This document shows positions 1 to 64,000 of a stretch of DNA of 64,000 nucleotides, piece after piece; position 1 is the stretch's first letter, and the number at the start of each line of letters is the position of its first letter. The translations under genes were made by a program, and so were the position numbers. Under the pieces are notes generated by a model, which had not been told where the DNA came from, did not search any database, and worked only from the letters and a program-made list of their open reading frames with translations. The stretch is from Anaerolineae bacterium (lineage in GTDB: Bacteria > Chloroflexota > Anaerolineae > Aggregatilineales > Phototrophicaceae), in contig JAIOHM010000085.1 of NCBI GenBank assembly GCA_019912965.1, positions 1 to 64,000 of the forward strand. The letters run 5' to 3'.

Positions 1-131
1 TCGTGTGGGTGGGAAAACGCTGGAACATCAAATTCCTGCATGGCAGGCAGTTCAGGGGTGGCTTCCTGTGCCAGTGCGATTTGGGCAACTAAGGCTAACA
101 GTACGATTGGGAAAAAGATTTTTTTCAACAT
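1..131 (-). CDS. Secreted protein, N-terminal fragment (cut by left edge)
   Basis: The minus strand reads from an ATG at 131 with a strong Shine-Dalgarno GGGAGG just upstream. The first ~20 residues (MLKKIFFPIVLLALVAQIALA) are a typical Sec signal peptide with a probable cleavage site after ALA, followed by QEATPELPAMQ. The reading frame stays open to the window edge, so only about 43 residues are visible and the mature domain is unknown. The signal peptide followed by a Thr/Pro-rich start resembles the other exported proteins in this window. Export is well supported; the function cannot be stated. Confidence 0.6.
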   Translation of the reverse strand, partial: MLKKIFFPIVLLALVAQIALAQEATPELPAMQEFDVPAFSHPH

Positions 132-402
132 AGAACCCTCCCGTTTTTTTATTTACCCGTTCAACCGCTGTTTGGTTGATTTTTATCATGCACACTTTAG
201 TTTTTTTTGCTGGACGATCCGGCAGCAGGGATTTGAAGTGTTGAATTTTGGTTCGTAATATTCGTAAGATTACCTGCTCCTGCCTGTTTATCAGGTTGAA
301 AAATCCTGTGCCTACAGCGCACGTTAGCGAAGGGTGCAACCGGAGTAAAGGATTGTGCGTATAACGTAGCAGCATTTATGTGTAAATATGGGGTTTTGCG
401 AG

Positions 403-753
403 ATGACCGATAACGAACTGCGGATTTCCGCATTGGGCGTGATCTGGGGCGCGTACACTGTTATTATGGTGGCGTCATTGGCAGCGGCAGAGACGATTGG
501 CAGCGGGATGATTCTGGTGCTGGCGGTGCTGCTGGCGATGGTGGCGCTGAGTGGGACGCGGATTGCGTGGCGGTACAGTGCGCCGTGGTCGCTTGCCGAA
601 GCCGAGAAGGCCAAACGCCTGAGTAAGGTTGAGCAATTTATGCAGCATCTGAGCGATCAGGAATTGGACGAACTCCGTTCCCGGTTGACGGATGGCGCGG
701 ATGGCGAGATGGTTTCACTGGATGAGGTGCTGGCGGAACGCAGGCGGCGATAA
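403..753 (+). CDS. Small two-helix membrane protein, paralog 1 of 4
   Basis: A protein of about 116 residues with two hydrophobic segments in the first ~65 residues and a charged cytoplasmic tail. The tail reads SKVEQFMQHLSDQELDEL and ends SLDEVLAERRRR. The same tail, at 50-90% identity by eye, closes the next three genes, so this is the first member of a tandem paralog family. I prefer the ATG at 403 (MTDNELR) over 388 because GGGG lies at a suitable distance upstream of it. The family is not recognised. The helical, strongly charged tail suggests an oligomerisation or protein-binding module at the inner face of the membrane (inference). Confidence 0.7.
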   Translation: MTDNELRISALGVIWGAYTVIMVASLAAAETIGSGMILVLAVLLAMVALSGTRIAWRYSAPWSLAEAEKAKRLSKVEQFMQHLSDQELDELRSRLTDGADGEMVSLDEVLAERRRR

Positions 754-821
754 CCATTGGCTTTAAGACGACCGAATGCGAATCAAATCGGTTGATTTGG
801 GTTATTTAAGGAGCAGATGAA

Positions 822-1166
822 ATGCCGGATAATTTAGCGCGGTTGCTGGCGACGGTGTCGATCTGGGCGGCGGCGTTGGGCATTATGATCGCAATGGCAG
901 TGACGGGCCAAGAGATCAACTTCATTATTGTGGCTATTGTGATGGGTACATCGGCGGGCGCGACGGCTACGATCTGGGGTAACACCCACAATGATCGCAG
1001 TGCAGAGCGTGAATCCGAGAAATCCAAACGCCGCAGCCGGGTCGAACGAATGCTGGAAAGCATGGACGACCGCGAATTGGAAGAACTGCGGGCGCGGCTG
1101 GATGAAAATGTGGACGGCGAGATGGTCACGCTGGATGAGATTTTGGCCGAACGCAGGCGGCGATAA
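822..1166 (+). CDS. Small two-helix membrane protein, paralog 2 of 4
   Basis: A 114-residue protein with a good ribosome binding site (AAGGAG at 808-813). Two hydrophobic segments lie at about residues 5-25 and 30-50, then a short linker and the tail RRSRVERMLESMDDRELEEL followed by RARLDENVDGEMVTLDEI and AERRRR. The tail is nearly identical to that of the next gene at DNA level, which shows a recent duplication. The N-terminal half is more divergent than the tail, so the tail appears to be the constrained part. Function unknown. It forms a same-strand cluster with its neighbours, with gaps of 20-70 bases, probably one operon. Confidence 0.75.
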   Translation: MPDNLARLLATVSIWAAALGIMIAMAVTGQEINFIIVAIVMGTSAGATATIWGNTHNDRSAERESEKSKRRSRVERMLESMDDRELEELRARLDENVDGEMVTLDEILAERRRR

Positions 1167-1184
1167 CGAGGAAGCAATTTAAAC

Positions 1185-1532
1185 ATGGAAAATTTAGCAC
1201 GGTTATTGGCAACCTGTGTCATCTGGCTGGCGGCAATGGGCACTATCATTGCATTGGCGGTCACGGGTTCAGAGGCGCTTAATAATTTCATCGTGGTGGC
1301 AATTGTGATGGGGGCAGCAGCCGGGGCAACCATCCCAATCTGGACTGCTTCACAAGGCGAAAGTGCTGCCCTGCGTGCATCCGGGAAATCCAAACGCCGC
1401 AGCCGGGTCGAACGGGTGCTGGAGAGCATGGACGACCGCGAATTGGAAGAACTGCGGGCGCGGCTGGATGAAAATGTGGACGGCGAGATGGTGACGCTGG
1501 ATGAGGTTTTGGCCGAGCGGCGGCGCAGATAG
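1185..1532 (+). CDS. Small two-helix membrane protein, paralog 3 of 4
   Basis: A 115-residue protein starting 18 bases after paralog 2, with a GAGGA ribosome binding site. It opens MENLARLLAT, has two hydrophobic segments in the first 55 residues, and carries the family tail RRSRVERVLESMDDRELEEL ending AERRRR. From about 1385 to 1530 the DNA is almost a copy of 1020-1165 in the preceding gene, so the pair arose by recent tandem duplication or is kept alike by gene conversion. No known domain is recognised. Confidence 0.75.
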   Translation: MENLARLLATCVIWLAAMGTIIALAVTGSEALNNFIVVAIVMGAAAGATIPIWTASQGESAALRASGKSKRRSRVERVLESMDDRELEELRARLDENVDGEMVTLDEVLAERRRR

Positions 1533-1570
1533 GCCTTAAACTATTAGAAAAATATGGCGAGGGAGGGCAT

Positions 1571-2104
1571 ATGCGTGGACTGGAGCGCTTGCTGGCGACG
1601 GTGACGATCTGGGTGGTGTTTGGATTTATGCTCGACAGCCTGATTGGTCGTTTCACGCGCGTGAGCATGGATTTGTACGGCATCTGGCCGCAGTTTCCCA
1701 CCTACTTTACGGTACAGGGGCAGACGGAGCCGGATTGGCAGCAGATTCAAGAGATCAGCCAGCAAATTTCAAACGACTCCAACGCAATTGTGCAGCAGCT
1801 TACCACCACTATCAGCCAGACCGTCAACGATCAACTTGCGGCCAATATGCCGATTCTGGTAATTCTGGCGCTGGCACTCATCATGGCAGCCACGGTGAGT
1901 ACTGTTTTCATCTGGCGGAGTGCCATCCTGCCCGATGCGGTGGCAGAGAGCGAGAAAAATAAGCGGCGCAGCAAGGTGGAGCAGTTCGTCAACAAGCTGG
2001 ATGCACACGAACTGGATGAACTGCGGGCGCGGATTATGGAAAGCGACGATCAGGAAGGCGTTTCATTGGCTGAAATGCTGGCAGTGCGGGAGAAGCGGCG
2101 TTAG
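1571..2104 (+). CDS. Membrane protein with long external loop, paralog 4 of 4
   Basis: A 177-residue protein with a GGAGG ribosome binding site. It starts MRGLERLLATVTIWVVF, matching the N-termini of paralogs 2 and 3. The two membrane segments (about residues 8-28 and 93-115) are separated here by an extra ~65-residue polar, Gln-rich loop that the others lack. The C-terminal tail KRRSKVEQFVNKLDAHELDE and the ending REKRR belong to the same family. The loop is presumably extracytoplasmic and may sense something (inference). The stop codon overlaps that of the convergent SWIM gene in the 4-base sequence TTAG (2101-2104). Confidence 0.75.
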   Translation: MRGLERLLATVTIWVVFGFMLDSLIGRFTRVSMDLYGIWPQFPTYFTVQGQTEPDWQQIQEISQQISNDSNAIVQQLTTTISQTVNDQLAANMPILVILALALIMAATVSTVFIWRSAILPDAVAESEKNKRRSKVEQFVNKLDAHELDELRARIMESDDQEGVSLAEMLAVREKRR

Positions 2105-2460
2105 GCGGCGCGGCTGGTGATCCACACACGATTATTTTCGCGTCCGCTGTCCAGATAAAGTACACGGCGTTTTTGCCGTCGGGCATCTCGTTCACTGAGC
2201 CAGAAACTCAGGGCGCGACCACGCCGTGCGGCCAGCGTTTCCAGCGCCGCGATCACATGCGAACAAGCCACACCGCCGTTGATTGCCCAGGCACAGGTGC
2301 AGCGGGCATGGATGCTGCCTTCGTTATCGTAGTAGATGGTGACAACGTGATTGGCAGTTGAGCCAGTGGTGCTTTGGACGACGATGGTGTGACGGTCGAT
2401 AACCTGTGCGTGGAGGCGATGGGCACGGGCTTGCAGCCGTTTGATGTTTTTGGGTTTCAT
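2101..2460 (-). CDS. SWIM zinc-finger protein, copy 1
   Basis: A 119-residue protein with a clear SWIM motif, CxCx(n)CxH, as CTCAWAINGGVACSH in the middle of the chain. SWIM domains bind zinc and mediate DNA or protein contacts; no other domain is present. The N-terminus is basic (MKPKNIKRLQARAHRL) and the tail is rich in Arg. It is a close paralog, about 85% identical by eye, of the gene at 15256-15615. Homology extends upstream: both have AGAACATATGGG following a -10-like hexamer (TACAGT here, TATAAT in the other). Its role is unknown; transcriptional or recombination-related binding is possible. Confidence 0.8.
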   Translation of the reverse strand: MKPKNIKRLQARAHRLHAQVIDRHTIVVQSTTGSTANHVVTIYYDNEGSIHARCTCAWAINGGVACSHVIAALETLAARRGRALSFWLSERDARRQKRRVLYLDSGRENNRVWITSRAA

Positions 2461-2557
2461 AGGTATTGATCCCCCACGAAAAAACTACCCATATGTTCTA
2501 CTGTACACCTGAAACATCAGATTTATATCAATAATTGACGGTATTTGATTAGAATCG

Positions 2558-2586
2558 TTAGACGCCCTTTTCAAACGTTGTATAAT
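2558..2586 (+). promoter_or_regulatory. Sigma70 promoter of the PAS histidine kinase
   Basis: TTAGAC at 2558-2563, a 17-base spacer and a perfect TATAAT at 2581-2586 lie about 40 bases before the kinase start at 2626. Spacing and direction fit a housekeeping promoter. Confidence 0.6.
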
Positions 2587-2625
2587 GACAGTTATTAATA
2601 TGCTGCTCATTCAGGAGCGGACACC

Positions 2626-3789
2626 ATGACCTCCCTGCTGCGCCCGGATGCTTCGGAAAAAGCGAAGAATAAAGCCTTGATTGAAGCGGATAACAATCGC
2701 CGCTGGATGGAAGCCATCATCGATAATCTGGTGGATGGCATCATCACTTTTGGCGAACAAGGCATCATCGAGATGATTAACCCGGCTGGGGCGTATATCT
2801 TCGGCTATGAACGGCAAGAACTGGTGGGCAAGCGGGTAAACCTGCTGCTGCCTAATCTGGAAGACGATGCCGATGATAAAACGCTGGCCGAATTTCTCGA
2901 TCATGTCAGCAACCTCGGTGATGAAATTGAAGGGCAGCGCAAAGATGGCAGCCGCTTCCCGATGTACTTTGCCGTCAGCACTATTCATCTGGATAACCGC
3001 CGCTTGTACAGCGCCATCATTCAGGATTTCACCGAGCGCAAATTCCTCGAATCGCAGTTATGGGATAAACAGCGCCTTAATCTTGAACTGGATAAAGAGC
3101 GCGAACTCCGCAACCTGAAAAACCACTTTATTTCGATGATGTCCCACGATCTGAAAACGCCGCTGGCGGCTATCCGGTTGGCGAACAGTATGCTGCGGCA
3201 GTATGGCGACCGGGCAACGCCGGAAGAAAAACGTGAATCCTATGATGCCATTGACCAACAGGTGGAATATCTGACTGAACTCGTCAACGATGTGATGACC
3301 ATCAGCCGGACGGACTTCACCGGGGCGGAACTCAGCCGCGAAGTGGTTGACCTCGAAACCTACTGCCGCGATGTGATTGAAGAAATTCAACTCGGCTATC
3401 GGATGCAGTGCTGTCTGGATTTCATCGGCACCGATCAGCGTGTTGAAGTCTGGATTGATAAAAAACTGATGCGCCGTTCTCTCACCAACCTGCTCACCAA
3501 CGCCATCAAGTATTCACCGCCGAACAGCCCTGTGATGCTGGAAGTGGCTTACACCGCCACCGAAGCATTGATCTACATCCGCGATCAGGGTATTGGTATT
3601 CCCGAAGCCGATCTGAAGCGGCTGTTTGAGCCGTTCCAGCGGGCTTCCAACGTTGGCAACATTACCGGGACGGGGTTGGGGTTGGCGATCACCAAACAGG
3701 CCATCGACCTGCACGGCGGGACGATCACGGTTGAGAGCAAGCTGAACGAAGGCACAACCTTTACGATTCGGCTGCCCCTGAAGGTTTAA
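2626..3789 (+). CDS. Soluble PAS-domain sensor histidine kinase
   Basis: A 387-residue protein with an AGGAG ribosome binding site. A PAS domain covers about residues 28-140 (NLVDGIITF, INPAGAYIFGYERQELVG, KDGSRFPM). A HisKA dimerisation helix follows, with the phospho-acceptor His174 in SMMSHDLKTPLAAI. The ATPase domain has an N box (NLLTNAIKYSP, ~288-298), G1 (DQGIGIP, 320-326), F box (FEPFQR) and G2 (GTGLGLAI, 348-355). There are no membrane segments, so it senses a cytoplasmic signal. No response regulator lies next to it, making it an orphan. All catalytic boxes are intact, so it should be active. The PAS ligand cannot be told from sequence. Confidence 0.92.
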   Translation: MTSLLRPDASEKAKNKALIEADNNRRWMEAIIDNLVDGIITFGEQGIIEMINPAGAYIFGYERQELVGKRVNLLLPNLEDDADDKTLAEFLDHVSNLGDEIEGQRKDGSRFPMYFAVSTIHLDNRRLYSAIIQDFTERKFLESQLWDKQRLNLELDKERELRNLKNHFISMMSHDLKTPLAAIRLANSMLRQYGDRATPEEKRESYDAIDQQVEYLTELVNDVMTISRTDFTGAELSREVVDLETYCRDVIEEIQLGYRMQCCLDFIGTDQRVEVWIDKKLMRRSLTNLLTNAIKYSPPNSPVMLEVAYTATEALIYIRDQGIGIPEADLKRLFEPFQRASNVGNITGTGLGLAITKQAIDLHGGTITVESKLNEGTTFTIRLPLKV

Positions 3790-3801
3790 ATACATAAAAG
3801 T

Positions 3802-3876
3802 GGGCGCAACACGTTGCGCCCCTACAATATTTTCCAATGTATGACAGGTAGGGGCGTCCGGCCCGGACGCCCCTAC
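3802..3876. repeat. Two adjacent palindromes between convergent genes
   Basis: Arms GGGCGCAAC (3802-3810) and GTTGCGCCC (3813-3821) form one hairpin. A second, longer one has arms GTAGGGGCGTCCG (3848-3860) and CGGACGCCCCTAC (3864-3876). They lie between the stop of the kinase and the stop of the convergent SnoaL-like gene and may terminate both. The second belongs to a palindrome family with a GTAGGGGC outer arm that recurs at 30717, 50338 and, degenerate, 62331. It therefore looks like a dispersed REP-like repeat rather than an ordinary terminator; no T-run follows. Confidence 0.7.
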
Positions 3877-3881
3877 ATCAT

Positions 3882-4877
3882 TTACGCGGCGGGAATCACA
3901 CCCAACTGCGTCAAAAAGGCCAGATTGTCGTACATCTCAAACATCTCGACGATTTTGCCGTTTTCATCCAGCCGTCCGAGTAGAATGTTGGAGAGATGCA
4001 GCGGTTGGCCTGTCGGCGGCACTTCCATCTCACCCTGCAACAGCGGTTCGGTGAATGTCCCATCCGATACGAAGTGGAACGCGACCCAATTGCCGTCCGC
4101 TAGAATAATCGGTGCATCGGCTTGCAAATCTGGCAGTGCGGCGCGCAGCCCCATAATATTCTGTTTGAAGCCTTCCAGATCAAGTTCTTCGGGGTGAGAG
4201 CGATAATCGGCGCTCAGGCGTTCATTCAAAATATCCAGATTGCCCAGATTGAAGGCTTCCTCGATCACGACTGCCACATCCTCTTTCGTTCGCTCCATCA
4301 TTTCCGGCAAGGCTTCACTGATGGTGAAGTCGTAGTCCATCGCTTCCATCGGCGCGGTCATGCCTTCCATCATGGGGATGACGCCCAACTGCATCAGGAA
4401 TGACAGGTTATCAAATTCTGTCCATGATTCTTGCAGCAGGCCATCAGCATTCACCTGCCAGATATGATGCAACGGAACGGATACCGCGCCATTGTTGCCG
4501 GGGACAATTCCGTTGGGCGTAACCAATTGACCTGTGAACGTGCCATTAACCACAAATCGCCCCGCAATCCAATCGCCTTCCGCCAGCAGAATCAGCGCCT
4601 CGATCTGCATATCGGGCATGGCCGTCCGCAGATTGCCGATGTAGGCCGTCATGCCAGCTACCCCGGCGGTATCCCCAAACGGTGAATGATCGACAAAATC
4701 TGCCGCGTAAATTTCCGGCACAAGCGATAGATCGCCGCCGTTGAGGACTTCGGTCATCAGACGGTTGATGATGGCTTTATGGGCTTCAGCATCCGCCTCG
4801 TGTGCCGTAACGGATCCAACGATTCCCAACAACAGAGCCGCTAAAGTGAGCAGTGTAAGCAGCAGTTTTCTGGACAT
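3882..4877 (-). CDS. Secreted protein with two SnoaL-like (NTF2-fold) domains
   Basis: A 331-residue protein with an N-terminal signal peptide (MSRKLLLTLLTLAALLLGIVG, cleavage near SVTAHEA). Two copies of a polyketide-cyclase/SnoaL-like unit follow, at about residues 30-165 and 200-328. Each has the pattern helix - GDL - ADFVDH/YRSH - GMTAYIGNLRTAMPDMQIEA or equivalent - GDWIAGRF/GNWVAFHF - GTFTGQL/GTFTEPL, and ends in FLMQLGVIP or FLTQLGVIP. The internal duplication is plain. SnoaL-like ester cyclases are usually small cytoplasmic enzymes or binding proteins; an exported tandem form suggests ligand binding outside the membrane (inference). Substrate unknown. Confidence 0.8.
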   Translation of the reverse strand: MSRKLLLTLLTLAALLLGIVGSVTAHEADAEAHKAIINRLMTEVLNGGDLSLVPEIYAADFVDHSPFGDTAGVAGMTAYIGNLRTAMPDMQIEALILLAEGDWIAGRFVVNGTFTGQLVTPNGIVPGNNGAVSVPLHHIWQVNADGLLQESWTEFDNLSFLMQLGVIPMMEGMTAPMEAMDYDFTISEALPEMMERTKEDVAVVIEEAFNLGNLDILNERLSADYRSHPEELDLEGFKQNIMGLRAALPDLQADAPIILADGNWVAFHFVSDGTFTEPLLQGEMEVPPTGQPLHLSNILLGRLDENGKIVEMFEMYDNLAFLTQLGVIPAA

Positions 4878-4957
4878 AATCGAACCTCCATTTATTCACC
4901 GATACGATAATTCACATGGTAGAGGAGGCTGCTGTTCATAATGCAGATCAAAAACTG

Positions 4958-5008
4958 CTCATTTATTGCCCAATTCGTTATTGGTAGTTGGTTATTGGTT
5001 ATTGGACA
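4958..5008. repeat. Heptamer-periodic array at the end of the LysM gene
   Basis: The plus strand reads as 7-base steps: TTCGTTA, TTGGTAG, TTGGTTA, TTGGTTA, TTGGACA. On the minus strand this gives the repeated triplets of the C-terminal SNNQ and the TAA stop of the LysM gene at 4992. It is one of several heptamer arrays in this window. Confidence 0.65.
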
Positions 5009-6116
5009 AGGCCACCCACACCCCCATATTCGCTTCCGGCAGCAATGTAATGGCGTAAAGCGCACCCCCCTGCGGCTGAATGTAGGTGGTGTAGGAGACA
5101 CGTCCGGCGGGCTGGCGGAAAATATCGACACCCGATTCGCGCGAAGTTGCCCAACCGAGCGCACTGGCTTCACCGCCGAGTTCTGACCAGACGCGCCCGA
5201 ATCCGCGCAGGGGAATCAGTTTGCCATCGGTGGGGGTGACGGTCACAAGGGGTTCTTCGCGGTCGCCGGATTGGAACAGATCAGGGAATATTTGCACCGT
5301 TCCATCGGGCAGCAGCACATAAATCTGGCGCGTATCCGAAAACCACAGCATCAGGCCGTTTTCAAAAGTTTGCCATACACCGGTTATGGAACGCGGCGAC
5401 TCATCCGGGCAGGGCTGCGAGCCGCTGTACTGCGCCAATGAGGTTTGTGAACAGACAACTTCAATCGTTACATCTTCGGTGGCAACAGCCTCACCATCCA
5501 CCACTTCCAGACGGTAACGCACGTCCCCGGCATAACGAAAGGTGATGATCGGCGTCTGATAATCCAGCGGGCGTGGTTGGGCATCCGCCGGACGCGAACA
5601 GGCGATTTCCGGGTCAGGGTTGCAAGGATAGAAATACACTTCTGTGCCGCGCACCTGCCAGCTAAAGGTCACACCCGCGAAATTCTGCACCCGTTCATCG
5701 CTTGCCCGTAAGCTGATGATTTCGGCTTCACCAACTGCCGGATCAGAATCGTGGGTGATGACCGCCTCGAATTGAAGGCCAGCGGGCAGCCAGATCACCG
5801 CACCGATGGGCAGGGCGGATGGATTATCCAGACAATTCAGCGCCGCAATTTGGGTGACGCTCAACGACGAATTGGCAGGCAGCAAATCCGCCAGTTGATC
5901 GCCGGGACGCACGACATACGGCTGAAATCCGGCCTGATACGGCGCGGAGCAAATCGCGGGGCGCGGGTCATCCGGCGGAATAGACGTGGGTGTCGCCGTC
6001 ACCAGATTGACCGGGCCAAGCGCCAGCGGCGTGGGCGTCGGTGTTTCAGAAGATTGGGCAGCAGCAAAACCCGCGATTAACAATAAAACCAGAATCAGCG
6101 CGGCATATCGGCGCAT
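4992..6116 (-). CDS. Secreted LysM-domain protein
   Basis: About 374 residues. The start at 6116 (MRRYAALIL) is preferred over 6125 because AGGGGAG lies 9 bases before it. A signal peptide is followed by a Thr/Pro linker (SSETPTPTPLALGPV). A LysM domain lies around residues 65-115, seen in PYVVRPGDQLADLL, IAALNCLDNPSALPIGAVIW and LPAG; LysM binds peptidoglycan or related glycans. A central beta-rich part with paired cysteines follows. Near the C-terminus WSELGGEASALGW resembles an LGFP repeat, another cell-wall association motif. The protein probably sits in the cell wall. Its stop codon lies inside a heptamer repeat array, so the last residues (SNNQ) come from repeat DNA. Confidence 0.8.
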   Translation of the reverse strand: MRRYAALILVLLLIAGFAAAQSSETPTPTPLALGPVNLVTATPTSIPPDDPRPAICSAPYQAGFQPYVVRPGDQLADLLPANSSLSVTQIAALNCLDNPSALPIGAVIWLPAGLQFEAVITHDSDPAVGEAEIISLRASDERVQNFAGVTFSWQVRGTEVYFYPCNPDPEIACSRPADAQPRPLDYQTPIITFRYAGDVRYRLEVVDGEAVATEDVTIEVVCSQTSLAQYSGSQPCPDESPRSITGVWQTFENGLMLWFSDTRQIYVLLPDGTVQIFPDLFQSGDREEPLVTVTPTDGKLIPLRGFGRVWSELGGEASALGWATSRESGVDIFRQPAGRVSYTTYIQPQGGALYAITLLPEANMGVWVALSNNQ

Positions 6117-6164
6117 AAAATCCATCTCCCCTTTACCCTCTGTTTCCCTGAGTTAGGAAAAGCA

Positions 6165-6455
6165 TCAGTCTGTTTCGTCTTCCAACCATTCAGGTTTAGG
6201 GTCGTCAAGCCATTCAACGTCCCACCCATTCACCTCAAAATAATTTTCCAATGACACCATATCAGGCATCCACGAATCATATACTATTGTTCCCTCTATT
6301 CCATTGCCCTTTTCATCTGCGCCAAACTGTTTGGTGTTTGCTTTGAGTACTAAAAAATGTTCGCTGTTCTTGTAGGTCTGGATGAAAACGTACCAACCAT
6401 TGAAGCGATCTTCCGCCGTTATTCGACCCACCGTGTGTACTTTAATTTCCATCAT
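6165..6455 (-). CDS. Hypothetical acidic protein
   Basis: A 96-residue soluble protein, strongly acidic at the C-terminus (EWLDDPKPEWLEDETD), with aromatic-rich strands (NGWYVFIQTYKN). Start is either of two adjacent ATGs (6455, 6452). There is no signal peptide or known motif. Size and charge resemble small immunity or adaptor proteins, but nothing nearby supports that. Confidence 0.55.
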   Translation of the reverse strand: MMEIKVHTVGRITAEDRFNGWYVFIQTYKNSEHFLVLKANTKQFGADEKGNGIEGTIVYDSWMPDMVSLENYFEVNGWDVEWLDDPKPEWLEDETD

Positions 6456-6529
6456 TTATCCATTCTGCTTACGAGGAAAGTTGAGCCTCTATTCCCTATG
6501 GTGAAACTTTTCACGCTCACTTGGCGTCT

Positions 6530-6662
6530 TAGTGGAGACACTGCCTGTTTCCAAATCGTAGGGCAGTCGTCAAGAGGAACATCCCCTACCCGTGTGTATC
6601 ATAAGGGTAGCAGGGAAACCCCCAGATTGAAGGGGTACTAACCGCCGTCGAAACCTGCCTAT
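6530..6662 (+). other. Structured intergenic region, possible relic or leader RNA
   Basis: Several stems follow one another: ACTGCC with GGCAGT (about 6540-6570), CCCTACCC with GGGTAGcaGGG (6585-6616), and CCCC with GGGG around 6620-6635, then GTCGAAACCTGCC. The layout of two hairpins followed by GAAACCTGC also occurs at 16930-16987. It lies 60 bases before the DUF4173 gene, so it could be an untranslated leader. The 3' end of a decayed IS200/IS605-type element is an alternative. No transposase remains. Confidence 0.35.
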
Positions 6663-6720
6663 GATGGAAACATCGTTATTGCGTCTTTATTGTGGACGCA
6701 GATTTTATCAGGAGTCATTT

Positions 6721-8394
6721 ATGGAACGGCGTACTTTTGCGGTGTGCGCGGTGCTGGCAGGGCTGGCGATGGGCTTGCTGGGCAACGCGCTGTTTTATGG
6801 ACGCCCGCTGGGTTTATCGTTTCCGCTGTATATCGCGGTGGGTATCAGTTTGGTGCTGGCGCTGGCGCGTCCGGCTGGGTTAAACATCATGCGGCGGAAT
6901 TTGTGGCCGCTGATTCCGGCGCTGTTTTTCGCGGGTATGGTAGCGGTGCGGGCGGATTGGATGGTGACGACGCTCAACATCGGCGCGGTGCTGGCGTTGG
7001 GCGGATTGGCGCTGTATTACCTGCCGCTCAAGCGCCCGCTGGACGAAGCCTCAATTCAAGAGCATACCCTGAACCTGATCGAAACCGGAATTGTGGTCGT
7101 GCCGCAGTCGTTTATCGAAGTGGGGCAGTCATGGGAATGGCTGCGGGAGAAGCGCCATCAACGCGGTGGCGCATTCGTTTCGGCGGCGCGCGGTTTGATG
7201 TTCGCCGTTCCGGTAGTAGCCGTGTTCGCTTTTCTGCTCGGTTCGGCGGATGCGGTGTTTGCCAGTTATGTGAATCAAGCATGGGAAGGCGTCCGCCGCG
7301 CGTTGGGTTTGGAATTGATGGGCGATACGCTGGGGCATTTGGGCGTCATTCTGGCGCTGGCGTCGGTGGTTACGGGTGCGATTGGTTGGGGCATCCAGCG
7401 GCGTGTTACACCCTCACCCCCTGCCCCCTCTCCCTCAGGGCGAGGGGAAGAAGATGAAGATGGCGCGGATGAGGCAACTGCCCAAGACGAAAAGCGCAAG
7501 CCCGCCTTCAAACTCGGTATCATCGAAAGTGGCATTGTGATGGGCAGTGTGGTCGCCTTGTTCGCGGCTTTCGTCGCCATCCAATTCGCCTACTTTTTCG
7601 GCGGACAATCGGTTATCGAAGTGCAGGGTTTGACCTATGCCCAATACGCGCGGCGCGGCTTTTTTGAATTGGTGGCTGTTTCGGTGCTGACATTGGGCAT
7701 GGCCTTGTGGCTTGACCGGGTGACGATGCGACAGGGCAAAAATGAAAACCGGGCATTTTTAGGATTGGCATTAGCCATCGCCGGGTTGACGGGTGTGATG
7801 CTGGTTTCGGCTTTCCAGCGTATGTGGCTGTACGAGGAAGAATACGGCTTCACCCAACTGCGCGTGTATACCCATGTGTTCATGATCTGGTTGGGTGTGA
7901 TGTTCGGTGTGTACGGGCTGGCACTGTTCCGCGTTCGCAAAAATATTTTCTCGCTGGGGATGCTGCTGTCGATCATCGGTTATCTGATGACGCTCAACCT
8001 GATGAACGTGGATGCCTACATCGCCGAACGCAACATCGCCCGCTACCGTGCCGGACATGATCTGGACATCGCCTTTTTAGATATCCTTTCGCCAGATGCC
8101 ACCGCGCCGATTCTGGCGTTGTATCAGGAGTCGGCGGGTGATCCGATAGTCAGCGATTGGGCAGGGCAGTGGTTAGCCCGCAGTTGGACGCGCTTGGGGG
8201 TGGAGCAGGCCGAACGCAGTCTGTTCAGCGCCAATATGGGCAAGGATTCCGCTTGGGCGCAATTAGAATCCGCCGCTGGAACGCTGCCCGCTTATGATCC
8301 TTCGCGGTATTGGGGTTCGTACTGGTCGTCGTATGGCGAAAACTACAGCGACTACGGTTCTGGCTGGGATACGGTGGTCACGCCGGGGCGCTAA
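6721..8394 (+). CDS. DUF4173 (DUF4153-like) polytopic membrane protein
   Basis: A 557-residue protein; the start at 6721 is set by AGGAG at 6710-6714. Roughly 12 hydrophobic segments run from residue 5 to 440, followed by a soluble C-terminal part of ~115 residues. The segment YFFGGQSVIEVQGLTYAQYA followed by RRGFFEL is the hallmark of the DUF4173 family, whose function is unknown. The cytoplasmic loop at about residues 229-255 is low-complexity (TPSPPAPSPSGRGEEDEDG) and is encoded by a GC-rich palindromic repeat that has inserted in frame. The final ~30 residues are rich in Ser, Tyr and Gly (YWGSYWSSYGENYSDYGSG). A hairpin terminator follows at 8402-8438. Confidence 0.85.
   Translation: MERRTFAVCAVLAGLAMGLLGNALFYGRPLGLSFPLYIAVGISLVLALARPAGLNIMRRNLWPLIPALFFAGMVAVRADWMVTTLNIGAVLALGGLALYYLPLKRPLDEASIQEHTLNLIETGIVVVPQSFIEVGQSWEWLREKRHQRGGAFVSAARGLMFAVPVVAVFAFLLGSADAVFASYVNQAWEGVRRALGLELMGDTLGHLGVILALASVVTGAIGWGIQRRVTPSPPAPSPSGRGEEDEDGADEATAQDEKRKPAFKLGIIESGIVMGSVVALFAAFVAIQFAYFFGGQSVIEVQGLTYAQYARRGFFELVAVSVLTLGMALWLDRVTMRQGKNENRAFLGLALAIAGLTGVMLVSAFQRMWLYEEEYGFTQLRVYTHVFMIWLGVMFGVYGLALFRVRKNIFSLGMLLSIIGYLMTLNLMNVDAYIAERNIARYRAGHDLDIAFLDILSPDATAPILALYQESAGDPIVSDWAGQWLARSWTRLGVEQAERSLFSANMGKDSAWAQLESAAGTLPAYDPSRYWGSYWSSYGENYSDYGSGWDTVVTPGR
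7411..7449. repeat. GC-rich palindromic repeat inside the DUF4173 gene
   Basis: The sequence runs CCCTCACCCCCTG, CCCCCTCTCCCT, CAGGGCGAGGGGA and forms a near-perfect hairpin between CCCTCTCCCT and AGGGCGAGGG. An almost identical 38-base copy is present at 52773-52810, inside another gene. It adds about 13 codons without breaking the frame. Confidence 0.8.
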
Positions 8395-8401
8395 CTGATT
8401 T

Positions 8402-8438
8402 ACAGCCTGACCGCCGATAATGTCAGTGGTCAGGCTGT
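8402..8438 (+). terminator. Hairpin terminator after DUF4173 gene
   Basis: An 11-base perfect stem, ACAGCCTGACC (8402-8412) with GGTCAGGCTGT (8428-8438), is followed by CATTTGT. It separates convergent genes and can serve both. Confidence 0.7.
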
Positions 8439-8456
8439 CATTTGTATGGAAGGGCG

Positions 8457-9002
8457 CTATTCCCACTTGATATGAATGACGGTTTTCTCACCACCCTCAT
8501 CACGCTGCACAACATGTTCATCAAAGTAGGCGGTGATGTGCGTTCCTTTAGGCAAAAGACGGCGGGCAAAACCGTAAGCAATCCCATACCACAGATGATC
8601 GGGAAGCGGTGTGATGTAGGTCATGATGATGGAGTGGTCATTGACAACATTACAGGTCAGACCACCGATATTGCTGCCGCGATTATTCATCTTGTAGATG
8701 ACATCGGCCATTTGAAAAATCTCCACTGCTGGTATGGATTCAATGTCAGGCGGCAGAACCATATTCTCGATAACATTCATGCCAACACTGATGAAATCGA
8801 ACATCGCGCCGCCGCGTGCATTCAAGTCATTAAAAACATCCAACAGGGTTTGCAGTGGATACCATGTGTCAGGATCAGGGTGGGCGAGGCCATGCTTGGC
8901 AAAATATTCGTGGATTTCTTCACCTCTGACAGCATGTTTGTAATCGGCAATGCTGACCCCGATCATCTCATGATCCGGGTGAAAAACGGTATAACGCAGC
9001 AT
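8457..9002 (-). CDS. Hypothetical protein, 181 residues
   Basis: A soluble protein with an AAGGAG ribosome binding site. It starts MLRYTVFHPDHEMIGVSIAD. The second half (EIFQMADVIYKMNNRGSNIG, ... YGIAYGFARRLLPKG) is arranged as a helix followed by beta strands. This loosely resembles small ligand-binding folds of the haem-NO-binding/4-vinyl-reductase type, but no diagnostic residues were found. The family is not recognised. It stands alone on the minus strand. Confidence 0.6.
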   Translation of the reverse strand: MLRYTVFHPDHEMIGVSIADYKHAVRGEEIHEYFAKHGLAHPDPDTWYPLQTLLDVFNDLNARGGAMFDFISVGMNVIENMVLPPDIESIPAVEIFQMADVIYKMNNRGSNIGGLTCNVVNDHSIIMTYITPLPDHLWYGIAYGFARRLLPKGTHITAYFDEHVVQRDEGGEKTVIHIKWE

Positions 9003-9156
9003 TGGAATAGCTCCTTAAAGCTTTATTGCGTTTATTACAGTATAGATCGGTTAGGGGGATGAAGCATTGACACCGAGTCATATTTACGTGGTTTTCACAT
9101 TTTAAAGGATAAAATTATACGGAAGAACACAAAATTCTTAACGCAGAAGGTGCATC

Positions 9157-9615
9157 ATGTCCGGTTCGATTGAGGAAAGAAACCGCCGTCTGGAACGCCT
9201 GGATGAACGCGTGGCGCAGCTAATTGCGTTTTATGCTGATCTGCCGAATCCAGATGCGATGGTTTACGAACTCTGGACGGCCAAAGATGTTCTCGCACAC
9301 CTGACATTCTGGCACGAGAGTTTTGCCCGCAATGTGCGCGATCTGGCGAATGACGTAAAGCCGACGCCCCTCAAAGGCAAACTGGGCGACCTCAATCAAG
9401 TGGGCGTGGATGAAATGAGACCCTGCACGCTGGAAACCGTCATTCAACGCTTCCAAACCGCCCACCGAACAATCCGGGAAAATATTCTGAACCCCAAAAT
9501 AGGTTTAATCCCCTATCGAAAAGGCTCACTCGATTACACCCCCGAAGAACATCTGCAAGTTGTGCTGGATCACATCACCAAACATCTGGGCGATGTACGC
9601 AAAGCGTGCGGATAA
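9157..9615 (+). CDS. ClbS/DfsB-like four-helix bundle protein (DinB superfamily)
   Basis: A 152-residue protein with an AGAAGG ribosome binding site. The pattern ELWTAKDVLAHLTFWHESFA near residues 38-57 and the C-terminal HLQVVLDHITKHLGDVRKA match the ClbS/DfsB family, small helical proteins related to DinB. ClbS protects against colibactin by acting on its cyclopropane; most family members are uncharacterised. His/Asp residues at helix ends could bind a metal. It directly precedes the TetR gene but has its own start; a functional link is not shown. Confidence 0.75.
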   Translation: MSGSIEERNRRLERLDERVAQLIAFYADLPNPDAMVYELWTAKDVLAHLTFWHESFARNVRDLANDVKPTPLKGKLGDLNQVGVDEMRPCTLETVIQRFQTAHRTIRENILNPKIGLIPYRKGSLDYTPEEHLQVVLDHITKHLGDVRKACG

Positions 9616-9653
9616 TGGCTGAATTCTGACTCGTTACCTGCACCAGAAACGCA

Positions 9654-9697
9654 TTGACATCATCCTCGCTTCCGTTTACTATCCGAATACTGTTCGG
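9654..9697 (+). promoter_or_regulatory. Promoter and operator of the TetR-family gene
   Basis: A perfect TTGACA (9654-9659), a 17-base spacer and TACTAT (9677-9682) form the promoter. Directly after the -10 lies the inverted repeat CCGAATACTGTTCGG (9683-9697). A matching 15-base palindrome, CCGAACAATGTTCGG, sits before the next gene (10476-10490). A repressor bound here would cover the transcription start, so autoregulation by the TetR protein is likely. Confidence 0.7.
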
Positions 9698-9724
9698 TTT
9701 TTGAATGGATCTGCTCAGAACAAC

Positions 9725-10339
9725 ATGGACGAGTCAACACCCCGCCAGCGTCGCAGTGAACGCACCCGCCAATCGATCCTTCAAGTGGCTTTGGAACTCG
9801 TCATCGAAAAGGGCTTGAATAAACTCTCTTTACGGGAAATTGCCCGCCGCGCGGATTACAGTCCAGCAGGGTTGTATGAATACTTCGGGGGCAAGAACGA
9901 GATTGTAGAAGCCCTCGTCTGTGATGCGAGTGACCGCTTTTTTGCTCATTTAAACCGCATACCCAAAACCCTCCCGGTAGAGGACTATCTGGTTGAATTG
10001 GGCATGGCCTACATTGAATTCGCCCATTTGAATCCCGATCACTTTATGCTGATGTTCACCCACTATCAGGCGCTCCCGGTGGTCAGCTTGGATGACTTTG
10101 TGCCAGAGGGTGACTCAAATGCTTACGGCCTGCTCATGGACGCCGTACAGCGTGCGATTGACGCCGGATTGTTCCCGGTTCGCCCGGATTATGGCAAGGT
10201 GGGCATGACCTACAGTTTATGGTCGCTGGTGCATGGACTGGCGATTCTGCAAGCCACCTACCTGCGCCAGTTCAAGTGGGACTTCCCGACATCAGACCGC
10301 CACGCCATTCGGACGTTTATCGATGGCTTAAGTCAGTAA
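9725..10339 (+). CDS. TetR/AcrR-family transcriptional regulator
   Basis: About 204 residues from the ATG at 9725; a TTG at 9701 is possible but falls too close to the predicted transcription start. The N-terminal helix-turn-helix is clear: RTRQSILQVALELVIEKGLN, LSLREIARRADYSPAGLYEY, FGGKNEIVEAL. The C-terminal helical domain has the WHG-like pattern YSLWSLVHGLAILQATYL. It probably represses itself and the DUF4188 gene downstream through the shared palindrome CCGAAyAmTGTTCGG. The inducer is unknown. Confidence 0.9.
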   Translation: MDESTPRQRRSERTRQSILQVALELVIEKGLNKLSLREIARRADYSPAGLYEYFGGKNEIVEALVCDASDRFFAHLNRIPKTLPVEDYLVELGMAYIEFAHLNPDHFMLMFTHYQALPVVSLDDFVPEGDSNAYGLLMDAVQRAIDAGLFPVRPDYGKVGMTYSLWSLVHGLAILQATYLRQFKWDFPTSDRHAIRTFIDGLSQ

Positions 10340-10475
10340 CCGATAGAAATCCACGACCCTGCGAACAATGAGATCATTAAACCTCACCTGTTCAGAAACC
10401 CATAATCAGTCGTGGATCGTTGAAAACGTATCGGTTCTGACTTACGCCGGGGATAATCTGTTTTTTTGCATTTCA

Positions 10476-10490
10476 CCGAACAATGTTCGG
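10476..10490 (+). promoter_or_regulatory. Second TetR operator candidate
   Basis: The perfect inverted repeat CCGAACA-A-TGTTCGG differs at two positions from the palindrome at 9683-9697 and lies 70 bases before the DUF4188 start. A GATAAT at 10452-10457 could be the -10 hexamer. Confidence 0.65.
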
Positions 10491-10560
10491 ATTTTGTGCA
10501 ACCATTCGGAAAATGCTGCGTATAAACAGACATATCGGGTTGTTCAGGAGGAAATCATCA

Positions 10561-11078
10561 TGACCGTACCACTTTTCAACGGACGCTATACCGCTCAAAT
10601 AGAAGGCGATTTTGTGGTTTTTCTGATCGGCGCGCGGGTCAACTCGTGGCGAAAACTGCTCAAGCTGGCGTGGATCGGGCAGGCCAACTCTGCCATGTAT
10701 CGCGCGCTCGAATCCAATCCGGACTATGGCTATCTCGGCGGAGAGGGTTTTAGCCGCAATATGTTCCGCGAGTCCATCAATATCACCTATTGGCGTTCTT
10801 ATGAACATCTGGAACGATTCGCACGCAGCAAGGATGATCCTCATCTGGAAGCATGGCGGCGCTTTAACAAAGAGATCGCCAGTGACGGCAGTTTTGGCAT
10901 CTGGCATGAAACCTATTTGGTCAATGCGGGCAGTTACGAATGCGTTTATGGCAATATGACCCTTTTCGGTTTGGCGAAGGCGACGACTCATCTGCCCATG
11001 ACCGGACGCAAACAGACTGCGCGTGGTCGCTTAACCGGGGACGAAGCCCCCGCCCCGGCTGATGTCGTGACCTATTAA
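10561..11078 (+). CDS. DUF4188 family protein (monooxygenase-like)
   Basis: About 172 residues starting MTVPLFNGRYTAQIEGDFVV; the start at 10561 is fixed by AGGAGG eleven bases upstream. Motifs typical of DUF4188 are FVVFLIGARVNSWRK, NPDYGYLGGEG, ITYWRSYEHLERFARS and GIWHETYLV. The family is a ferredoxin-like alpha/beta barrel related to haem- or cofactor-free monooxygenases, with no proven reaction. The TetR gene just upstream and the shared operator suggest an inducible response to a small molecule. Confidence 0.85.
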
Positions 11079-11260
11079 ATGGTCGAAAGGGTTTCTGGAA
11101 GCGGACAAATCACGCCCAACAGAGAGATTGAGGACTTCCGCCGCGAGAAAGAGCAGGAAGCCTCTCTCTTCTTGTGTTTGAAAAACTTTGACGACATATA
11201 CCCTACTCAATCGAACTTATGTTCAGGTAAACTTAAACGAGAGAGAGTGGGGAATGGCTC

Positions 11261-12082
11261 ATGAAATATAAGTTCGTTGCGATCCCTAAAATCCTTCAGG
11301 AACATGTCGAGGCAATTACCGTCGCTGAACATAACGGTGAGACGAACTTAGTCACCAACGTCTATATGAATGCCTTACCGGGGATTGTTTTTCAGCACAA
11401 CAACGGACGCTCTCCGATTGACAATATCACGACCGCATCCGGCTATCGTGCCGATACACCGACCTTGTTTGTCTACGGACAAATGACCGAACCCAGCGTC
11501 GTGAGCTACAAAACAGCGCCCTTCACGACGACACAGATTTTCTTAAAGCCGCACGCACTGCAAACCCTGCTGGGTATCAACGCAGCGGCATTGACCAATA
11601 ATTGGGTCGAGCTTCGCGAGTTTTCAGCAGGTGATCTGAACATGCAGATGCTTGAAGCCAGGAATGAGCAGGTGCGTCTTACCTTACTGACAAACTTTTT
11701 AGCGTCAAAACTCAAGAAAGCGACAGCATACGATCCACTAATAGAAGAAAGTCTGCGGATCATCCACAACAATGTGAGCTGCGTGACCGTCAAATATTTG
11801 TTTGAATGCTTGAATCTCTCCGAACGCCAATTTGAAAAAAGGTTCAACCAAACCGTTGGGCTGAACCCACAATTTTATATTCGGCTGAAGCGTTTTAACG
11901 AAGCAGTACAGCTCATGCAAACGCGACGGTTTGAAAAACTCACCGATCTCGCGCACCACCTAAACTTCTACGATCAGTCACATTTTATTCGGGACATCAA
12001 AGCCTTCTCAGGCGTTACACCAAAAAGTCTTTTCAGATGTTACGCCAAAAAGTCTTTTTCGAAAGCTGGATTTCCATCCTGA
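11261..12082 (+). CDS. AraC-family transcriptional regulator
   Basis: A 273-residue protein. The N-terminal ~150 residues are a sensing domain with no recognised ligand. The C-terminal part holds the two helix-turn-helices of the AraC family (VKYLFECLNLSERQFEKRF; LTDLAHHLNFYDQSHFIRDI, then KAFSGVTPKSLF). The 3' end of the gene carries a 25-base-period direct repeat (12014-12058) that shifts frame and adds an altered tail, RCYAKKSFSKAGFPS. The DNA-binding region itself is intact. It precedes a DHFR-like gene on the same strand. Confidence 0.88.
   Translation: MKYKFVAIPKILQEHVEAITVAEHNGETNLVTNVYMNALPGIVFQHNNGRSPIDNITTASGYRADTPTLFVYGQMTEPSVVSYKTAPFTTTQIFLKPHALQTLLGINAAALTNNWVELREFSAGDLNMQMLEARNEQVRLTLLTNFLASKLKKATAYDPLIEESLRIIHNNVSCVTVKYLFECLNLSERQFEKRFNQTVGLNPQFYIRLKRFNEAVQLMQTRRFEKLTDLAHHLNFYDQSHFIRDIKAFSGVTPKSLFRCYAKKSFSKAGFPS
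12014..12058 (+). repeat. 25-base-period direct repeat in the AraC 3' end
   Basis: A 20-base unit, GTTACrCCAAAAAGTCTTTT, occurs at 12014-12033 and again at 12039-12058 with one difference. Because 25 is not a multiple of 3, the second copy is read in another frame, changing and lengthening the C-terminus. Confidence 0.7.
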
Positions 12083-12230
12083 TCAATAGGTCTATGCGTT
12101 TTATAAACGCGACGGTTTTTTACAATTTTGAAAAAGACACCTGTTCTATACTGGCTGTAGGGTGACAATTCAACATTACGCTGCATCGCTGCCCTTTTAT
12201 CCCGTACCTTCATCCAATGGAGCAAACAGT

Positions 12231-12782
12231 ATGAGAAAGATCGTTGTGTCGGAATTCCTGTCGGCGGATGGGGTTATGGAAGCGCCCGATATGTGGCAGT
12301 TTCCGTTTCAGACCGAGGAAATGGGCGCGATCACGGAGCGCCAAACCAACGACACCGATGCTTTTTTGCTGGGCAGGGTCACCTATGAAATCTTCGCCGG
12401 ATTCTGGCCTGCCATGACGAACAATGAATTCGGAGTTGCTGACAAATATAACAGTGTGCCCAAGTACGTCGTTTCAACAACGCTGCAAAAAGCCGATTGG
12501 AATAACTCGATACAGATCAAGTCCAACGTAATCGAGGAAATCCGTAAACTGAAGCAGCAACCCGGCGGCAAGATCGGGATTATCGGCAGTGCGACACTCG
12601 TTCATTCGCTGCTTGACGCGAACCTGATCGATGAGATTCAGGTGCTGGTACACCCGATTGTCCTCGGCAAAGGCGTCCGCCTGTTTGTTGAAGGCTATCA
12701 TTCGCCCTTGAAGTTGGCAGACTCGAAGATTCTCGCCAATGGTGTCGTGTATTTGTCGTATCAGATCGAGCACCAAACGTAG
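12231..12782 (+). CDS. Dihydrofolate reductase family protein (RibD C-terminal domain)
   Basis: A 183-residue protein; GGAG upstream of 12231 fixes the start. It opens MRKIVVSEFLSADGVMEAPD, the usual start of the RibD-C/DHFR-like family, and contains DAFLLGRVTYEIFAGFWP, KYVVSTTL, GGKIGIIGSATLVHSLLDAN, and LIDEIQVLVHPIVLGKGVRL. These proteins bind NADPH in a Rossmann-like fold. Most short members are of unknown substrate and are not true folate enzymes. Neighbours give no pathway. Confidence 0.88.
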   Translation: MRKIVVSEFLSADGVMEAPDMWQFPFQTEEMGAITERQTNDTDAFLLGRVTYEIFAGFWPAMTNNEFGVADKYNSVPKYVVSTTLQKADWNNSIQIKSNVIEEIRKLKQQPGGKIGIIGSATLVHSLLDANLIDEIQVLVHPIVLGKGVRLFVEGYHSPLKLADSKILANGVVYLSYQIEHQT

Positions 12783-13050
12783 GATTTCCCTAACTCAGGT
12801 AACGATCCTCTTCACATGTGTTCCTTCCCGGTAATAAGGTGATAGATACATCTCTCGGCGGTAGAACTTGCTATAGATCTGCGGATTAGGGTGATTCAAT
12901 AGCAGCTTGAGGGCTCCATTCTTGTCTACTGTCGCCAGCATAGAGGTATCGGGAAATCTATATCGATAGCGAGATACCCGTCCGTTTTGACGATCCCACG
13001 TATGTCACGGAAGTTCAATATCCGATTGAAAAGCTTAATAAGGAGAAATA

Positions 13051-13593
13051 ATGATGACGGAAATGACACTGGTGGAAAAGACAAGGACACTGGTGGGAAA
13101 ACCCGGAGTCTATGAGCGCCCTGACGAGCAGTACATGGGAATCAGGGTTCAGACTCCCTTTAAGGGGATGTTCACGGTGATTGATAAACATCTGTTTAAG
13201 GAGTTAAGAGCCTGGATGAAACAGGAAGGTGTAGAGCCAGCGGGACAGCCATTTTTTCGCTATTACATCATCAATATGGAAGGCGAGATGGACGTTGAAG
13301 TCGGGATTCCGGTTGCCACAGCACTGCCCGGTAATGGGCGGGTGAATCCGGGAGTGCTGCCGGGTGGGCGCTATGCCAGCCTTGTTTACGTTGGAACCGG
13401 CTATACTGGCAGTGGTGCCCTGACGAGATGGGCTATGGAGAACGGACATGCCTTTGATGAATGGGGTGTTCCGAATGGCACTGCCTACCGCGCGCGTTAC
13501 GAGCGCTATCTCACCGACCCGAAAATCCAACCGCTAAAGTCGAAATGGGAGGTCGAGGTAGCAGTCAAACTGGTGGATGAGCAGCCCCGGTAA
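13051..13593 (+). CDS. GyrI-like effector-binding domain protein
   Basis: A 180-residue protein with AAGGAG 6 bases before the start. The sequence has the SOUL/GyrI-like pattern: GMFTVIDKHLFKELRAWMKQ, GQPFFRYYIINMEGEMDVEV, GIPVATALPG, LPGGRYASLVYVGTGYTG and WEVEVAVKLV at the end. Such stand-alone domains bind hydrophobic or cationic small molecules and are related to the ligand domain of BmrR-type regulators. The 268 bases before it (12783-13050) contain nothing I can identify. Confidence 0.82.
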   Translation: MMTEMTLVEKTRTLVGKPGVYERPDEQYMGIRVQTPFKGMFTVIDKHLFKELRAWMKQEGVEPAGQPFFRYYIINMEGEMDVEVGIPVATALPGNGRVNPGVLPGGRYASLVYVGTGYTGSGALTRWAMENGHAFDEWGVPNGTAYRARYERYLTDPKIQPLKSKWEVEVAVKLVDEQPR

Positions 13594-13605
13594 CAGCACT
13601 GTGTC

Positions 13606-13649
13606 CTGTTAGGCGCGTGGCAGCGCCTGAGCTGTTTCGCGCCTAACGG
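13606..13649. terminator. Inverted repeat after the GyrI-like gene
   Basis: Arms GTTAGGCGCG (13608-13617) and CGCGCCTAAC (13638-13647) form a 10-base perfect stem with a 20-base loop. It follows the stop codon and may terminate, although no T-run follows. The arm order GTTAGGC...GCCTAAC is the reverse of an integron attC site. Confidence 0.45.
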
Positions 13650-13723
13650 GGCAAACTCTCTGTTGATTTCTGCCTGCCATCGGTACAGTAACATATCGAT
13701 GATGCGGTGAAAGGCGTCGCAAG

Positions 13724-14170
13724 ATGGATAACCAGCAGCAAATGATGAACGTACAAGAACAAATCGAAAAGTATATTACGAGCCAACCTGAACCCAAACG
13801 TAGCGATATGCGAGCGTTGCACCGCATCATTCAGGAAGTAATGCCAGCATGTAAATTATGGTTCATGGATGGTAAAAACAGTGAAAACAGAATCGTTTCT
13901 AATCCTAATATAGGATATGGACTTCAAACCATAAAATATGCTGATGGACAAAACAGAGAGTTCTATCAGATTGGTTTGAGCGCAAACAAAACCGGAATCT
14001 CTGTCTATATTCTCGGTCTTAAAGATAAGAAATACTTAGCCGGGACATATGGGGAAAAACTTGGTCAGGCAAGTGTAACAGGGTATTGCATCAAGTTCAA
14101 AGCGCTGAAAAACATAAACATTGATGTACTCAAAGAGGCAATCCGGGATGGAGTGGCACTCACAATTTAA
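13724..14170 (+). CDS. DUF1801 domain protein
   Basis: A 148-residue protein. The N-terminal EKYITSQPEPKRSDMRALHR followed by IIQEVMPACKLWFMDGK is typical of DUF1801 (YdhG-like), a small alpha/beta domain of unknown function often paired with regulators. The C-terminal half FYQIGLSANKTGISVYILG and GYCIKFKALKNINID fits the family. This gene is more AT-rich than its neighbours, which hints at horizontal gain. The 187 bases after it hold no gene. Confidence 0.75.
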   Translation: MDNQQQMMNVQEQIEKYITSQPEPKRSDMRALHRIIQEVMPACKLWFMDGKNSENRIVSNPNIGYGLQTIKYADGQNREFYQIGLSANKTGISVYILGLKDKKYLAGTYGEKLGQASVTGYCIKFKALKNINIDVLKEAIRDGVALTI

Positions 14171-14357
14171 AAACGGGTTGGATTTAAGATAATCTAAAAT
14201 ATCATCAAGGGATTTACGAGCGTCTTGACAGACAAGTTTGGGTTTAATTGAATGTCACAATATGGGACGTTCCTCAAGGGTAAAACAGTCCGAGAGAAAC
14301 CTTTTCAGTTACTCCAAATTTTACCCGATCATCCTATCTGGTGTCCCATTGCAATCC

Positions 14358-14993
14358 TTAGTGGCGGAATTCCTTAACACCGGGATCATTCAGCAGATGT
14401 GTCGATAGAGCGGCTTGATTGCTGGGCGATCCCCGCAGCACCATTGTGACGACAATATGATCGTTCACTTTATTACATTTGCTGCTCATTATTTTTAAGC
14501 CCTTCTCGTGAGCAAGGGTGAGTAGTTCTTCATACCGTCCCGGCGAATGCGTAGTGACGATTTCGTAACGTTCGGTGCCCCTCATGCTGTCGATCCACTG
14601 CTCGATGGGCGGAAATATCCACAGCACGATCATGGCAACGACCCCGCCCACGCCGGAGAGCACATAATTCCCGCTGCCAATTCCCATACCAAGCGCAGCA
14701 GCCAGCCAGATCATCGCAGCCATGGTCAGCCCGACGACCCGCCCATGATCGCGCAAAATCGCGCCAGCACCCAAAAAACCAACGCCGCTGACAATCTGGG
14801 CGGCAATGCGTCCCGGATCGCTGTTATTGGCAATTTTGATCGAAAACATCGTGAACAGGGTCGAACCAACACAAATAAAAATGATCGTGCGGAATCCTGC
14901 CGATTTATCCTGATATTCGCGCTCTGCGCCGATCACGCCGCCAACGATGATGGCAAACACAATTTTGAGCATATCTTCGCCAATAAGTTCCAT
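14358..14993 (-). CDS. MgtC/SapB-family membrane protein
   Basis: About 211 residues with an AAGGA ribosome binding site before the ATG at 14993. Four to five hydrophobic helices fill residues 8-130. The family motifs are present: GGVIGAEREYQDKSAGFRT, VGSTLFTM, RIAAQIVSGVGFLGAGAI, TMAAMIWLAAALGMGIGSG. The C-terminal ACT-like cytoplasmic domain follows (ERYEIVTTH...VTMVLRG). MgtC proteins affect magnesium homeostasis and ATP synthase control in pathogens; here the role is unproven. It diverges from the SWIM copy 2 gene. Confidence 0.9.
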   Translation of the reverse strand: MELIGEDMLKIVFAIIVGGVIGAEREYQDKSAGFRTIIFICVGSTLFTMFSIKIANNSDPGRIAAQIVSGVGFLGAGAILRDHGRVVGLTMAAMIWLAAALGMGIGSGNYVLSGVGGVVAMIVLWIFPPIEQWIDSMRGTERYEIVTTHSPGRYEELLTLAHEKGLKIMSSKCNKVNDHIVVTMVLRGSPSNQAALSTHLLNDPGVKEFRH

Positions 14994-15054
14994 CACATGT
15001 CCTTTTCAAAGGTTTCCAAAAATTGACAATGCAGTCAGTCATTTTACCTTTCTT

Positions 15055-15150
15055 CTTTTCCTCATACCTCATTACTTTTAACGCTCTTTATCGCTCCTCA
15101 AACCTCAGTCTTTTATCTTTACTTTTCACTTCAAACCACCTCAAATTACC
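15055..15150. repeat. Pyrimidine-rich heptamer-like array upstream of SWIM copy 2
   Basis: The region steps as CCTCATA, CCTCATT, ACTTTTA ... TCCTCAA, ACCTCAG, TCTTTTA, TCTTTAC with a loose 7-base period. The 16-base string CTCATACCTCATTACT recurs at about 28999, in the leader of the acyl-CoA ligase gene. Confidence 0.5.
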
Positions 15151-15255
15151 CCCTTAAAATGGGGGCTTTCCAGCGAATTTCGTTGATACAAATCGAGCAT
15201 TTTTGGTGTATAATTAGAACATATGGGCGATGATTTACAGGGAGAAATGCCTACT

Positions 15256-15615
15256 ATGAAACCCAAAAACATCAAGCGGCTTCAGACGCGGGCACATGAC
15301 CTCAAAGTCAATGTGGTTGACCGTCACACCGTCGTTGTGCAGAGTACAACAGGTTCAACCGCTAACCATGCGGTGACGGTCTACTATGACAACGATGGCT
15401 GCATTCATGCTCGCTGCACCTGTGCCTGGGCCATCAACGGCGGCGTTGCTTGTTCGCATGTGATTGCGGCGCTGGAAAAGTTAGCCGCCAAACGTGGACG
15501 CGCCCTCAGCTTTTGGCTCAGTGAGCAGGAAGCCCGTCGGCAAAAACGGCGTCTGTTTTATCTGGATAGCGGGCGCGAAAACAACCGCGTGTGGATTACC
15601 AGCCGTTCCACATAG
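15256..15615 (+). CDS. SWIM zinc-finger protein, copy 2
   Basis: A 119-residue protein starting MKPKNIKRLQTRAHDLK, paralogous to 2101-2460. The SWIM motif CTCAWAINGGVACSH is identical in both copies, and so are most of the flanking residues (GRALSFWLSE, YLDSGRENNRVWITSR). Conservation of the zinc-binding residues in both copies argues that both are functional. TATAAT at 15209-15214 followed by AGAACATATGGG matches the upstream region of copy 1, so the promoter was duplicated too. A strong hairpin terminator follows at 15637-15658. Confidence 0.82.
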   Translation: MKPKNIKRLQTRAHDLKVNVVDRHTVVVQSTTGSTANHAVTVYYDNDGCIHARCTCAWAINGGVACSHVIAALEKLAAKRGRALSFWLSEQEARRQKRRLFYLDSGRENNRVWITSRST

Positions 15616-15636
15616 GGCAACTGTCTATCAAAATCT

Positions 15637-15658
15637 GAAGGGGAGGTCGCTCCCCTTC
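15637..15658 (+). terminator. Hairpin terminator of SWIM copy 2
   Basis: GAAGGGGAG and CTCCCCTTC form a perfect 9-base stem with a GTCG loop (15637-15645 and 15650-15658), 22 bases after the stop. Confidence 0.6.
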
Positions 15659-15823
15659 ATCCCCTTAACGACTGCCAAAAGTTTAGCGATGACATGACAT
15701 CCTGCACTGCTGACAACAATGCCTCAAAGATAACATTGAAATATTGAGAACTAGGGATAGATGTTCCTGATGCATGGTGGATGTTGCCCGATAGGGCTAT
15801 GTTCATTTGAAGGAACATCGATT

Positions 15824-16765
15824 ATGAAAAAAGTTGAAACACGGTCTTTTGCCCCACCTGTACAGCCAGTGCCGATCCACTTGGGGCTGACGTCCCAACT
15901 CGTTTTCGTCTGGGTTGCCACACTGCTGGTTTCCAGTTTGCCCCAGATCATCTCACAGGAATTTCAAATCCTCCCCTCATTTCCGATTCTGTGGATGCGG
16001 ATCGTATTGCTGGTAGCATTCATCGCCCTCGGTTTTGTATGGAAGGTCGCTCAACCCCTGCGCCTGTACTTCCTCATCTTTCTTGCCCTGTATCTGATCG
16101 ATGCGGTATTCAACTGGCTCGGCACTACAACCCTGTGGAAGGGTTGGTTTGGGGGCGCTGCTTTCAGCACTGATCTGCTCGGCAGTCAGTTGCTCCGGTT
16201 TGGGGCAGCGCTCACGATGATTGTTGTGCTTCTGCTGCTTCGCTACCGCCGGAGTGAGTTCTTTCTGACGAAAGGCGAACTCAATGCAACCGCCGAACCC
16301 GTTAGTTGGTTGGGCATGAATCGTCCAGCAGGTTGGGGGCGTTTTGGCTTGATACTCACCTTATGTATCACGCTCGGCACACTGGCATTCCTGATTATTT
16401 TCAGCCGTTCGTTGGTCACCAGCCTGACGCAGTTTTTACCCCTCATTCCCATTGTGCTGATCGCATCTGCTATGAATGCTTTCAGTGAAGAAATAACCTA
16501 TCGGGCGGCGCTGCTGGCTCCATTACACGGTGTAGTCGGGAAATCACAAGCCCTGTTGTTGACGGCTGCGCTTTTCGGTTTATGGCACTTCTATGGTGTT
16601 CCCTATGGCGTAATTGGGGTGATTATGGCAGGGGTACTGGGCTGGCTGCTGGGCAAAAGTATGCTGGAAACCAAAGGGTTGTTCTGGCCGTGGTTCATTC
16701 ATTTCTGGCAGGATGTTGCCATCTTCGCTTTTATCGCTGCCGGTTCCATCGTGCCGGGTGGATAA
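15824..16765 (+). CDS. CPBP-family intramembrane metalloprotease
   Basis: About 313 residues from the ATG at 15824, preceded by GAAGGA. Seven or eight hydrophobic helices. The CPBP/Abi active-site motifs are intact: FSEEITYRAALL (EExxxR), FGLWHFYGVPYG (FxxxH) and FIHFWQDV (H near the end). The family includes CAAX prenyl proteases and bacteriocin immunity proteins. Substrate is unknown; nothing nearby encodes a bacteriocin. Confidence 0.9.
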   Translation: MKKVETRSFAPPVQPVPIHLGLTSQLVFVWVATLLVSSLPQIISQEFQILPSFPILWMRIVLLVAFIALGFVWKVAQPLRLYFLIFLALYLIDAVFNWLGTTTLWKGWFGGAAFSTDLLGSQLLRFGAALTMIVVLLLLRYRRSEFFLTKGELNATAEPVSWLGMNRPAGWGRFGLILTLCITLGTLAFLIIFSRSLVTSLTQFLPLIPIVLIASAMNAFSEEITYRAALLAPLHGVVGKSQALLLTAALFGLWHFYGVPYGVIGVIMAGVLGWLLGKSMLETKGLFWPWFIHFWQDVAIFAFIAAGSIVPGG

Positions 16766-16815
16766 ATAAAATAATTAAGGTATTTAACTCTCATCCAAAT
16801 ACAAACCCAATGCTA

Positions 16816-17012
16816 TTGACAAGGAAGGCAAGCGGCGTTATGGTCTAGATAACCGAGGTTCGGAGAGTAGGAGGCCCACTTGGAAGCGATTGAAGACAAG
16901 TGTATAGTCAACTACTCCTGCCTCTCGCAGGAGCAAACCCCCTCCTAGGGGTTTAAGGGACTGAAGCCCATATTGTAGAAACCTGCATTCGCGCCGGAAA
17001 CCCCGGCGCGAT
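16816..17012 (+). ncRNA. Small-RNA candidate with own promoter
   Basis: TTGACA (16816-16821), a 17-base spacer and TATGGT (16839-16844) predict a start near 16851. The transcript would contain hairpin CTCCTGC-CTCTC-GCAGGAG (16915-16933) and hairpin AACCCC-CTCCTA-GGGGTT (16937-16954), then GAAACCTGC. It ends at a GC-rich hairpin, CGCGCCGG (16990-16997) with CCGGCGCG (17003-17010), followed by ATTGTCATTT. Both upper loops are pyrimidine-rich; CTCCT is complementary to a Shine-Dalgarno sequence. There is no open reading frame. A decayed IS200/IS605 end is the main alternative. The last hairpin may instead serve the convergent propeller gene. Confidence 0.4.
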
Positions 17013-17014
17013 TG

Positions 17015-18241
17015 TCATTTAGATGCAGGTCGCCACATCGGATAAAAGTCGATCTCCCAATTATCCGTCAGGCGGTAGTCACTCTGCTCATCAAACGTCA
17101 TCAGATACAAATCCCAATTGCGGCTGGGATTGGCGATATAAAGCACCCGTTGACCATCCGGCGACCACAACGGGCGGCGGCTGTCATAGGTTCCATCGGT
17201 CAGGCGGACGCGCCCTGTACCATCCGTTTCCATCCGGTAGACTGCCCAGATGCCCCCCTTATTCGACTCGAAAATCAGGCTGCGCCCATCTGGCGACCAA
17301 TCCGGGCTGGATTCGCGGGCGTTGTCATTGGTCAGGTTTTGCGCTGCCCCGGTCGTCACATCCACCAGATACAAATCGCTCCCGCCCATCCACGAAATCG
17401 AGGCGAACAAAATCCGCCCACTGTCTGGCGACCAGAACGGCTGCCATGCGCTGTCCGCCGGGAAATGTTCGGTCAGCCTGCGGGCAACATCATCACAGCC
17501 TGCCGGAGAATCGATACAGGCGGCATCCAGCACATACAGATCGAAGCGCGTCCCGGCAAAACCGCCGCTTTCCCGGCTGGACATAAATGCAATCCATTGA
17601 CCATCCGGCGACCAGAAAGGCCGTATATCCTTCGCATGGTCGTTCGTCAGGCGGGTGATCTGGCCGTCTGCTAACTGGATAACGAATAATTCTTCGGGAT
17701 TCTGCCCCTCAGCCACCAGACGGCGGCTGTCTGGCGACCACGACAGATTGCGGTAGCCCAGTCCGGTCTGCGTCAGGTTGCGCGGTTGGCTGCCGTCCGC
17801 ATCCGCCAGATAAATATCCTCGCCGACGTCCCCTCCGCCGACGAACGCCAGCCAGCGACCATCTGGTGACCAGAGTGTGTTGTATTCATAATCGGTGCTG
17901 TATCCCAAACGACGCGCCGAACCACCGCTGGCATCTGCAAGATAGGTTTCGAGGATTTGGTCGCTCTGAACATAAGCCACCTGCTCACCATCCGGCGACC
18001 AGATCACTGGCAGACCCGGCAGATTATCAGTGCGGCTGTTGAACAAAAGCTGTGAGAGCATCCGGTCAACATCCATCCTGTAAATCGTGGCGTTAATCCC
18101 GGTGTTCCAACTGGTCACCGATGAATACACCAGTTCTTCGCCGCGTGGCAGGGCATGACCAACCCGCACCGCCGCCAGCACAATCAACGTGGAAACCACG
18201 ATCCCGATCATTGACAGGAACATCAGACGCCGCGCGGCCAT
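17015..18241 (-). CDS. Membrane-anchored TolB-like beta-propeller protein
   Basis: About 408 residues; the start at 18241 is preceded by GGAGG. One N-terminal hydrophobic helix (residues 5-27, LMFLSMIGIVVSTLIVLAAV) anchors or exports the protein. The rest is a chain of PD40/WD40-like blades, each with WSPDG or WSPDS followed by a hydrophobic strand and a blade end such as ARRLTEH or AQNLTNDN; seven such motifs are visible. The pattern matches TolB/DPP-IV-type propellers used for protein or glycan contacts outside the cytoplasm. No hydrolase domain is attached. Confidence 0.85.
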   Translation of the reverse strand: MAARRLMFLSMIGIVVSTLIVLAAVRVGHALPRGEELVYSSVTSWNTGINATIYRMDVDRMLSQLLFNSRTDNLPGLPVIWSPDGEQVAYVQSDQILETYLADASGGSARRLGYSTDYEYNTLWSPDGRWLAFVGGGDVGEDIYLADADGSQPRNLTQTGLGYRNLSWSPDSRRLVAEGQNPEELFVIQLADGQITRLTNDHAKDIRPFWSPDGQWIAFMSSRESGGFAGTRFDLYVLDAACIDSPAGCDDVARRLTEHFPADSAWQPFWSPDSGRILFASISWMGGSDLYLVDVTTGAAQNLTNDNARESSPDWSPDGRSLIFESNKGGIWAVYRMETDGTGRVRLTDGTYDSRRPLWSPDGQRVLYIANPSRNWDLYLMTFDEQSDYRLTDNWEIDFYPMWRPASK

Positions 18242-18363
18242 CTGCTTGCCTCCACATCCCACTTTACGGAAAGCAGTATAACGCGAAACAATCGAAATTG
18301 TGGCACTAAATTCCATCCTGAATTATCCTGCTACCTGTATTCCAAAAATGGAATCGAGGGTGC

Positions 18364-19347
18364 GTGTTGAGCAATAGTGATGAGCAAGCCTTTAGCGCGA
18401 TGAGCGAACCACACCGCCGTGAACTGCAAGCCCACTGCTACCGCATGATGGGTTCGGTACACGATGCCGAAGATATGGTGCAGGAAACTTTTTTGCGGGC
18501 GTGGCGTCGGCGCGAAACCTTCGAGGGGCGGGCGTCGTTCCGCGCATGGCTGTACCGGATTGCCACCAATGTCTGTCTGGACGCGCTGGAAAAACGCCCC
18601 AAACGATTCGTCCCCCTCACACGCAGCGAATCCTCCACAATGAACGAACCGATTCCCGCTGATGTAAACGAACCCATCTGGCTCGAACCCTTCCCCGATG
18701 AATGGCTGATTCAGGATGACCAGAATCCCGAACGGCAGGTTTCAACGCGGGAAAATATCGCCCTCGCCTTCACAGCGGCACTCCATCTGCTCCCGCCACG
18801 CCAGCGGGCAGTGCTGATTTTGCGCGATGTGCTGGAGTGGCAGGCCAGCGAAGTGGCTGATTTACTGGAGGTCAGTGTACCTGCGGTAAAAAGTGCTTTA
18901 CATCGGGCGCGAATCACGCTGGCGAGTCGCTATCACCCACCCGGAAACGCGCTGGATGAAATCGGGCGCGAACAGCTTGAACGTTATATACAGGCATGGG
19001 AATCTGCCGATATTCCCGCGCTGTTAAACTTGCTGACCGAGGATGCTACTTTCAGTATGCCGCCGATTCCATCGTGGTATCAGGGACGTGATACCATCCG
19101 CCGCTTGATCGAAGTCACGATTTTCCGGGGTGATGCCAACGGACGCTGGCGGCTGTATCCCACGCGTGCCAACGGGCAGCCTGCGTTCGGCCTGTACCGG
19201 AATAACGGCGATCAGTATGAGGGATATGGGGTGCAGGTTTTAACCATCAAAGACGGCTTGATCGCGGACATCATCACCTTCCGCAATCCGTCGCTGTTCA
19301 GGATTTTTCAGTTGCCAGCCACTTTACCGATTGAAAAGGAAAAATGA
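18364..19347 (+). CDS. ECF sigma factor with SnoaL-like C-terminal domain (SigX5-like)
   Basis: About 327 residues from a GTG start. Region 2 is clear (HRRELQAHCYRMMGSVHDAE, DMVQETFLRAWRR, ASFRAWLYRIATNVCLDALE) and region 4 follows (HLLPPRQRAVLILRDVLEWQ, ASEVADLLEVSVPAVKSALH). The C-terminal ~120 residues form a SnoaL/NTF2-like domain (YIQAWESADIPALLNLL ... PIPSWYQGRDTI). In this ECF class the fused domain replaces an anti-sigma factor and is thought to control activity directly. The stop overlaps the next start (ATGA), so sigma factor and DUF7282 protein are translationally coupled. Confidence 0.9.
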   Translation: MLSNSDEQAFSAMSEPHRRELQAHCYRMMGSVHDAEDMVQETFLRAWRRRETFEGRASFRAWLYRIATNVCLDALEKRPKRFVPLTRSESSTMNEPIPADVNEPIWLEPFPDEWLIQDDQNPERQVSTRENIALAFTAALHLLPPRQRAVLILRDVLEWQASEVADLLEVSVPAVKSALHRARITLASRYHPPGNALDEIGREQLERYIQAWESADIPALLNLLTEDATFSMPPIPSWYQGRDTIRRLIEVTIFRGDANGRWRLYPTRANGQPAFGLYRNNGDQYEGYGVQVLTIKDGLIADIITFRNPSLFRIFQLPATLPIEKEK

Positions 19348-20789
19348 TGCATAAACGACTGGTTTTATTACTCGTCTCCGTTCTGTTGTTGGTCACCTTC
19401 CCTGTCATGGCACACGAAGGTGAAACGCCAACTGTAGAAGTCGCTGACCAGAATATTCTGGACGGCACGGTGACGGTTGGACGCGTGTACAGCGAAGGTG
19501 TCGGCTTCATGGTCATCCACGCCGATGCCGACGGCGCACCCGGCCCGGTAGTCGGCTTCCGCTGGGTGCCGCATGGCTGGGTTGACGATGTGAACATTCG
19601 GATTGATCCGGCGTTGGTGACGCGCGTGCTGTACGCCATGCTGCACACCGACGATAACGTCATCGGCACGTATGAATTCGGCACAGTTGACGGAGCAGAT
19701 GCACCGATTATTATCGACGGCAGTCCGGTTTCGCCCGCCTTCAACGTGCAGATGATTAGCAGCTTCCCGCAGCAATCTGCCAGCACCGGAACGTTTACGG
19801 CGGATTTTATCGTCACCGATGCGCCCGCGTGGTTGGTGATTCATGCCGATGAAAACGGCTCATTCGGCGGGGTGTTGGGGCAGACGTTGGTTGAGCCGGG
19901 GAACACTGCCGATGTTGCCGTCGCTCTCAGTGGGAATGTCGCCGGACAGGTCTGGCCGATGCTGCACGTCGATACGGGCGAGGCAGGCGTTTATGAATTC
20001 GGCACGGTCGAAGGCGCAGATGTTCCGATTATGACGGGCAATAGAATAGCCGCCACGCCGATTTCCATCCAGCCGATCATCTGGGCAAATCCGCAGGTCA
20101 TTTTGAGCAGTGATGGACAGCCCGCGCCAGAAGCACCGACCTTTTTAGCTAAAGCTGTGCTTTCCGAAACAGCGGGTTGGTTAGTGATTCACAGCGATAA
20201 CAACGGCACACCCGGCCCGGCGGCGGGGTATGTCGCCGTGACCGAAGGCACAAATCGCCAGGTCAGTGTTCCGCTTGACCCGGCGCTCATCACACCGATT
20301 TTGTGGCCGATGCTGCATGTCGATACCGGTGAAGTGGGTGTTTATGAATTCGGCACAGTCGAAGGTGCGGATGCCCCGGCCACTGTGAACGGCAATATCG
20401 TCATGCGGGCGGTGCTGGTCTCACCCGCGATTATCACCAGTGAGGAAGTCGGAGTCGTCTTGGAAACCCAGCCGAATGAGCTTTACATTCCGTTGGTGCT
20501 GTCGGATACAGCGGGTTGGCTGGTGATTCACAGCAGCGTCGATGGTGCGCCGAACGCGGTTATCGGTCAGGTACAGATTTTGCGCGGCGTGAATATCGGC
20601 GTGAAAGTCACGATTGATCCCGCGCTGCTGCCCGGAGAGGCCGAGCCTTATCAGGCATTCCCGATGCTGCACTACGATACCGGGGAAGAAGGCGTCTATG
20701 AATTTGGCACAGTGGCCGGGGTAGATTTACCCATCGCCCTGAATGGTCGTGTTATCACCAAGCCGACGCAGACCGGAATTCCACAATAA
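19347..20789 (+). CDS. Secreted protein of four DUF7282 repeats
   Basis: About 480 residues from the ATG at 19347 (AAAGGA six bases upstream; an ATG at 19344 is also possible). A signal peptide ends at VMAHEGE. Four units of ~85-115 residues follow. Each has GWLVIHsDnnGtPGPaaG or similar, a middle strand ending in WPMLHVDTGE, and the closing GVYEFGTVEGADaP. This matches DUF7282, a family of extracellular repeats of unknown function. Coupling to an ECF sigma factor suggests that the protein is part of an envelope-stress or surface response. Confidence 0.88.
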   Translation: MHKRLVLLLVSVLLLVTFPVMAHEGETPTVEVADQNILDGTVTVGRVYSEGVGFMVIHADADGAPGPVVGFRWVPHGWVDDVNIRIDPALVTRVLYAMLHTDDNVIGTYEFGTVDGADAPIIIDGSPVSPAFNVQMISSFPQQSASTGTFTADFIVTDAPAWLVIHADENGSFGGVLGQTLVEPGNTADVAVALSGNVAGQVWPMLHVDTGEAGVYEFGTVEGADVPIMTGNRIAATPISIQPIIWANPQVILSSDGQPAPEAPTFLAKAVLSETAGWLVIHSDNNGTPGPAAGYVAVTEGTNRQVSVPLDPALITPILWPMLHVDTGEVGVYEFGTVEGADAPATVNGNIVMRAVLVSPAIITSEEVGVVLETQPNELYIPLVLSDTAGWLVIHSSVDGAPNAVIGQVQILRGVNIGVKVTIDPALLPGEAEPYQAFPMLHYDTGEEGVYEFGTVAGVDLPIALNGRVITKPTQTGIPQ

Positions 20790-20814
20790 GCCGCATAAGC
20801 GCAGAAGGAAAAAC

Positions 20815-21192
20815 ATGATGAGTTTACTAGGCAATATCCTTTGGTTGATTCTGGGCGGAATAGTGACATCTTTAGGTTATGCCATCGGCGGGATTCTGCT
20901 GTGCCTGACGATCATCGGCATTCCGTTCGGGCTGGCAGCCTTGCAGATTGCCGGGGCGGCGCTGCTGCCGTTTGGCAAATCCATCAGCACCAAACCCAGC
21001 GGTCAAGGCTGTATTCCAATGGGCTTTAACATCCTGTGGCTGGTGTTGTTTGGATGGGAAATCGCGCTGGCGCACATCTTTTCCGGCTTCATCTTCGCCA
21101 TCACCATTATCGGGCTGCCGTTCGCCAAGCAGCACTTTAAGATGATTCCGGTGGCGTTGTTCCCATTCAGCTACAAACTGGAACGCACCTAA
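20815..21192 (+). CDS. yccF: YccF-family inner-membrane protein
   Basis: A 125-residue protein with AGAAGGA before the start. It contains the two YccF domains: LGNILWLILGGIVTSLGYAI with LTIIGIPFGLAALQIA, and GFNILWLVLFGWEIALAHIF with ITIIGLPFAKQHFKMIPVAL. Four hydrophobic segments. The function is unknown in all bacteria. It is the third gene of the run that begins with the ECF sigma factor and is followed by a terminator. Confidence 0.9.
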   Translation: MMSLLGNILWLILGGIVTSLGYAIGGILLCLTIIGIPFGLAALQIAGAALLPFGKSISTKPSGQGCIPMGFNILWLVLFGWEIALAHIFSGFIFAITIIGLPFAKQHFKMIPVALFPFSYKLERT

Positions 21193-21211
21193 ACCCTTTT
21201 GCATTCAAACT

Positions 21212-21236
21212 GGGCAGACTCACACCAAGTCTGCCC
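21212..21236. terminator. Bidirectional terminator between yccF and propeller gene
   Basis: GGGCAGACT (21212-21220) and AGTCTGCCC (21228-21236) form a 9-base stem, followed by GATTTT on the plus strand. Confidence 0.75.
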
Positions 21237-21244
21237 GATTTTGA

Positions 21245-22483
21245 TTACTGCTCCGCTTGCAATGCCTCAGCCACCGCGAGGAGATCAGCTTTACACGCAG
21301 GTGGAATTTGTGCAGGAGTAGCTGATTCAATCCGGAATATATAATTAGCTAAGTTCATATCAGTTTGAGGAACTGCGAGAGGTGAGTTTCCGTTCTTGGA
21401 ACACACAGATTGGATAGCTGCCAAGTATTCAAGTGAAACTTCAGGAACGACGATTTGCAATGTGTTGTTTGCCAATGCAGATGTATTTTCCTCCGATATC
21501 AACTCAGGGTTTTGATTACTCATAGGTGAAGGAGGATTTACCGTTTCCGGGTTGATACCAATTACCACTACCCCACCATAAGGGCTGTAAGCTATTCTGC
21601 CTGTCACTTCGCCCAACACGGAAAAGGTATTTAATATTGAGAGTTTTTCAGCATCCCAAATATACACAGAACCAGATCGGGATACACCTGCCAATCGTGG
21701 CATATTCTTGCTCCATGAAATCGCAGACACACTCTCAGAAAGTGGGTCGGAGGTGAGAAGAATATCTCCAGTAATGGAATCTAGGATGTTAAGTGTGTTT
21801 ACAATTGCAGTGTTAGGGTCAGCATTAGGAACACTGCCTTTTGTACCCGCAGGAACCAAAGTGAAAGCTGCGAATGCGATTTGCGATCCGTCAGGACTCC
21901 AAGTATAGGCATTTACAGAGTGAACAGGGAAAAGATATTGTCCTGCAAGCTCTCCACGATTGAAGTCAAAAATGAATATACCATTTGAAACGACCACAAG
22001 TATTCGGCTGCTATCAGGGCTTGGTACAGCATACTCGACTTGGATTGGTGACTCTATCGTTTTAATCAAACTCCCATTGTTGGTGTCCCAAATGCGGATT
22101 TCTCGTCCACCATTGTCAAGCGTAATGAGTTGTAATCCATCATTTAGCCAGGTATGGATTGGCGACTCATATTCAATAAGTGTTTCAAGCGTGTCTACGC
22201 TTAATATACTGTTTCCAACAATTAGTTTTGTCCCATCTAACCCCCAAGCTCCATACGCAAAAAGATGATTTTGCTCCCGATAGCGTAGCAGTTGAAAATC
22301 CCGGTCATAAATGAACACACCATTATCTGCAAAGATGGCTAGTTTCGTCCCATCGGGACTCCATGAAAAGCTCTTGGCCGAATCAGGGGTTGGTTCTTGC
22401 GCGGCAGCCGAGTAAATGGATACCAGAAGTACAATAAGCATCAGCAGCCGCGGTGAAAAATGATACATGTGTCGGCTATTCAT
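21245..22483 (-). CDS. Secreted WD40-like beta-propeller protein
   Basis: About 412 residues from the ATG at 22483; an ATG at 22501 is possible. A signal peptide (LLMLIVLLVSIYSAAAQEPT) is followed by blades marked SWSPDGTKLAIF, REIRIWDTNNGSLI, AVPSPDSSRILVV, TWSPDGSQIAFA and GSVYIWDAEKL. The last ~100 residues lack blades, carry a linker (NPPSPMSNQNPELISEENTS) and end in a Cys-containing helical part. This is one of three exported propellers in the window. It is more AT-rich than surrounding genes. A broken coding fragment lies directly upstream. Confidence 0.8.
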   Translation of the reverse strand: MNSRHMYHFSPRLLMLIVLLVSIYSAAAQEPTPDSAKSFSWSPDGTKLAIFADNGVFIYDRDFQLLRYREQNHLFAYGAWGLDGTKLIVGNSILSVDTLETLIEYESPIHTWLNDGLQLITLDNGGREIRIWDTNNGSLIKTIESPIQVEYAVPSPDSSRILVVVSNGIFIFDFNRGELAGQYLFPVHSVNAYTWSPDGSQIAFAAFTLVPAGTKGSVPNADPNTAIVNTLNILDSITGDILLTSDPLSESVSAISWSKNMPRLAGVSRSGSVYIWDAEKLSILNTFSVLGEVTGRIAYSPYGGVVVIGINPETVNPPSPMSNQNPELISEENTSALANNTLQIVVPEVSLEYLAAIQSVCSKNGNSPLAVPQTDMNLANYIFRIESATPAQIPPACKADLLAVAEALQAEQ

Positions 22484-22493
22484 CAAGCTATCC

Positions 22494-22775
22494 CTACCCA
22501 TTCCAATCAGGATTCACATAGATTTGAGACGGTGAAAGAGTAACTGCATCCGGCAGATAGAAGAAAAACCAGTCGTGCCTAAAGAAATAAGTTCCGCTAG
22601 ATCCATCATCGTAAGCAATCGTGCAGTAGAATAGACGCGGTATAGGGCTTTGGATTGAGAATGGATCGATGAAATCTGTAACATCAAGTACGGCATCCCC
22701 AACTAGGCATAACCGCGATGGATTTAAAAACCCGTCACTGAACCTCGCAGGCCATGAATCAGTCTGGATACGAGA
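22494..22775 (-). pseudogene. 3' fragment of a lost gene
   Basis: An open frame without a start codon runs from about 22775 to a TAG at 22494-22496. It reads, in part, SRLCLVGDAVLDVTDFIDPF and YFFRHDWFFFYLPDAVTLSP and ends IYVNPDWNG. Composition and hydrophobic alternation look like genuine protein. The frame is closed upstream by a stop at 22776-22778, so the 5' part is gone. The fragment ends just upstream of, and overlaps, a possible ATG (22501) of the propeller gene; the two may once have been an operon. The parent family is not recognised. Confidence 0.45.
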
Positions 22776-22839
22776 CTAACACACCCGCGCTTTATCCACG
22801 CGACGATTGCCCTATGCATTGTCGATAGGAAATGAAAAA

Positions 22840-22861
22840 GGGGCGCAGTTTGTTGCGCCCC
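22840..22861 (-). terminator. Terminator of the fasciclin gene
   Basis: GGGGCGCA (22840-22847) and TGCGCCCC (22854-22861) form an 8-base stem. On the minus strand it is followed by TTTTTCATTT, the usual intrinsic terminator layout for the gene ending at 22887. Confidence 0.75.
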
Positions 22862-22886
22862 CCAATGCTATTGCTGGTGAGGATAC

Positions 22887-23936
22887 TTACGAAGCGGGCA
22901 GGAGTACCGCGTCGATCACATGGATGACACCGTTAGCTGCGTCCACATCGGTAATGACGACGTTCGCGCCGTTGACCGTCAGGGTCAGGCCTTCATCGCC
23001 CATCGCGGCCTTGACCACGATTTGCTGGCCTTCGAGTGCAGTATCAACTGCCAGACCGTCTTCGCTCATAACGGCACCCATCATGTCCATATCATTCAGG
23101 ATGACATACGGGTGAACCGGGCCAGCCACCACATGATATTGCAGAATGCTGGTCAACAGGGCTTGGTCAGCCAGAACGGTTGCCAGTGTATCCGCACCGA
23201 CGGCTTCAAAAGCCGCATCGGTCGGGGCAAACACGGTCACATCGGCTTCGGGGTCAGACAGCAGTTCCAGCACCGCTGGGTCAGCCGCCGCAACCGCCGC
23301 CAGCAGGGTGGTGAATTCCGGTGTTTCTTCCGCAGCAGCCATTTCAGTCACGATTTCGGCAATCGTGCGGCTTTCCGGCACGATCACTGCGTCGATTACA
23401 TGGATAACGCCGTTGCTGGCTTCGATGTCGGTGGTGACAACGTTCGCGCCGTCAATCGTCACGCCGCCTTCTTCGGTCAGGGCAGCATCAATGTATTGAC
23501 CATTCAGCGTCGGGACGGACAGTGCGCCGCCCAGCGTTTCCAAACCCGCGATCAATTCCGCAGCCATAATCGGTTCACCGACCACATGGTACAGCAGAAT
23601 CGAGGTCAACATTTCTGTATCAGCCAGAATTGCGCCGAAGGCTTCTTCGCCCAGAGCTTCCTGCAAAGCAGCAAAAGCAGCATCCGTCGGGGCAAACACG
23701 GTCAGCTTGCTTTCCAGTTCGGGGTTCGACAGGGTTTCTAGTACTGAAGGATCAGCCGCGCTCACCGCAGCCAACAACGTGGTAAATTCCGGGGCATCGC
23801 CGCTGGCAGATGCGACCACGATTTCGGCAATGGTGGGAAGCATACTGGCTTCCGGGGTTGCATCCTGTGCGAAGGCTGGCACAACCGTAAACAGCGCCAA
23901 CACGACGAACAGTAATGCAGATAACTTCTTATTCAT
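22887..23936 (-). CDS. Secreted protein with two fasciclin (FAS1) domains
   Basis: About 349 residues; AAGGAG precedes the ATG at 23936. A signal peptide (MNKKLSALLFVVLALFTVVP, cleaved at AFA) is followed by two FAS1 domains at about residues 32-190 and 192-348. Each has TIAEIV, EFTTLLAAV, LTVFAPTDAAF or DVTVFAPTDAAF (H1 box), ILLYHVV or ILQYHVV, and NGVIHVIDAVxxP (H2 box). FAS1 domains mediate adhesion in the cell envelope. The two domains are closely alike, so this is an internal duplication. A terminator follows. Confidence 0.95.
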   Translation of the reverse strand: MNKKLSALLFVVLALFTVVPAFAQDATPEASMLPTIAEIVVASASGDAPEFTTLLAAVSAADPSVLETLSNPELESKLTVFAPTDAAFAALQEALGEEAFGAILADTEMLTSILLYHVVGEPIMAAELIAGLETLGGALSVPTLNGQYIDAALTEEGGVTIDGANVVTTDIEASNGVIHVIDAVIVPESRTIAEIVTEMAAAEETPEFTTLLAAVAAADPAVLELLSDPEADVTVFAPTDAAFEAVGADTLATVLADQALLTSILQYHVVAGPVHPYVILNDMDMMGAVMSEDGLAVDTALEGQQIVVKAAMGDEGLTLTVNGANVVITDVDAANGVIHVIDAVLLPAS

Positions 23937-24107
23937 TAAACGCTCCTTGTATCTCGAGGGTGAAAAAAGGCTATACAAAGCCTGTACACAATCTAGACAA
24001 CCCAGATGAGTGATTCGTGATAGGAAGTTGAGCCACAGGCAAATACAAGGTGAAAAAGTTATGAGGAGCTTAAAATTGGGCGAACGGGGATGTCCGCCCG
24101 AAGGGGT

Positions 24108-24389
24108 TTAAAGAAAGAAATCGCGCAGCGCGTCCCGCACTTCATCCACCAGTTCTTCCCACGTTATATCCGGGTCGCGGGTGATGCGTAACGTGTGTTC
24201 ACTGATGGTCAGCGCCCGTAAACCGCGCACGCCGTTGAACAACATCTGGGCGATGGGTGTGCCTTCATCGCCCTCATCAAAACTGGCATAATTTTCTTCG
24301 CCCTCCGCCGTCAGTGTCATATTCGTGACCAGTTCCAACACATTCGAGTCATCGGTGGCGAAGGTTTCAACCGTTACATACTCAGACAT
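24108..24389 (-). CDS. NifU/Nfu N-terminal-like domain protein
   Basis: A 93-residue protein. It has the pattern of the Nfu N-terminal domain: VLELVTNMTLT, GTPIAQMLFNGVRGLRALTI, HTLRITRDPDITWEELVDEV, DALRDFF. The domain accompanies iron-sulfur scaffold proteins but does not itself carry the CxxC cluster site, and none is present here. It lies 4 bases after the MOSC gene on the same strand, so the two are co-transcribed, which hints at a shared sulfur-transfer role. Confidence 0.7.
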   Translation of the reverse strand: MSEYVTVETFATDDSNVLELVTNMTLTAEGEENYASFDEGDEGTPIAQMLFNGVRGLRALTISEHTLRITRDPDITWEELVDEVRDALRDFFL

Positions 24390-24393
24390 GAGT

Positions 24394-24846
24394 TTATTTC
24401 AGCACCTTGACCATATCCCCGATACGAATATTGCCGCCTGAGACGACCTTTGCAATCACACCCATCTGGCCTTGAACCATGCTCAACGGGCGATTTTGAA
24501 TCTTGCTGAATCGTTCGCAGCCCTCGCGCGGTTTAACCACTTCCACCACTGCCGCTTCACCCAATTGCAAACGGGTACCCGGCGCGAGATGGTCAACAGC
24601 CAACTGGTGAATCACAATCTGTTCACCCATCTGCCCCGGTTCGGTGTAAAAGCCCTGAGAGCGTAAATTAGTGAGCGTCTCATAGGACATGATATTTAAC
24701 TGTCGCGTGGGATGCCCGCCTTTCATGTCACCCTCGATGCCATGTCCGGGGATCAGATTGGCTTCTTCCAGATCAACGCGCAAAAATTCGTTCGGGGTTT
24801 CGTCCACCCCGGAAGGTTTATAAACAATACTGACAATTTGTGTCAT
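24394..24846 (-). CDS. MOSC-domain protein
   Basis: A 150-residue protein with AGGAGG before the start and TATAAT on the minus strand at 24866-24871. The MOSC fold is shown by GHGIEGDMKGGHPTRQLNIM near residues 34-53, GQMGEQIVIH, and the conserved Cys in KPREGCERFSKIQ. MOSC domains bind sulfur or molybdenum-cofactor intermediates through this Cys, as in Moco sulfurases. A stand-alone MOSC protein of this length is like YiiM/YuaD types. Substrate not known. Confidence 0.88.
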   Translation of the reverse strand: MTQIVSIVYKPSGVDETPNEFLRVDLEEANLIPGHGIEGDMKGGHPTRQLNIMSYETLTNLRSQGFYTEPGQMGEQIVIHQLAVDHLAPGTRLQLGEAAVVEVVKPREGCERFSKIQNRPLSMVQGQMGVIAKVVSGGNIRIGDMVKVLK

Positions 24847-25022
24847 GGGATTTCCTCCTGAGCCTTATTATAGCAGTCTGTTTTGAGGTTTTAGTGAATG
24901 GATTTAACCGCATTCTCGTATTAAAACCGGATTATCGTGCTGCGTAAATCTCCATTTTTGCTGATCCCAAAATACCCTACGCTTAAACAACATCTTTTTA
25001 TACAACACTTGGAGGGGAATAT

Positions 25023-25802
25023 ATGAGCAGTCGTTTCGGAGTGTTAATCGTGATTTATATCGCAATCAATCTGCTGACCGTTGGTGTCATCCGGGGTCAG
25101 GAAGCCACCGAGATGCCCAGGCCGCCGCATTGGACATATGAAGGCGAAGAAGGCCCGCAACATTGGGGCGACCTCGCCATTGATTTTGCGCTGTGTTCGA
25201 CCGGACGCGCCCAATCACCCATCGACATCAGCCAGCCGCAGGCCGTCAACCTCGCTGACATCGCGTTTGATTATCAGCCAACGGCGCTCAATATTTTCAA
25301 CAACGGCCACACCGTTCAGGTTGCCTATGATGCAGGCAGTTCAATGATCTACAACGAAACGCAGTACGATCTGCTGCAATTCCACTTCCACATTCCCAGC
25401 GAACATACCCTGAACGGCGAAGCCTTTGCGATGGAACTGCATTTCGTCCACCGCAGCGCCGATGGTGATCTGGCAGTCGTTGGTGTCCTGCTGCGCGAAA
25501 GTGATGCCGCTAACAAAGCCTATGCCCCGCTGTTCGATAATCTGCCCGCCGAAAAAGGCGATCCACAGCCCACTGAATTGACGATTGACGCTAACAATCT
25601 GCTGCCTGCCGAGCGCCTGTATACCACCTACAGCGGCTCATTAACGACACCACCCTGCACACAGGGAGTGCGCTGGCTGGTCTTGCAAACACCTGTCGAA
25701 ATCTCGCATGAGCAGGTGGAAGCCTTCGCGCAGATTTTTGAACTGAACGCCCGCCCTGTGCAGGATCAGAACAACCGTGATCTGTTGAGCGACAACGGCT
25801 AA
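25023..25802 (+). CDS. Secreted alpha-class carbonic anhydrase
   Basis: A 259-residue protein with GGAGGGG before the start. A signal peptide (~residues 1-25) precedes the catalytic domain. The zinc ligands are visible in QFHFHIPSEH (two His) and MELHFVH (third His). Further alpha-CA signatures are HWTYEGEEGPQHWGDL, QSPIDIS and SLTTPPCTQGVRWLVL. It hydrates CO2 outside the cytoplasmic membrane. All key residues are intact. A hairpin follows at 25817-25836. Confidence 0.95.
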   Translation: MSSRFGVLIVIYIAINLLTVGVIRGQEATEMPRPPHWTYEGEEGPQHWGDLAIDFALCSTGRAQSPIDISQPQAVNLADIAFDYQPTALNIFNNGHTVQVAYDAGSSMIYNETQYDLLQFHFHIPSEHTLNGEAFAMELHFVHRSADGDLAVVGVLLRESDAANKAYAPLFDNLPAEKGDPQPTELTIDANNLLPAERLYTTYSGSLTTPPCTQGVRWLVLQTPVEISHEQVEAFAQIFELNARPVQDQNNRDLLSDNG

Positions 25803-25816
25803 ACCCTCAGCTTATG

Positions 25817-25836
25817 GGGCGGTACACAAGCCGCCC
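25817..25836 (+). terminator. Terminator of the carbonic anhydrase gene
   Basis: GGGCGG (25817-25822) and CCGCCC (25831-25836) with an 8-base loop, followed by TGATTTGTTTT. Confidence 0.6.
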
Positions 25837-25839
25837 TGA

Positions 25840-26141
25840 TTTGTTTTCCGTTTGTCCACCCAACCACCCACCAACCATTGGCGAACATTCTTAACCAACG
25901 GCTTCCCTCATTTCCGTTAGTGCCAACCCGCCCTAAAACGAACCAAATGGATTACCAAAGAGTCACCCTTTGCCGCTCAAAATCCCTTATCCTGAACATA
26001 GGTGCTGCTGCTGATCGGTTTTATAGTCATTTGCACCCAAACCCATTTCCGCAATCGCCGCAACTGCCCTGTAATTTTGGGGTATCCGGCAGTGAACATA
26101 CTGCCAGTGATGATACAATACAGACAAATCAGTAACGGGAA
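25840..26141. other. Gene-free region with CCACC-rich repeats
   Basis: About 300 bases without a supported gene. Around 25855-25880 the sequence has a loose 7-base period (CCACCCA, ACCACCC, ACCAACC). At 26045-26065 the string CCGCAATCGCCGCAA is shared with the leader elements at 28720, 50110 and 62600. Confidence 0.4.
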
Positions 26142-26402
26142 ATGACTATGCAGGATACAACCGTAGAGACCGTTTTTGATGTCATAACTGACTTTTTGGC
26201 ATCCGGGCCAACCCCTGAAGCACTGCTTGCCTACCACTTGCCAGATGATCTACAGACGCGGGTTGACGAACTTGTAGAACGCAACGGCGAAGGGCAGTTG
26301 ACTTTCGATGAGCAGCAGGAGTTATACGACTTTATGCGCGCTGATGAAATGATGGCGCTGCTCAAAGCAAAGACTAAACTCCGGTTGCGAAACAATTCAT
26401 GA
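26142..26402 (+). CDS. Small partner of the HNH nuclease
   Basis: An 86-residue, mostly helical protein: ALLAYHLPDDLQTRVDELVE, GQLTFDEQQELYDFMRADEM and LLKAKTKLRLRN. Its stop overlaps the next start (ATGA), so it is translated together with the HNH gene. No known domain is recognised; size and coupling are like an antitoxin, immunity or regulatory subunit (inference). Confidence 0.7.
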   Translation: MTMQDTTVETVFDVITDFLASGPTPEALLAYHLPDDLQTRVDELVERNGEGQLTFDEQQELYDFMRADEMMALLKAKTKLRLRNNS

Positions 26403-26818
26403 CCATTACTGCCGAACAGCGACAGATCATCCATGCATTAGCCAACAAATGCTGTGAATACTGCCGAGTTGCCCAAGATGATCGCCTATCAAAATTCCAG
26501 ATTGACCACATTATCCCGGTCAAACACGGCGGTACGGATGCAACCGAAAATCTCTGTCTTGCCTGTTTAAAGTGCAACAGTTTTAAAGGGCCGAATGTTG
26601 CCGCACTTGACCCGGCAACAGGTGAAGCAACCAAGCTCTACAATCCACGTCAGCAGTCATGGGAAGAACATTTCCAGATCAATCCCGATGCATCACTCAT
26701 CGGGATCAGCCCGGAAGGACGCGCGACAATCATTGTGCTTCGAATTAATGAAGGAAGTCGTGTCAAACAACGACGAGTGGCAATGAATCTGGGTGAATAT
26801 CCCTGCACAAAAGCCTAG
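26399..26818 (+). CDS. HNH endonuclease
   Basis: A 139-residue protein. The zinc-binding and catalytic motifs of HNH nucleases are complete: CEYCRVAQ, FQIDHIIPVKHGGTDATENL, CLACLKCNSFKG. The first CxxC and second CxxC bind zinc and the DH...N residues form the active site. The C-terminal ~60 residues (QQSWEEHFQINPDASLIGIS) are shared with a large family of chromosomal stand-alone HNH proteins of unknown target. It is coupled to the small upstream gene. It could act in DNA restriction or repair; no methylase or phage gene is adjacent. Confidence 0.9.
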   Translation: MTITAEQRQIIHALANKCCEYCRVAQDDRLSKFQIDHIIPVKHGGTDATENLCLACLKCNSFKGPNVAALDPATGEATKLYNPRQQSWEEHFQINPDASLIGISPEGRATIIVLRINEGSRVKQRRVAMNLGEYPCTKA

Positions 26819-26822
26819 TTCA

Positions 26823-28382
26823 TCAGCGGGATGCTGTAGGCGTTGCTGTCGCAAACAAACAGCTACCCGGAACAGTCTCGCAGTCTTCAACAAATGCACT
26901 GAAACTATCAATAGACAGAAAATATCTTGAGACTGCGCTTTCAGTACCCATTTCTAGATAGAAAAATTCACTTTGGATCGTCTCTACAGAAGTTAAGAAA
27001 GACATTCGATATTCTGTATAAACGATTCTTAGACTTAGTTTATCCTCTAAAATCACAGCATAAGGCGAACCGTACTCCTGTAAAATCATTGATGAGGGAA
27101 TGATTACCGGGATTTGAATCATTCCCGCAATTCCATCCACAAAATGAACTGCCACAAAACCGCGGGAATTTACAAAGGGTATAGCTGTGACAGTGAAATT
27201 GTAAATTCCATTTTCTTCCCCAGTTCCAACAGGCGGAAAGCTAGTCGGATTAACGGTGTATGGAATACCCAAGCCAGCCAAGATATCCCGTACTTGCTGT
27301 TGTGTAGTAATACCGGGTTCAATCCCCAACCAGCACGAGACCGCACACGAAGGTGGATTAAATATCGACCGCAGGGTGACGGTTGGGGTAGTAGGAGATG
27401 TGGGTATAGAAATGACCTCCAAAATACCATCATCAACACCACCATAAGCCAGTTTATTGCCGTCTGGACTCCAAGCAAGTGAATTTACGCGGCCTGATTG
27501 CTGAACAGCTTCCACAATTCGCCCTGTTGCAATGTCAAGGATTTGCATAGTGTTTCCATCAGCGATAGCCAATTGATTCCCAACAGGACTCCAGGCAATA
27601 TCAACTACATGACCACCTGTGTAAGTAGCCAATAGTTCGCCTGATGCGCTGTTCCAAATCTGGATTTCACTTTGAGAAGGATAACCGTCAACGGAAGCCG
27701 TAGCGACTTGGCTGCTATCTGGGCTCCATGTCACAGCCGTTATTAGACCTTCAAATGGTTCTAGTGTGATCAAAGGTGTGCTGGTGGCTACGTCCCAAAT
27801 GATAGCGGTGGTATCAGCACTTCCGCTGATGATGCGGCTGCCATCTGGACTCCACGATAGAGTTGATATCAAATCGATGTGACCTGGAAGGACGGATAAA
27901 GTTTCTCCAGTTATCGCATCCCAAATCAGCACAACATGAAGGGGAAAGGCAGGGGATGTACGCCTGACAGCACCCGCTAATTTCGTTCCATCAGGACTCC
28001 ATGAAATTGAGTCAACAAGCTCTCCAGAGTCGGGGAAGATCCATCCTTCTGGGGTGGTGATATTGATAATCCCGACGACGCCATAACCTGAAGCGATGGC
28101 TAATACATTCGGATCGGTTGGATGCCATGCAACATCGTTTACCACCATATTGGAAATCTCGAATGATTCAATGATTTGGCTGGTTTCAGTATCAACTATT
28201 TCTACTGTTTTATCGTCACGACCAACCGCTAAGAGCTTGCCATCTGGACTCCAATCCAGTGTTCGTATCCCATTTATGTCGTTTTGTAGAAGCATAGCTT
28301 TGCTTGATGACGCTGCAAAGAGGATCATCAGAAAGCTAACAGAGATAATTTGGATCAGTGTGTGATAGGTGAGTTTAATCAT
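26823..28382 (-). CDS. Secreted WD40 beta-propeller protein with C-terminal domain
   Basis: About 519 residues from the ATG at 28382. A signal peptide (IISVSFLMILFAASSSKA) precedes seven propeller blades with TLDWSPDGKLLAVG, DVAWHPTDPNVLAI, SISWSPDGTKLAG, TLSWSPDGSRIISGSADTT, TWSPDSSQVATASV, IAWSPVGNQLAIA and LAWSPDGNKLAYG. Residues ~350-519 form a separate domain (SCWLGIEPGITTQQQVRDIL) rich in beta strands, seen in secreted proteins of this kind of bacterium. Its ending, CLFATATPTASR, is Thr-rich. Function unknown; surface binding is likely. Confidence 0.85.
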   Translation of the reverse strand: MIKLTYHTLIQIISVSFLMILFAASSSKAMLLQNDINGIRTLDWSPDGKLLAVGRDDKTVEIVDTETSQIIESFEISNMVVNDVAWHPTDPNVLAIASGYGVVGIINITTPEGWIFPDSGELVDSISWSPDGTKLAGAVRRTSPAFPLHVVLIWDAITGETLSVLPGHIDLISTLSWSPDGSRIISGSADTTAIIWDVATSTPLITLEPFEGLITAVTWSPDSSQVATASVDGYPSQSEIQIWNSASGELLATYTGGHVVDIAWSPVGNQLAIADGNTMQILDIATGRIVEAVQQSGRVNSLAWSPDGNKLAYGGVDDGILEVISIPTSPTTPTVTLRSIFNPPSCAVSCWLGIEPGITTQQQVRDILAGLGIPYTVNPTSFPPVGTGEENGIYNFTVTAIPFVNSRGFVAVHFVDGIAGMIQIPVIIPSSMILQEYGSPYAVILEDKLSLRIVYTEYRMSFLTSVETIQSEFFYLEMGTESAVSRYFLSIDSFSAFVEDCETVPGSCLFATATPTASR

Positions 28383-28507
28383 CGTGTTATCGCTCAAATC
28401 GCTTAACGTGGGAAGTAGCCTACGCGCGGTCAAAAACGTAAATAATTTGTGACCAATCTGCTGTATGGAAAATACTACTCTACCCTATTTCCTAACCATC
28501 ATCGAAC

Positions 28508-29060
28508 TGGACAAAATCAGAACTCTTGTGCTATACTGGTAACAACAAAGGCAGCATCACGCCCTGCCCCCCAAAGCTGATTCGCAAGATTCGCAAAGCC
28601 CCATTTTGAAATTGATGAATCTGACGAACTTTGCCAATCTTCCCCGTACTTTCTGGCAACTGGCATCTCGCCTATCTGTATTGGCTGAAAGCTGATCGCT
28701 GACTGCTGGAAGCTATTCTCGCAATCGCCGCAAATCCGACGAGGAACTCAGAACTTGGAACTCGGAACTTTTAACCTAGCACCTAGCACTTTGCACCTAG
28801 CACCACCAGACAGCGCCAACCTCCCGCACAGCCGCTGCACAATGACAATCCCGCCAACGCGGCGGCATCCTCCCTTATAGCCGTTGTACACTACGGCGCT
28901 CCTCATGCCAACCGCCGACAATGACATTTGCGACATGCCTGCTTCCCGCGTTCCCACCGACAACGCCTACGGCAATTTTGCACTTTTATGTCTTTTACTC
29001 ATACCTCATTACTCGTCCCTACCCCTGAGTGCTACAATATCGCCTGATCTCAATACACCA
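28508..29060 (+). other. Long repeat-rich leader region, third and most diverged copy
   Basis: A promoter-like TGGACA (28508-28513), 18 bases and TATACT (28532-28537) include the string GAACTCTTGTGCTAT, found identically in the promoter of the element at 49908-50394. Downstream are CGCAAGATTCGCAAA, a run of heptamers starting GCTG (28690-28725), CGCAATCGCCGCAAA (28720-28735), and nine 7-base units from GGAACTC to AGCACCA (28744-28806). The ligase start lies ~550 bases from the promoter, as in the other two copies. A TACAAT near 29033 could be a closer promoter. No coding frame is supported. Confidence 0.45.
28690..28806 (+). repeat. Two heptamer arrays in the acyl-CoA ligase leader
   Basis: The first reads GCTGAAA, GCTGATC, GCTGACT, GCTGGAA, GCTATTC. 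The second reads GGAACTC, AGAACTT, GGAACTC, GGAACTT, TTAACCT, AGCACCT, AGCACTT, TGCACCT, AGCACCA. The strict 7-base step without codon structure is characteristic of short tandem heptamer repeats. Confidence 0.75.
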
Positions 29061-29089
29061 AATTAAGACTGTTTCAGGAGAAAAATGTT

Positions 29090-30709
29090 ATGCAAGGCTT
29101 GATGATGGATTATCCGCTGACGCTGCGGACGGTGCTGGATCGGGCGAATCGCCTGTTCCCCCGGCGGAAGCTCTCCACCAAAATCGGCGCGTCCATGCAC
29201 CGCTACACCTATGCCGATTTTTACGACCGCGTTTCCAAGCTGGCGAATGCGCTGGCTCGCCTCGGCGTCCAACCCGGAGACCGCGTAGCCACCCTCGCTT
29301 GGAACAGCTACCGCCATCTCGAACTCTACTTCGGGATTCCCTGCATGGGCGCGGTCTGCCACACCCTGAACCTCCGCCTCCCGCCTGACCAACTGATTTA
29401 CATCATCAACCATGCCGAAGATAAAGCCATCTGCGTCGATCAAAGCCTTTTACCCCTGCTGGAAAAAATCAGCGACCATCTGAAAACCGTCGAAACCATC
29501 ATTGTGATGGCTGATGCACCCCTGCAAACCACCCTGACCAACGCTATCAGCTACGAAGAACTGATCACGGGCGAACAAGCGGATTTTGCGTGGCCGGAAC
29601 TGGACGAACGCAGCGCAGCCGCCATGTGTTACACCTCCGGCACGACCGGCAATCCCAAAGGCGTCGTCTATTCGCACCGTTCATCGTACCTCCACGCCGT
29701 CGGCGCATGTATGACCGACAGCCTCGGCCTCTCCCAGAACGATATTGTGATGCCCGTCGTGCCTATGTTTCATGTCATGGCGTGGGGTATCCCCTATGCC
29801 GCTACCTTTTTGGGCAGTGAACAGGTTTTCCCCGGCCCACATTTACAGCCGCGTGATCTCGCCGATTTGATCCAGAACGAACGGGTTTCGCTGACGGCGG
29901 GTGTGCCGACTCTCTGGCTCGGCTTATTTGGATTGCTGGAACAGGAACGCTTCGACATGAGCAGCTTGCGCGTGATGATCGTCGGGGGTTCAGCCGCCCC
30001 GCGCTCGATGATCGAAAATTATCAGAAGAAACTTGGCCTGCGGATTTGCCATGCATGGGGTATGACCGAAACCAGTCCGTTAGGCACGGTGGGCAACCTC
30101 AAGCGCGAAGTGCTGGAAATGCCGGAAGATCAGCAGTATGCCGTCCGTGCCAAGCAGGGCATACCCGCGCCCGGTATCGAAGTCCGCGCGGTGGATGAAA
30201 ACGGCGCGGAAGTCGCGTGGGATGGCAAAACGATGGGTGAGTTGCAGGTGCGTGGCCCCTGGGTCGCCTCGTCATATTACAACGACCCGCGCAGTAGTGC
30301 CTCATTTGTGGATGGCTGGTTCCGCACAGGCGATGTGGTGTCGTTCGATGAAGACGGTTATATGCAGATTGTTGACCGCACCAAAGACCTTGTGAAAAGC
30401 GGCGGTGAATGGATTTCAACCGTCGAATTGGAGTCGGTCATCATGGGGCATCCGGGGGTTTTGGAAGCCGCCGTGATCGCTGTCCCCCACGCCAAATGGC
30501 AGGAACGTCCATTAGCGTTGGTCGTCGCGCGGGATAAAGTTGCCCCACCGACTAAAGAAGCGATTTATGACCACCTCGCGCCGCACTTCGCCAAATGGCA
30601 ACTTCCCGACGAAATCCTGTTTGTCGAAGCTATCCCCAAAACCAGCGTCGGCAAGTTCGATAAAAAAGTCGTCCGCGAACAGTACAAAGACTACACCCTG
30701 CCAGAATAA
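29090..30709 (+). CDS. Fatty acid--CoA ligase (AMP-binding enzyme)
   Basis: A 539-residue protein with AGGAG upstream. The adenylate-forming motifs are intact: CYTSGTTGNPKGVVYSHRS (phosphate-binding loop), HAWGMTETSPLG, GWFRTGDVVSFDEDGYM, DRTKDLVKSGGEWIS and the C-terminal Lys in KTSVGKFDKK. It activates a medium- or long-chain carboxylic acid with ATP and CoA, in the cytoplasm. Length is usual for the family. It is preceded by an unusually long repeat-rich leader and followed by a GC-rich palindrome at 30717-30739. Confidence 0.93.
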   Translation: MQGLMMDYPLTLRTVLDRANRLFPRRKLSTKIGASMHRYTYADFYDRVSKLANALARLGVQPGDRVATLAWNSYRHLELYFGIPCMGAVCHTLNLRLPPDQLIYIINHAEDKAICVDQSLLPLLEKISDHLKTVETIIVMADAPLQTTLTNAISYEELITGEQADFAWPELDERSAAAMCYTSGTTGNPKGVVYSHRSSYLHAVGACMTDSLGLSQNDIVMPVVPMFHVMAWGIPYAATFLGSEQVFPGPHLQPRDLADLIQNERVSLTAGVPTLWLGLFGLLEQERFDMSSLRVMIVGGSAAPRSMIENYQKKLGLRICHAWGMTETSPLGTVGNLKREVLEMPEDQQYAVRAKQGIPAPGIEVRAVDENGAEVAWDGKTMGELQVRGPWVASSYYNDPRSSASFVDGWFRTGDVVSFDEDGYMQIVDRTKDLVKSGGEWISTVELESVIMGHPGVLEAAVIAVPHAKWQERPLALVVARDKVAPPTKEAIYDHLAPHFAKWQLPDEILFVEAIPKTSVGKFDKKVVREQYKDYTLPE

Positions 30710-30716
30710 AACCGTA

Positions 30717-30739
30717 GGGGCGTTCCGCCGGAACGCCCC
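30717..30739. repeat. GTAGGGGC-family palindrome after the ligase gene
   Basis: GGGGCGTTCC (30717-30726) and GGAACGCCCC (30730-30739) with a GCC loop. Same family as 3848-3876. It may act as a terminator. Confidence 0.65.
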
Positions 30740-30749
30740 AAAACCCAAC

Positions 30750-30793
30750 TCTCTGCGAAAACTCTGCGCTCTTTGCGCCTCTGCGGTTAATCT
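30750..30793. repeat. CTCTGCG-type short tandem repeat
   Basis: CTCTGCGAAAA, CTCTGCGCT, CTTTGCGCC, TCTGCGGTTAA follow one another with a 9-11 base period between the ligase palindrome and the end of the aminotransferase gene. No coding function. Confidence 0.55.
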
Positions 30794-30808
30794 TCTCTTT
30801 TGGGGCGG

Positions 30809-32020
30809 TTACACATTCGCCTTCAGCACCACACCCAAGCGGCGGATGCCTTCCACGATCATTTCCGGGCGAGCGTTGCTGTAATTCAGCCGGAAGGTAT
30901 TGCGCCCCGTATCCCCAATATAGAAGCCATCACCCGGTACGAAGGCCACGTCCTGCGCCAACGCCTGCTTCAAAATCTCGGTCGCATCCAAATGCGGCGG
31001 CATCGTCACCATCAGGAACAGACCTCCTTCAGGCCGCGTCCATGTAACCTCGTGTGGAAAATGTTCCTCAATCGTTTGCAGCATCAAATCGCGCCGCTGA
31101 CGATAAACATCCCGCAGCATAGCGATATGCCCATCAAGAAACGCCTCATCCCGCGCCACTTCATAAGTGATGAATTGGGTAAGCGTGCTGGTGTGCAAAT
31201 CCGTTGCCTGCTTGACTTGCACCAGCTTATCGATCACCGGGAACGCCGCCGCGACCCACCCGATTCGCAAACCCGGCGTCAGCGTTTTGGAGAACGTGCC
31301 GCAGTACATCACGCAGCCTTCCGGCGTGGTCGAGCCGCGCAGATCGGCTTCGAATTGCAAAATGCTCGGCACAGAATCGCCGCTGTATCGCAGTGCGCTG
31401 TAAGGATCATCTTCCACAAATGGCAGGTTATGGTTCACCAGAATTTCCGCCAGCTTTTGTCGTCGCTCCCGGCTCAGGGTTGTCCCCTGCGGATTCTGGA
31501 ACGTCGGCACGGAATACATCACCTTATGTGGCGCATTGTTTAAGAGAATTTCGAGGTCATCCACACACATGCCGTTCGCATCCGTCGGCACAGCGGAAAA
31601 CTGGAGATCAAACGGTTTCCACGAGGTCAACATGCCCACATAGGTCGGATTTTCCACTGCTACCTGATCATGTTCATCCAGCAAAACCCGCGCGATCATA
31701 TCCAGCGCCTGCTGCGACCCACTGGTAATCAGGATATTGTCGGCGTTAACCTGGAACTTGCCGGAGGATAGTCGCTTGGCGATCAAACCGCGTAGTTCGG
31801 GCATTCCTTCGCTGGTGCTGTACTGCATCACCTCGCGCCCCCGTTCCGAAAGCACGGTATCCGTTGCCTGCTGAATGCGCTCCATCGGGAACAATTCCGG
31901 CGCGGGCAGGCCGCCAGCAAATGAAATTACTTCCGGGCGTGCCGTCAGCTTCAGGATTTCGCGGACGGTCGAACGTTTCATGTGTTTGGTGCGGGCGGCA
32001 AACAGCGAATCCCAGTTCAT
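30809..32020 (-). CDS. PLP-dependent aminotransferase (2-aminoadipate transaminase-like)
   Basis: About 403 residues from the ATG at 32020 (MNWDSLFAARTKHMKRSTVR). Fold type I aminotransferase motifs are present: ISFAGGLPAPELFP, LITSGSQQALDMIARVL, PTYVGML, VPTFQNPQGTTLS, VEDDPYSALRY, and the PLP-binding Lys in YCGTFSKTLTPGLRIGW. The combination is typical of the LysN/MocR-like class I group acting on 2-aminoadipate, kynurenine or aromatic and branched substrates. It is a complete enzyme, without the DNA-binding domain of MocR. Substrate not determined. Confidence 0.9.
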   Translation of the reverse strand: MNWDSLFAARTKHMKRSTVREILKLTARPEVISFAGGLPAPELFPMERIQQATDTVLSERGREVMQYSTSEGMPELRGLIAKRLSSGKFQVNADNILITSGSQQALDMIARVLLDEHDQVAVENPTYVGMLTSWKPFDLQFSAVPTDANGMCVDDLEILLNNAPHKVMYSVPTFQNPQGTTLSRERRQKLAEILVNHNLPFVEDDPYSALRYSGDSVPSILQFEADLRGSTTPEGCVMYCGTFSKTLTPGLRIGWVAAAFPVIDKLVQVKQATDLHTSTLTQFITYEVARDEAFLDGHIAMLRDVYRQRRDLMLQTIEEHFPHEVTWTRPEGGLFLMVTMPPHLDATEILKQALAQDVAFVPGDGFYIGDTGRNTFRLNYSNARPEMIVEGIRRLGVVLKANV

Positions 32021-32170
32021 AAAGGGCCTTTCTGCGGCATATAACTGCTTTTCAGAAGAGTATATGCGGGGCTGTTGACATCGCAATGGTCGAGGGAGTC
32101 CAATTCAGAATCAGACCGGGGATGTGAGCATTTGTTGGGCAGTTCGCAAACCGCCCTTATGTATCCTGAA

Positions 32171-32959
32171 TTACCGCAGCAAAAAGCGCAGCGCATCCGG
32201 CAGGCGGCGCGCCCAGGCAGCTTCGTTGTGCTCGGCGTCTTCCACCACCACATAGTGCAGGTTTTCGCCGGGTGTATAACCTTTCTCAACCAGCGTGGCG
32301 TTGAGCTTGCGGGCGCTGTTTTCGCGGGTGCCGTTATCCAGATAAATCTTGCCGGGATTGAAGGGGCGTGAATGCAGATAATGATAGATCGCGCCGCTGC
32401 CGAACCAGATCGAGGGACTCATCACCCCGGCAAAGCCGAACACATCCGGGCGATGAAAAAAGCCGTAAATGCTGATGAGGCCGCCCATCGATGATCCCAT
32501 AATGCCTGTGTGGGTGCGGTCGGGATGCGTGCGGAAATCACGGTCAATCAGGGGTTTGACGGTATTGGTAATGAAAGACAGATAGGCTTCCCCACGTCCC
32601 TCACGGATATTGTGGAACGGATTGTACTCGTAAATGCGATCTGCACCTGTGTTGGGGAGGCCAACGATGATGGCTTCCAACCCTTCGGCGCTTAACCGCT
32701 GTACGGTTTCGTCCACTTCCCATTCCTGTCCGGCGAATCCGGTAGTGCGGTCAAACAGATTTTGCCCATCGTGCATATACAGCACCGGGTAGCGCCGTTC
32801 ACCTTGCTGATACGAGGGCGGCAGATGCACCAACACATCGCGCGTGTTATGCAGTTGGGGACTCCAAAAATCTGGTAGCACCTGCAGTTCGCCCATGACC
32901 GTGTTAAAACCACCGGTTCGCATGTGGTAATCCAGCCAGGTGGTATACGTATAATCCAT
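32171..32959 (-). CDS. Esterase of the enterochelin esterase/EstD family
   Basis: About 262 residues; GGAG nine bases before the ATG at 32959 supports that start. Alpha/beta-hydrolase fold of the putative esterase family (PF00756): VLVHLPPSYQ, YPVLYMHDGQNLFD, EAIIVGLPNTGADR, nucleophile Ser in GIMGSSMGGLIS, MSPSIWFG, and His in EDAEHNEAAW. No signal peptide, so cytoplasmic. Members hydrolyse siderophore or other esters; no siderophore genes are near. Confidence 0.9.
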   Translation of the reverse strand: MDYTYTTWLDYHMRTGGFNTVMGELQVLPDFWSPQLHNTRDVLVHLPPSYQQGERRYPVLYMHDGQNLFDRTTGFAGQEWEVDETVQRLSAEGLEAIIVGLPNTGADRIYEYNPFHNIREGRGEAYLSFITNTVKPLIDRDFRTHPDRTHTGIMGSSMGGLISIYGFFHRPDVFGFAGVMSPSIWFGSGAIYHYLHSRPFNPGKIYLDNGTRENSARKLNATLVEKGYTPGENLHYVVVEDAEHNEAAWARRLPDALRFLLR

Positions 32960-33202
32960 GCAGAATGACTCCATACAATTCCAGGCTTAGGTACTGGCCT
33001 GTTTGAGTTCAATACCTTCCCAAAATCGGGCAGGGTTATTGACTAACCATGAACTCAGTATACGGCTGCCATCCCGATTTGTTCTTTACACTTCATAAAA
33101 TTCATGCGATTTTAATGCGCTGCCAAAACCAGATTCAAACTGTACAACTTAGAAAATTTGTACTACAATAGAATTTACGTTCTTAACATCGAGGAGAGAT
33201 GC

Positions 33203-33778
33203 GTGATTGCATTAGCCTTACGCACGCCGGATGATGCCGATCAAATCCACTTGGAAGCGCGTTTTGGAGCCGTTCTGGAACAGCACTTTCGGGCGCTGCG
33301 CGAACGTATCCCTGCTGTGATCGAATGCGAGGGGGTGTTGCCCGTCACATTCTGGTTACACGAACGCGATGTGCTGGCGGGAGGTCTGCTGCCGCATTAC
33401 AGCGATGCGCTGCGGCTTGGTTTAGAGCGAGAACTCTGCCGTCCACGCTTCCCGGCGCTGGAAATGCTGGTCAACCTGAACGGGCGGTTATGGGAATCGG
33501 CGCTGCATCTGGCGCGCGACCTGGCGCAGAGCATCACGCTGGCGGCGGCGGAATGTGCCGAACATCACCTGAGGCCTGCGGATGATCTGCCCCCATCGCT
33601 GGATGAATTGCGCCACGCGCTGCGGATTGGGCCGCTCAGTGATGCCCGCGCACTGCGCTGTGCTGCCCACCAATCCGCCCGTGCACTGTCCACCGGAGCG
33701 CTGCTTGCAGCCCGCGCTTTACCCCAATCTGACGATTTGGTTAGTGTAAACCAACCCGTTCGCTTGTGCATTTATTAA
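33203..33778 (+). CDS. Hypothetical protein, Arg/Ala-rich
   Basis: About 191 residues from a GTG at 33203, chosen because GAGGAGAG lies 6 bases upstream. Helical, rich in Ala, Leu and Arg, with no signal peptide or membrane segment. Motifs such as VTFWLHERDVLAGGLLPHYS and LERELCRPRFPALEMLVNLN are not recognised. Higher GC than its surroundings. Stands before the small basic protein gene but has a separate promoter. Confidence 0.6.
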   Translation: MIALALRTPDDADQIHLEARFGAVLEQHFRALRERIPAVIECEGVLPVTFWLHERDVLAGGLLPHYSDALRLGLERELCRPRFPALEMLVNLNGRLWESALHLARDLAQSITLAAAECAEHHLRPADDLPPSLDELRHALRIGPLSDARALRCAAHQSARALSTGALLAARALPQSDDLVSVNQPVRLCIY

Positions 33779-33796
33779 ATGTATGCGAATATTCTG

Positions 33797-33824
33797 TTTA
33801 CGCTCGCGTAGAGTGTGCTAGAAT
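33797..33824 (+). promoter_or_regulatory. Promoter of the small basic protein gene
   Basis: TTTACG (33797-33802), 16 bases, TAGAAT (33819-33824). The transcript would have a ~55-base leader to the start at 33887. Confidence 0.5.
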
Positions 33825-33886
33825 GATCACACGGCACGCGAGAACTCTCACGAGGCCGATGCTCAAGCATCAGAAGGAGAATTCAA

Positions 33887-34084
33887 ATGGCTGTTGAATT
33901 TTATGATGTGAAGACCCGCAAGAAGGTGAAGATCGACGACAAGAGCGTCGAGAAAGTCAAATTCACCACCAAGAACGGCCAGGTGCGCTACGGCTTACGC
34001 GGCAAGACTGAAGATGGCCGCAACCTGACCAAGTTCGTGAGCCAGAAGGACTGGGACGCGTCCAAGTTCAAAGAAGGCAAGTAA
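33887..34084 (+). CDS. Small basic protein, 65 residues
   Basis: A strong ribosome binding site (AAGGAG) and its own promoter and terminators mark a real gene. The protein (MAVEFYDVKTRKKVKIDDKS ... KDWDASKFKEGK) has about a third charged residues with net positive charge, no Cys and no membrane segment. The alternation of strands suggests a small beta-barrel that may bind nucleic acid (inference). Codon use is strongly biased to AAG and ACC, unlike most neighbours, which hints at high expression. Confidence 0.7.
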   Translation: MAVEFYDVKTRKKVKIDDKSVEKVKFTTKNGQVRYGLRGKTEDGRNLTKFVSQKDWDASKFKEGK

Positions 34085-34101
34085 GGGTACGTAAACACAA
34101 C

Positions 34102-34152
34102 GGGGGTGGCTTAACCACCCCCACAGAAACCCGCGCCGTGATGTGCGGGTTT
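34102..34152 (+). terminator. Double hairpin terminator of the small basic protein gene
   Basis: GGGGGTGG with CCACCCCC (34102-34122) is followed by AAACCCGC with GCGGGTTT (34127-34152) and then TTGATTGT. The second is a standard intrinsic terminator. Confidence 0.75.
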
Positions 34153-34173
34153 TTGATTGTAATCGTTTCTGGT

Positions 34174-35676
34174 TTAGCCCTTGTTGAATTTCCCCGCGCC
34201 GCCGAAGATGTTCGCCCCCAGCTTGAAGCCGTGTTCCTTGATCTGATCCTCGAAGTTGGGACGGAAGCCTGTCGCTTCCAACGCGCCGCCACCCGCATGA
34301 GAATATCCCGACCCGGTTTGCCCCGGTGTCTTGTAAATAAAGATGTCCTGAAGCGTAACGCTCGACCCTTCCATACCCTGCACTTCGGTAATTTGCACAA
34401 CTTTACGGCTGCCATCTTTCAGGCGCGCCTGCTGCACAAACAAATTGACCGCGGCTGCAATCTGTTGCCGGATCACCAGCACAGGCAGATCCATACCCGC
34501 CATCAAGCACAGCGTTTCCAGACGGGCTACCGCATCGCGCGGGCTGTTGGAGTGAACGGTGGTCAGTGAACCATCATGGCCTGTGTTCATGGCCTGAAGC
34601 ATATCCAGTGCCTCGCCACCACGACACTCACCAACCACAATCCGGTCAGGGCGCATACGCAGCGAACCTTTCACCAGATCACGGATCGTCAGGCGGCCTT
34701 CGATGCCATCCCGACCGGGAAGCGGTGGTGCGGTTTCAAGGCTGACGACATGCCGCTGCGTCAACTGTAATTCGGCAGCATCTTCAATTGTCAGGATACG
34801 TTCGTCTTCCGGGATAAACGAACTCAGCACATTGAGCAGGGTAGTTTTACCCGAACCTGTACCGCCGGAAACCACAATGTTTAGGCGAGAGACGATACAG
34901 GCTTCCAAAAATTGAGAGACTTCACGCGGGAATGAGCCGAAACGGATCAGATCATCTACCGTGAGGGGTTTTTCAGGAAATTTACGGATGGTGATGGTTG
35001 TACCCTTCAGTGCTGAAGGGGGCATGACCAGATGCACGCGTGAGCCGTCCGGCAAACGGGCATCGACCATTGGGTTGGCGCGATCCAGAGTACGCTGCAA
35101 CGGGCGGACGATGCGCTGTGCCGTCCATTGAATGTGCTCCTCATCATCAAAAACAATTTCGCTCTCGCGCAGTTTGCCTTTCATTTCCGCGAAGATCATG
35201 TCGTAGCCCGTAACCATGACTTCGGAAACAGCCTTGCTTTTGACCAGCGGATCAATTGCGCCAAAGCCGAGCAAATCGTTGAGCAATGCCTCTTTAAGTT
35301 CTTCAAACTCCGGGCCAGATAACTGGACACCCGCTTTTTGAAGTATCGTTTTCAAACGCCCGATTAAAAGGGTTTCTTTTTCCATATCGCCCCGCTTCCA
35401 CTGGTCGGCCTCATCAATGGTCGCCAGCAGTTTGGTGCGGAATTGTTTACGCAGTTGGGCAACTTTCGGCGTGGTTCGCAGCTTGGGTGGAATCTGGTGT
35501 CCACTTAAAGTCGTTTCGACCTTTGGTTCTGCTTTTACAGGGGCAGCAGGCATGGCGGGCGGCGGGGCAGCAGGGGCATCATCTTCCACAAAACCTGCCT
35601 GCGCGGCTTCGGCAGCAGCACGATCTTCCGCATCGCGTTTGGCCTGTTCACTGAGTCGTTTCTGCAAAAAGGACAT
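34174..35676 (-). CDS. tadA: TadA/CpaF-type secretion ATPase
   Basis: About 500 residues from the ATG at 35676 (AAAGGGG upstream). A Pro/Ala-rich N-terminal tail is followed by the N-terminal domain (GFGAIDPLVKSKAVSEVMVT, IVRPLQRTLDRANPMVDARL) and the ATPase core: Walker A GGTGSGKTTLLN, Asp box TIEDAAELQL, Walker B PDRIVVGECRGGEALDMLQA and His box NTGHDGSLTTVHSN. It powers assembly of Tad (Flp) pili or related secretion. TadB, TadC and the prepilin peptidase are not in this window; pilin-like genes lie 9 kb away at 43317-44884 on the same strand. Confidence 0.95.
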   Translation of the reverse strand: MSFLQKRLSEQAKRDAEDRAAAEAAQAGFVEDDAPAAPPPAMPAAPVKAEPKVETTLSGHQIPPKLRTTPKVAQLRKQFRTKLLATIDEADQWKRGDMEKETLLIGRLKTILQKAGVQLSGPEFEELKEALLNDLLGFGAIDPLVKSKAVSEVMVTGYDMIFAEMKGKLRESEIVFDDEEHIQWTAQRIVRPLQRTLDRANPMVDARLPDGSRVHLVMPPSALKGTTITIRKFPEKPLTVDDLIRFGSFPREVSQFLEACIVSRLNIVVSGGTGSGKTTLLNVLSSFIPEDERILTIEDAAELQLTQRHVVSLETAPPLPGRDGIEGRLTIRDLVKGSLRMRPDRIVVGECRGGEALDMLQAMNTGHDGSLTTVHSNSPRDAVARLETLCLMAGMDLPVLVIRQQIAAAVNLFVQQARLKDGSRKVVQITEVQGMEGSSVTLQDIFIYKTPGQTGSGYSHAGGGALEATGFRPNFEDQIKEHGFKLGANIFGGAGKFNKG

Positions 35677-35743
35677 AAAATACCCCTTTACTGGCATTTA
35701 CGGACTGCACATTCTCAGTGTACGAGAAAATGTGCGAGTCAGC

Positions 35744-35768
35744 AAAAAAGATTCGGTGAGTCTTTTTT
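35744..35768 (-). terminator. Terminator after the lipoprotein gene
   Basis: AAAAAAGA (35744-35751) and TCTTTTTT (35761-35768) form a symmetric stem with terminal T-runs on either strand; it sits after the stop at 35781. Confidence 0.6.
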
Positions 35769-35780
35769 AACGTATTTCAA

Positions 35781-36470
35781 TTACGGTGAATGGGGTGGGG
35801 GCGGGAAATCCAGCGGATCAGGCAGGGTGTTCACCGCCTCCGCGTTCATCCGCACACCGTCAATGCTTAAGCTGCCCAGCAGGTGTGGCAGTGACACCCG
35901 GATGCTGTCGGCTTTGTTAGAAGGCGAACTGACGTTACAGATCACCAGTTTTCCATCCGTGTGCAGCGTTATCGCCATGAGGATAGTTACGTTACCGTTG
36001 CCATTGTTGAGCAGGTAATAAGCCGCATCGTGACCATCCCATGTGAAACCATAGGGTTCGCTGACCGAAGATTTGCCGATGTACTTGGGCATTTCGATAA
36101 TCTGTTTGAGCACCACCCAGGCGATATTATGTTCTTCACCCTCCGCTATTTCAAATTCATTCAAAGCGCGGACGAAGAAATATGCCTGCACACCCAGCAG
36201 CGTACTGCCCCATTCCATCGAGGGGATGCGTTCTGCGACTAATAGCCCTTCATCCGTCTTGCGCCATTCCCAGCCAGCGGGCACCTCAACGGATACCTCT
36301 ACACCGTTCAGGGTGGACTCGATTGTTGTGGGTTCTGCGCTGCGGGTCGGGCCGGGTGTTAAAGTCGGCGCGAGGATGGGGGTTTCACTCGCGGTCGGCG
36401 GGGACTGGCAGGCAGCGGTTATCGCCATGCACAGGAGCATGAGCAGCATCAGGGTTGTCTGTTTGAACAC
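35781..36470 (-). CDS. Lipoprotein of unknown function
   Basis: A 229-residue protein with a lipoprotein signal (MLLMLLCMAITAAC, lipobox ITAAC) and a Thr/Pro linker (TPILAPTLTPGPTRSAEPTT). The folded part (VEVSVEVPAGWEWRKTDEGL, GDAAYYLLNNGNGNV-like stretches) resembles PsbP/MOG1-type domains, which open with a similar PxGW segment; this is a weak assignment. Probably anchored at the outer face of the cytoplasmic membrane. Confidence 0.7.
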   Translation of the reverse strand: MFKQTTLMLLMLLCMAITAACQSPPTASETPILAPTLTPGPTRSAEPTTIESTLNGVEVSVEVPAGWEWRKTDEGLLVAERIPSMEWGSTLLGVQAYFFVRALNEFEIAEGEEHNIAWVVLKQIIEMPKYIGKSSVSEPYGFTWDGHDAAYYLLNNGNGNVTILMAITLHTDGKLVICNVSSPSNKADSIRVSLPHLLGSLSIDGVRMNAEAVNTLPDPLDFPPPPHSP

Positions 36471-36639
36471 CGCGCACCATCTTCAAAAACTGCATTTGTA
36501 TCACTAAACACATTCCATAATACCCCGTTGCGCTGCTTGTAATGTGAATAGACTCTAAAGACTTGCTCAGAAATAAAGGATTGTATTCAGCTTTTTACAA
36601 AAGTTGCGGAGCACCCATTTCCAAAATCACGGCTGATCT

Positions 36640-38319
36640 CTACTTTCGAAGCCGCCGGGCCACCATTCCGCCCATCCAGCGCAGTTCCTCCAGCCGGAGC
36701 AAATAGGCTAGTCCCAGAAAAACTGCCGCGCTGATGCCGCCGCTGAAAGCCACCAGCAGGATTTCATGCAGCAGAGTCGCGCTGCCCAACCAGCGTCCAA
36801 CCAATTCCAGTGTAACGAAGGCTACCGCACCCATTGCTCCAGCCGCCAATCCAGCTTTGCCAATAGTCGCTAGCAGGCGCTGACCGCCGAGGCCATTCAT
36901 CCGCCGCGCCAGCAAGTAGGCCGAAGTGAGTGCGTGCATAATGTGTTTGATGCTGTCGGCAATCATCAGACTGAATAAGCCAACACGCGGGAAGAATGCG
37001 ATAGCCGTCACCATGTAGATCACCAGACTGACAACGCCGATTAATGCCGGGGTGAGCGTATCCTGTTGGGCGTAAAAAGCATAAACCAGCAGTAAATCCA
37101 GCGCGGCGAACGGCAGGCCAATCAGATACAGCCGCAGTGCCAGCGCAGTCATGGCAGTGTCATGGGCGTTGAAGGCACCATGCTGGAAAAGCAGGGCTAC
37201 AATCGGCGCGGCCAGTACGAATAAGCCAACTGCTGCCGGGAGAATCAAAGTGACCGCCAGCCGCAAACCTAATCCGAGCGTATCTTTAAATGCCTGACTG
37301 CCTTCAACGGCAATCAGCGCTGCCTGCCGTGCCAGTGTGGGCAAAATGGCGATGCTGATGGCGGTTGCCACCAGACCCTGCGGGAATTGAATCAGGGTCG
37401 TTGCCCATGTCATGTAACCGATGCTGCCTTCGCCTGTTTGACTGGCGAGGTTGTAGCTGAAAGTGCGGATGACCAGTGTATCCATGACCAGCGAGAACAT
37501 CACCGGGGCATATAGTCGGGCAATCTGCCGCAGCGCCGGATGATTCCAGCGCAGAGTCAGATGCAAACGCGCGCCTTTCATGCCGGGGAACTGCAAGGCC
37601 ATTTGTGCCAGCGCCCCCACCAGCCAGCCAATCGCCACCACCACAATCCCCTCAACCGGGCGGGCGGCGCGCAGGCCAATCATGCCATTATTCAGGAAGA
37701 CAGGGTTTACCTGTACAGGTGGAGCGAAGACCAGCGCGATAACCACAATGCTGCCATTAAACACCGTTACGGCGAAAGCTGGCCATGTGAATTCGCGCAG
37801 TGCATAGAGTGTTCCACTCAGGACAGCGAACAAACCGAGAAAAATGAGGGCAGGGGCGGTCAATTGAAGTAAATTAGTCGCCAGCGCCAGCGTAGATTGG
37901 TCAAATCCGCTGCCCACCACCAGCACCACTTGCGGAGCCATTACCACCAGCGCCAGCACAATCAAAGCCAGCACCGCCGTCACCAGACTGCACAGCACCG
38001 AAACCAGCCGCCAGAGCGCATCACGCCCTTCTTTAGCGGCGACTTCGCTCAGAACCGGGATGAGTGCGCTGTTGACGTGTCCGCCGATCAGCAAATCAAA
38101 AATGGCTTTGGGCACGATGATGGCGACGTTGAAAGCATCCACCGCCCGCGATGCGCCAAACAGATTGGTCATCACGATTTCGCGCGCCAAACCCAATACC
38201 CGGCTGGTAATGTTGCCCAGCGCAACAACGCCCGTTGCGCGGGCTACACCTGCGTTGGTTTCTTCTTGGGTTTCGGGGGGAACAGCTTCGGATGGCAAAT
38301 CAGTTGATAGGCTGGACAT
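36640..38319 (-). CDS. murJ: Lipid II flippase MurJ
   Basis: A 559-residue polytopic protein with about 14 helices. MurJ/MviN motifs are clear: VALGNITSRVLGLAREIVMT, NLFGASRAVDAFNVA, PKAIFDLLIGGHVNSALIPV, and the C-terminal region FYAQQDTLTPALIGVVSLVI. MurJ flips the peptidoglycan precursor lipid II across the membrane. The short Glu-rich N-terminal extension before ATGVVALGN is unusual but modest. It stands alone, without other mur genes. Confidence 0.93.
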   Translation of the reverse strand: MSSLSTDLPSEAVPPETQEETNAGVARATGVVALGNITSRVLGLAREIVMTNLFGASRAVDAFNVAIIVPKAIFDLLIGGHVNSALIPVLSEVAAKEGRDALWRLVSVLCSLVTAVLALIVLALVVMAPQVVLVVGSGFDQSTLALATNLLQLTAPALIFLGLFAVLSGTLYALREFTWPAFAVTVFNGSIVVIALVFAPPVQVNPVFLNNGMIGLRAARPVEGIVVVAIGWLVGALAQMALQFPGMKGARLHLTLRWNHPALRQIARLYAPVMFSLVMDTLVIRTFSYNLASQTGEGSIGYMTWATTLIQFPQGLVATAISIAILPTLARQAALIAVEGSQAFKDTLGLGLRLAVTLILPAAVGLFVLAAPIVALLFQHGAFNAHDTAMTALALRLYLIGLPFAALDLLLVYAFYAQQDTLTPALIGVVSLVIYMVTAIAFFPRVGLFSLMIADSIKHIMHALTSAYLLARRMNGLGGQRLLATIGKAGLAAGAMGAVAFVTLELVGRWLGSATLLHEILLVAFSGGISAAVFLGLAYLLRLEELRWMGGMVARRLRK

Positions 38320-38483
38320 AGCGCCTCATTGGACTCAACAGCGCCCAAGCATAGCATAAGCCTGTCAGGTTGCCAGATGAAACCCCACCCGGAAGTCTAC
38401 TGTCGAACTACGCCTGTTTTGACATACAATCAGAAAGAGTAGTTATTTTTTCGCTGAACGCTTATTCGCAAAGGAGTCGCAGA

Positions 38484-39284
38484 ATGCGAAAATGCCTTCT
38501 CTGCTTGATTGGACTTATTGCTTTAGCCATAACGGCTTGCGGGACGGGTGGGGAAACCATTCCCGGTGCCAGTGCCCCCGGCAACCTGATCGAATGGGAT
38601 CGTAACCCAAATACCATCGTTTTTCGTGCCGATGTAACCGGTGGCAGCAGCACAGACCCATTCCTCGCAGCCAGTGAAATTCCCGCCTGCACCATTTACG
38701 GTGACAACCACGTGGTCTGGACGAACGAACTGGGTGCCTTCAATACACAAGTGTTGGAAGATCGCCTGACGGATGACCAGATGCGGACGTTCGTTAATTT
38801 TCTGGTGCTCAATCGCCAGATTTATAACTATAAAGCCCGCACCGATGTTGCCCCCGCCAGTTCCACCGCCCCGGTGGTCGAAACGCTGCTGCTGTTCGTC
38901 AATAATGTGCCGCACGAAACCGATGCTTTCTCAGGATGGGATGGACAGTATTATCAGGAGGTGGTGCAGTCCTGCCGTTCCATCAGCACAGCTCCCGCGC
39001 TGTATGTGCCCGCCGCTGCCTGGATCACGGCCAGAGTGGTGGAATACGACCCAAGCGCGACCGCCCTGCTGTGGGATGCAGCCGCCAACGGACTCGATCT
39101 GGCAGCATTGGCCGCAGAAGGCAATCCACGCTGGATAACTGACCGCAATGTGGCCGTGATCTGGAATATTTTGCGAACATCGCCCCCGAACATCCAATTC
39201 AATCAGGATAACCTCCAGTATTGGGTTTCGGTGCAAGCGCCGAACATTACCCGCGAGTCGCCGCCTGCGCCCTCCGGGAGTTAA
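38484..39284 (+). CDS. Lipoprotein of unknown function
   Basis: About 266 residues; AAGGAG precedes the ATG at 38484. Lipoprotein signal MRKCLLCLIGLIALAITACG with lipobox AITAC. The rest is soluble with FVNFLVLNRQIYNYKARTD, ETLLLFVNNVPHET and PAAAWITARVVEYDP; no family recognised. A terminator follows at 39357-39377. Confidence 0.7.
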   Translation: MRKCLLCLIGLIALAITACGTGGETIPGASAPGNLIEWDRNPNTIVFRADVTGGSSTDPFLAASEIPACTIYGDNHVVWTNELGAFNTQVLEDRLTDDQMRTFVNFLVLNRQIYNYKARTDVAPASSTAPVVETLLLFVNNVPHETDAFSGWDGQYYQEVVQSCRSISTAPALYVPAAAWITARVVEYDPSATALLWDAAANGLDLAALAAEGNPRWITDRNVAVIWNILRTSPPNIQFNQDNLQYWVSVQAPNITRESPPAPSGS

Positions 39285-39356
39285 TACCATTGACCTGAAC
39301 CCCGTCTGCGAAATGCGGGCGAGTTTGGAAATGATTGTTATCATTGGGTACATTCA

Positions 39357-39377
39357 GGGAGGGTCACAAGCCCTCCC
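39357..39377 (+). terminator. Intrinsic terminator after lipoprotein gene
   Basis: GGGAGGG (39357-39363) and CCCTCCC (39371-39377), then TTGTTTATA. Confidence 0.75.
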
Positions 39378-39404
39378 TTGTTTATACAAATCAGGAGAGC
39401 AATT

Positions 39405-40373
39405 ATGCCGCGCACCTTTGTTATTGACACCGATACAGCTTCAGATGACGCGGTGGCGTTGATTATGGCGCTGCGCTGGCCGGAGGTTGAAGTTAAAGGG
39501 ATTACGGTCGTCGCAGGAAATGTCAACCTCGATCAGGCGGTACGCAACGCGCTTTATACAGTGGAATTATGTGGCGCGGATGTACCCGTTTACCGGGGCG
39601 CAGAAAAGCCGCTGCTGCGCCACCATCAACATGCCGAATGGTTTCATGGCAAAGATGGCTTGGGTGATCAGGGGTATCCTCCGCCCAAACATGCGCCCGA
39701 AAAGCAGCACGCGGTCGATGCTTTGATCGAAATCATCCGTGCCAATCCGGGCATTGTGCTAGTGACGCTTGGGCCGCTGACCAATGTGGCCTTAGCCGTC
39801 AGCCAAGCACCGGATATTGCAGCCAATGTCAGCCGCTGCGTGGTGATGGGCGGGGCAGCCTGCACGGTCGGCAACGTGACCCCTGCTGCGGAATACAACA
39901 TCTGGGTTGACCCGGAAGCCGCGCGGATCGTCTTCCATTCAGGACTGCCGATTGAGATGGTCGGTTGGGAACTCTGCCGGGGTGATGCTAACATTCGTCA
40001 CCACGAGATTGACGAAATCAAACACATGGATACCCCGCTGGCGCACTTCGCCGTCGATTGTAATTCGACCGCGATTCAAGCCAATTTCAACCAATCCGGC
40101 GAACGCGGCATAGCGCTGCCTGACCCGGTAGCGATGGCGGTAGCACTCGACCCGGTGACGGTGGTCAATCGGATGAGCAAACATTATGTCGAGGTGGAGA
40201 CGGTCAGCGAACTGACGCGCGGCATGACCATTGTCGATGAACTTGGCGTGGTGAACGATGCCCGTAACGAGGTGATCTGGCACTCGGTCGTCAACCGTCC
40301 GCCGAATGTGAATGTGTGCTGGGAAATCAACATTCCGCGTTGGAAGGAAATGCTGTACAGCGTGTTGAAGTAG
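39405..40373 (+). CDS. Inosine-uridine-preferring nucleoside hydrolase
   Basis: About 322 residues; AGGAG precedes the ATG at 39405. It opens with the calcium-binding motif DTDTASDDAVALIMAL. Other family marks are VAGNVNLDQAVRNAL, VYRGAEKPLL, GPLTNVALAV, VVMGGAACTVGN, PAAEYNIWVDPEAARIV and ALPDPVAMAVALDP. It cleaves the N-glycosidic bond of ribonucleosides for salvage. All motifs appear intact. It is followed within 7 bases by a kinase gene, likely in one transcript. Confidence 0.93.
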   Translation: MPRTFVIDTDTASDDAVALIMALRWPEVEVKGITVVAGNVNLDQAVRNALYTVELCGADVPVYRGAEKPLLRHHQHAEWFHGKDGLGDQGYPPPKHAPEKQHAVDALIEIIRANPGIVLVTLGPLTNVALAVSQAPDIAANVSRCVVMGGAACTVGNVTPAAEYNIWVDPEAARIVFHSGLPIEMVGWELCRGDANIRHHEIDEIKHMDTPLAHFAVDCNSTAIQANFNQSGERGIALPDPVAMAVALDPVTVVNRMSKHYVEVETVSELTRGMTIVDELGVVNDARNEVIWHSVVNRPPNVNVCWEINIPRWKEMLYSVLK

Positions 40374-40379
40374 GGGTTT

Positions 40380-41159
40380 ATGGAGCGAATCGGTGCGTTT
40401 GAACCGCTGGCGCAGATTGGTGAAGGCCACATCGCCACGATTTACCGCGCACGAGATACCCGTAACCATCAGCTTGTGGCGCTCAAAGTTCTGCACCCGG
40501 ATTCGCACGTGCCAGAAGCCCGAACCTATTTTGAAAACGAAATCACTATGCTTGCCATGCTCGATCATCCGCGCATTCCGAACCTGTTTGAGCATGGTGA
40601 CTCCCCGCAGCCTTACATGGCGATGACCCTGATTGAGGGTAAAGACAGCGAAACACTGCTGGCTGAACTTCCAGCCAGTAATTTTTTGCCATCTGAACAG
40701 CTTATCCGCTGGGGGATTCAAATATGTGGAGCTTTGTCCCATGTGCACACTCATCAACCGCCGATTGCTTTCTGCGATTTGAAAGCCGCCCATCTGATGA
40801 TTGATTCCGGCGGAGATGCGTGGTTGGTGGACTTCAATCTCGCTCAAATCCTGCCGCCAGAAGGCGTTATAACGCAAAATGAACCGATGGGAACTGAGGG
40901 GTTCGCCGCGCCGGAACATCATCAGGGCAAGGTTAGCCCGCTGGTGGATGTGTACGGATTGGGCGCGACACTGCATTATCTGAGTACGCGGGTTGATCCC
41001 CGTCAAGAACGATTGTTTACTTATGCGCCGCCGCGCGCCATCAATCCTGCGCTTTCAAAAGCCTTCGCGGGTGTTATCATGAAGGCGCTGGCTTACGAAT
41101 TGGAAGATCGTTTCGAGTCAATTGACGCGATGAAAATGGCATTGGTAGATTGTTTGTAG
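40380..41159 (+). CDS. Divergent Ser/Thr protein kinase
   Basis: A 259-residue kinase domain without a membrane segment. The Gly loop (IGEGHIATIYRA), the ATP-binding Lys (VALKVLHP) and the helix-C Glu (ENEITML) are conserved. The catalytic loop is FCDLKAAHLMI, so the HRD His and Arg are replaced and the usual Asn is His. The DFG motif is DFN (LVDFNLAQ). GTEGFAAPEHHQG and DVYGLGATLHYL follow as normal. The same D-K-H/D-N changes occur in the partial kinase at 63308-64000. Activity is uncertain but a consistent variant class is likely. Confidence 0.85.
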   Translation: MERIGAFEPLAQIGEGHIATIYRARDTRNHQLVALKVLHPDSHVPEARTYFENEITMLAMLDHPRIPNLFEHGDSPQPYMAMTLIEGKDSETLLAELPASNFLPSEQLIRWGIQICGALSHVHTHQPPIAFCDLKAAHLMIDSGGDAWLVDFNLAQILPPEGVITQNEPMGTEGFAAPEHHQGKVSPLVDVYGLGATLHYLSTRVDPRQERLFTYAPPRAINPALSKAFAGVIMKALAYELEDRFESIDAMKMALVDCL

Positions 41160-41171
41160 TTGGGGGATGCA

Positions 41172-41621
41172 TTGGAATCAATAGCTGTTCCGGTCATCAT
41201 TCTATTGTTGGTCGCCTTCATGGGCTTTATCGCGTGGCGGAAGATTGTCCGCAATGAGCAAGCCTTCAGCCAGATTTACCGCGCGGTGGAAGGCGATTTG
41301 CCGGAGGATGAAGACGATTTGGGCGGGGTGATTGCCTTCGCAGGTGAACATGAATTTGAGACGGCGCGTTTTCGGCTGGAAGCGGGCGAGTACCGTTTGC
41401 GCTACTGGTTTCCTGAGCATGTAATGGTGAAGGTAGAATTATTCACTGCGGCGGGTGATGACCATGAAATCATCGCGTTGAAAAAGGGCGAGGGCGAAAC
41501 AGCCTTCACGGTCGAGGCAGCGGGGCGCTACTTCTGCTCGATTGAACCTGCCGAGGATGGCGAATGGGAAATCGAAATCAGTAAATTGGGTTTGCCTTCC
41601 GGCTACCGTCCTTCGTACTAG
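41172..41621 (+). CDS. Membrane-anchored hypothetical protein
   Basis: About 149 residues. There is no ATG; a TTG at 41172 with GGGGGA upstream is preferred (41160 TTG is the longer option). One N-terminal helix (IAVPVIILLLVAFMGFIAW) is followed by an acidic linker and a beta-rich domain (GEHEFETARFRLEAGEYRLR, GRYFCSIEPAEDGEWEIEI). It starts right at the end of the kinase gene and may be its partner. The stop overlaps that of the convergent acetyltransferase (CTAG, 41618-41621). Confidence 0.65.
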   Translation: MESIAVPVIILLLVAFMGFIAWRKIVRNEQAFSQIYRAVEGDLPEDEDDLGGVIAFAGEHEFETARFRLEAGEYRLRYWFPEHVMVKVELFTAAGDDHEIIALKKGEGETAFTVEAAGRYFCSIEPAEDGEWEIEISKLGLPSGYRPSY

Positions 41622-42067
41622 CGGGTATACCTTGACATCATAGTGCCGCCTCGTTCGATAAAACCGACGCGCTTGTAGAAATCAATGGCTTTGCGGTTTC
41701 CGGGCATCACTTCCAGATGTACAGCCTGTACACCCTGTTCACGGCACTGCATGACTACATACTCGATGGCCTGCCCCCCGATACCTTTCCCGCGATATGG
41801 CTCGTGCAGGAATAACTCGTCGATGAAACAATCGCGTCCTCCAAATTCCAGACTGTAGCCAAAGCAAATGACGATATAGCCCGCCAGTTCACCATCGGCC
41901 TCGATCAACCATGCCAGCCCAAAGGCCGGATTGGAAAGTAGTTGGCTCAAGGCGTAACTGGCTTTTGTTTCCTGAAAATCATGTCCATCATAAATGTAAT
42001 ACATCTGCATCAAGGTCAGCAGATTATCCAAATCAGATGGAACAGCCAGTCTGAATTCGAGGTTCAT
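41618..42067 (-). CDS. GNAT-family N-acetyltransferase
   Basis: A 149-residue protein with the GNAT fold: LEFRLAVPSDLDNLLTLMQM, ELAGYIVICFGYSLEFGG, the acetyl-CoA loop LHEPYRGKGIGGQAIEYVV and VMPGNRKAIDFYKRVGF. The RGKGIG loop fits Q/RxxGxG/A. Acceptor unknown. It lies 5 bases after the FGE-like gene on the same strand. Confidence 0.9.
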   Translation of the reverse strand: MNLEFRLAVPSDLDNLLTLMQMYYIYDGHDFQETKASYALSQLLSNPAFGLAWLIEADGELAGYIVICFGYSLEFGGRDCFIDELFLHEPYRGKGIGGQAIEYVVMQCREQGVQAVHLEVMPGNRKAIDFYKRVGFIERGGTMMSRYTR

Positions 42068-42072
42068 GGCTT

Positions 42073-42816
42073 TTATCCTGAACTACGGGCAAGCCGAAAA
42101 CCGATGTTGCTGCCGCGTGAACCCGGTAGATAACGGGCACGGTTAGCGGGGTTGGATTCGTTGATGGCATCAAACCACGAACCGCCCCGGATGAGACGAG
42201 CATGGCTGCCATCCAGATGTTCACGTCCATCACCAGCGTTATAGGGATAGCGATATTCCATCGTCTGCCAGTTGCGTCCCCAGCGGGTGCTGCACCATTC
42301 CCACACATTCCCACACATATCCGCCGCGCCGCACCACGAGAGATTGCCAACTTCGGTTACTGCCCAGGGACGCGCGATACGGCGTTCGATGGTGTTGTAA
42401 TTGCGGGGGCGGGGTGCTTCACCTTCTTCCCCACGTGCAGCAGCTTCCCATTCGGCTTCGCTGGGCAAACGCCAGGGGATTCCTTCGTGTTCCGCCAGCC
42501 AGCGGGTATATGCATCGGCTTCGTACCAACTAACCCCAACAATCGGTTGGTCAGGCATATTGAAATGAGGATCATTCAGAAAAGCCGGATAATTTTCGGT
42601 TTTGCCATCCAGCCAGCGCCAACCCATCTCACTCCAATAGCGTTCAGTGGCATAACCGCCTGCGGCGATGAAGGCCAGAAATTCGACGTTGGTGACAGTG
42701 GTTTTGGCGATGCTGAAGGTTTTCAGTTCGACCGTATGCGGTGGGCGGCTGTACGAGAGTCGTGGGTCACCGATGGGGTATGTTCCGGCAGGAATTTCGC
42801 AAAGTGTTATGGTCAT
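42073..42816 (-). CDS. Formylglycine-generating-enzyme-like (SUMF1) protein
   Basis: A 247-residue protein with the FGE-sulfatase fold: ITLCEIPAGTYPIGDPR, VTNVEFLAFIAAGGY, QPIVGVSWYEADAYTRWLAE, RLPSEAEWEAAARG, GNVWEWCSTRWG, RLIRGGSWFD and NIGFRLARSS. True FGEs carry two copper-binding Cys near the C-terminus; here only the Cys in WEWCSTR is placed there, so it may be a non-catalytic or different member. No sulfatase gene is adjacent. No signal peptide. Confidence 0.88.
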   Translation of the reverse strand: MTITLCEIPAGTYPIGDPRLSYSRPPHTVELKTFSIAKTTVTNVEFLAFIAAGGYATERYWSEMGWRWLDGKTENYPAFLNDPHFNMPDQPIVGVSWYEADAYTRWLAEHEGIPWRLPSEAEWEAAARGEEGEAPRPRNYNTIERRIARPWAVTEVGNLSWCGAADMCGNVWEWCSTRWGRNWQTMEYRYPYNAGDGREHLDGSHARLIRGGSWFDAINESNPANRARYLPGSRGSNIGFRLARSSG

Positions 42817-42847
42817 AGTTATTGGTTTCCAAAACCTGAACTTCAGG

Positions 42848-43210
42848 CTACGAACTGGCTACCGCGACGGCAGAGGCGTAATCATCAGTATGAGTCAGGC
42901 TGATGTCCCACTGGGTCAGCCCCATTTCAGCCGCGAGTTTAGCCGCCGCGCCATGCAGATGCAGCACCGGGCGACCGCGTTCCCCACAGCGGATTTCGAT
43001 CTCCTGCCAGCTTACATCGCCAATGCCTGTACCGAGGGCTTTGGCAACCGCTTCTTTCCCGGCAAAACGGGCGGCGAGTCGTTGGGGTTTATCGTCACAG
43101 TCGGCGCGTTCCCCCGGCGTGAAGAATCGGTTCAGGAAGCGTTCACCCAGACGGGCGATGCCATCCACTACCCGCTGATTTTCGATCATGTCTATGCCAC
43201 AGCGAATCAT
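42848..43210 (-). CDS. acpS: Holo-[acyl-carrier-protein] synthase
   Basis: About 120 residues; AGGAGA precedes the ATG at 43210. AcpS motifs: MIRCGIDMIENQRV (magnesium-binding Asp), FLNRFFTPGERADC, RLAARFAGKEAVAKALGTG and the final WDISLTHTDDYASAVAVA. It transfers 4'-phosphopantetheine from CoA to acyl carrier protein. Complete and of normal size. Confidence 0.95.
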   Translation of the reverse strand: MIRCGIDMIENQRVVDGIARLGERFLNRFFTPGERADCDDKPQRLAARFAGKEAVAKALGTGIGDVSWQEIEIRCGERGRPVLHLHGAAAKLAAEMGLTQWDISLTHTDDYASAVAVASS

Positions 43211-43316
43211 CTCCGTCTCCTGTTGTGAACCATATGCTATTTTATCAGTCGAGGCAGGAATCAAGAAAGAGTGTCTACTTACACAAGTAAACACTCTTGC
43301 AGATTGGAAGATGAAA

Positions 43317-44102
43317 CTAGAAGGGGAGATTATTCAGAATGGTTTCCAGTTCGACGAATGACGGACTCGAAACTGTGTAAATCCAGTTGCCATGTCCCCA
43401 AGTGAAGGTGTAGGTGGCGGCTGTTGAACTGAAGAAGTAATCAACTGCGCCTAAGCCGATGGCATAATTGCCTGTCATGCCCTGATGGCGCGCCGTCTCG
43501 AACAGGTTACGAACCGCTTCCTGAGCATCTGGCTGGCTGGCGAACATGCTTGCCACAATCTGGGCAGTTTGGGCATTGGTGTGAAGATAATTGCCGCCTG
43601 CAACATATTGCATGTTCGTTAAACCGCAAGCTTCATTGGTTAAATTGGCTCCAGCATTGACGATACACTGCGCCACCGGTGAAACCGCGGCGAAATTAGG
43701 TGTGGTTGGTACAATTTCATATGCAACAGGGTCAACCACAGGAACTGGTGTCATCTGGATTGTGTCGGTCTGAAGCGCGTATTCACCCATCTGAACAGGC
43801 AGATTGATGACTGTGCCGGGTGCTGTTATCAGACGTTCTTCCATGTTGTATGGTGCACGGAGCGCATCCAGCAAGAATGGCCCGCTGTTGGCACGGATAG
43901 TTTGAACACCCAACTGCATCAGGGAGATCACAATCCAGAGCAAGATGACTACTGCCACACCGCTGACAATCATCCAACGGGTGCGGTGACTTAAGCTCAA
44001 GAATGAGCTTTGCAATTTAGCGGGATTCAGCGCATCCAACAGATCGTAGACAGGCTGTAAATCACTTTGCCGTTGACGCTGCTTTGAACGTAACTGAGCC
44101 AT
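43317..44102 (-). CDS. Membrane-anchored pilus-associated protein
   Basis: About 261 residues from the ATG at 44102 (AAAGGGG eight bases upstream). A charged cytoplasmic N-terminus of ~43 residues precedes a single membrane helix (WMIVSGVAVVILLWIVISLM) and an external domain of ~190 residues with two close cysteines (QCIVNAGANLTNEACGL). It starts within a few bases of the stop of the pilin-like gene, so the two are one operon. A minor pilin or assembly factor is likely by context; the family is not recognised. Confidence 0.65.
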   Translation of the reverse strand: MAQLRSKQRQRQSDLQPVYDLLDALNPAKLQSSFLSLSHRTRWMIVSGVAVVILLWIVISLMQLGVQTIRANSGPFLLDALRAPYNMEERLITAPGTVINLPVQMGEYALQTDTIQMTPVPVVDPVAYEIVPTTPNFAAVSPVAQCIVNAGANLTNEACGLTNMQYVAGGNYLHTNAQTAQIVASMFASQPDAQEAVRNLFETARHQGMTGNYAIGLGAVDYFFSSTAATYTFTWGHGNWIYTVSSPSFVELETILNNLPF

Positions 44103-44104
44103 GA

Positions 44105-44884
44105 TTAACACCCCTTTGCACGGTCAATACTGCCATCACCGCTGTTGTTTTGATTTTGTTGCTCATCATCAATCAAAACGATTGGGCCATTGATGGTGCT
44201 TGTACCAACCTGGTCGCTACCTGCTTTGGTTGTGACGGTGATCGCGCCAAATTGATAGTTGCCATCCAATGTGATGCTGATGACCCGTACATTAGCTGCG
44301 GTTTGCATAAGAACACTTCTGAATGCGCCAGCAGGCAGAACTTTACCCTTACCATTCCCATTCCCGCCGTTGTTCGGTTTACCACCATTGGGATTTCCGC
44401 CACCGTTGGGATTTCCACCACCATTATCAGGGTTACCACCGCCATCTCCACCTTCGTAACCGGTGTCAAATTTCATCCCAATGGCACCCGTAGCCGGGTC
44501 ACTGTCTGTCCATGACCACTGTTCACTGACTTGAAGAACGTGATCAGCAACTTCTTTGGGAACACCCAATACCCAATGGCTGATCGAGGGCTGACCGCCA
44601 GAAGTCACAGTGAAAGCGATTGTGGTGCGATCTGTCTTGGGATCATAGGATGAGCCAGAAGCTTCAATGTTATGGTTGAAAATATCAGCTTCGTTGTTGA
44701 TGACTTCGGCAGGTTTGCAGTAACCATCCAGACCATTGGCGGTCTTTAGGAAAGATGTATTAACAAAGTCCACCAGAACGGCTGCGCCAATCATGACAGC
44801 CACCGCTGCGGGAATGGTCGGCCAATATTCGACCAACGCCTGACCACGCTGTAATTGTTTCCATCGGGGTTCTTGTGTTTGCAT
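44105..44884 (-). CDS. Flp/TadE-like pilin with glycine-rich insert
   Basis: A 259-residue protein. After a short basic leader comes RGQALVEYWPTIPAAVAVMI, close to the Flp/TadE prepilin motif G-QALVEY, followed by one hydrophobic helix. The external part contains a Gly-Asn-Pro repeat (GGGNPDNGGGNPNGGGNPNG) at about residues 143-180, unusual for pilins. The C-terminal part is beta-rich and ends in Cys (DRAKGC). It is coupled to the downstream membrane protein. The TadA ATPase at 34174 could drive its assembly. Confidence 0.7.
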   Translation of the reverse strand: MQTQEPRWKQLQRGQALVEYWPTIPAAVAVMIGAAVLVDFVNTSFLKTANGLDGYCKPAEVINNEADIFNHNIEASGSSYDPKTDRTTIAFTVTSGGQPSISHWVLGVPKEVADHVLQVSEQWSWTDSDPATGAIGMKFDTGYEGGDGGGNPDNGGGNPNGGGNPNGGKPNNGGNGNGKGKVLPAGAFRSVLMQTAANVRVISITLDGNYQFGAITVTTKAGSDQVGTSTINGPIVLIDDEQQNQNNSGDGSIDRAKGC

Positions 44885-45120
44885 TATGCTGCTCCATCTG
44901 TTCCAGCACTACGATGACAATAGGCTAGAAGTACAATTGACTTCGGATAAATACTTAATTCTAGGTTAATTCCGTGTGGCCTGTAATTTCCGTAATAGAA
45001 TGTGAAAAATGTGTAAATTCTTAGATTTTATTGGATTCGTATTTACTGAAATCTGATGATGTTTTGGCGCAGCCGCTTGAAAAAGGAGAATATGATCATT
45101 ATTGAAAATGAGGAATTCGC
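44885..45120. other. AT-rich intergenic region
   Basis: No gene is seen here. A short frame at 45092-45124 (10 codons, AAGGAG upstream) ends in an ATGA overlap with the small gene at 45121 and could be a leader peptide. Confidence 0.4.
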
Positions 45121-45264
45121 ATGATTGGGATGGAGAAATCTGGCATTCAATTCGCAGGGAAAGAGGCAAAAAACCTGAACGGGGTAACAGCAGAACAATT
45201 CGGGCAGCCTGTTCTTGTATCAGCCGGGACGCAACAAGGCTACCCATTTGAGATTGTACTCTAA
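45121..45264 (+). CDS. Small protein, 47 residues
   Basis: The frame reads MIGMEKSGIQFAGKEAKNLN, then GVTAEQFGQPVLVSAGTQQG, ending YPFEIVL. GAGGAA lies 8 bases before the ATG. Hydrophobic and polar residues alternate as in a small folded beta domain. An upstream 10-codon frame with a better ribosome binding site overlaps its start. No family recognised; the only protein-like frame in this gap. Confidence 0.45.
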   Translation: MIGMEKSGIQFAGKEAKNLNGVTAEQFGQPVLVSAGTQQGYPFEIVL

Positions 45265-45331
45265 ATGTCCGAATCCGTTCGATACAGAGTTCTTATACAA
45301 ACTCTGTTCGATATTTACTCCGCCTCACGCC

Positions 45332-47209
45332 TTAACTGGTGAGCCGTCCATCGCTCGGATTCACCTGTACCACCGCTGCCCACGGCAAATAATGTGTGTA
45401 AATCGTATCCGTGCGGATTTCATTCCCCGCCGTATCCAGAATCCGCCGCGTAAACGTCACATCCGCGCCGTCCTTCGCCCAATCCACATACATTTCCTGA
45501 CCCGGTTGCAGTTCCGGGTTTGGCTCATAAATTGTCGAAAGCGCCGGAACCGTATCGCGGATGGTTGGCCCTTCGAGGATCACCTGCCGCCCCGGATTGG
45601 TGCTGTACAACCGGAATTGAATCGACTGATCCTGTGGGAAAATCGAGGTTTCGATCAGCATGTAATAATCAGTATCGTTGACGAACTTGAAATCCGCTGT
45701 CGGCTGGAAGATCGCTGCATCCAACCCCGGCGGGTCGCCGTTCAGTTCATAGAAGCCTACCCGGTAGCCGTGCGAATTGCGCTCAGTGATCGGGAAGCCG
45801 CCTTTCAGTGCTGCCCGGAACAGGGTTGTGCTGACCTGACAGACTCCGCCGCCCACGCCCTCCACCGTCCGCCCGCCGAAGATAATCTTGCCCTGTACGA
45901 ACCCATCTTCCGGGTTAATATCGCCCAGATAAGTGTTGAACGACACTTCCTCACCCGGCGCGATAATCAGACCGTTGAAGCGTTCCATTGCCTCGATAAT
46001 GTTGGTGACGCGGCTCTGGGTCGAACCGGAATAATAGGTGGTGGATTCCGCGATCAATTGGGTAATGCCCAACTCGGTTGCCGTGATGTTGCTGCTGTAA
46101 CGCGGCAGATTGTAATTAAAAGCCAGCGCCACAATCCGGTTGCCGAGGTTAAAAATCGCCTCTTCCATTTTAGCCAGCGTCCCGTCCACATCCAGTTCGC
46201 GCCCGTTCACGCTGTCTTTAATCATCTCCAACTGGCGCGTATCATCGTTGAACAGAAAGCGTCCATCGCGCGGCTGGGAAATCAGTCCCGGCGCGAGCCC
46301 TTCCAAATATGACCGGAACGGCTCAACATCCACTTCTACATCATAACGCTGTGTGCCATCGGGGTTCGGAATGAGTGTCAGCTTCAGCACTGACCGAATC
46401 TGGTCTACACTGGCTGTCCACGGGCCAAGCGTGCCGCCCTGTTGGTTATCCGTCACCAGCGTCACCGGGGCGGAAAGTGCCGTCTGGATTTTGGTCGCCG
46501 CTTCCGAAGCATCGGTAATAAACGGCAGTGACTCGCTCACAATAAGCGGGATTTCCGCACCCGTATTCAGTTGAAGGAGGGCTTCACCCAACTGGCTTAA
46601 GGTGGTGGGAATGTCCAGCGCCAGACCGGTTTGCGCGGGCGTGGTAGTCACCACCGGGATCGTCTGCGGGACAATATCCCCAATCGTGATGGTCGCGTCC
46701 ACTGCTGGACGGTTGAGTTCCGCCGCGATGGTCGATAGTTTTTGAATGGTGACGGCCTGATCGTAACGCACCTGTGGCGCAATGCTCCGCCCATTCAGCC
46801 AGATGCTGGCCTGTGAACCTAAATCGTTGAGCAGATTACCACTGTGTCCGGCGCTGAATGCTTGTGCCACCGTCCCCTGCACATCGAATGTGATGCCCAA
46901 TTCTCCGGCGGTCATCTGCCAGAAGCGGTCGCCGTAGCGGAAGGTAAACACCGCGTTATCGTCATAAGTGAAGGCATCATTCAGGGCTTGCTCGGCCTGC
47001 ATCTGCGTCAGCCCGCCCAGCGCTACACCGTAAGCCGAAACCCCCGGCATAATCTTGTCGCCGTACTGCACCTGCACGAAGGCCACCATCGCCACCAATG
47101 TCCCTACCAGCAGCACCAGTCCGCTGACGAACAGAATCGGCAAGCGCACAACCCAGGGATTAATTGTCGGTTCGCGTCGGGGCGCTGGAACATAATAATC
47201 AGCCATCAT
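45332..47209 (-). CDS. VanW-family cell-wall protein
   Basis: A 625-residue protein. One N-terminal membrane helix (PILFVSGLVLLVGTLVAMVA) follows a short cytoplasmic leader. Two PG-binding-4-like units fill roughly residues 60-360 (MPGVSAYGVALGGLTQMQAE...). The VanW domain is at ~385-510 with NIIEAMERFNGLIIAPGEEV, EDGFVQGKIIFGG, GVGGGVCQVSTTLFRAAL, and ERNSHGYRVGFY. A G5-like beta tail ends the chain. VanW proteins are linked to peptidoglycan; the enzymatic role, if any, is unknown. Confidence 0.9.
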   Translation of the reverse strand: MMADYYVPAPRREPTINPWVVRLPILFVSGLVLLVGTLVAMVAFVQVQYGDKIMPGVSAYGVALGGLTQMQAEQALNDAFTYDDNAVFTFRYGDRFWQMTAGELGITFDVQGTVAQAFSAGHSGNLLNDLGSQASIWLNGRSIAPQVRYDQAVTIQKLSTIAAELNRPAVDATITIGDIVPQTIPVVTTTPAQTGLALDIPTTLSQLGEALLQLNTGAEIPLIVSESLPFITDASEAATKIQTALSAPVTLVTDNQQGGTLGPWTASVDQIRSVLKLTLIPNPDGTQRYDVEVDVEPFRSYLEGLAPGLISQPRDGRFLFNDDTRQLEMIKDSVNGRELDVDGTLAKMEEAIFNLGNRIVALAFNYNLPRYSSNITATELGITQLIAESTTYYSGSTQSRVTNIIEAMERFNGLIIAPGEEVSFNTYLGDINPEDGFVQGKIIFGGRTVEGVGGGVCQVSTTLFRAALKGGFPITERNSHGYRVGFYELNGDPPGLDAAIFQPTADFKFVNDTDYYMLIETSIFPQDQSIQFRLYSTNPGRQVILEGPTIRDTVPALSTIYEPNPELQPGQEMYVDWAKDGADVTFTRRILDTAGNEIRTDTIYTHYLPWAAVVQVNPSDGRLTS

Positions 47210-47260
47210 CTACCACCTAACAATACACATCAAAATCCATCTGATTGTAGCAAAAACAGG

Positions 47261-47602
47261 CTATTTGTTGAGTTCTTCTTCAATAATGCGGCGTATTTCG
47301 TCTGAGGAGATGTCGGTTTGTTCAGATTTAGCGTAAATAGTTATGAGAAATAACTGCTCTGTTGTTTGAACATAATAAACTACCCGATAGCCAGCACGTT
47401 TACCATGTTGTGTATCTGTACTGGCTATGCGGACTTTATACACGGTATATCCTACACTCCTGATCTGATCCCCCGGTGTTTCTCCTTCGGATAATTGTTC
47501 AACGAGATGATCAACATCTGCCCGAACACTTCGATACTCTTTAGCGAGCCGTTTCAGATCACGTATAAAACGCGGAAATGCGCGGACATTAATCTTTGGC
47601 AT
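47261..47602 (-). CDS. RelE/ParE-type toxin
   Basis: About 113 residues (start at 47602, or 47611). Motifs fit the RelE superfamily: RAFPRFIRDLKRLAKEYRSV, DQIRSVGYTVYKVRIASTDT, GKRAGYRVVYYVQTTEQLFL, ITIYAKSEQTDIS. Such toxins cleave mRNA at the ribosome or inhibit gyrase. The gene overlaps the end of the upstream small gene, the normal antitoxin-toxin order. Confidence 0.82.
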   Translation of the reverse strand: MPKINVRAFPRFIRDLKRLAKEYRSVRADVDHLVEQLSEGETPGDQIRSVGYTVYKVRIASTDTQHGKRAGYRVVYYVQTTEQLFLITIYAKSEQTDISSDEIRRIIEEELNK

Positions 47603-47831
47603 CGTTCTCAATCATGTCCCAAACTTGCTCATAAGGATATGAGAGTCCTTGACGTAATTCCCGCAACCCTTCGCGGAGACCTATACGTGGGTCAGGTTCA
47701 TCCTCATCATCCAGTTCTTGCGAATATTCCTCAACAACTGAAATCAAGTATGCTTCCACCGAGTCAAAACCCAACCGTTCAGCAAGTTCTTCGATTTTCG
47801 TTTCCAGTTCAGGGCTAATTTTGAAGGTCAT
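47589..47831 (-). CDS. Antitoxin partner of the RelE-type toxin
   Basis: About 80 residues from the ATG at 47831 (GAGAGGTG upstream). The N-terminal MTFKISPELETKIEELAERL GF is ribbon-helix-helix-like, suited to DNA binding and autoregulation. The acidic C-terminus (YEQVWDMIENDAKD) would wrap the toxin. It overlaps the toxin start. No inverted-repeat operator was seen. Confidence 0.72.
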   Translation of the reverse strand: MTFKISPELETKIEELAERLGFDSVEAYLISVVEEYSQELDDEDEPDPRIGLREGLRELRQGLSYPYEQVWDMIENDAKD

Positions 47832-47882
47832 GATTTCACCTCTCGGCAACCAACATCTAAACCGATTATACCAAAAAGCGAA

Positions 47883-47900
47883 GGCGTCCCGCCGGACGCC
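47883..47900. repeat. Short GGCGTCC palindrome
   Basis: GGCGTCC (47883-47889) and GGACGCC (47894-47900) lie between two minus-strand genes; a shorter relative of the GTAGGGGCGTCC family and possibly a terminator of the gene at 47913. Confidence 0.5.
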
Positions 47901-47912
47901 CCCTCACTTTGC

Positions 47913-48191
47913 TTACCCACCGCTTTCGTATTTTTCCACGAGAGCCAGTGCTTTTTTGTACTCGTCGGAACCCTCTGCTGCGCTATCCAGCACTTTGGAG
48001 GCTTCCAGATATTGTTCGAGCGTGATCTTCTGGTCTTTAGTGCGTTCTTTTTCATAACGCTCTGCTTCCAGTTTGGTGCGCTCGTCGTCGCTCATCGCCC
48101 CGGTTGCGGCGATGGCCTTGTTGATGTCGTCCTCGCTCAGGTTGCCCTGTTTCGCCAGTTGTTCTTTGAGCTTGTCAAAGGTCTCAGACAT
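47913..48191 (-). CDS. Hypothetical helical protein, 92 residues
   Basis: A soluble, strongly charged and helical protein: SETFDKLKEQLAKQGNLSED, DINKAIAATGAMSDDER and EKERTKDQKITLEQYLEASK. Coiled coil is likely. No family recognised. It has a plausible Shine-Dalgarno and is followed by a palindrome. Confidence 0.6.
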   Translation of the reverse strand: MSETFDKLKEQLAKQGNLSEDDINKAIAATGAMSDDERTKLEAERYEKERTKDQKITLEQYLEASKVLDSAAEGSDEYKKALALVEKYESGG

Positions 48192-48280
48192 GTTCGCAAT
48201 GCCTCCGGTGGAAAGGGTTGTTTCAGACTGAAAAGATACCCCATTTTAGCATCGCATAGCAACGAACGAATGAATTTCGC

Positions 48281-49807
48281 CTACACCAGCAATCTGGGTA
48301 ACAAACGGCGCAGTTTCATCAGCAGCAGCGCTACCCGCATCGTGAACGGGTCAAGTTGGGTTAGCTTCGGCTTGTCCATTAACTGGTTATCAATCACCAG
48401 CGATTGCGATTTGACGAAACGCAGCAAGCCCTCTGGCCCGTTGCGCCGTCCCAATCCGCTGTTCTTGACGCCGCCCATCGGCAGTGAGGGCATCCCAAAA
48501 ATCCACTGGGTACAGTTGATGTGCATATCCCCGCTTTGAACACGGGTGGCTAAGGCTTCGCCGCGCTTCAAGTCGTGGGTATAAATCGCGCCGGAAAGTC
48601 CATATTCACTGTCGTTTGCCAGCCGGATAGCTTCGTCCGCATCCTTCACCCGCATTACGGGGATGACCGGGCCGAAGGTTTCTTCGCGCATCACCTTCAT
48701 ATCATGGTTGACATCGGTCAGCACGGTTGGTTCATAAAACAGCGGGCCAATATCCGGGCGGCGCTTCCCACCTGTAACCAATTTCGCGCCTTTTTGAACC
48801 GCCTCCGCAACCTGATCTTCGACCTTCAGCAGTTCACGTTCATTGGTCATGCTGCCCATGTGGACATCGAACATGCCGTCGCCTGTGCCGATGTTCATCT
48901 GCTGAACGTAATATTTCAATTTCTCGACATACTGGTCATAAACCGGGTCTTCAACATAAACCCGTTCGGTGCTGATGCAAATCTGCCCCGCGTTATCCAA
49001 ACCGCCGACAACCGTGCCGCTGGCTGCCAGATCAAGATTGGCGTCCTTCAGCACAATCAGCGGGTCTTTGCCGCCCAATTCCAGACTGCACGGAATCAGC
49101 CGTTCGGCGCAGCGCATGGCGATCTTGCGTCCGGTGGCTGTGCTGCCTGTGAACGCTACATAATCCACTACATCCACCAGTGCTGCCCCGGTTGTGCCCG
49201 CCCCGGTGATGATCTGAATCACATCTTTGGGAATGCCAACTTTGTGCATCAGTTCCACTGCATAAATCGAGGTTAATGGTGTGACTTCGCTGGGTTTATG
49301 CAGCACTGTGTTGCCAGCGAACAAAGCCGGAATCAGGTCTTGCAGCGCGTTGAGCATCGGATAATTCCAGGGTGTGATAAATCCACAGATGCCGTGCGGC
49401 TTGTAATAAACTTTTGCTTTTTGTTTGCCGATCACCAGTGGACGGCGGCTTTGTGGACGCAGGATGCCGGGGGCGCGATAGTGATAGTAGTTTACGGTAC
49501 TGGCGATCACGATGACTTCTTCCCATGCACCCATCCGGTTTTTGCCCGTCTCTGACCGGATGATGCGGATAGCGTTTTCCAGATCGGCGATGAGCGCATC
49601 TGACCACTTCAGTAGCAGTTTTGCCCGTTCCTTGACGCCGAGCGCTTCCCAAGCGGGCTGTGCGGCGCGGGCACGTTGTGCGGCTGCCTGCACTTCATCG
49701 CGCGTCATGACCGGAATGCTGCCGATGGTCGCGCCCGTCACGGGATTTTTGACCGGAATCGCCTCTTGCCCTGCGGATTTTACGTCGGATTTCTCCATCA
49801 CAGCCAT
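48281..49807 (-). CDS. Aldehyde dehydrogenase (succinate-semialdehyde type)
   Basis: A 508-residue NAD(P)-dependent enzyme with AGGAG at the proper distance. Motifs are complete: FITPWNYPMLNALQDLIPAL, KPSEVTPLTSIY, FTGSTATGRKIAM, catalytic Glu in LELGGKDPLIVL, catalytic Cys in GQICISTERVYV, and EETFGPVIPVM. It oxidises an aldehyde to the acid. The C-terminus carries an extra ~30 residues (FTMRVALLLMKLRRLLPRLL) that are hydrophobic and basic and may touch the membrane. A repeat-rich element with its own promoter lies upstream (49908-50394) and points into this gene. Confidence 0.93.
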   Translation of the reverse strand: MAVMEKSDVKSAGQEAIPVKNPVTGATIGSIPVMTRDEVQAAAQRARAAQPAWEALGVKERAKLLLKWSDALIADLENAIRIIRSETGKNRMGAWEEVIVIASTVNYYHYRAPGILRPQSRRPLVIGKQKAKVYYKPHGICGFITPWNYPMLNALQDLIPALFAGNTVLHKPSEVTPLTSIYAVELMHKVGIPKDVIQIITGAGTTGAALVDVVDYVAFTGSTATGRKIAMRCAERLIPCSLELGGKDPLIVLKDANLDLAASGTVVGGLDNAGQICISTERVYVEDPVYDQYVEKLKYYVQQMNIGTGDGMFDVHMGSMTNERELLKVEDQVAEAVQKGAKLVTGGKRRPDIGPLFYEPTVLTDVNHDMKVMREETFGPVIPVMRVKDADEAIRLANDSEYGLSGAIYTHDLKRGEALATRVQSGDMHINCTQWIFGMPSLPMGGVKNSGLGRRNGPEGLLRFVKSQSLVIDNQLMDKPKLTQLDPFTMRVALLLMKLRRLLPRLLV

Positions 49808-49907
49808 GAGAATCGCTCCTTTTAATAATGGTCATACTGTCTATTTTCGGGCGATTGTACCAGACCGGAGGTGGTTTATCATCCGCAGGGGAACACGTCA
49901 TCCGTTA

Positions 49908-50394
49908 TCAGCAAATGTATTCACGGTTACCTGTTACGGGTTTCCAGTTTCCAGAAAAATACAGGGAAAGTGGCGGCGGCGGCGGCGGCGCGGTGGCGAA
50001 AAAGGGTTTGGCCGCCACTGTAGTTATCGGTTGCCAGTTACGAGTTTCCAGTTTCCAGAAAAAAGCAGGTCGTTCCCGGTTTTCAGTTAAACCCATAGGG
50101 GATGGTTTGCGGCGATTGCGATTGCGAAAATGGGTTTGCGCGCAATGTCACAGATGTCGTCAATGTCGTCAATGTCGTACACGGATTTTGTGACATTTTA
50201 TGTCGTCGGTGTCGTCGTCGTCGTCGGGATGGGTTTGTCGGACAAGTATGAGTTGATAAGATTCGCAAATTTCTGCAATTTCTACAAATGCAGCACCGAA
50301 TTTTGTGCAGATTTTGCAGATTTGGGGATGAAGTGGGCATCCGAGCCGGATGCCCCTACAAGTTATCATAGCACAAGAGTTCGTATCCGTCAAT
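49908..50394 (-). ncRNA. Repeat-rich transcribed leader element, copy 1
   Basis: On the minus strand TTGACG (50388-50393), 17 bases and TATGAT (50365-50370) form a promoter. Just downstream is the hairpin GGGCATCCGAGCCGGATGCCC (50337-50357). The rest has AATCTGCAAAATCTGCACAA-type repeats, (GAC)n and 9-base steps (ACGACATTG), CGCAATCGCAATCGCCGCAA, heptamers (50028-50066 and 49917-49945) and a (GGC)n run (49974-49991). The whole order is matched by the inverted copy at 62297-62773. It ends 100 bases before the aldehyde dehydrogenase start. No coding frame is conserved between the copies. Confidence 0.6.
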
Positions 50395-50512
50395 TGTAAA
50401 ACGGTTTGAAAGTATCGTGACGATTGTCATGATGATGGGCTGGCATTTGTCACCTGACAAGGCACGGATTGGTGGTTAGCGTATGCTCCCAATACCTGAT
50501 GAAAGGTCGTCT

Positions 50513-50941
50513 ATGATTCCAATCCCCAAATCCCACAGCGATTTGATTGACGGCAATTACAACGTGGCGCTGACCACCATCATGCCAGATGGTCAGCCGC
50601 AGACCACCCCGGTCTGGTGCAACCGGGAGGGCGATTATGTCCTCATCAACACCATGCGCGGCTTCCAAAAAGAGAAAAATATGCGGGCGAACGAGCAGGT
50701 GACGCTGCTGGCGTATGATCCGCAAAATCCGCTGCACAACCTCGAAATTCGCGGCGTGGTGACCGAGATGACGGAAGATGGCGCACTCGACCATCTCGAC
50801 CAACTGACGCGCAAATATCTACGTAAAGCCGATGCCACTTTTTTTGGCGACAGCATCCCCGCCGACCTCGCAGGGCAGTACACACCCGTTCGCGTCAAAA
50901 TTATGCCAATCCGCATCCGGGCAGAAGGTAAAATAGGATGA
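50513..50941 (+). CDS. PPOX-class F420/FMN-dependent oxidoreductase 1
   Basis: About 142 residues from the ATG at 50513. Split beta-barrel flavin-binding protein: DGNYNVALTTIMPDGQPQTT, PVWCNREGDYVLINTMRGFQ, KEKNMRANEQVTLLAYDPQN, LEIRGVVTEMTEDGALDHLD and YTPVRVKIMPIRI. These are typical of F420-binding PPOX proteins. Substrate unknown. It overlaps the next gene, a paralog, by ATGA. Confidence 0.9.
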   Translation: MIPIPKSHSDLIDGNYNVALTTIMPDGQPQTTPVWCNREGDYVLINTMRGFQKEKNMRANEQVTLLAYDPQNPLHNLEIRGVVTEMTEDGALDHLDQLTRKYLRKADATFFGDSIPADLAGQYTPVRVKIMPIRIRAEGKIG

Positions 50942-51384
50942 CCGTTCCCATTCCCGATTCACACCGCGATTTGCTCGATCAGGCTGTACATGGGATTTTG
51001 ACGACGCTGATGCCGGATGGTCAGCCGCAGTCCAGCATCGTCTGGGCGGATTACGACGGCACGTATGTGTTGATTAACACGACGCTGCAACGGCAAAAAG
51101 GGCGCAATATGCGGGATAATCACAAAGCCACGCTGTTGATTATCGACCCCAAAAACAGCAGTCGTTGGATTGAAATACGCGGCACGGTGGCGGCTATCGT
51201 GGCCGAAGGGGCATCCGCCCACGCCGATAAACTGACGCAGCTTTACACAGACAAACAACGATTTTACGGCGATATTTATCCGGTTGAGCAGCAGTACAAG
51301 GAAACACGGGTGATCGTCAAAATCGAGCCGCACAAAATCTGTCTGGATGCGATTTTTAAAGAGCCGACGCATAGTGCGGTTTGA
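50938..51384 (+). CDS. PPOX-class F420/FMN-dependent oxidoreductase 2
   Basis: A 148-residue paralog of the preceding gene with the same order of motifs: LLDQAVHGILTTLMPDGQPQ, YVLINTTLQRQKGRNMRDNH, WIEIRGTVAAI, YTDKQRFYGDIYPVEQQYKE and VIVKIEPHKICLD. About 40% identity by eye to its neighbour. Translational coupling suggests that they form a heterodimer or act in one pathway. Confidence 0.9.
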   Translation: MTVPIPDSHRDLLDQAVHGILTTLMPDGQPQSSIVWADYDGTYVLINTTLQRQKGRNMRDNHKATLLIIDPKNSSRWIEIRGTVAAIVAEGASAHADKLTQLYTDKQRFYGDIYPVEQQYKETRVIVKIEPHKICLDAIFKEPTHSAV

Positions 51385-51390
51385 GCGCCC

Positions 51391-54069
51391 TTACCCTTTG
51401 AGTTGGGCTTCGGCTTCGGCAATCCAGCGCAGCATTAAATCGGCATCCTCGATGTGATCCATCTGGCGGAAGTAGATTTCAGCTTCGCGCCAGCAAGCGA
51501 TGGTCGCGGGCAAGTAATCTAATTTCTCATAGGCGATGCCGAGGTTGCGCTGAGTCATAGCAAAATCTAGGGGAGCGGCGGATGGGGTGTAGTATTCCAG
51601 CGCGACTTGATAGCACTCGATGGCATGGCGCAGATTGGCATCTCGGTCTTCGACTGCTGCCAGTTTGCGGTAGGCAGCCCCCAAATTGTTCTGTGTTAAG
51701 GCAAAATCTAGGGGAGCGGCGGACGGGGTATAGTATTCCAGCGCGACTTGATAGCAGGCGATGGCACGGTGAAGGTTGTTGATAGGATCTTCAAGGGCTG
51801 CCAGATCACTGTAGGCAAGTCCCAGATTGTTCTGTGTTAAGGCAAAACCTAGGGGAGCGGCGGATGGGGTGTAGTATTCCAGCGCGACTTGAAAAGCGTC
51901 AATAGCGCAGCGCAAGTTAGCGATGTGATCTTCGATGGTGGCCAGATCAGCGTAGGCATTCCCCAAATTGTTTTGGGTCATAGCATATTTCAGCGGGACG
52001 GCGGATGGGGTGTAGTATTCCAGCACAGCTTGATAGCAGGCGATGGCACGGCGCAAGTTAGCGATGTGATCTTCGATGGCCGCCAAATCAGTGTAGACAG
52101 CCCCCAGATTATTCTGGGTCATGGCATATCTCAGTGGGGCGACAGTGGGGGTATAGTATTCCAGCGCGACTTGAAAAGCGTCAATAGCGCGGTGCAGGTT
52201 AGCGGTGTGATCTTCGATGGCTGCTAACCCTTTGTATGCAACTCCCAGATTGTTTTGGGTTCCAGCATAATCCAGCGGGGCGGCGGATGGGGTATTGTAT
52301 TCTAGCGCGGATTGATAGCAGGCGATGGCACGGCGCAGATTTTCGCGACGGTTGCCAATAGGAAGACTCTCATAATCGCTGCCGAGGCTGTTTTGTGCAT
52401 TTGCCCAGAGCATTTTATCGGGATGATTTGCTAATTTATCAGTCAAACGCTGTGACCAATTGAGAATTTGAGCAAAGCGTCCTCGGTTGTAGAGAAAATT
52501 ACTGATATTATTCGTCAGCCAAAGCGCATCCTCGCCATCGCCTGAGCCTAATGCCCACTCAAAAGCGGCCTCCAGATTGGCGGATTCGGGGTCAAGGCCG
52601 AGGTAATCTTGTTTATCATCGTGGTGTTGAGCCAGTGTATGGTAATAATCGAAGTGGGTGCGGCGAGCGTTTAGGTCTTCGCCGACGGCGGCGATGACGA
52701 GGGGGTCGATAGTGTAGCGCCCCTGTTCGAGGGCAACGAGTCCCCATTGGACGAGGCGGGCGAGGAAATCGACCCTCACCCCCTGCCCCTCTCCCTCAGG
52801 GCGAGGGGAGTCAGAAGTCGAGTCGGTGGGTTTCATAATGGCGAGGGAGGCGGAGAAGGTGAAACCACCGCGACCGACGGCGAGACGGCGCAGGGCAGCG
52901 ATAGTTTCTTCACCATCCGTTTGCTGGCGCACCTGTTCAACCGTTTTCAGCACCATTTCGTTTAAGGCTTCGTCGGCGTCCGCGCCTTTAAGGGAATGCA
53001 GGGTCGAAAGCACATAATCCGGCGGGTAGGTATTCAGCCAGCGAACGGCGTACTGCATCAAACGCGGATGACGGCGGGCGGCTTCGGCCAATGCGGTTTC
53101 GTGACCATTCAGCGAAAAATTGGGCGGTTCAAGAGCGGACATGGCTTTCAAAATGGCGACGGCTGAGTCCAGATCAGGGGCCCGGAGGTCAAGGGGTTTG
53201 ACGTGGCGCAGTTCTCGCCATGCGGCGCGGCTGGTGACGAGGACGCGGGCATGGTCAAGCACGTTCAGGCGGGCGGCATAAGCGGCGGGTTGGGCGCAGT
53301 CTTCGGCATTATCCAGCACGATCAGCATTTGGCTTTGGCTGGCTTTTGCCCAAATTGCGTCGTCTTCGGCAGTTTGGGGCAGACGGAGATGGTCACGAAT
53401 GGTCAAGGTTAGCTGGCTAATGGTGGACTGCGGCGTGATGGTGTGCCAAACGACGCCTGCGGGAAAATCGGCACGGGCGGCAACCTCGACGGCTAAACGG
53501 GTTTTGCCCACGCCGCCTAAGCCCAGTACGGCGACAATGCGCTGATCGGATTTCAGCGCGTCCTGCACAGTTTTCAATTCGGCGTCACGGCCAATCAGAG
53601 GTAAATCCAGATGCCAGCGCGGGAATGAACCGCTGATAGGCGCTGCTTGTGCCACAGCGGGTGCATCGGGGTTCAGGTCGGTGTTGTTGGCGATGGCTTT
53701 GCGTAAAGCATCCAGACCGCCCGCCCAATCTTTGGCCAGATCAGCATATTGAATCGTCCCCAAACGCAGCGGAATATCTTTCAGCGGGACGGATTCGATC
53801 ATGGCGATGTAGAGCCGTTTGCCGAGCGCCAAGACGCGATTCCATTCGGCTTCGCAATAGGCGGATTGCGCCGAGGCAGGCGAAAGGATGAATAATCCGG
53901 CGGCGCAGTCGTGGGCGGCCTGTTGAATTTCGCGCGCCCAATTATCGCCCGGTTCAAGGCCATCAACATGATCGACCCATGTTTCGATTCCGGCGGCTTC
54001 CAGTTCGTTATGTAAACGGGTGACGGTAGGGTCATCGGCGGTGGCGTGGCTGACGAAAATGTGGGGCAT
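51391..54069 (-). CDS. TIR-NB-ARC-TPR protein (STAND, NLR-like)
   Basis: An 892-residue protein. The TIR domain (1-130) has HIFVSHATADD, LEPGDNWAREI, LFILSPASAQ and YCEAEWNRVLAL, with Glu75 at the position of the NADase glutamate. An NB-ARC domain follows: Walker A GLGGVGKT (183-190), Walker B LIVLDN (249-254), RVLVTSRAAW (sensor) and a winged helix near 390-460. The winged helix has an extra segment (SDSPRPEGEGQGVRV) from an inserted palindrome. The C-terminal third is six 47-residue TPR units, nearly identical (RRAIACYQVALEYYTPSAAP, LTQNNLGAAY). The architecture matches bacterial NLR-like immune sensors that degrade NAD on recognising a phage. Confidence 0.92.
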   Translation of the reverse strand: MPHIFVSHATADDPTVTRLHNELEAAGIETWVDHVDGLEPGDNWAREIQQAAHDCAAGLFILSPASAQSAYCEAEWNRVLALGKRLYIAMIESVPLKDIPLRLGTIQYADLAKDWAGGLDALRKAIANNTDLNPDAPAVAQAAPISGSFPRWHLDLPLIGRDAELKTVQDALKSDQRIVAVLGLGGVGKTRLAVEVAARADFPAGVVWHTITPQSTISQLTLTIRDHLRLPQTAEDDAIWAKASQSQMLIVLDNAEDCAQPAAYAARLNVLDHARVLVTSRAAWRELRHVKPLDLRAPDLDSAVAILKAMSALEPPNFSLNGHETALAEAARRHPRLMQYAVRWLNTYPPDYVLSTLHSLKGADADEALNEMVLKTVEQVRQQTDGEETIAALRRLAVGRGGFTFSASLAIMKPTDSTSDSPRPEGEGQGVRVDFLARLVQWGLVALEQGRYTIDPLVIAAVGEDLNARRTHFDYYHTLAQHHDDKQDYLGLDPESANLEAAFEWALGSGDGEDALWLTNNISNFLYNRGRFAQILNWSQRLTDKLANHPDKMLWANAQNSLGSDYESLPIGNRRENLRRAIACYQSALEYNTPSAAPLDYAGTQNNLGVAYKGLAAIEDHTANLHRAIDAFQVALEYYTPTVAPLRYAMTQNNLGAVYTDLAAIEDHIANLRRAIACYQAVLEYYTPSAVPLKYAMTQNNLGNAYADLATIEDHIANLRCAIDAFQVALEYYTPSAAPLGFALTQNNLGLAYSDLAALEDPINNLHRAIACYQVALEYYTPSAAPLDFALTQNNLGAAYRKLAAVEDRDANLRHAIECYQVALEYYTPSAAPLDFAMTQRNLGIAYEKLDYLPATIACWREAEIYFRQMDHIEDADLMLRWIAEAEAQLKG
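51569..52390 (-). repeat. 141-base tandem repeats in the TPR region
   Basis: Units of 141 bases repeat about six times; for example GGGAGCGGCG occurs at 51571, 51712 and 51853. The high DNA identity implies recent expansion or homogenisation, so copy number may vary between strains. Confidence 0.85.
52773..52810. repeat. GC-rich palindromic repeat inside the TIR-NB-ARC gene
   Basis: Near-identical to 7411-7449: CCCTCACCCCCTG, CCCCTCTCCCT, CAGGGCGAGGGGA. It is read from the opposite strand relative to the host gene and yields SDSPRPEGEGQGVRV in the winged-helix loop. Confidence 0.8.
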
Positions 54070-54163
54070 GGGGCTGCTCCGGCAATCTGTGCGCGGCGTT
54101 ATGATGATATATTAGCACAGAAGGGGGATTTGAGGGACGAGGAAGGCCCCGTCCCGGATGGCG

Positions 54164-54472
54164 TTATGAAGCGGGCAACCCTGCGCCGCCCAATGGCGTG
54201 AACTCAAAACCTTCGGACATATCCGCAATCAGGGGGCGCGCAACCGCAATCACGGCTTTGACGGCCTCCAGCGAGAGCGATGCATCATGATCGGCCTTGT
54301 TTGCCCAGACTTCCGTAATCCAGATGGCGTCCGGGTCGTCGGGCAGGGTGCCGATCAGATAGATATAACAGCCTTTGACATCGCGCATGTTTTCGGCAGA
54401 TTTGAGCATATGACCGAGCAAAACATCCCGCTGCCCCGGATGCGCCTTCATCTTTCCACACAATCCGTACAT
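54164..54472 (-). CDS. Antibiotic biosynthesis monooxygenase (ABM) domain protein
   Basis: A 102-residue ferredoxin-like protein: GLCGKMKAHPGQRDVLLGHM, GCYIYLIGTLPDDPDAIWIT, EVWANKADHDASLSLEAVKA and a C-terminal PLIADMSEGFEFTPLGG. It fits the ABM/YgiN family of small cofactor-poor oxygenases. Probably co-transcribed with the DinB gene upstream of it. Confidence 0.88.
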   Translation of the reverse strand: MYGLCGKMKAHPGQRDVLLGHMLKSAENMRDVKGCYIYLIGTLPDDPDAIWITEVWANKADHDASLSLEAVKAVIAVARPLIADMSEGFEFTPLGGAGLPAS

Positions 54473-54495
54473 GGTTTTCCTTTATCCTGCGCGGG

Positions 54496-54972
54496 CTACC
54501 AAATCCAATCCTTTATGTTGGGGGGCAGCGGTTTGTTCATCGTACGCAGGTAAATGCTGGCCTTGCCGAAGAAGATCAGCAGCGCCTGTAGATAAACATC
54601 CAACTGTAGATCAAGCGGCATCGCATTGCCACCACCGCGGTCAACCTGCTTTTGCGAATCGGCATCGGATATGGCATTCAGCGCGGCTAATAGATCGTCA
54701 TCCAGCTTTTGATACCATGCCTTCAGTTTGGCGACGCTGGTTTCGATCCCGGCTTCGGCGTTTTTAACCGACCAATCCTGATTGAAGGTTTTGAAGGATT
54801 GGGCGTAGCTGTATTCGATGTCGCCCATCTCGCGGCAGAGCGCGCCGAGCGTCATGGTGGTGCCGCCGGGGGTGAATGCCAGATCAGCATCGGTCAGGCT
54901 GTCCATCAATTCGGTTCGCATCGCATGACTGCCCTCGACCCATGACCATTTCATTTCCAGCGACTGGATCAT
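54496..54972 (-). CDS. DinB-family protein
   Basis: About 158 residues; AAGGAGG precedes the ATG at 54972. Helical bundle with LEMKWSWVEGSHAMRTELMD, MTLGALCREMGDIEYSYAQS and LQLDVYLQALLIFFGKASIY, all DinB-like. DinB proteins are often metal-dependent thiol S-transferases; here the metal His triad is not clearly complete. It diverges from the AraC gene. Confidence 0.75.
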   Translation of the reverse strand: MIQSLEMKWSWVEGSHAMRTELMDSLTDADLAFTPGGTTMTLGALCREMGDIEYSYAQSFKTFNQDWSVKNAEAGIETSVAKLKAWYQKLDDDLLAALNAISDADSQKQVDRGGGNAMPLDLQLDVYLQALLIFFGKASIYLRTMNKPLPPNIKDWIW

Positions 54973-55100
54973 TTGCTGCCTCCTTGTGTAGAACTTATGA
55001 GCAATATCATAGTTAAAAAGCGGAAAATCGTATTGTAAAAACGCGACAGCGGCGAATGTTTGTGCTATGCTGAGGGTCTTCAGATGAGAAGGATTTTGCG

Positions 55101-55907
55101 ATGGTGGAACCTGCCAAAATATGGGGTTCGCGGGGCATCCTGAACCCGATAACAGGTGAGAAAAAATTCCGGGTGATGCGTTATTTACCCGCGCCGGATT
55201 TGCGTTTCTGGGTTGAACGCTTTTGGGCGGTCGAGTGGGATGTAGCCGAGCCTTACCTGCAAGAAAATCTGCCGTATCCGTGCATTGATCTGGCAATTGA
55301 GCACAGCCAATCGGGTGTGTTTGGTGTGGCGACCGGCAAATTTACCCGTCTGCTGCAAGGCCGGGGGCGGGCGTTCGGCATCAAGTTCAAACCGGGCGGG
55401 TTTTATCCGTTTGTGGGGATGTCGATTTCGCAGTTCACCGATAAAACGATACCGCTGTTTGGTCTGTTCGGCGCGGCGGGTCAATGCCTTCAGGACACCA
55501 TTCTAGGTTTGGAAAACGATGGCGAGGCCATTGAAATCGCCGAAAAATTCCTGCGTGACTGTTCGCCCGAAGAGGATACGACTGTCATGCTGATTAACGC
55601 CATCGTGGACTGCATCATCAGCAACCGGGCGATCACCAAAGTGGACGACATCGTGAGTTTGATGGGCATCAACAAGCGCACCTTGCAGCGGATGTTCAGC
55701 CAGTATGTGGGTGTCAGTCCCAAGCTGGTCATCAAACGCTTTCGGCTGCAAGAGGCGGCGGAACATCTGGCGCAGGTCGAGCATGTGAACTGGTCAACGC
55801 TGGCGCTGGAACTCGGCTATTTCGATCAGGCGCATTTCATCAAGGATTTTAAGGCCATGATCGGGCAAACGCCCACCGAATATGCGCGGCAGCTTGGCGA
55901 GGCATAG
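55101..55907 (+). CDS. AraC-family regulator with DUF6597-like N-domain
   Basis: A 268-residue protein. N-terminal part: MRYLPAPDLRFWVERFWAVE, NLPYPCIDLAIEHSQSG and GIKFKPGGFYPFVGMSISQF, as in DUF6597 regulators. C-terminal AraC helices: KVDDIVSLMGINKRTLQRMF and WSTLALELGYFDQAHFIKDF with the close TPTEYARQLG. Divergent to DinB (54972), so it may control the DinB-ABM pair. A TATGCT near 55063 could be its -10. Confidence 0.88.
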   Translation: MVEPAKIWGSRGILNPITGEKKFRVMRYLPAPDLRFWVERFWAVEWDVAEPYLQENLPYPCIDLAIEHSQSGVFGVATGKFTRLLQGRGRAFGIKFKPGGFYPFVGMSISQFTDKTIPLFGLFGAAGQCLQDTILGLENDGEAIEIAEKFLRDCSPEEDTTVMLINAIVDCIISNRAITKVDDIVSLMGINKRTLQRMFSQYVGVSPKLVIKRFRLQEAAEHLAQVEHVNWSTLALELGYFDQAHFIKDFKAMIGQTPTEYARQLGEA

Positions 55908-55919
55908 TAACCGTCCGCG

Positions 55920-56264
55920 CTATTCATTCGCCTGATAAGTTGCTACCAGCCGTTTCGGTGCATAGGCGCACCATGCCTGTTCAAACAAATCGCGCAGTTC
56001 GTCACGATCAACCTGCGACAGCCGAATCAGCACTGAGCCGAAGCTGGCATAATGTTTGGGGGCGTAAAAGATTTCCGGTTGGCTGCTGACCAGAAATTCG
56101 CGCTGCAATTGATCGGGCAGCTTCAGCACCAGCGCATCCGCGTCGATCTTGGCGCTGGAGGCCAGAAACCGTTTGCCAACCCGGAAGGTCGGCCCGCCGA
56201 ATACCAGATGCTCCTCCACGCCCGGAAACGACAATGCAATCTGACGGACATCATCGAAATTCAT
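55920..56264 (-). CDS. MmcQ/YjbR-family protein
   Basis: A 114-residue protein opening MNFDDVRQIALSFPGVEEHL, with VGKRFLASSAKIDADALVLK, QPEIFYAPKHYASFGSVLIR and LIRLSQVDRDELRDLFEQAW. This is the CyaY-like fold of the MmcQ/YjbR family, thought to bind DNA; function not proven. Confidence 0.88.
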   Translation of the reverse strand: MNFDDVRQIALSFPGVEEHLVFGGPTFRVGKRFLASSAKIDADALVLKLPDQLQREFLVSSQPEIFYAPKHYASFGSVLIRLSQVDRDELRDLFEQAWCAYAPKRLVATYQANE

Positions 56265-56379
56265 GCGCGATCCCTCAGATAGAATTTTTGTTTCACACAG
56301 GGTAACACAAATCCGGCGCGGATGTAAAGCTCAGCAGGGTTTAAGTGCGAGTGGGGCGGGATTTTACAGCGGAACAGCT

Positions 56380-57192
56380 TTACAGACTGATCCCGAACAC
56401 ACGCGGCCCGGTTGGCCCATTCGGATCAGGGCTGCCGCCTTCCGGCTCAATCGATACCCCAAATCCGTCATAATCCAGCGCGGGTTTTTCCAGCGGCAGC
56501 ACAATGTAATACGTGGAGTCGGGACTCGGCAGTTTCAATAAACCGCCGCTGCGTGCGCCGCTTTCATCCACCAGCCACAGTTGGAAGGTTTGGTCATTGT
56601 TAATGCTGGGCAGCGATTTCACCTGAATCACCGCCTTCGCCCCATCTGCCGTGATCACCAGTTCACCGCTGGCACCAAAACCCTCGCTGGTCGTAATGGG
56701 AATGCGTCGCGCATCCGCTTGCGCCACAATTTGGGCATACAATGCTTCGGCGGGGTCGGTCGGTCTGAGCAGCAGCAGCGCCCCGACAATCACCACCAGC
56801 GCCGCAGCCAGTCCCGCGACCAGTGGCCACATACTCCGCCGCCGCACGACCTTGATCTCTGCCGGTTTCCCCTCGTCCTGACGGAGATGGGTTGGCGGTG
56901 CGGTTTTCGTTTCCGCTTCATATTGGGTCAAAGGCTGCGGGATGACTTTCTCAGCTTGGGAAACAGGTTTCGCGCCTGCCAGCCGACGCCTTAAATCATC
57001 CTGCAAGTGCGCGGGTGCGCGGCGTGCCGGGGTTGTCAATGTTAAATGGTCAGCGATGGCCTGATATTCCGCCAGCAGATTCCGGGCTTCCGCGTCGGTA
57101 TCCAAAAGGGTATCCAGGGCAGCGCGTTCCTCCGGGTCAAGCGCCCCCAGTGCATAAGCAGGAATCAGGTCAATCAGGGTCTGTCTATCCAT
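56380..57192 (-). CDS. RskA-type anti-sigma factor
   Basis: About 270 residues from MDRQTLIDLIPAYALGALDP at 57192. The N-terminal anti-sigma domain carries IPAYALGALDPEERAALDTL. A membrane helix lies at about residues 125-147 (MWPLVAGLAAALVVIVGALL). The external RskA C-terminal domain has TFQLWLVDESGARSGGLLKL and FGVSIEPEGGSPDPNGPTGP. It would hold the ECF sigma factor of the next gene upstream at the membrane until a signal triggers proteolysis. No zinc-binding HxxxCxxC is present, as in other RskA types. Confidence 0.92.
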   Translation of the reverse strand: MDRQTLIDLIPAYALGALDPEERAALDTLLDTDAEARNLLAEYQAIADHLTLTTPARRAPAHLQDDLRRRLAGAKPVSQAEKVIPQPLTQYEAETKTAPPTHLRQDEGKPAEIKVVRRRSMWPLVAGLAAALVVIVGALLLLRPTDPAEALYAQIVAQADARRIPITTSEGFGASGELVITADGAKAVIQVKSLPSINNDQTFQLWLVDESGARSGGLLKLPSPDSTYYIVLPLEKPALDYDGFGVSIEPEGGSPDPNGPTGPRVFGISL

Positions 57193-57288
57193 TGAAACTA
57201 CACATTCACTCACATACTACAGCAAGCGGCTCAGCAAACCGCTTAATCATAACGAAGCATAGACATTGCAGTCTAAAGATTATTACGC

Positions 57289-57858
57289 TTAATGCTCTTC
57301 AATTGGATTTACGTTATCGCCCCACGCCAGCCGCAGCTTTTGCATTCCCAGCCGGATGCGCGTCTTGACCGTGCCCAATGGCAAATCCAGCGTTTCGGCC
57401 AGATCACTGTGCGACATCCCGTAAAAATACACCAGTTCGATCAATTCACGCTGCTCAACGGGCAGTTCATTCAGCACCGAACGCAGCGTCCGCCGCAGGT
57501 CAGCACTGCCATCCACCGTCAGGATATTTTCCCACAAGCCGGGGTCTTCATCCATAAAGAGCATCCCGCTTTTCGGTTCGCGTCGTTGGCGCTGCCGCAG
57601 CAGATCAATCGCCAATCGCCGGGTCACCGTTAGCAGCCAGGTTGTAAAACGTCCCTTCTCCGGGTCAAAGGTATAGGACTTATTCCACAAACGCATGAAG
57701 GTATCCTGGGTAACTTCCTCAGCGCTCATCGGGTCATTCAGGACGCGATAAGCCACCGAATATACCAGATTGGCATATCGGCTGTGTAATTCCAGCAGAG
57801 CATCTTCGCTGCCGTCTTGAATTTGCGCTAATAGGTGAAGTTCAGTTGTTTGGCTCAT
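57289..57858 (-). CDS. ECF sigma factor (SigK-like)
   Basis: About 189 residues from MSQTTELHLLAQIQDGSEDA (ATG 57858; 57873 is possible, no clear Shine-Dalgarno). Region 2: RYANLVYSVAYRVLNDPMSA, EEVTQDTFMRLWNKSYTFDP, TWLLTVTRRLAIDLLRQRQR. Region 4: LPVEQRELIELVYFYGMSHS and LAETLDLPLGTVKTRIRLGM. It precedes its anti-sigma gene by ~97 bases on the same strand, the usual sigK-rskA order. Confidence 0.93.
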   Translation of the reverse strand: MSQTTELHLLAQIQDGSEDALLELHSRYANLVYSVAYRVLNDPMSAEEVTQDTFMRLWNKSYTFDPEKGRFTTWLLTVTRRLAIDLLRQRQRREPKSGMLFMDEDPGLWENILTVDGSADLRRTLRSVLNELPVEQRELIELVYFYGMSHSDLAETLDLPLGTVKTRIRLGMQKLRLAWGDNVNPIEEH

Positions 57859-57993
57859 AAGCACGTTTGGCATTTCGGGTCTGTCGCCACCAGTAGTATA
57901 GCATTTCCTATCGACGGGCACATGCTCAGTGTGCGGCAAAACCGGAACGACCGTCCAGATCAAAAATTGTTCACTTTTTAGCCACTTTTGGGA

Positions 57994-58683
57994 TTATTCG
58001 CGGTCGGCCATCTCGCGGATGAGGTCAGTGGCTTCATCCACCACCATCCCGAACAACTCTTCCATGAGTGCGTCATCCACCTGATACGGGCCGCCAAAAC
58101 TGCCATCACCCAGCAGCTCACGCGCCGACATTTTATCATCGGGGTCATCCAGCGAAACCGTTTCTTTAATTTCCGAAGGTGACTCGGCTACCCGGTTGAA
58201 GGGGAAATTTTCCCCCCAGTTGGCGTGATTCAAAAGCAGGTTATGTTTGGCCTCAAAGGCTTTGACCGCATCCGACCGCCACCAGTTGTACCAAACCACC
58301 CGGATTTCATCTTCCTGCATGAAGTCTTGCAACCGTACCGGCACCTGATTGCCACCGTGTCCATTCAGGATCAGGAAGCGACGAAAGCCCTGATGCAAAA
58401 GGCTTTCCACAATTTCCAGCACCACCAGATCAAAGGTGTGCTGTGTCAGCGTAATGGTGCCGGGGAATTCCGCGAAATAGCGGCTGTTGCCAAAGTTGAG
58501 TGGGGGCGCAATCAGCACATTTTCCCGTTCCGCAACCGCCAGCGCTAGCCGTGATGGAACGATAATATCGGTCAGCAGGCTCAAATAGGCGTGCTGTTCG
58601 GTTGCCCCTGTGATGAGAATAATGCGGGTGTCGCGTTCCAGGTAACGTTCTACGTCCATCCAGTTCATATCTTCAAGCCGCAT
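57994..58683 (-). CDS. Creatininase-family amidohydrolase
   Basis: A 229-residue protein. Metal-binding motifs are ATEQHAYLSLLTDIIVPSRL (Glu, His, Asp), FLILNGHGGNQVPV (NGHGGN) and a late Glu in ESPSEIKETVS. These belong to the creatininase/MftE family of zinc or manganese amidohydrolases. The second-position Gly-Glu-Gln-His pattern differs slightly from the common GSxEQHGPHLP. Substrate unknown. Confidence 0.88.
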   Translation of the reverse strand: MRLEDMNWMDVERYLERDTRIILITGATEQHAYLSLLTDIIVPSRLALAVAERENVLIAPPLNFGNSRYFAEFPGTITLTQHTFDLVVLEIVESLLHQGFRRFLILNGHGGNQVPVRLQDFMQEDEIRVVWYNWWRSDAVKAFEAKHNLLLNHANWGENFPFNRVAESPSEIKETVSLDDPDDKMSARELLGDGSFGGPYQVDDALMEELFGMVVDEATDLIREMADRE

Positions 58684-58903
58684 ATAATTTCCCCTCAGAC
58701 TGCCGGATGCAGATCTTCTTTTAATATAGCACGGTGAGGAAAGTTAAGCGACCGGGTGACACAATAAGGTTAGAAAAGTAAAGATTTGCTCAAATTTGCG
58801 TTAGAATTGTCTTTAGACCTATAGCCAAAAGCAAAAAACGGCTGTATGCTTCTAGCATTGACATTAGCTCCCGAAGGGGCTACAATGCCTCTCAACTTAT
58901 TAA

Positions 58904-58976
58904 GGGCCTATAGCTCAGTTGGGAGAGCGCTTCAATGGCATTGAAGAGGTCAAGGGTTCGAGTCCCTTTAGGTCCA
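58904..58976 (+). tRNA. tRNA-Ala (anticodon GGC)
   Basis: Complete cloverleaf: acceptor GGGCCTA with TAGGTCC (one G-T pair), D arm GCTC-AGTTGGGA-GAGC, anticodon stem CTTCA/TGAAG with loop ATGGCAT, and T arm AAGGG-TTCGAGT-CCCTT. The anticodon GGC reads GCC/GCU codons for alanine. CCA is not encoded. A terminator follows at 59035. Confidence 0.97.
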
Positions 58977-59034
58977 TAAAGCGCCAGGCATGTGCCCAAT
59001 CTACAACCGCATACCAGCCGTTGTCTCCCCTTCG

Positions 59035-59067
59035 CCCCTGATGTCACCCGCAAGGGGATTTTGTTTT
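59035..59067 (+). terminator. Terminator after tRNA-Ala
   Basis: CCCCT (59035-59039) and AGGGG (59053-59057), followed by ATTTTGTTTT. Confidence 0.6.
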
Positions 59068-59095
59068 ATGTTTGATGTGGCGAAAGGGAATAGTT

Positions 59096-59254
59096 GTGGC
59101 GAAGCAAAAGCGTAATCCATTACAGAACATCGGCAGCCGCCTTCGTGAAATCCTCGAAGACATGGAACGACTTCTGAATCCCCAACCGCCCAAACGTGTT
59201 CCTGTGCCAGTTCCAGTACGTGTTCCGCGTTCCCGCAGTCCCTACGGGCGTTAA
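59096..59254 (+). CDS. Small basic protein, 52 residues
   Basis: A GTG start at 59096 is supported by GAAAGGGAA. The sequence runs (M)AKQKRNPLQNIGSRLREI, LEDMERLLNPQPPKRVPV and PVPVRVPRSRSPYGR: a short amphipathic helix, then a Pro/Arg/Val tail. No family recognised. A hairpin terminator at 59299-59331 supports expression. Confidence 0.55.
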   Translation: MAKQKRNPLQNIGSRLREILEDMERLLNPQPPKRVPVPVPVRVPRSRSPYGR

Positions 59255-59298
59255 TTTGCTCTCACTTCCTATAACACCCTATCCAGCCTGACGTTACG

Positions 59299-59331
59299 AA
59301 CGCGGTGGTCAGTTTTGTGCTGCCCCGCGTT
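59299..59331 (+). terminator. Terminator of the small basic protein gene
   Basis: AACGCGG (59299-59305) and CCGCGTT (59325-59331), followed by TTTTGATT. Confidence 0.65.
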
Positions 59332-59414
59332 TTTTGATTCTTCAGCCTGTTATCCCCGTGTAACAACTTGCCCCCATCATCAAAATATCTGCTGGACGTT
59401 CAACGGAGATTTTG

Positions 59415-60074
59415 ATGAAACGCTTCATTTGGGGATTGGCGACGCTGGCTGCCGCAGGGTGTTCTCTCGTCTATACGGCTGCCCCCGCTGTAACCCAACT
59501 CACCGTCCCCGTACTCCCAACGAGTGTGCCCACTGTTGAAGCGACCCTTGCGCCGCCAGCAGTATCGAATGCTGAAATTTCCCCTTCGCCTGTTCCACCA
59601 ACGGAGGCTGTTTTTGTGGCTGGTTTACCGGATTGGGGTGCTGCCCCGGAACTGACCAACACCGTCTGGCTGAATACCGACCAACCACTGCGGCTGGCTG
59701 ATCTGGGCGGCAAGGTCGTCCTGCTGGATATGTGGACATTTGGCTGCATCAACTGTATCAATGTGATTCCGTCTTTGCGCGAATGGCATCAGACCTATGC
59801 CGATCAAGGGCTGGTCATCATCGGCAATCATTACCCCGAATTCAGTTACGAACACGATCTCAATAACCTCCGCGATGCGCTGGTGCGGCTGGATGTTCCC
59901 TATGTGGTTGCTCAGGATAACGATGGCGCGACGTGGCGGGCGTATAACAACCGCTACTGGCCGACGCTGATTTTGATCGACAAACGCGGGCATATCCGTT
60001 ACCGCCACATTGGCGAGGGCGCGTATGATGTCACCGAGCAGGCCATTCAGGATTTGCTGGCGGAATCGGCTTGA
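59415..60074 (+). CDS. Thioredoxin-like lipoprotein
   Basis: About 219 residues from the ATG at 59415. Lipoprotein-like signal with MKRFIWGLATLAAAGCS and a Thr/Pro/Val linker to residue ~70. The thioredoxin-fold domain has LLDMWTFGCINCINVIPSLR with the CxxC active site (CINC), then GLVIIGNHYPEFSYEH, and cis-Pro region NRYWPTLILIDKRGHI. It resembles the C-terminal domain of DipZ-type redoxins. It would exchange disulfides outside the membrane. Confidence 0.9.
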   Translation: MKRFIWGLATLAAAGCSLVYTAAPAVTQLTVPVLPTSVPTVEATLAPPAVSNAEISPSPVPPTEAVFVAGLPDWGAAPELTNTVWLNTDQPLRLADLGGKVVLLDMWTFGCINCINVIPSLREWHQTYADQGLVIIGNHYPEFSYEHDLNNLRDALVRLDVPYVVAQDNDGATWRAYNNRYWPTLILIDKRGHIRYRHIGEGAYDVTEQAIQDLLAESA

Positions 60075-60108
60075 CTGCTCTCACTTTTGAGAATACAATC
60101 AACTTTAG

Positions 60109-60136
60109 TTCTCAGAAATGAGAATGGTTATTCTCA
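60109..60136. promoter_or_regulatory. TTCTCA/TGAGAA palindromes before the secreted hydrolase
   Basis: TTCTCA (60109-60114), TGAGAAT (60119-60125) and ATTCTCA (60130-60136) alternate, giving two overlapping inverted repeats just before the ribosome binding site; another TTGAGAAT is at 60087. Possible operator or 5'-UTR hairpin. Confidence 0.45.
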
Positions 60137-60150
60137 AAGGAGATATGCTC

Positions 60151-61701
60151 GTGAAAAAGCTAGGGATGCTGCTGGCACTACTGCTGGTCTTGACGATGGG
60201 TACTGCCGCAGCGCAGGACGCCGGGGAAATCACGCTTGTTCCAATCAATGACTCCGGTTATGGAATCAGTACACTCGTGCCGGAAGGCTGGACGCAGGCC
60301 GCGCTGGGTGTTTATGCACGGGCCAGCGAACCGGGTGACTCAACCCTGCTGGCGCAGCAGGCCGCACCGATAGATGCCGCCCAAACCATGACGGCGTTGC
60401 TGCCTCAATTGGGGCTGACGGAAGCGCCGGAAAGCATCGGCACGCAGGAAACTGCCGCTTTGAACTGGACACTCTACAAAATTGATGTCCCATCGGATGC
60501 GTTTCCCGTAACAATTGATCTGGCGATGAGCGAATCCGAGGGTAAGACTTACGTTATCCTGCTGGCTGCGCCAACCGCCGAATACGAAACGCTGCACGAG
60601 GCCATATTCCTGCCCGTGCTGGCGGCCTTCGCGCCGCTGACGTTGGAAACCGATACCTCGGCGATTAAGCCCTATACCGAAGAAGCAGTCACTTTCCCGA
60701 ACGGCGAGATTACGCTGGCAGGCACTTTATCGCTGCCAGAGAGCGAAGGCTTGCATCCGGCGGTGGTGCTGATTTCGGGTAGCGGGCCGCAAGATCGTGA
60801 CGAATCGTTGGCACCAGTTGCGGGCATCAAACCCTTCGCCCTGATTGCCGACGCCCTGACGCGGGCGGGTATCGCCGTGCTGCGTTATGATGATCGCGGC
60901 GTGGGCGAATCAACAGGGGATTTTGCCAGCGCCACCAGTGCGGATTTTATGACTGATGCCGCCGCTGCGATTGATTATCTGCGGGGTCGTGCAGACATCA
61001 ACCTTGACCAGATTGGCGTGCTGGGGCACAGCGAAGGTGGCCTGATTGCCGCCATGTTGGGCGCGAATAACCCGAATGTGGCCTTCATTGTGTCGATGGC
61101 TGGAACTGCCGTCACCGGGCGCGAGATTCTGGTGCTGCAAACCGAGTTGATTTCCCGCGCGAACGGAACGCCAGAAGAACAGATTATCGATCAGGTTAGG
61201 CTTCTACAGGATTTGACGGACGCTGTTACAGCGGATGAACTGGAAAACGCGGAAGAAATTATCTATCAGGCAGCGGTGGAGCAGATTGCAGTCTTGCCGG
61301 AAGCGCAGCGCGCCTCAATTGGCGATGTCGAAACCTATGCGCGTAATCTGGCGCAGCAGCAGCTTGCCCAGTACACCAGCCCGTGGTTCTCGTTCTTTCT
61401 GACTTACGATCCGGCGGAAGATTGGGCAAAGACCACTGTTCCAGTGCTGGCGGTTTTCGGTGCTTTGGATATGCAGGTGCCGGATGAGCAGAACGCGCCG
61501 CCCTTCGAGGCCGCCATGCAAGCCGCTGGCAATACCGATTACACGGTTGTCATTCTGCCGGATGCCAATCATCTGATGCAGGCCGCTGTCACCGGTGGCA
61601 GCAACGAATATGCCACTTTGGAGCAGGAATTCACCGCCGACTTTTTGCCGACCGTCACCGCCTGGATTCTCGAACGGGTGGATGCTCAGGCTGCATCATA
61701 A
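60151..61701 (+). CDS. Secreted alpha/beta hydrolase (serine esterase/peptidase-like)
   Basis: About 516 residues. A GTG at 60151 has AAAGGAG at the best spacing; the ATG at 60145 is only 2 bases from it. Signal peptide ends at AAAQDAGE. Residues ~20-180 form a PsbP/MOG1-like N-domain (YGISTLVPEGWTQAALGVYA). The hydrolase domain contains HPAVVLISGSGPQDRDESLA, VLRYDDRGVGESTG, nucleophile Ser in IGVLGHSEGGLIAAML, VLAVFGALDMQVPDEQNAPP and the His in LPDANHLMQ. Complete triad. Acts outside the membrane on an unknown substrate. Confidence 0.9.
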   Translation: MKKLGMLLALLLVLTMGTAAAQDAGEITLVPINDSGYGISTLVPEGWTQAALGVYARASEPGDSTLLAQQAAPIDAAQTMTALLPQLGLTEAPESIGTQETAALNWTLYKIDVPSDAFPVTIDLAMSESEGKTYVILLAAPTAEYETLHEAIFLPVLAAFAPLTLETDTSAIKPYTEEAVTFPNGEITLAGTLSLPESEGLHPAVVLISGSGPQDRDESLAPVAGIKPFALIADALTRAGIAVLRYDDRGVGESTGDFASATSADFMTDAAAAIDYLRGRADINLDQIGVLGHSEGGLIAAMLGANNPNVAFIVSMAGTAVTGREILVLQTELISRANGTPEEQIIDQVRLLQDLTDAVTADELENAEEIIYQAAVEQIAVLPEAQRASIGDVETYARNLAQQQLAQYTSPWFSFFLTYDPAEDWAKTTVPVLAVFGALDMQVPDEQNAPPFEAAMQAAGNTDYTVVILPDANHLMQAAVTGGSNEYATLEQEFTADFLPTVTAWILERVDAQAAS

Positions 61702-61730
61702 CCCGGCTGACTTGGCGATCTAAAACAGCA

Positions 61731-61753
61731 GGGGAGAGTCCAAGACTCTCCCC
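61731..61753. terminator. Bidirectional terminator
   Basis: GGGGAGAGTC (61731-61740) and GACTCTCCCC (61744-61753) with a CAA loop between convergent genes. Confidence 0.75.
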
Positions 61754-61779
61754 TGATATAATCGATTTTTGATAGTCGA

Positions 61780-62148
61780 TTAGCTGCGTCCAAATGCCCG
61801 TTTCACATCTGGTGTGTTCAGATAATAAAGAATCAACGCGGCGATGGCGACACTGATGAGGATACCCCCGATGGTTTGATACCCGGTGAGCACCAGAATA
61901 ACCGACACCGCAATTCCCAGAATGTAAATCGCAATGCCCAGCGTCCAACCCCAGGGCTTCAACGTCCATGCGCCGTAAGCGAAAGCCAGCGCCAGAACAG
62001 CCTGTACCAGCGAAACCAGAGCGAGCAGGGTGATGATGATGCCACCAACGGCACCAAGCGCAAACAGGCCGGGTACAGCCAGCAGTCCCAGGACGCCGCC
62101 GATGGCAGCCAGCACGGCCAGAATAGTGATACCAGTTGGGCGTTGCAT
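61780..62148 (-). CDS. Four-helix membrane protein
   Basis: A 122-residue, very hydrophobic protein with four membrane segments. It begins MQRPTGITILAVLAAIGGVL and has YGAWTLKPWGWTLGIAIYIL and the end LYYLNTPDVKRAFGRS. This ending and the LKPWGW motif recur in small membrane proteins related to DUF2127. Function unknown. Confidence 0.75.
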   Translation of the reverse strand: MQRPTGITILAVLAAIGGVLGLLAVPGLFALGAVGGIIITLLALVSLVQAVLALAFAYGAWTLKPWGWTLGIAIYILGIAVSVILVLTGYQTIGGILISVAIAALILYYLNTPDVKRAFGRS

Positions 62149-62296
62149 GAGCAGTTCTCCTTAAAATTAGAAACAAAAGTAAGTAGCAGTGGATTACAAA
62201 ATGTTTCCACCCCCTGTTACGGATTATAAGCGATTTTTTATTTCCGCAATCACGCCTGAATTAAGCCTTTAGTCCCGTTTTCAAACCCTTTTAGTG

Positions 62297-62773
62297 TTGA
62301 CGCATACGAACTTGTGTGCTATCATGATCTGTAGGGGTGTTCTGCTTGGACGCCCGCTTTGCCCCCAACATGCGAAATCTGCACAAAACCCTGTGCTGCA
62401 TTTGCCGCTTTTTTCGCATATTATCAATTGATAATGGTCGCCGCCGCCACTTCCGCCACTTCTCATGGTCGTAATAACCTTGTGCGACGACGACAATCCC
62501 CAAAGATTCGCAGGATTCAAAAAATCGGTGTGCGAATCTGACGAATTTGAAGAATCTTGCGAAATTTGCGAATCATTGCGCGCAAAGCCCTTTCGCAATC
62601 GCAATCGCCGCAATCGCCGCAAACTATCCTTTATGGATTTAACTGAAAAATGTGAACTGATAACTACAGTGGCGGCGAAACTCTCTTTCGCCACGCCGCC
62701 GCCGCCGCCACTTTCCCTGTATTTTTCTGGAAACTGGAAACCTGTAACGGGTAACCATAAATGCATTTGCTGA
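62297..62773 (+). ncRNA. Repeat-rich transcribed leader element, copy 2
   Basis: TTGACG (62297-62302), 17 bases and TATCAT (62320-62325) form a promoter whose spacer (CATACGAACTTGTGTGC) closely matches that of copy 1. A degenerate GTAGGGG hairpin follows, then AATCTGCACAAAACC, TGATAATGG, GACGACGAC, GCGAATCTGACGAATTTG-type steps, CGCAATCGCAATCGCCGCAA, heptamers (62640-62670), (GCC)n at 62695-62711 and TTTCTGGAAACTGGAAACC. The boundary TCAGCAAATG (reverse strand) is shared with copy 1. It ends 65 bases before the haemoglobin gene. Confidence 0.6.
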
Positions 62774-62838
62774 CGGCTGAAAGCGGTTCTGTGTGGTGGT
62801 ATATTTATCCTGAGCAAAAAGGATGTGAATTGACGACT

Positions 62839-63219
62839 ATGCCCGAAACACTCTACGATTTAGCGGGGGGCGCAGAAGGGATGCAGCGTCTTGCTGCCGC
62901 ATTTTATGGCTATGTTTTTGATGATCCGCTCATGCTGCCCTTGTTCCACGATCTGAATGAAGATCATGTTGGGCGAATGGCGCTGTGGCTGGGTGAATTC
63001 TTCGGCGGCCCATTTGAGCACACCAAACAGCGCGGCGGTTTTCGCACGGTGGTTGCCGTACACGAACCCCTCAGCATCAGTGACGCACAGCGAGATCGCT
63101 GGATCAACTACATGATGGCCGCCTGTGAGGATGCCAATATGCCTGAAGAAGTCGTTGCTTTCTTCACACCGTTCATTTATTCCGGTGCATTGGCTGCTCA
63201 ACGGAATTCGCGCCGCTAG
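62839..63219 (+). CDS. glbO: Group II truncated haemoglobin
   Basis: About 126 residues from the ATG at 62839 (MPETLYDLAGGAEGMQRLAA); a TTG at 62830 or ATG at 62761 are longer options. Globin marks: AFYGYVFDDPLMLPLFHDLN, DHVGRMALWLGEFFGGPFEH (proximal His region), LSISDAQRDRWINYMMAACE and VVAFFTPFIYSGALAAQR. The 2/2 globin fold binds haem and O2 or NO. Its long leader begins at the promoter at 62297. Confidence 0.85.
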   Translation: MPETLYDLAGGAEGMQRLAAAFYGYVFDDPLMLPLFHDLNEDHVGRMALWLGEFFGGPFEHTKQRGGFRTVVAVHEPLSISDAQRDRWINYMMAACEDANMPEEVVAFFTPFIYSGALAAQRNSRR

Positions 63220-63232
63220 ATGAATCAATCAG

Positions 63233-63303
63233 CGGGAAAGGATTTCGCAATTGCCGCAACCCTTTCCCGCCCTTTCTGAAAACGGATAACCGATAACGGT
63301 AAG
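63233..63303. repeat. Fragment of the leader-element repeats
   Basis: TTCGCAATTGCCGCAACCC (63244-63262) resembles CGCAATCGCCGCAA, and ACGGATA, ACCGATA, ACGGTAA (63286-63306) have a 7-base step. GGGAAAGG and CCTTTCCC around the first could form a hairpin between convergent genes. Confidence 0.5.
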
Positions 63304-63307
63304 CTAC

Positions 63308-64000
63308 TTACGGAATCACCCGGTCATTCAGCATCGCATTCACTGCCTTCACCAGACGCCGCAGTTCGGCCTCCAAATCCTCGGTGATGCCGTCCTGAAT
63401 AGCCGCCTCGCGGAACAAATCGCGTGCCTCGCGTAGTTCGGACTGTCCCCGCCGCAGCCGTGTTACACCTGCCCGCATCTGAGTACGCGCATCCCGGCTG
63501 GCTGGACTGGTATAAAAACTGGGGAAGTCCCACCCGTGCAGCGTGGCGACCTGCTGTAAGCTGGCGATGAACTCGTCAATCGACTCAATCTGCACCGCTG
63601 CCCCCCGGTTGAGCAGTTCTTTCAGCGCAGAACTGAGCGAAGGCTCAACGCCGAAGTCCAGCGCGGTGATGTCCCGGTAGCGGGATTCAGCCTCAGTAAT
63701 ATTGCCGGGTTGCGGACGCAGTGCACTCTTTTGTGGGGAAAGTCCGGTGAAGATTGGGTACAAAATCCCCACGCACAGGTTATGAATATCCAGCCGGAAG
63801 AATTGGCTGGAAGCCGCCGGACTGCCATCCAGCAGGCGCGAACTGTTCAGATCAATAATCCGTAACTGGGAGCCGTCCCAATAAACATGCTCCAGCTTAT
63901 GATCCATGTAGACGATGTTTTTCTGGTGGGCATAGCGCATCACTTCCGCGAATTGCAGTGCCAGCGCTAACCCTTCCTCGCTCGGCAAACGCCAGCGCGC
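63308..64000 (-). CDS. Divergent protein kinase, C-terminal part (cut by right edge)
   Basis: The frame is open to the window edge, so the ATP-binding lobe lies outside. The visible part (~230 residues) has the helix LALALQFAEVMRYAHQKNIV, catalytic loop YMDHKLEHVYW and metal-binding motif IIDLNSSRLL. Thus Asn of the loop is His and DFG is DLN, the same changes as in the kinase at 40380. A normal C-lobe is followed by a charged helical tail (RTQMRAGVTRLRRGQSELRE) of ~80 residues. The Asp and Lys of the loop are kept, so catalysis is possible. Confidence 0.75.
   Translation of the reverse strand, partial: ARWRLPSEEGLALALQFAEVMRYAHQKNIVYMDHKLEHVYWDGSQLRIIDLNSSRLLDGSPAASSQFFRLDIHNLCVGILYPIFTGLSPQKSALRPQPGNITEAESRYRDITALDFGVEPSLSSALKELLNRGAAVQIESIDEFIASLQQVATLHGWDFPSFYTSPASRDARTQMRAGVTRLRRGQSELREARDLFREAAIQDGITEDLEAELRRLVKAVNAMLNDRVIP

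Follow-up and report, generated by a model that had tools for sequence, protein, structure and literature searches.

The window analysed here, a stretch of 64,000 nucleotides from an Anaerolineae bacterium, contains two copies of a repeated element, one at 49908-50394 on the minus strand (W50), which had been flagged by an earlier sequence-only reading, and its partner at 62297-62773 on the plus strand (W62). They are followed by codirectional genes, for an aldehyde dehydrogenase and a globin. As that reading had claimed, the two copies are homologous from end to end, with a mean column identity of 82% over the full-length alignment. The parts that it had named were also found, namely the TTGACG-N17-TATGAT and TATCAT promoters, the GTAGGGG hairpin, CTGCA-type repeats, GAC repeats, CGCAATCGCAATCGCCGCAA, heptamers, (GGC)n and the common end CATTTGCTGA (Table 1). 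Both promoters obtained the top promoter-like score of their respective regions (10/12 each). Elsewhere in the window, an 892-amino-acid protein with a TIR domain, NB-ARC/AAA and TPR, of a kind seen in defence or signalling, is encoded at 51391-54069 on the minus strand, and a tRNA gene lies at 58904-58976 on the plus strand.

Table 1. Parts of the two window copies, with the comparison on which each assignment rests.
Feature	Position	Strand	Basis
W50 conserved block 5' of the -35 box, TTTCAAACCGTTTTACAA	50394..50413	-	22-head alignment, several invariant columns
W50 sigma70-type promoter, TTGACG-N17-TATGAT	50365..50393	-	conserved among 22 heads
W50 putative SOS-type operator, GAAC-TCTT-GTGC, between -35 and -10	50371..50382	-	GAAC and GTGCTA (nearly) invariant in 22 heads
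W50 hairpin GGGGCATCCGGCTCGGATGCCC, expected transcript 5' end	50335..50356	-	other copies keep the position, stem letters differ
W50 first array module, CTGCA-type imperfect palindrome	50261..50323	-	module pattern at 51 own-genome sites, control 0
W50 GACGAC module	50201..50244	-	
W50 GACATTGACGACATT module	50146..50195	-	
W50 GCGCGCAAA...TTTCGCAATCGCAATCGCCGCAA module	50107..50145	-	
W50 heptamer repeats, CTGGAAA type	50022..50060	-	
W50 GGCGGC...GCCGCC module	49971..50019	-	
W50 second heptamer block	49925..49959	-	W50/W62 alignment
W50 end common to W62, ATACATTTGCTGA	49908..49920	-	W50/W62 alignment
W62 promoter, TTGACG-N17-TATCAT	62297..62325	+	
W62 putative SOS-type operator, GAAC-TTGT-GTGC	62308..62319	+	22-head alignment
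W62 5' hairpin	62334..62355	+	
W62 first array module	62370..62419	+	module pattern search
W62 GATTCGC...GCGAATC module	62503..62574	+	
W62 GCAATCGCAATCGCC module	62576..62622	+	
W62 GGCGGC...GCCGCC module	62668..62710	+	
W62 heptamer block and end common to W50	62722..62773	+	W50/W62 alignment

The element is widespread in its own genome (G000, 7.76 Mb in 237 contigs). A blastn search with W50 gave at least 101 matches with an E value of 0.01 or lower, with 40 of 228 candidates scored, and several of these matches sit at contig ends, as expected of repeats that break assemblies. The head of the element, searched as a pattern with up to three mismatches, was found at 22 sites and never in the reversed control. 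A 55-position sequence model built from 22 heads retrieved 28 matches of at least 35 bits, the next match scoring 21 bits, and two loci just under this gap (L103, L104) are heads with arrays too. The repeat is thus real and beyond chance, but it is not the two-copy element first described; the claim that it represents a dispersed family under one promoter, in unrelated places, is supported. Two of the heads, at C146:34448 and C77:138 (L099, L101), are near-identical, share an identical 60-bp upstream flank and lie at contig ends. One of them is interrupted by the GGTAG element described below, and the pair is due either to duplication or to a doubling in the assembly.

The 28 matches have in common a head of about 47 bp, hereafter head A, that consists of a sigma70-type promoter with ACGAAC-N4-GTGCTA between its -35 and -10 boxes. 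The columns that are invariant in the alignment of 22 heads are T-GAC, TAC-AAC, GTGCTA and, in the -10 box, its final T; the letters between them vary, and a block TTCAAACC...TTTA is conserved 5' of the -35 box. Further upstream, the sequence is unlike between most copies. On the 3' side of the -10 box, most head-A copies carry a GTAGGGG hairpin with differing stems, which we take to resemble REP sequences, followed by modules in variable order. The single order of parts noted earlier therefore holds between W50 and W62 but not in other copies. Further promoter subfamilies were found upstream of array modules, namely B (ACCCGAAC-TTGACTTNCATAGCCCTTTTGTTCTATGATG), C (GCCCCGA-TTGACCAATCAGAACTTTTATTCTATGAT) and D (CAAA-TTGACACATAAGGACAAATGTTCTAAAAT), each with one altered half-site, as well as plain LexA boxes. 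Altogether, 55 SOS-type promoter sites were counted in 761,824 fetched bases against none in the reversed control, a count that includes the promoter of a NurA nuclease gene and one probable chance match (window position 33192, minus strand). A genome-wide pattern search found 43 sites and none in the control.

The earlier reading had listed the promoter spacer as one of the shared parts and missed what it looks like, an SOS (LexA-type) operator. The Gram-positive LexA motif is given as GAAC-N4-GTTC in one report (PMC3323433). The own recA promoter, TTAGAACTTTAGTGCTAAACT with AGAACTTTAGTGCTA, contains AGAAC-N4-GTGCTA and so has the GTGC half-site of head A, whereas the promoter of the own lexA gene (on contig C236), TTGACAACCGAACATAAGTTCAGTTATACT with GAACATAAGTTC, has GTTC. 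The exact head pattern, scanned over 84,980 species with one genome each, occurred in 12 stretches, five of them titled Chloroflexota, Chloroflexi, Anaerolineae or Promineifilum and seven titled Clostridia, Oscillospiraceae, Ruminococcus or Brevibacillus. A Pfam match was obtained for the gene behind the box in three of the five Chloroflexota-type stretches. The exact motif precedes recA of a Promineifilum genome by 99 bp (L182), a serine recombinase gene of a Chloroflexi genome by 132 bp (L192:5468-7633), and a YjbR gene (L189). In the same way, TAGAAC-N4-GTGCTAACCT precedes the three NurA nuclease genes tested (L173:4074-5315, with the own promoter at C79:13318, L194 and L222). Since its half-sites recur before recA, in the own genome and in Promineifilum, and before NurA genes, head A is a candidate SOS operator: it overlaps the promoter, GAAC-N4-GTGCTA is invariant or nearly so in the 22 heads, and LexA would be expected to bind it.

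Several observations touch on the range of such boxes. In relatives, SOS-type boxes lie 66-70 bp before genes for BNR/Sortilin-like proteins (L206, L212, L217), which is unexpected for an SOS regulon. A LexA-type N-terminal domain also occurs in another protein, encoded at C30:10744-10959 (L073; a 192-aa frame, below the cut-off), which is a possible second SOS-type repressor. Head-type SOS boxes were also present in three viral contigs (L333, L334, L335), with no array in the part examined; L334 and L335 are identical there, so that these matches amount to two genomes' worth. Two further viral contigs match the GCAATC word exactly and have neither an array nor an SOS head within the 800 bp examined. 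A plasmid origin of the element was rejected, as no match was found.

The arrays are tied to these promoters and point one way. The first array module occurs at 51 own-genome sites, of which 42 have at least 300 bp of upstream DNA, and at 34 of these 42 an SOS-type promoter scoring at least 13/16 lies on the same strand within 450 bp upstream. The corresponding controls gave 0/42 downstream and 0/42 on the opposite strand. Among the eight sites with no scored promoter at this distance, the module on C132 has an SOS-type promoter about 1.1 kb upstream and that on C77 a weaker one (TTGCT for TTGAC, score 12). For eight module types with 329 occurrences in the fetched DNA, 206 have a same-strand SOS promoter within 1.6 kb upstream and none lies behind a promoter of the opposite strand; 63 are too near a region edge and 60 have no promoter within 1.6 kb. 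These promoter and module counts cover regions chosen around heads and arrays rather than an unbiased survey of the genome, and the promoter score was devised with these regions already in view. Replication direction does not explain the polarity of the modules, because heads face both ways on single contigs (C17, C95), and a replication-strand bias was rejected as its cause.

Parallel families were found in relatives. Among 98 genomes of the family, one genus being represented by 17, the SOS promoter pattern was most frequent in G061 (47 sites), G000 (43), G062 (36), G054 (28), G064 (25) and G066 (20), all of this one genus, while the other 92 genomes have at most 12 sites. The elements were compared in G054, G061 and, less fully, G062, and in all three the SOS promoters are followed by other elements than the own-genome arrays. 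G054 has a 231-bp core with 40 matches, and one weak match only was found elsewhere in the 17 genomes of the genus. Of these cores 29 were fetched, and 25 remained usable after exclusion of two at contig edges (L294, L306) and two with short upstream sequence (L297, L313; the latter has a downstream promoter score of 14). A full SOS-type promoter (score of at least 14) lies upstream of 19 of the 25, four have GAAC-N4-GTGCTA without TTGAC (L286, L288, L295, L305) and two have neither promoter nor operator (L291, L293). The elements of G061 and G062 stand behind plain LexA boxes and are alike in translated words, unlike those of G054. Beside ftsZ the neighbour differs, and no empty site was found there. 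Just 3' of one SOS-headed element of G054, a glycine riboswitch (61 bits) was observed at L274:3438-3544.

A MITE-like element of 140-193 bp, named here GGTAG, has the ends GGTAGCACCACACTAAACGGTGG and CCACCACTTAATGCAGTCCTACC, which are near-matching inverted repeats. In the fetched regions, which were selected around heads and arrays, it is present in G000, G061 and G062 and is degenerate or single-ended in G054. In all 15 SOS-proximal copies the same end comes first, at 30-32 bp (mean 31.3) from the centre of the operator; eight are in G000 (L128, L141, L151, L156, L171, L174, L067, L069), six in G061 and one in G062. Flanking repeats were compared for the 13 two-ended copies. They are exact over 8 bp at L226, L237 and L254 and over 6 bp at L225, match at 6/8 positions at L243, these five being G061/G062 loci, and are lacking in the remaining eight. 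Among seven further copies situated elsewhere, three are close to contig ends and two (L251, L273) sit 13 bp away from an SOS promoter, on its -35 side. Since the genomes do not share the same letters at the point of insertion, distance appears to set the place; the fixed spacing suggests that the bound repressor or polymerase may guide integration. The exact left end of the element had no match in viral contigs.

Taken together, we hold with slightly better than even confidence that W50 belongs to a dispersed family of arrays without recognised genes, whose constant part would be a damage-induced SOS (LexA-type) promoter, carried by mobile or recombining units. A repressor sitting between the -35 and -10 boxes would hold the unit off until DNA damage releases it from the head, and transcription would then proceed across hairpin-prone modules arrayed in one polarity. 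Such units would be small elements that spread non-autonomously, by mobility or recombination, with modules being inherited, shuffled and added behind the promoter, for which the GGTAG element at its set distance from the operator would be the visible example; the SOS-headed arrays have probably spread in this way. Several points stand against this explanation. No scored promoter was found within 450 bp upstream of 8/42 first modules or within 1.6 kb of 60/329 modules, 2/25 G054 cores have neither promoter nor operator, the own lexA has the GTTC half-site, the B, C and D subfamilies have altered half-sites, and no empty site was found. In addition, no transposase was identified for the array units.

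The alternative that survives best, although we find it unlikely, is that the copies are SOS small-RNA or small-protein genes that benefit the host and are kept in large number by selection and not by mobility. In 11 G054 copies picked for similar spacing, the promoter and the core are conserved and similarity is lost between them, which suggests selection on both. Moreover, a Shine-Dalgarno sequence with ATG is present in 18 of 28 G054 copies, in which frame 0 is free of stops before the core and the other frames have stops in four and two copies. On the contrary, the synonymous share is lowest in this very frame (0.20 versus 0.395 and 0.22), so that no conserved open frame with synonymous bias was observed in G054, and the open frame varies among G061 copies. 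Protein coding in G054 was thus rejected on the codon test, the retention of the start in 18/28 copies being ambiguous. A conserved RNA structure likewise found no support: fold energies are ordinary (z -1.3 for the G054 element and -0.5 for W50), covarying predicted pairs number 1/47 in the G054 core and 1/29 in the G061 core, and no Rfam family matched the elements in 15 kb of the window or in the loci of ten relatives. The variable order of modules in the own genome also speaks against such genes.

Passive accumulation would require no unit at all: unrelated REP-like or MITE-like repeats would have collected behind old SOS promoters. Many sites do lie behind gene ends, with 19 of the 45 own-genome sites for which both neighbours were called being placed in the gap between convergent genes, where insertions harm little, and insertion behind the promoters is indeed seen for a MITE-like element. 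Nevertheless, independent undirected insertion predicts both orientations, and what was observed is 206 modules in one and none in the other; in three relatives the SOS promoters are followed by core elements, and the promoters themselves have multiplied in six genomes. We therefore regard this explanation as quite improbable, and the mobile or recombining SOS-headed array remains our preferred reading.

The sequence-only reading had viewed the element as a family of 5' leaders or riboregulators by which the genes behind them are brought under common control. Next downstream genes were called by a hexamer-based method at 57 own-genome sites, a set in which the NurA promoter and one or more probable chance matches are likewise counted; a gene was callable at 47 of them and none could be assigned at the other 10. 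The next gene is convergent at 30/47 sites and codirectional at 17/47. It is also convergent in relatives, at 14/17 sites in G061 and 12/17 in G062, while G054 leans the other way, with 7/18 convergent and 11/18 codirectional. W50 and W62, which do point into a gene as stated, are hence atypical since most own-genome sites face a convergent gene, and a codirectional gene does not follow most copies, G054 excepted. Other evidence could be read in favour of a leader, as three own-genome heads lie 108-234 bp before genes for DinB, a short-chain dehydrogenase and a PNPOx protein; array sequence follows the DinB and short-chain dehydrogenase genes. The type of downstream gene is not constant, however, and the aldehyde dehydrogenase and globin genes of the window have nearer promoter-like matches of their own (9/12, weak). 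Common control of downstream genes was thus not borne out, and we consider it highly improbable. It had also been asked whether copies elsewhere lack the promoter and are placed at random relative to genes: the promoter is kept, but the copies are not tied to genes.

Least probable of all is that the operators act as decoys, sequestering LexA and setting the point at which the SOS response starts, which would fit 55 SOS-type sites in 762 kb of fetched DNA with none in the reversed control, but a decoy needs no -35 box, -10 box or array, all of which accompany the operator, and several subfamilies have an altered half-site.

Beyond the preferred reading of SOS-headed arrays, a more speculative proposal can be made, to which we give clearly less than an even chance. 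The family may be a new class of element in which the SOS promoter would serve as both engine and address: a damage-induced transcript would run through the one-way array, and the bound repressor or polymerase would direct small elements to integrate, always in the same orientation, some 31 bp from the centre of the operator, so that arrays grow beside the promoter and the majority of the genome's SOS operators end up in them. If the SOS reading is right, most SOS-type operators seen in several related genomes would precede repeat arrays and not repair genes, and the DNA-damage response would be tied to the spread or reshuffling of repeats. Integration guided by repressor or polymerase would, moreover, be an unusual choice of target in bacteria.

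The family was taken to be undescribed, and this was borne out within the scope covered: in addition to the lack of an Rfam match, no such promoter-headed array family was found in a literature search largely limited to open-access journals. Like the promoters of the LexA/SOS regulon (GAAC-N4-GTTC), the heads have two half-sites 4 bp apart between the -35 and -10 boxes; they differ in that head A has GTGC for GTTC and in that most of the sites seen here precede arrays without recognised genes and not repair genes. To our knowledge, REP and REPIN carry no promoter, whereas the constant part of the present family is the promoter, with the modules all oriented the same way relative to it. The likeness to these sequences (PMC3116915, PMC8049555) lies in short hairpin repeats scattered between genes. 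With MITEs and promoter-carrying insertion elements, the family shares its small size and its dispersal, and no enzyme of its own was found. The GGTAG element resembles MITEs in its near-matching inverted ends and in the 8-bp flanking repeats of three copies; for the head-plus-array unit, which has a variable 3' end, no common terminal inverted repeats or target duplication were found. Like the present family, the arrays of integron cassettes and of CRISPR have a promoter at one end and modules in one orientation and variable order. The arrays described here differ from them in having neither cassette genes nor a regular repeat-spacer pattern, the modules being short hairpins, and the copies compared hold different modules in variable order. 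Finally, genes for SOS small RNAs and toxins such as TisB have a LexA-type promoter before a short transcript. The family resembles them in this promoter and in the possible short open reading frame of G054, and differs from them in forming tens of dispersed copies with permuted modules.
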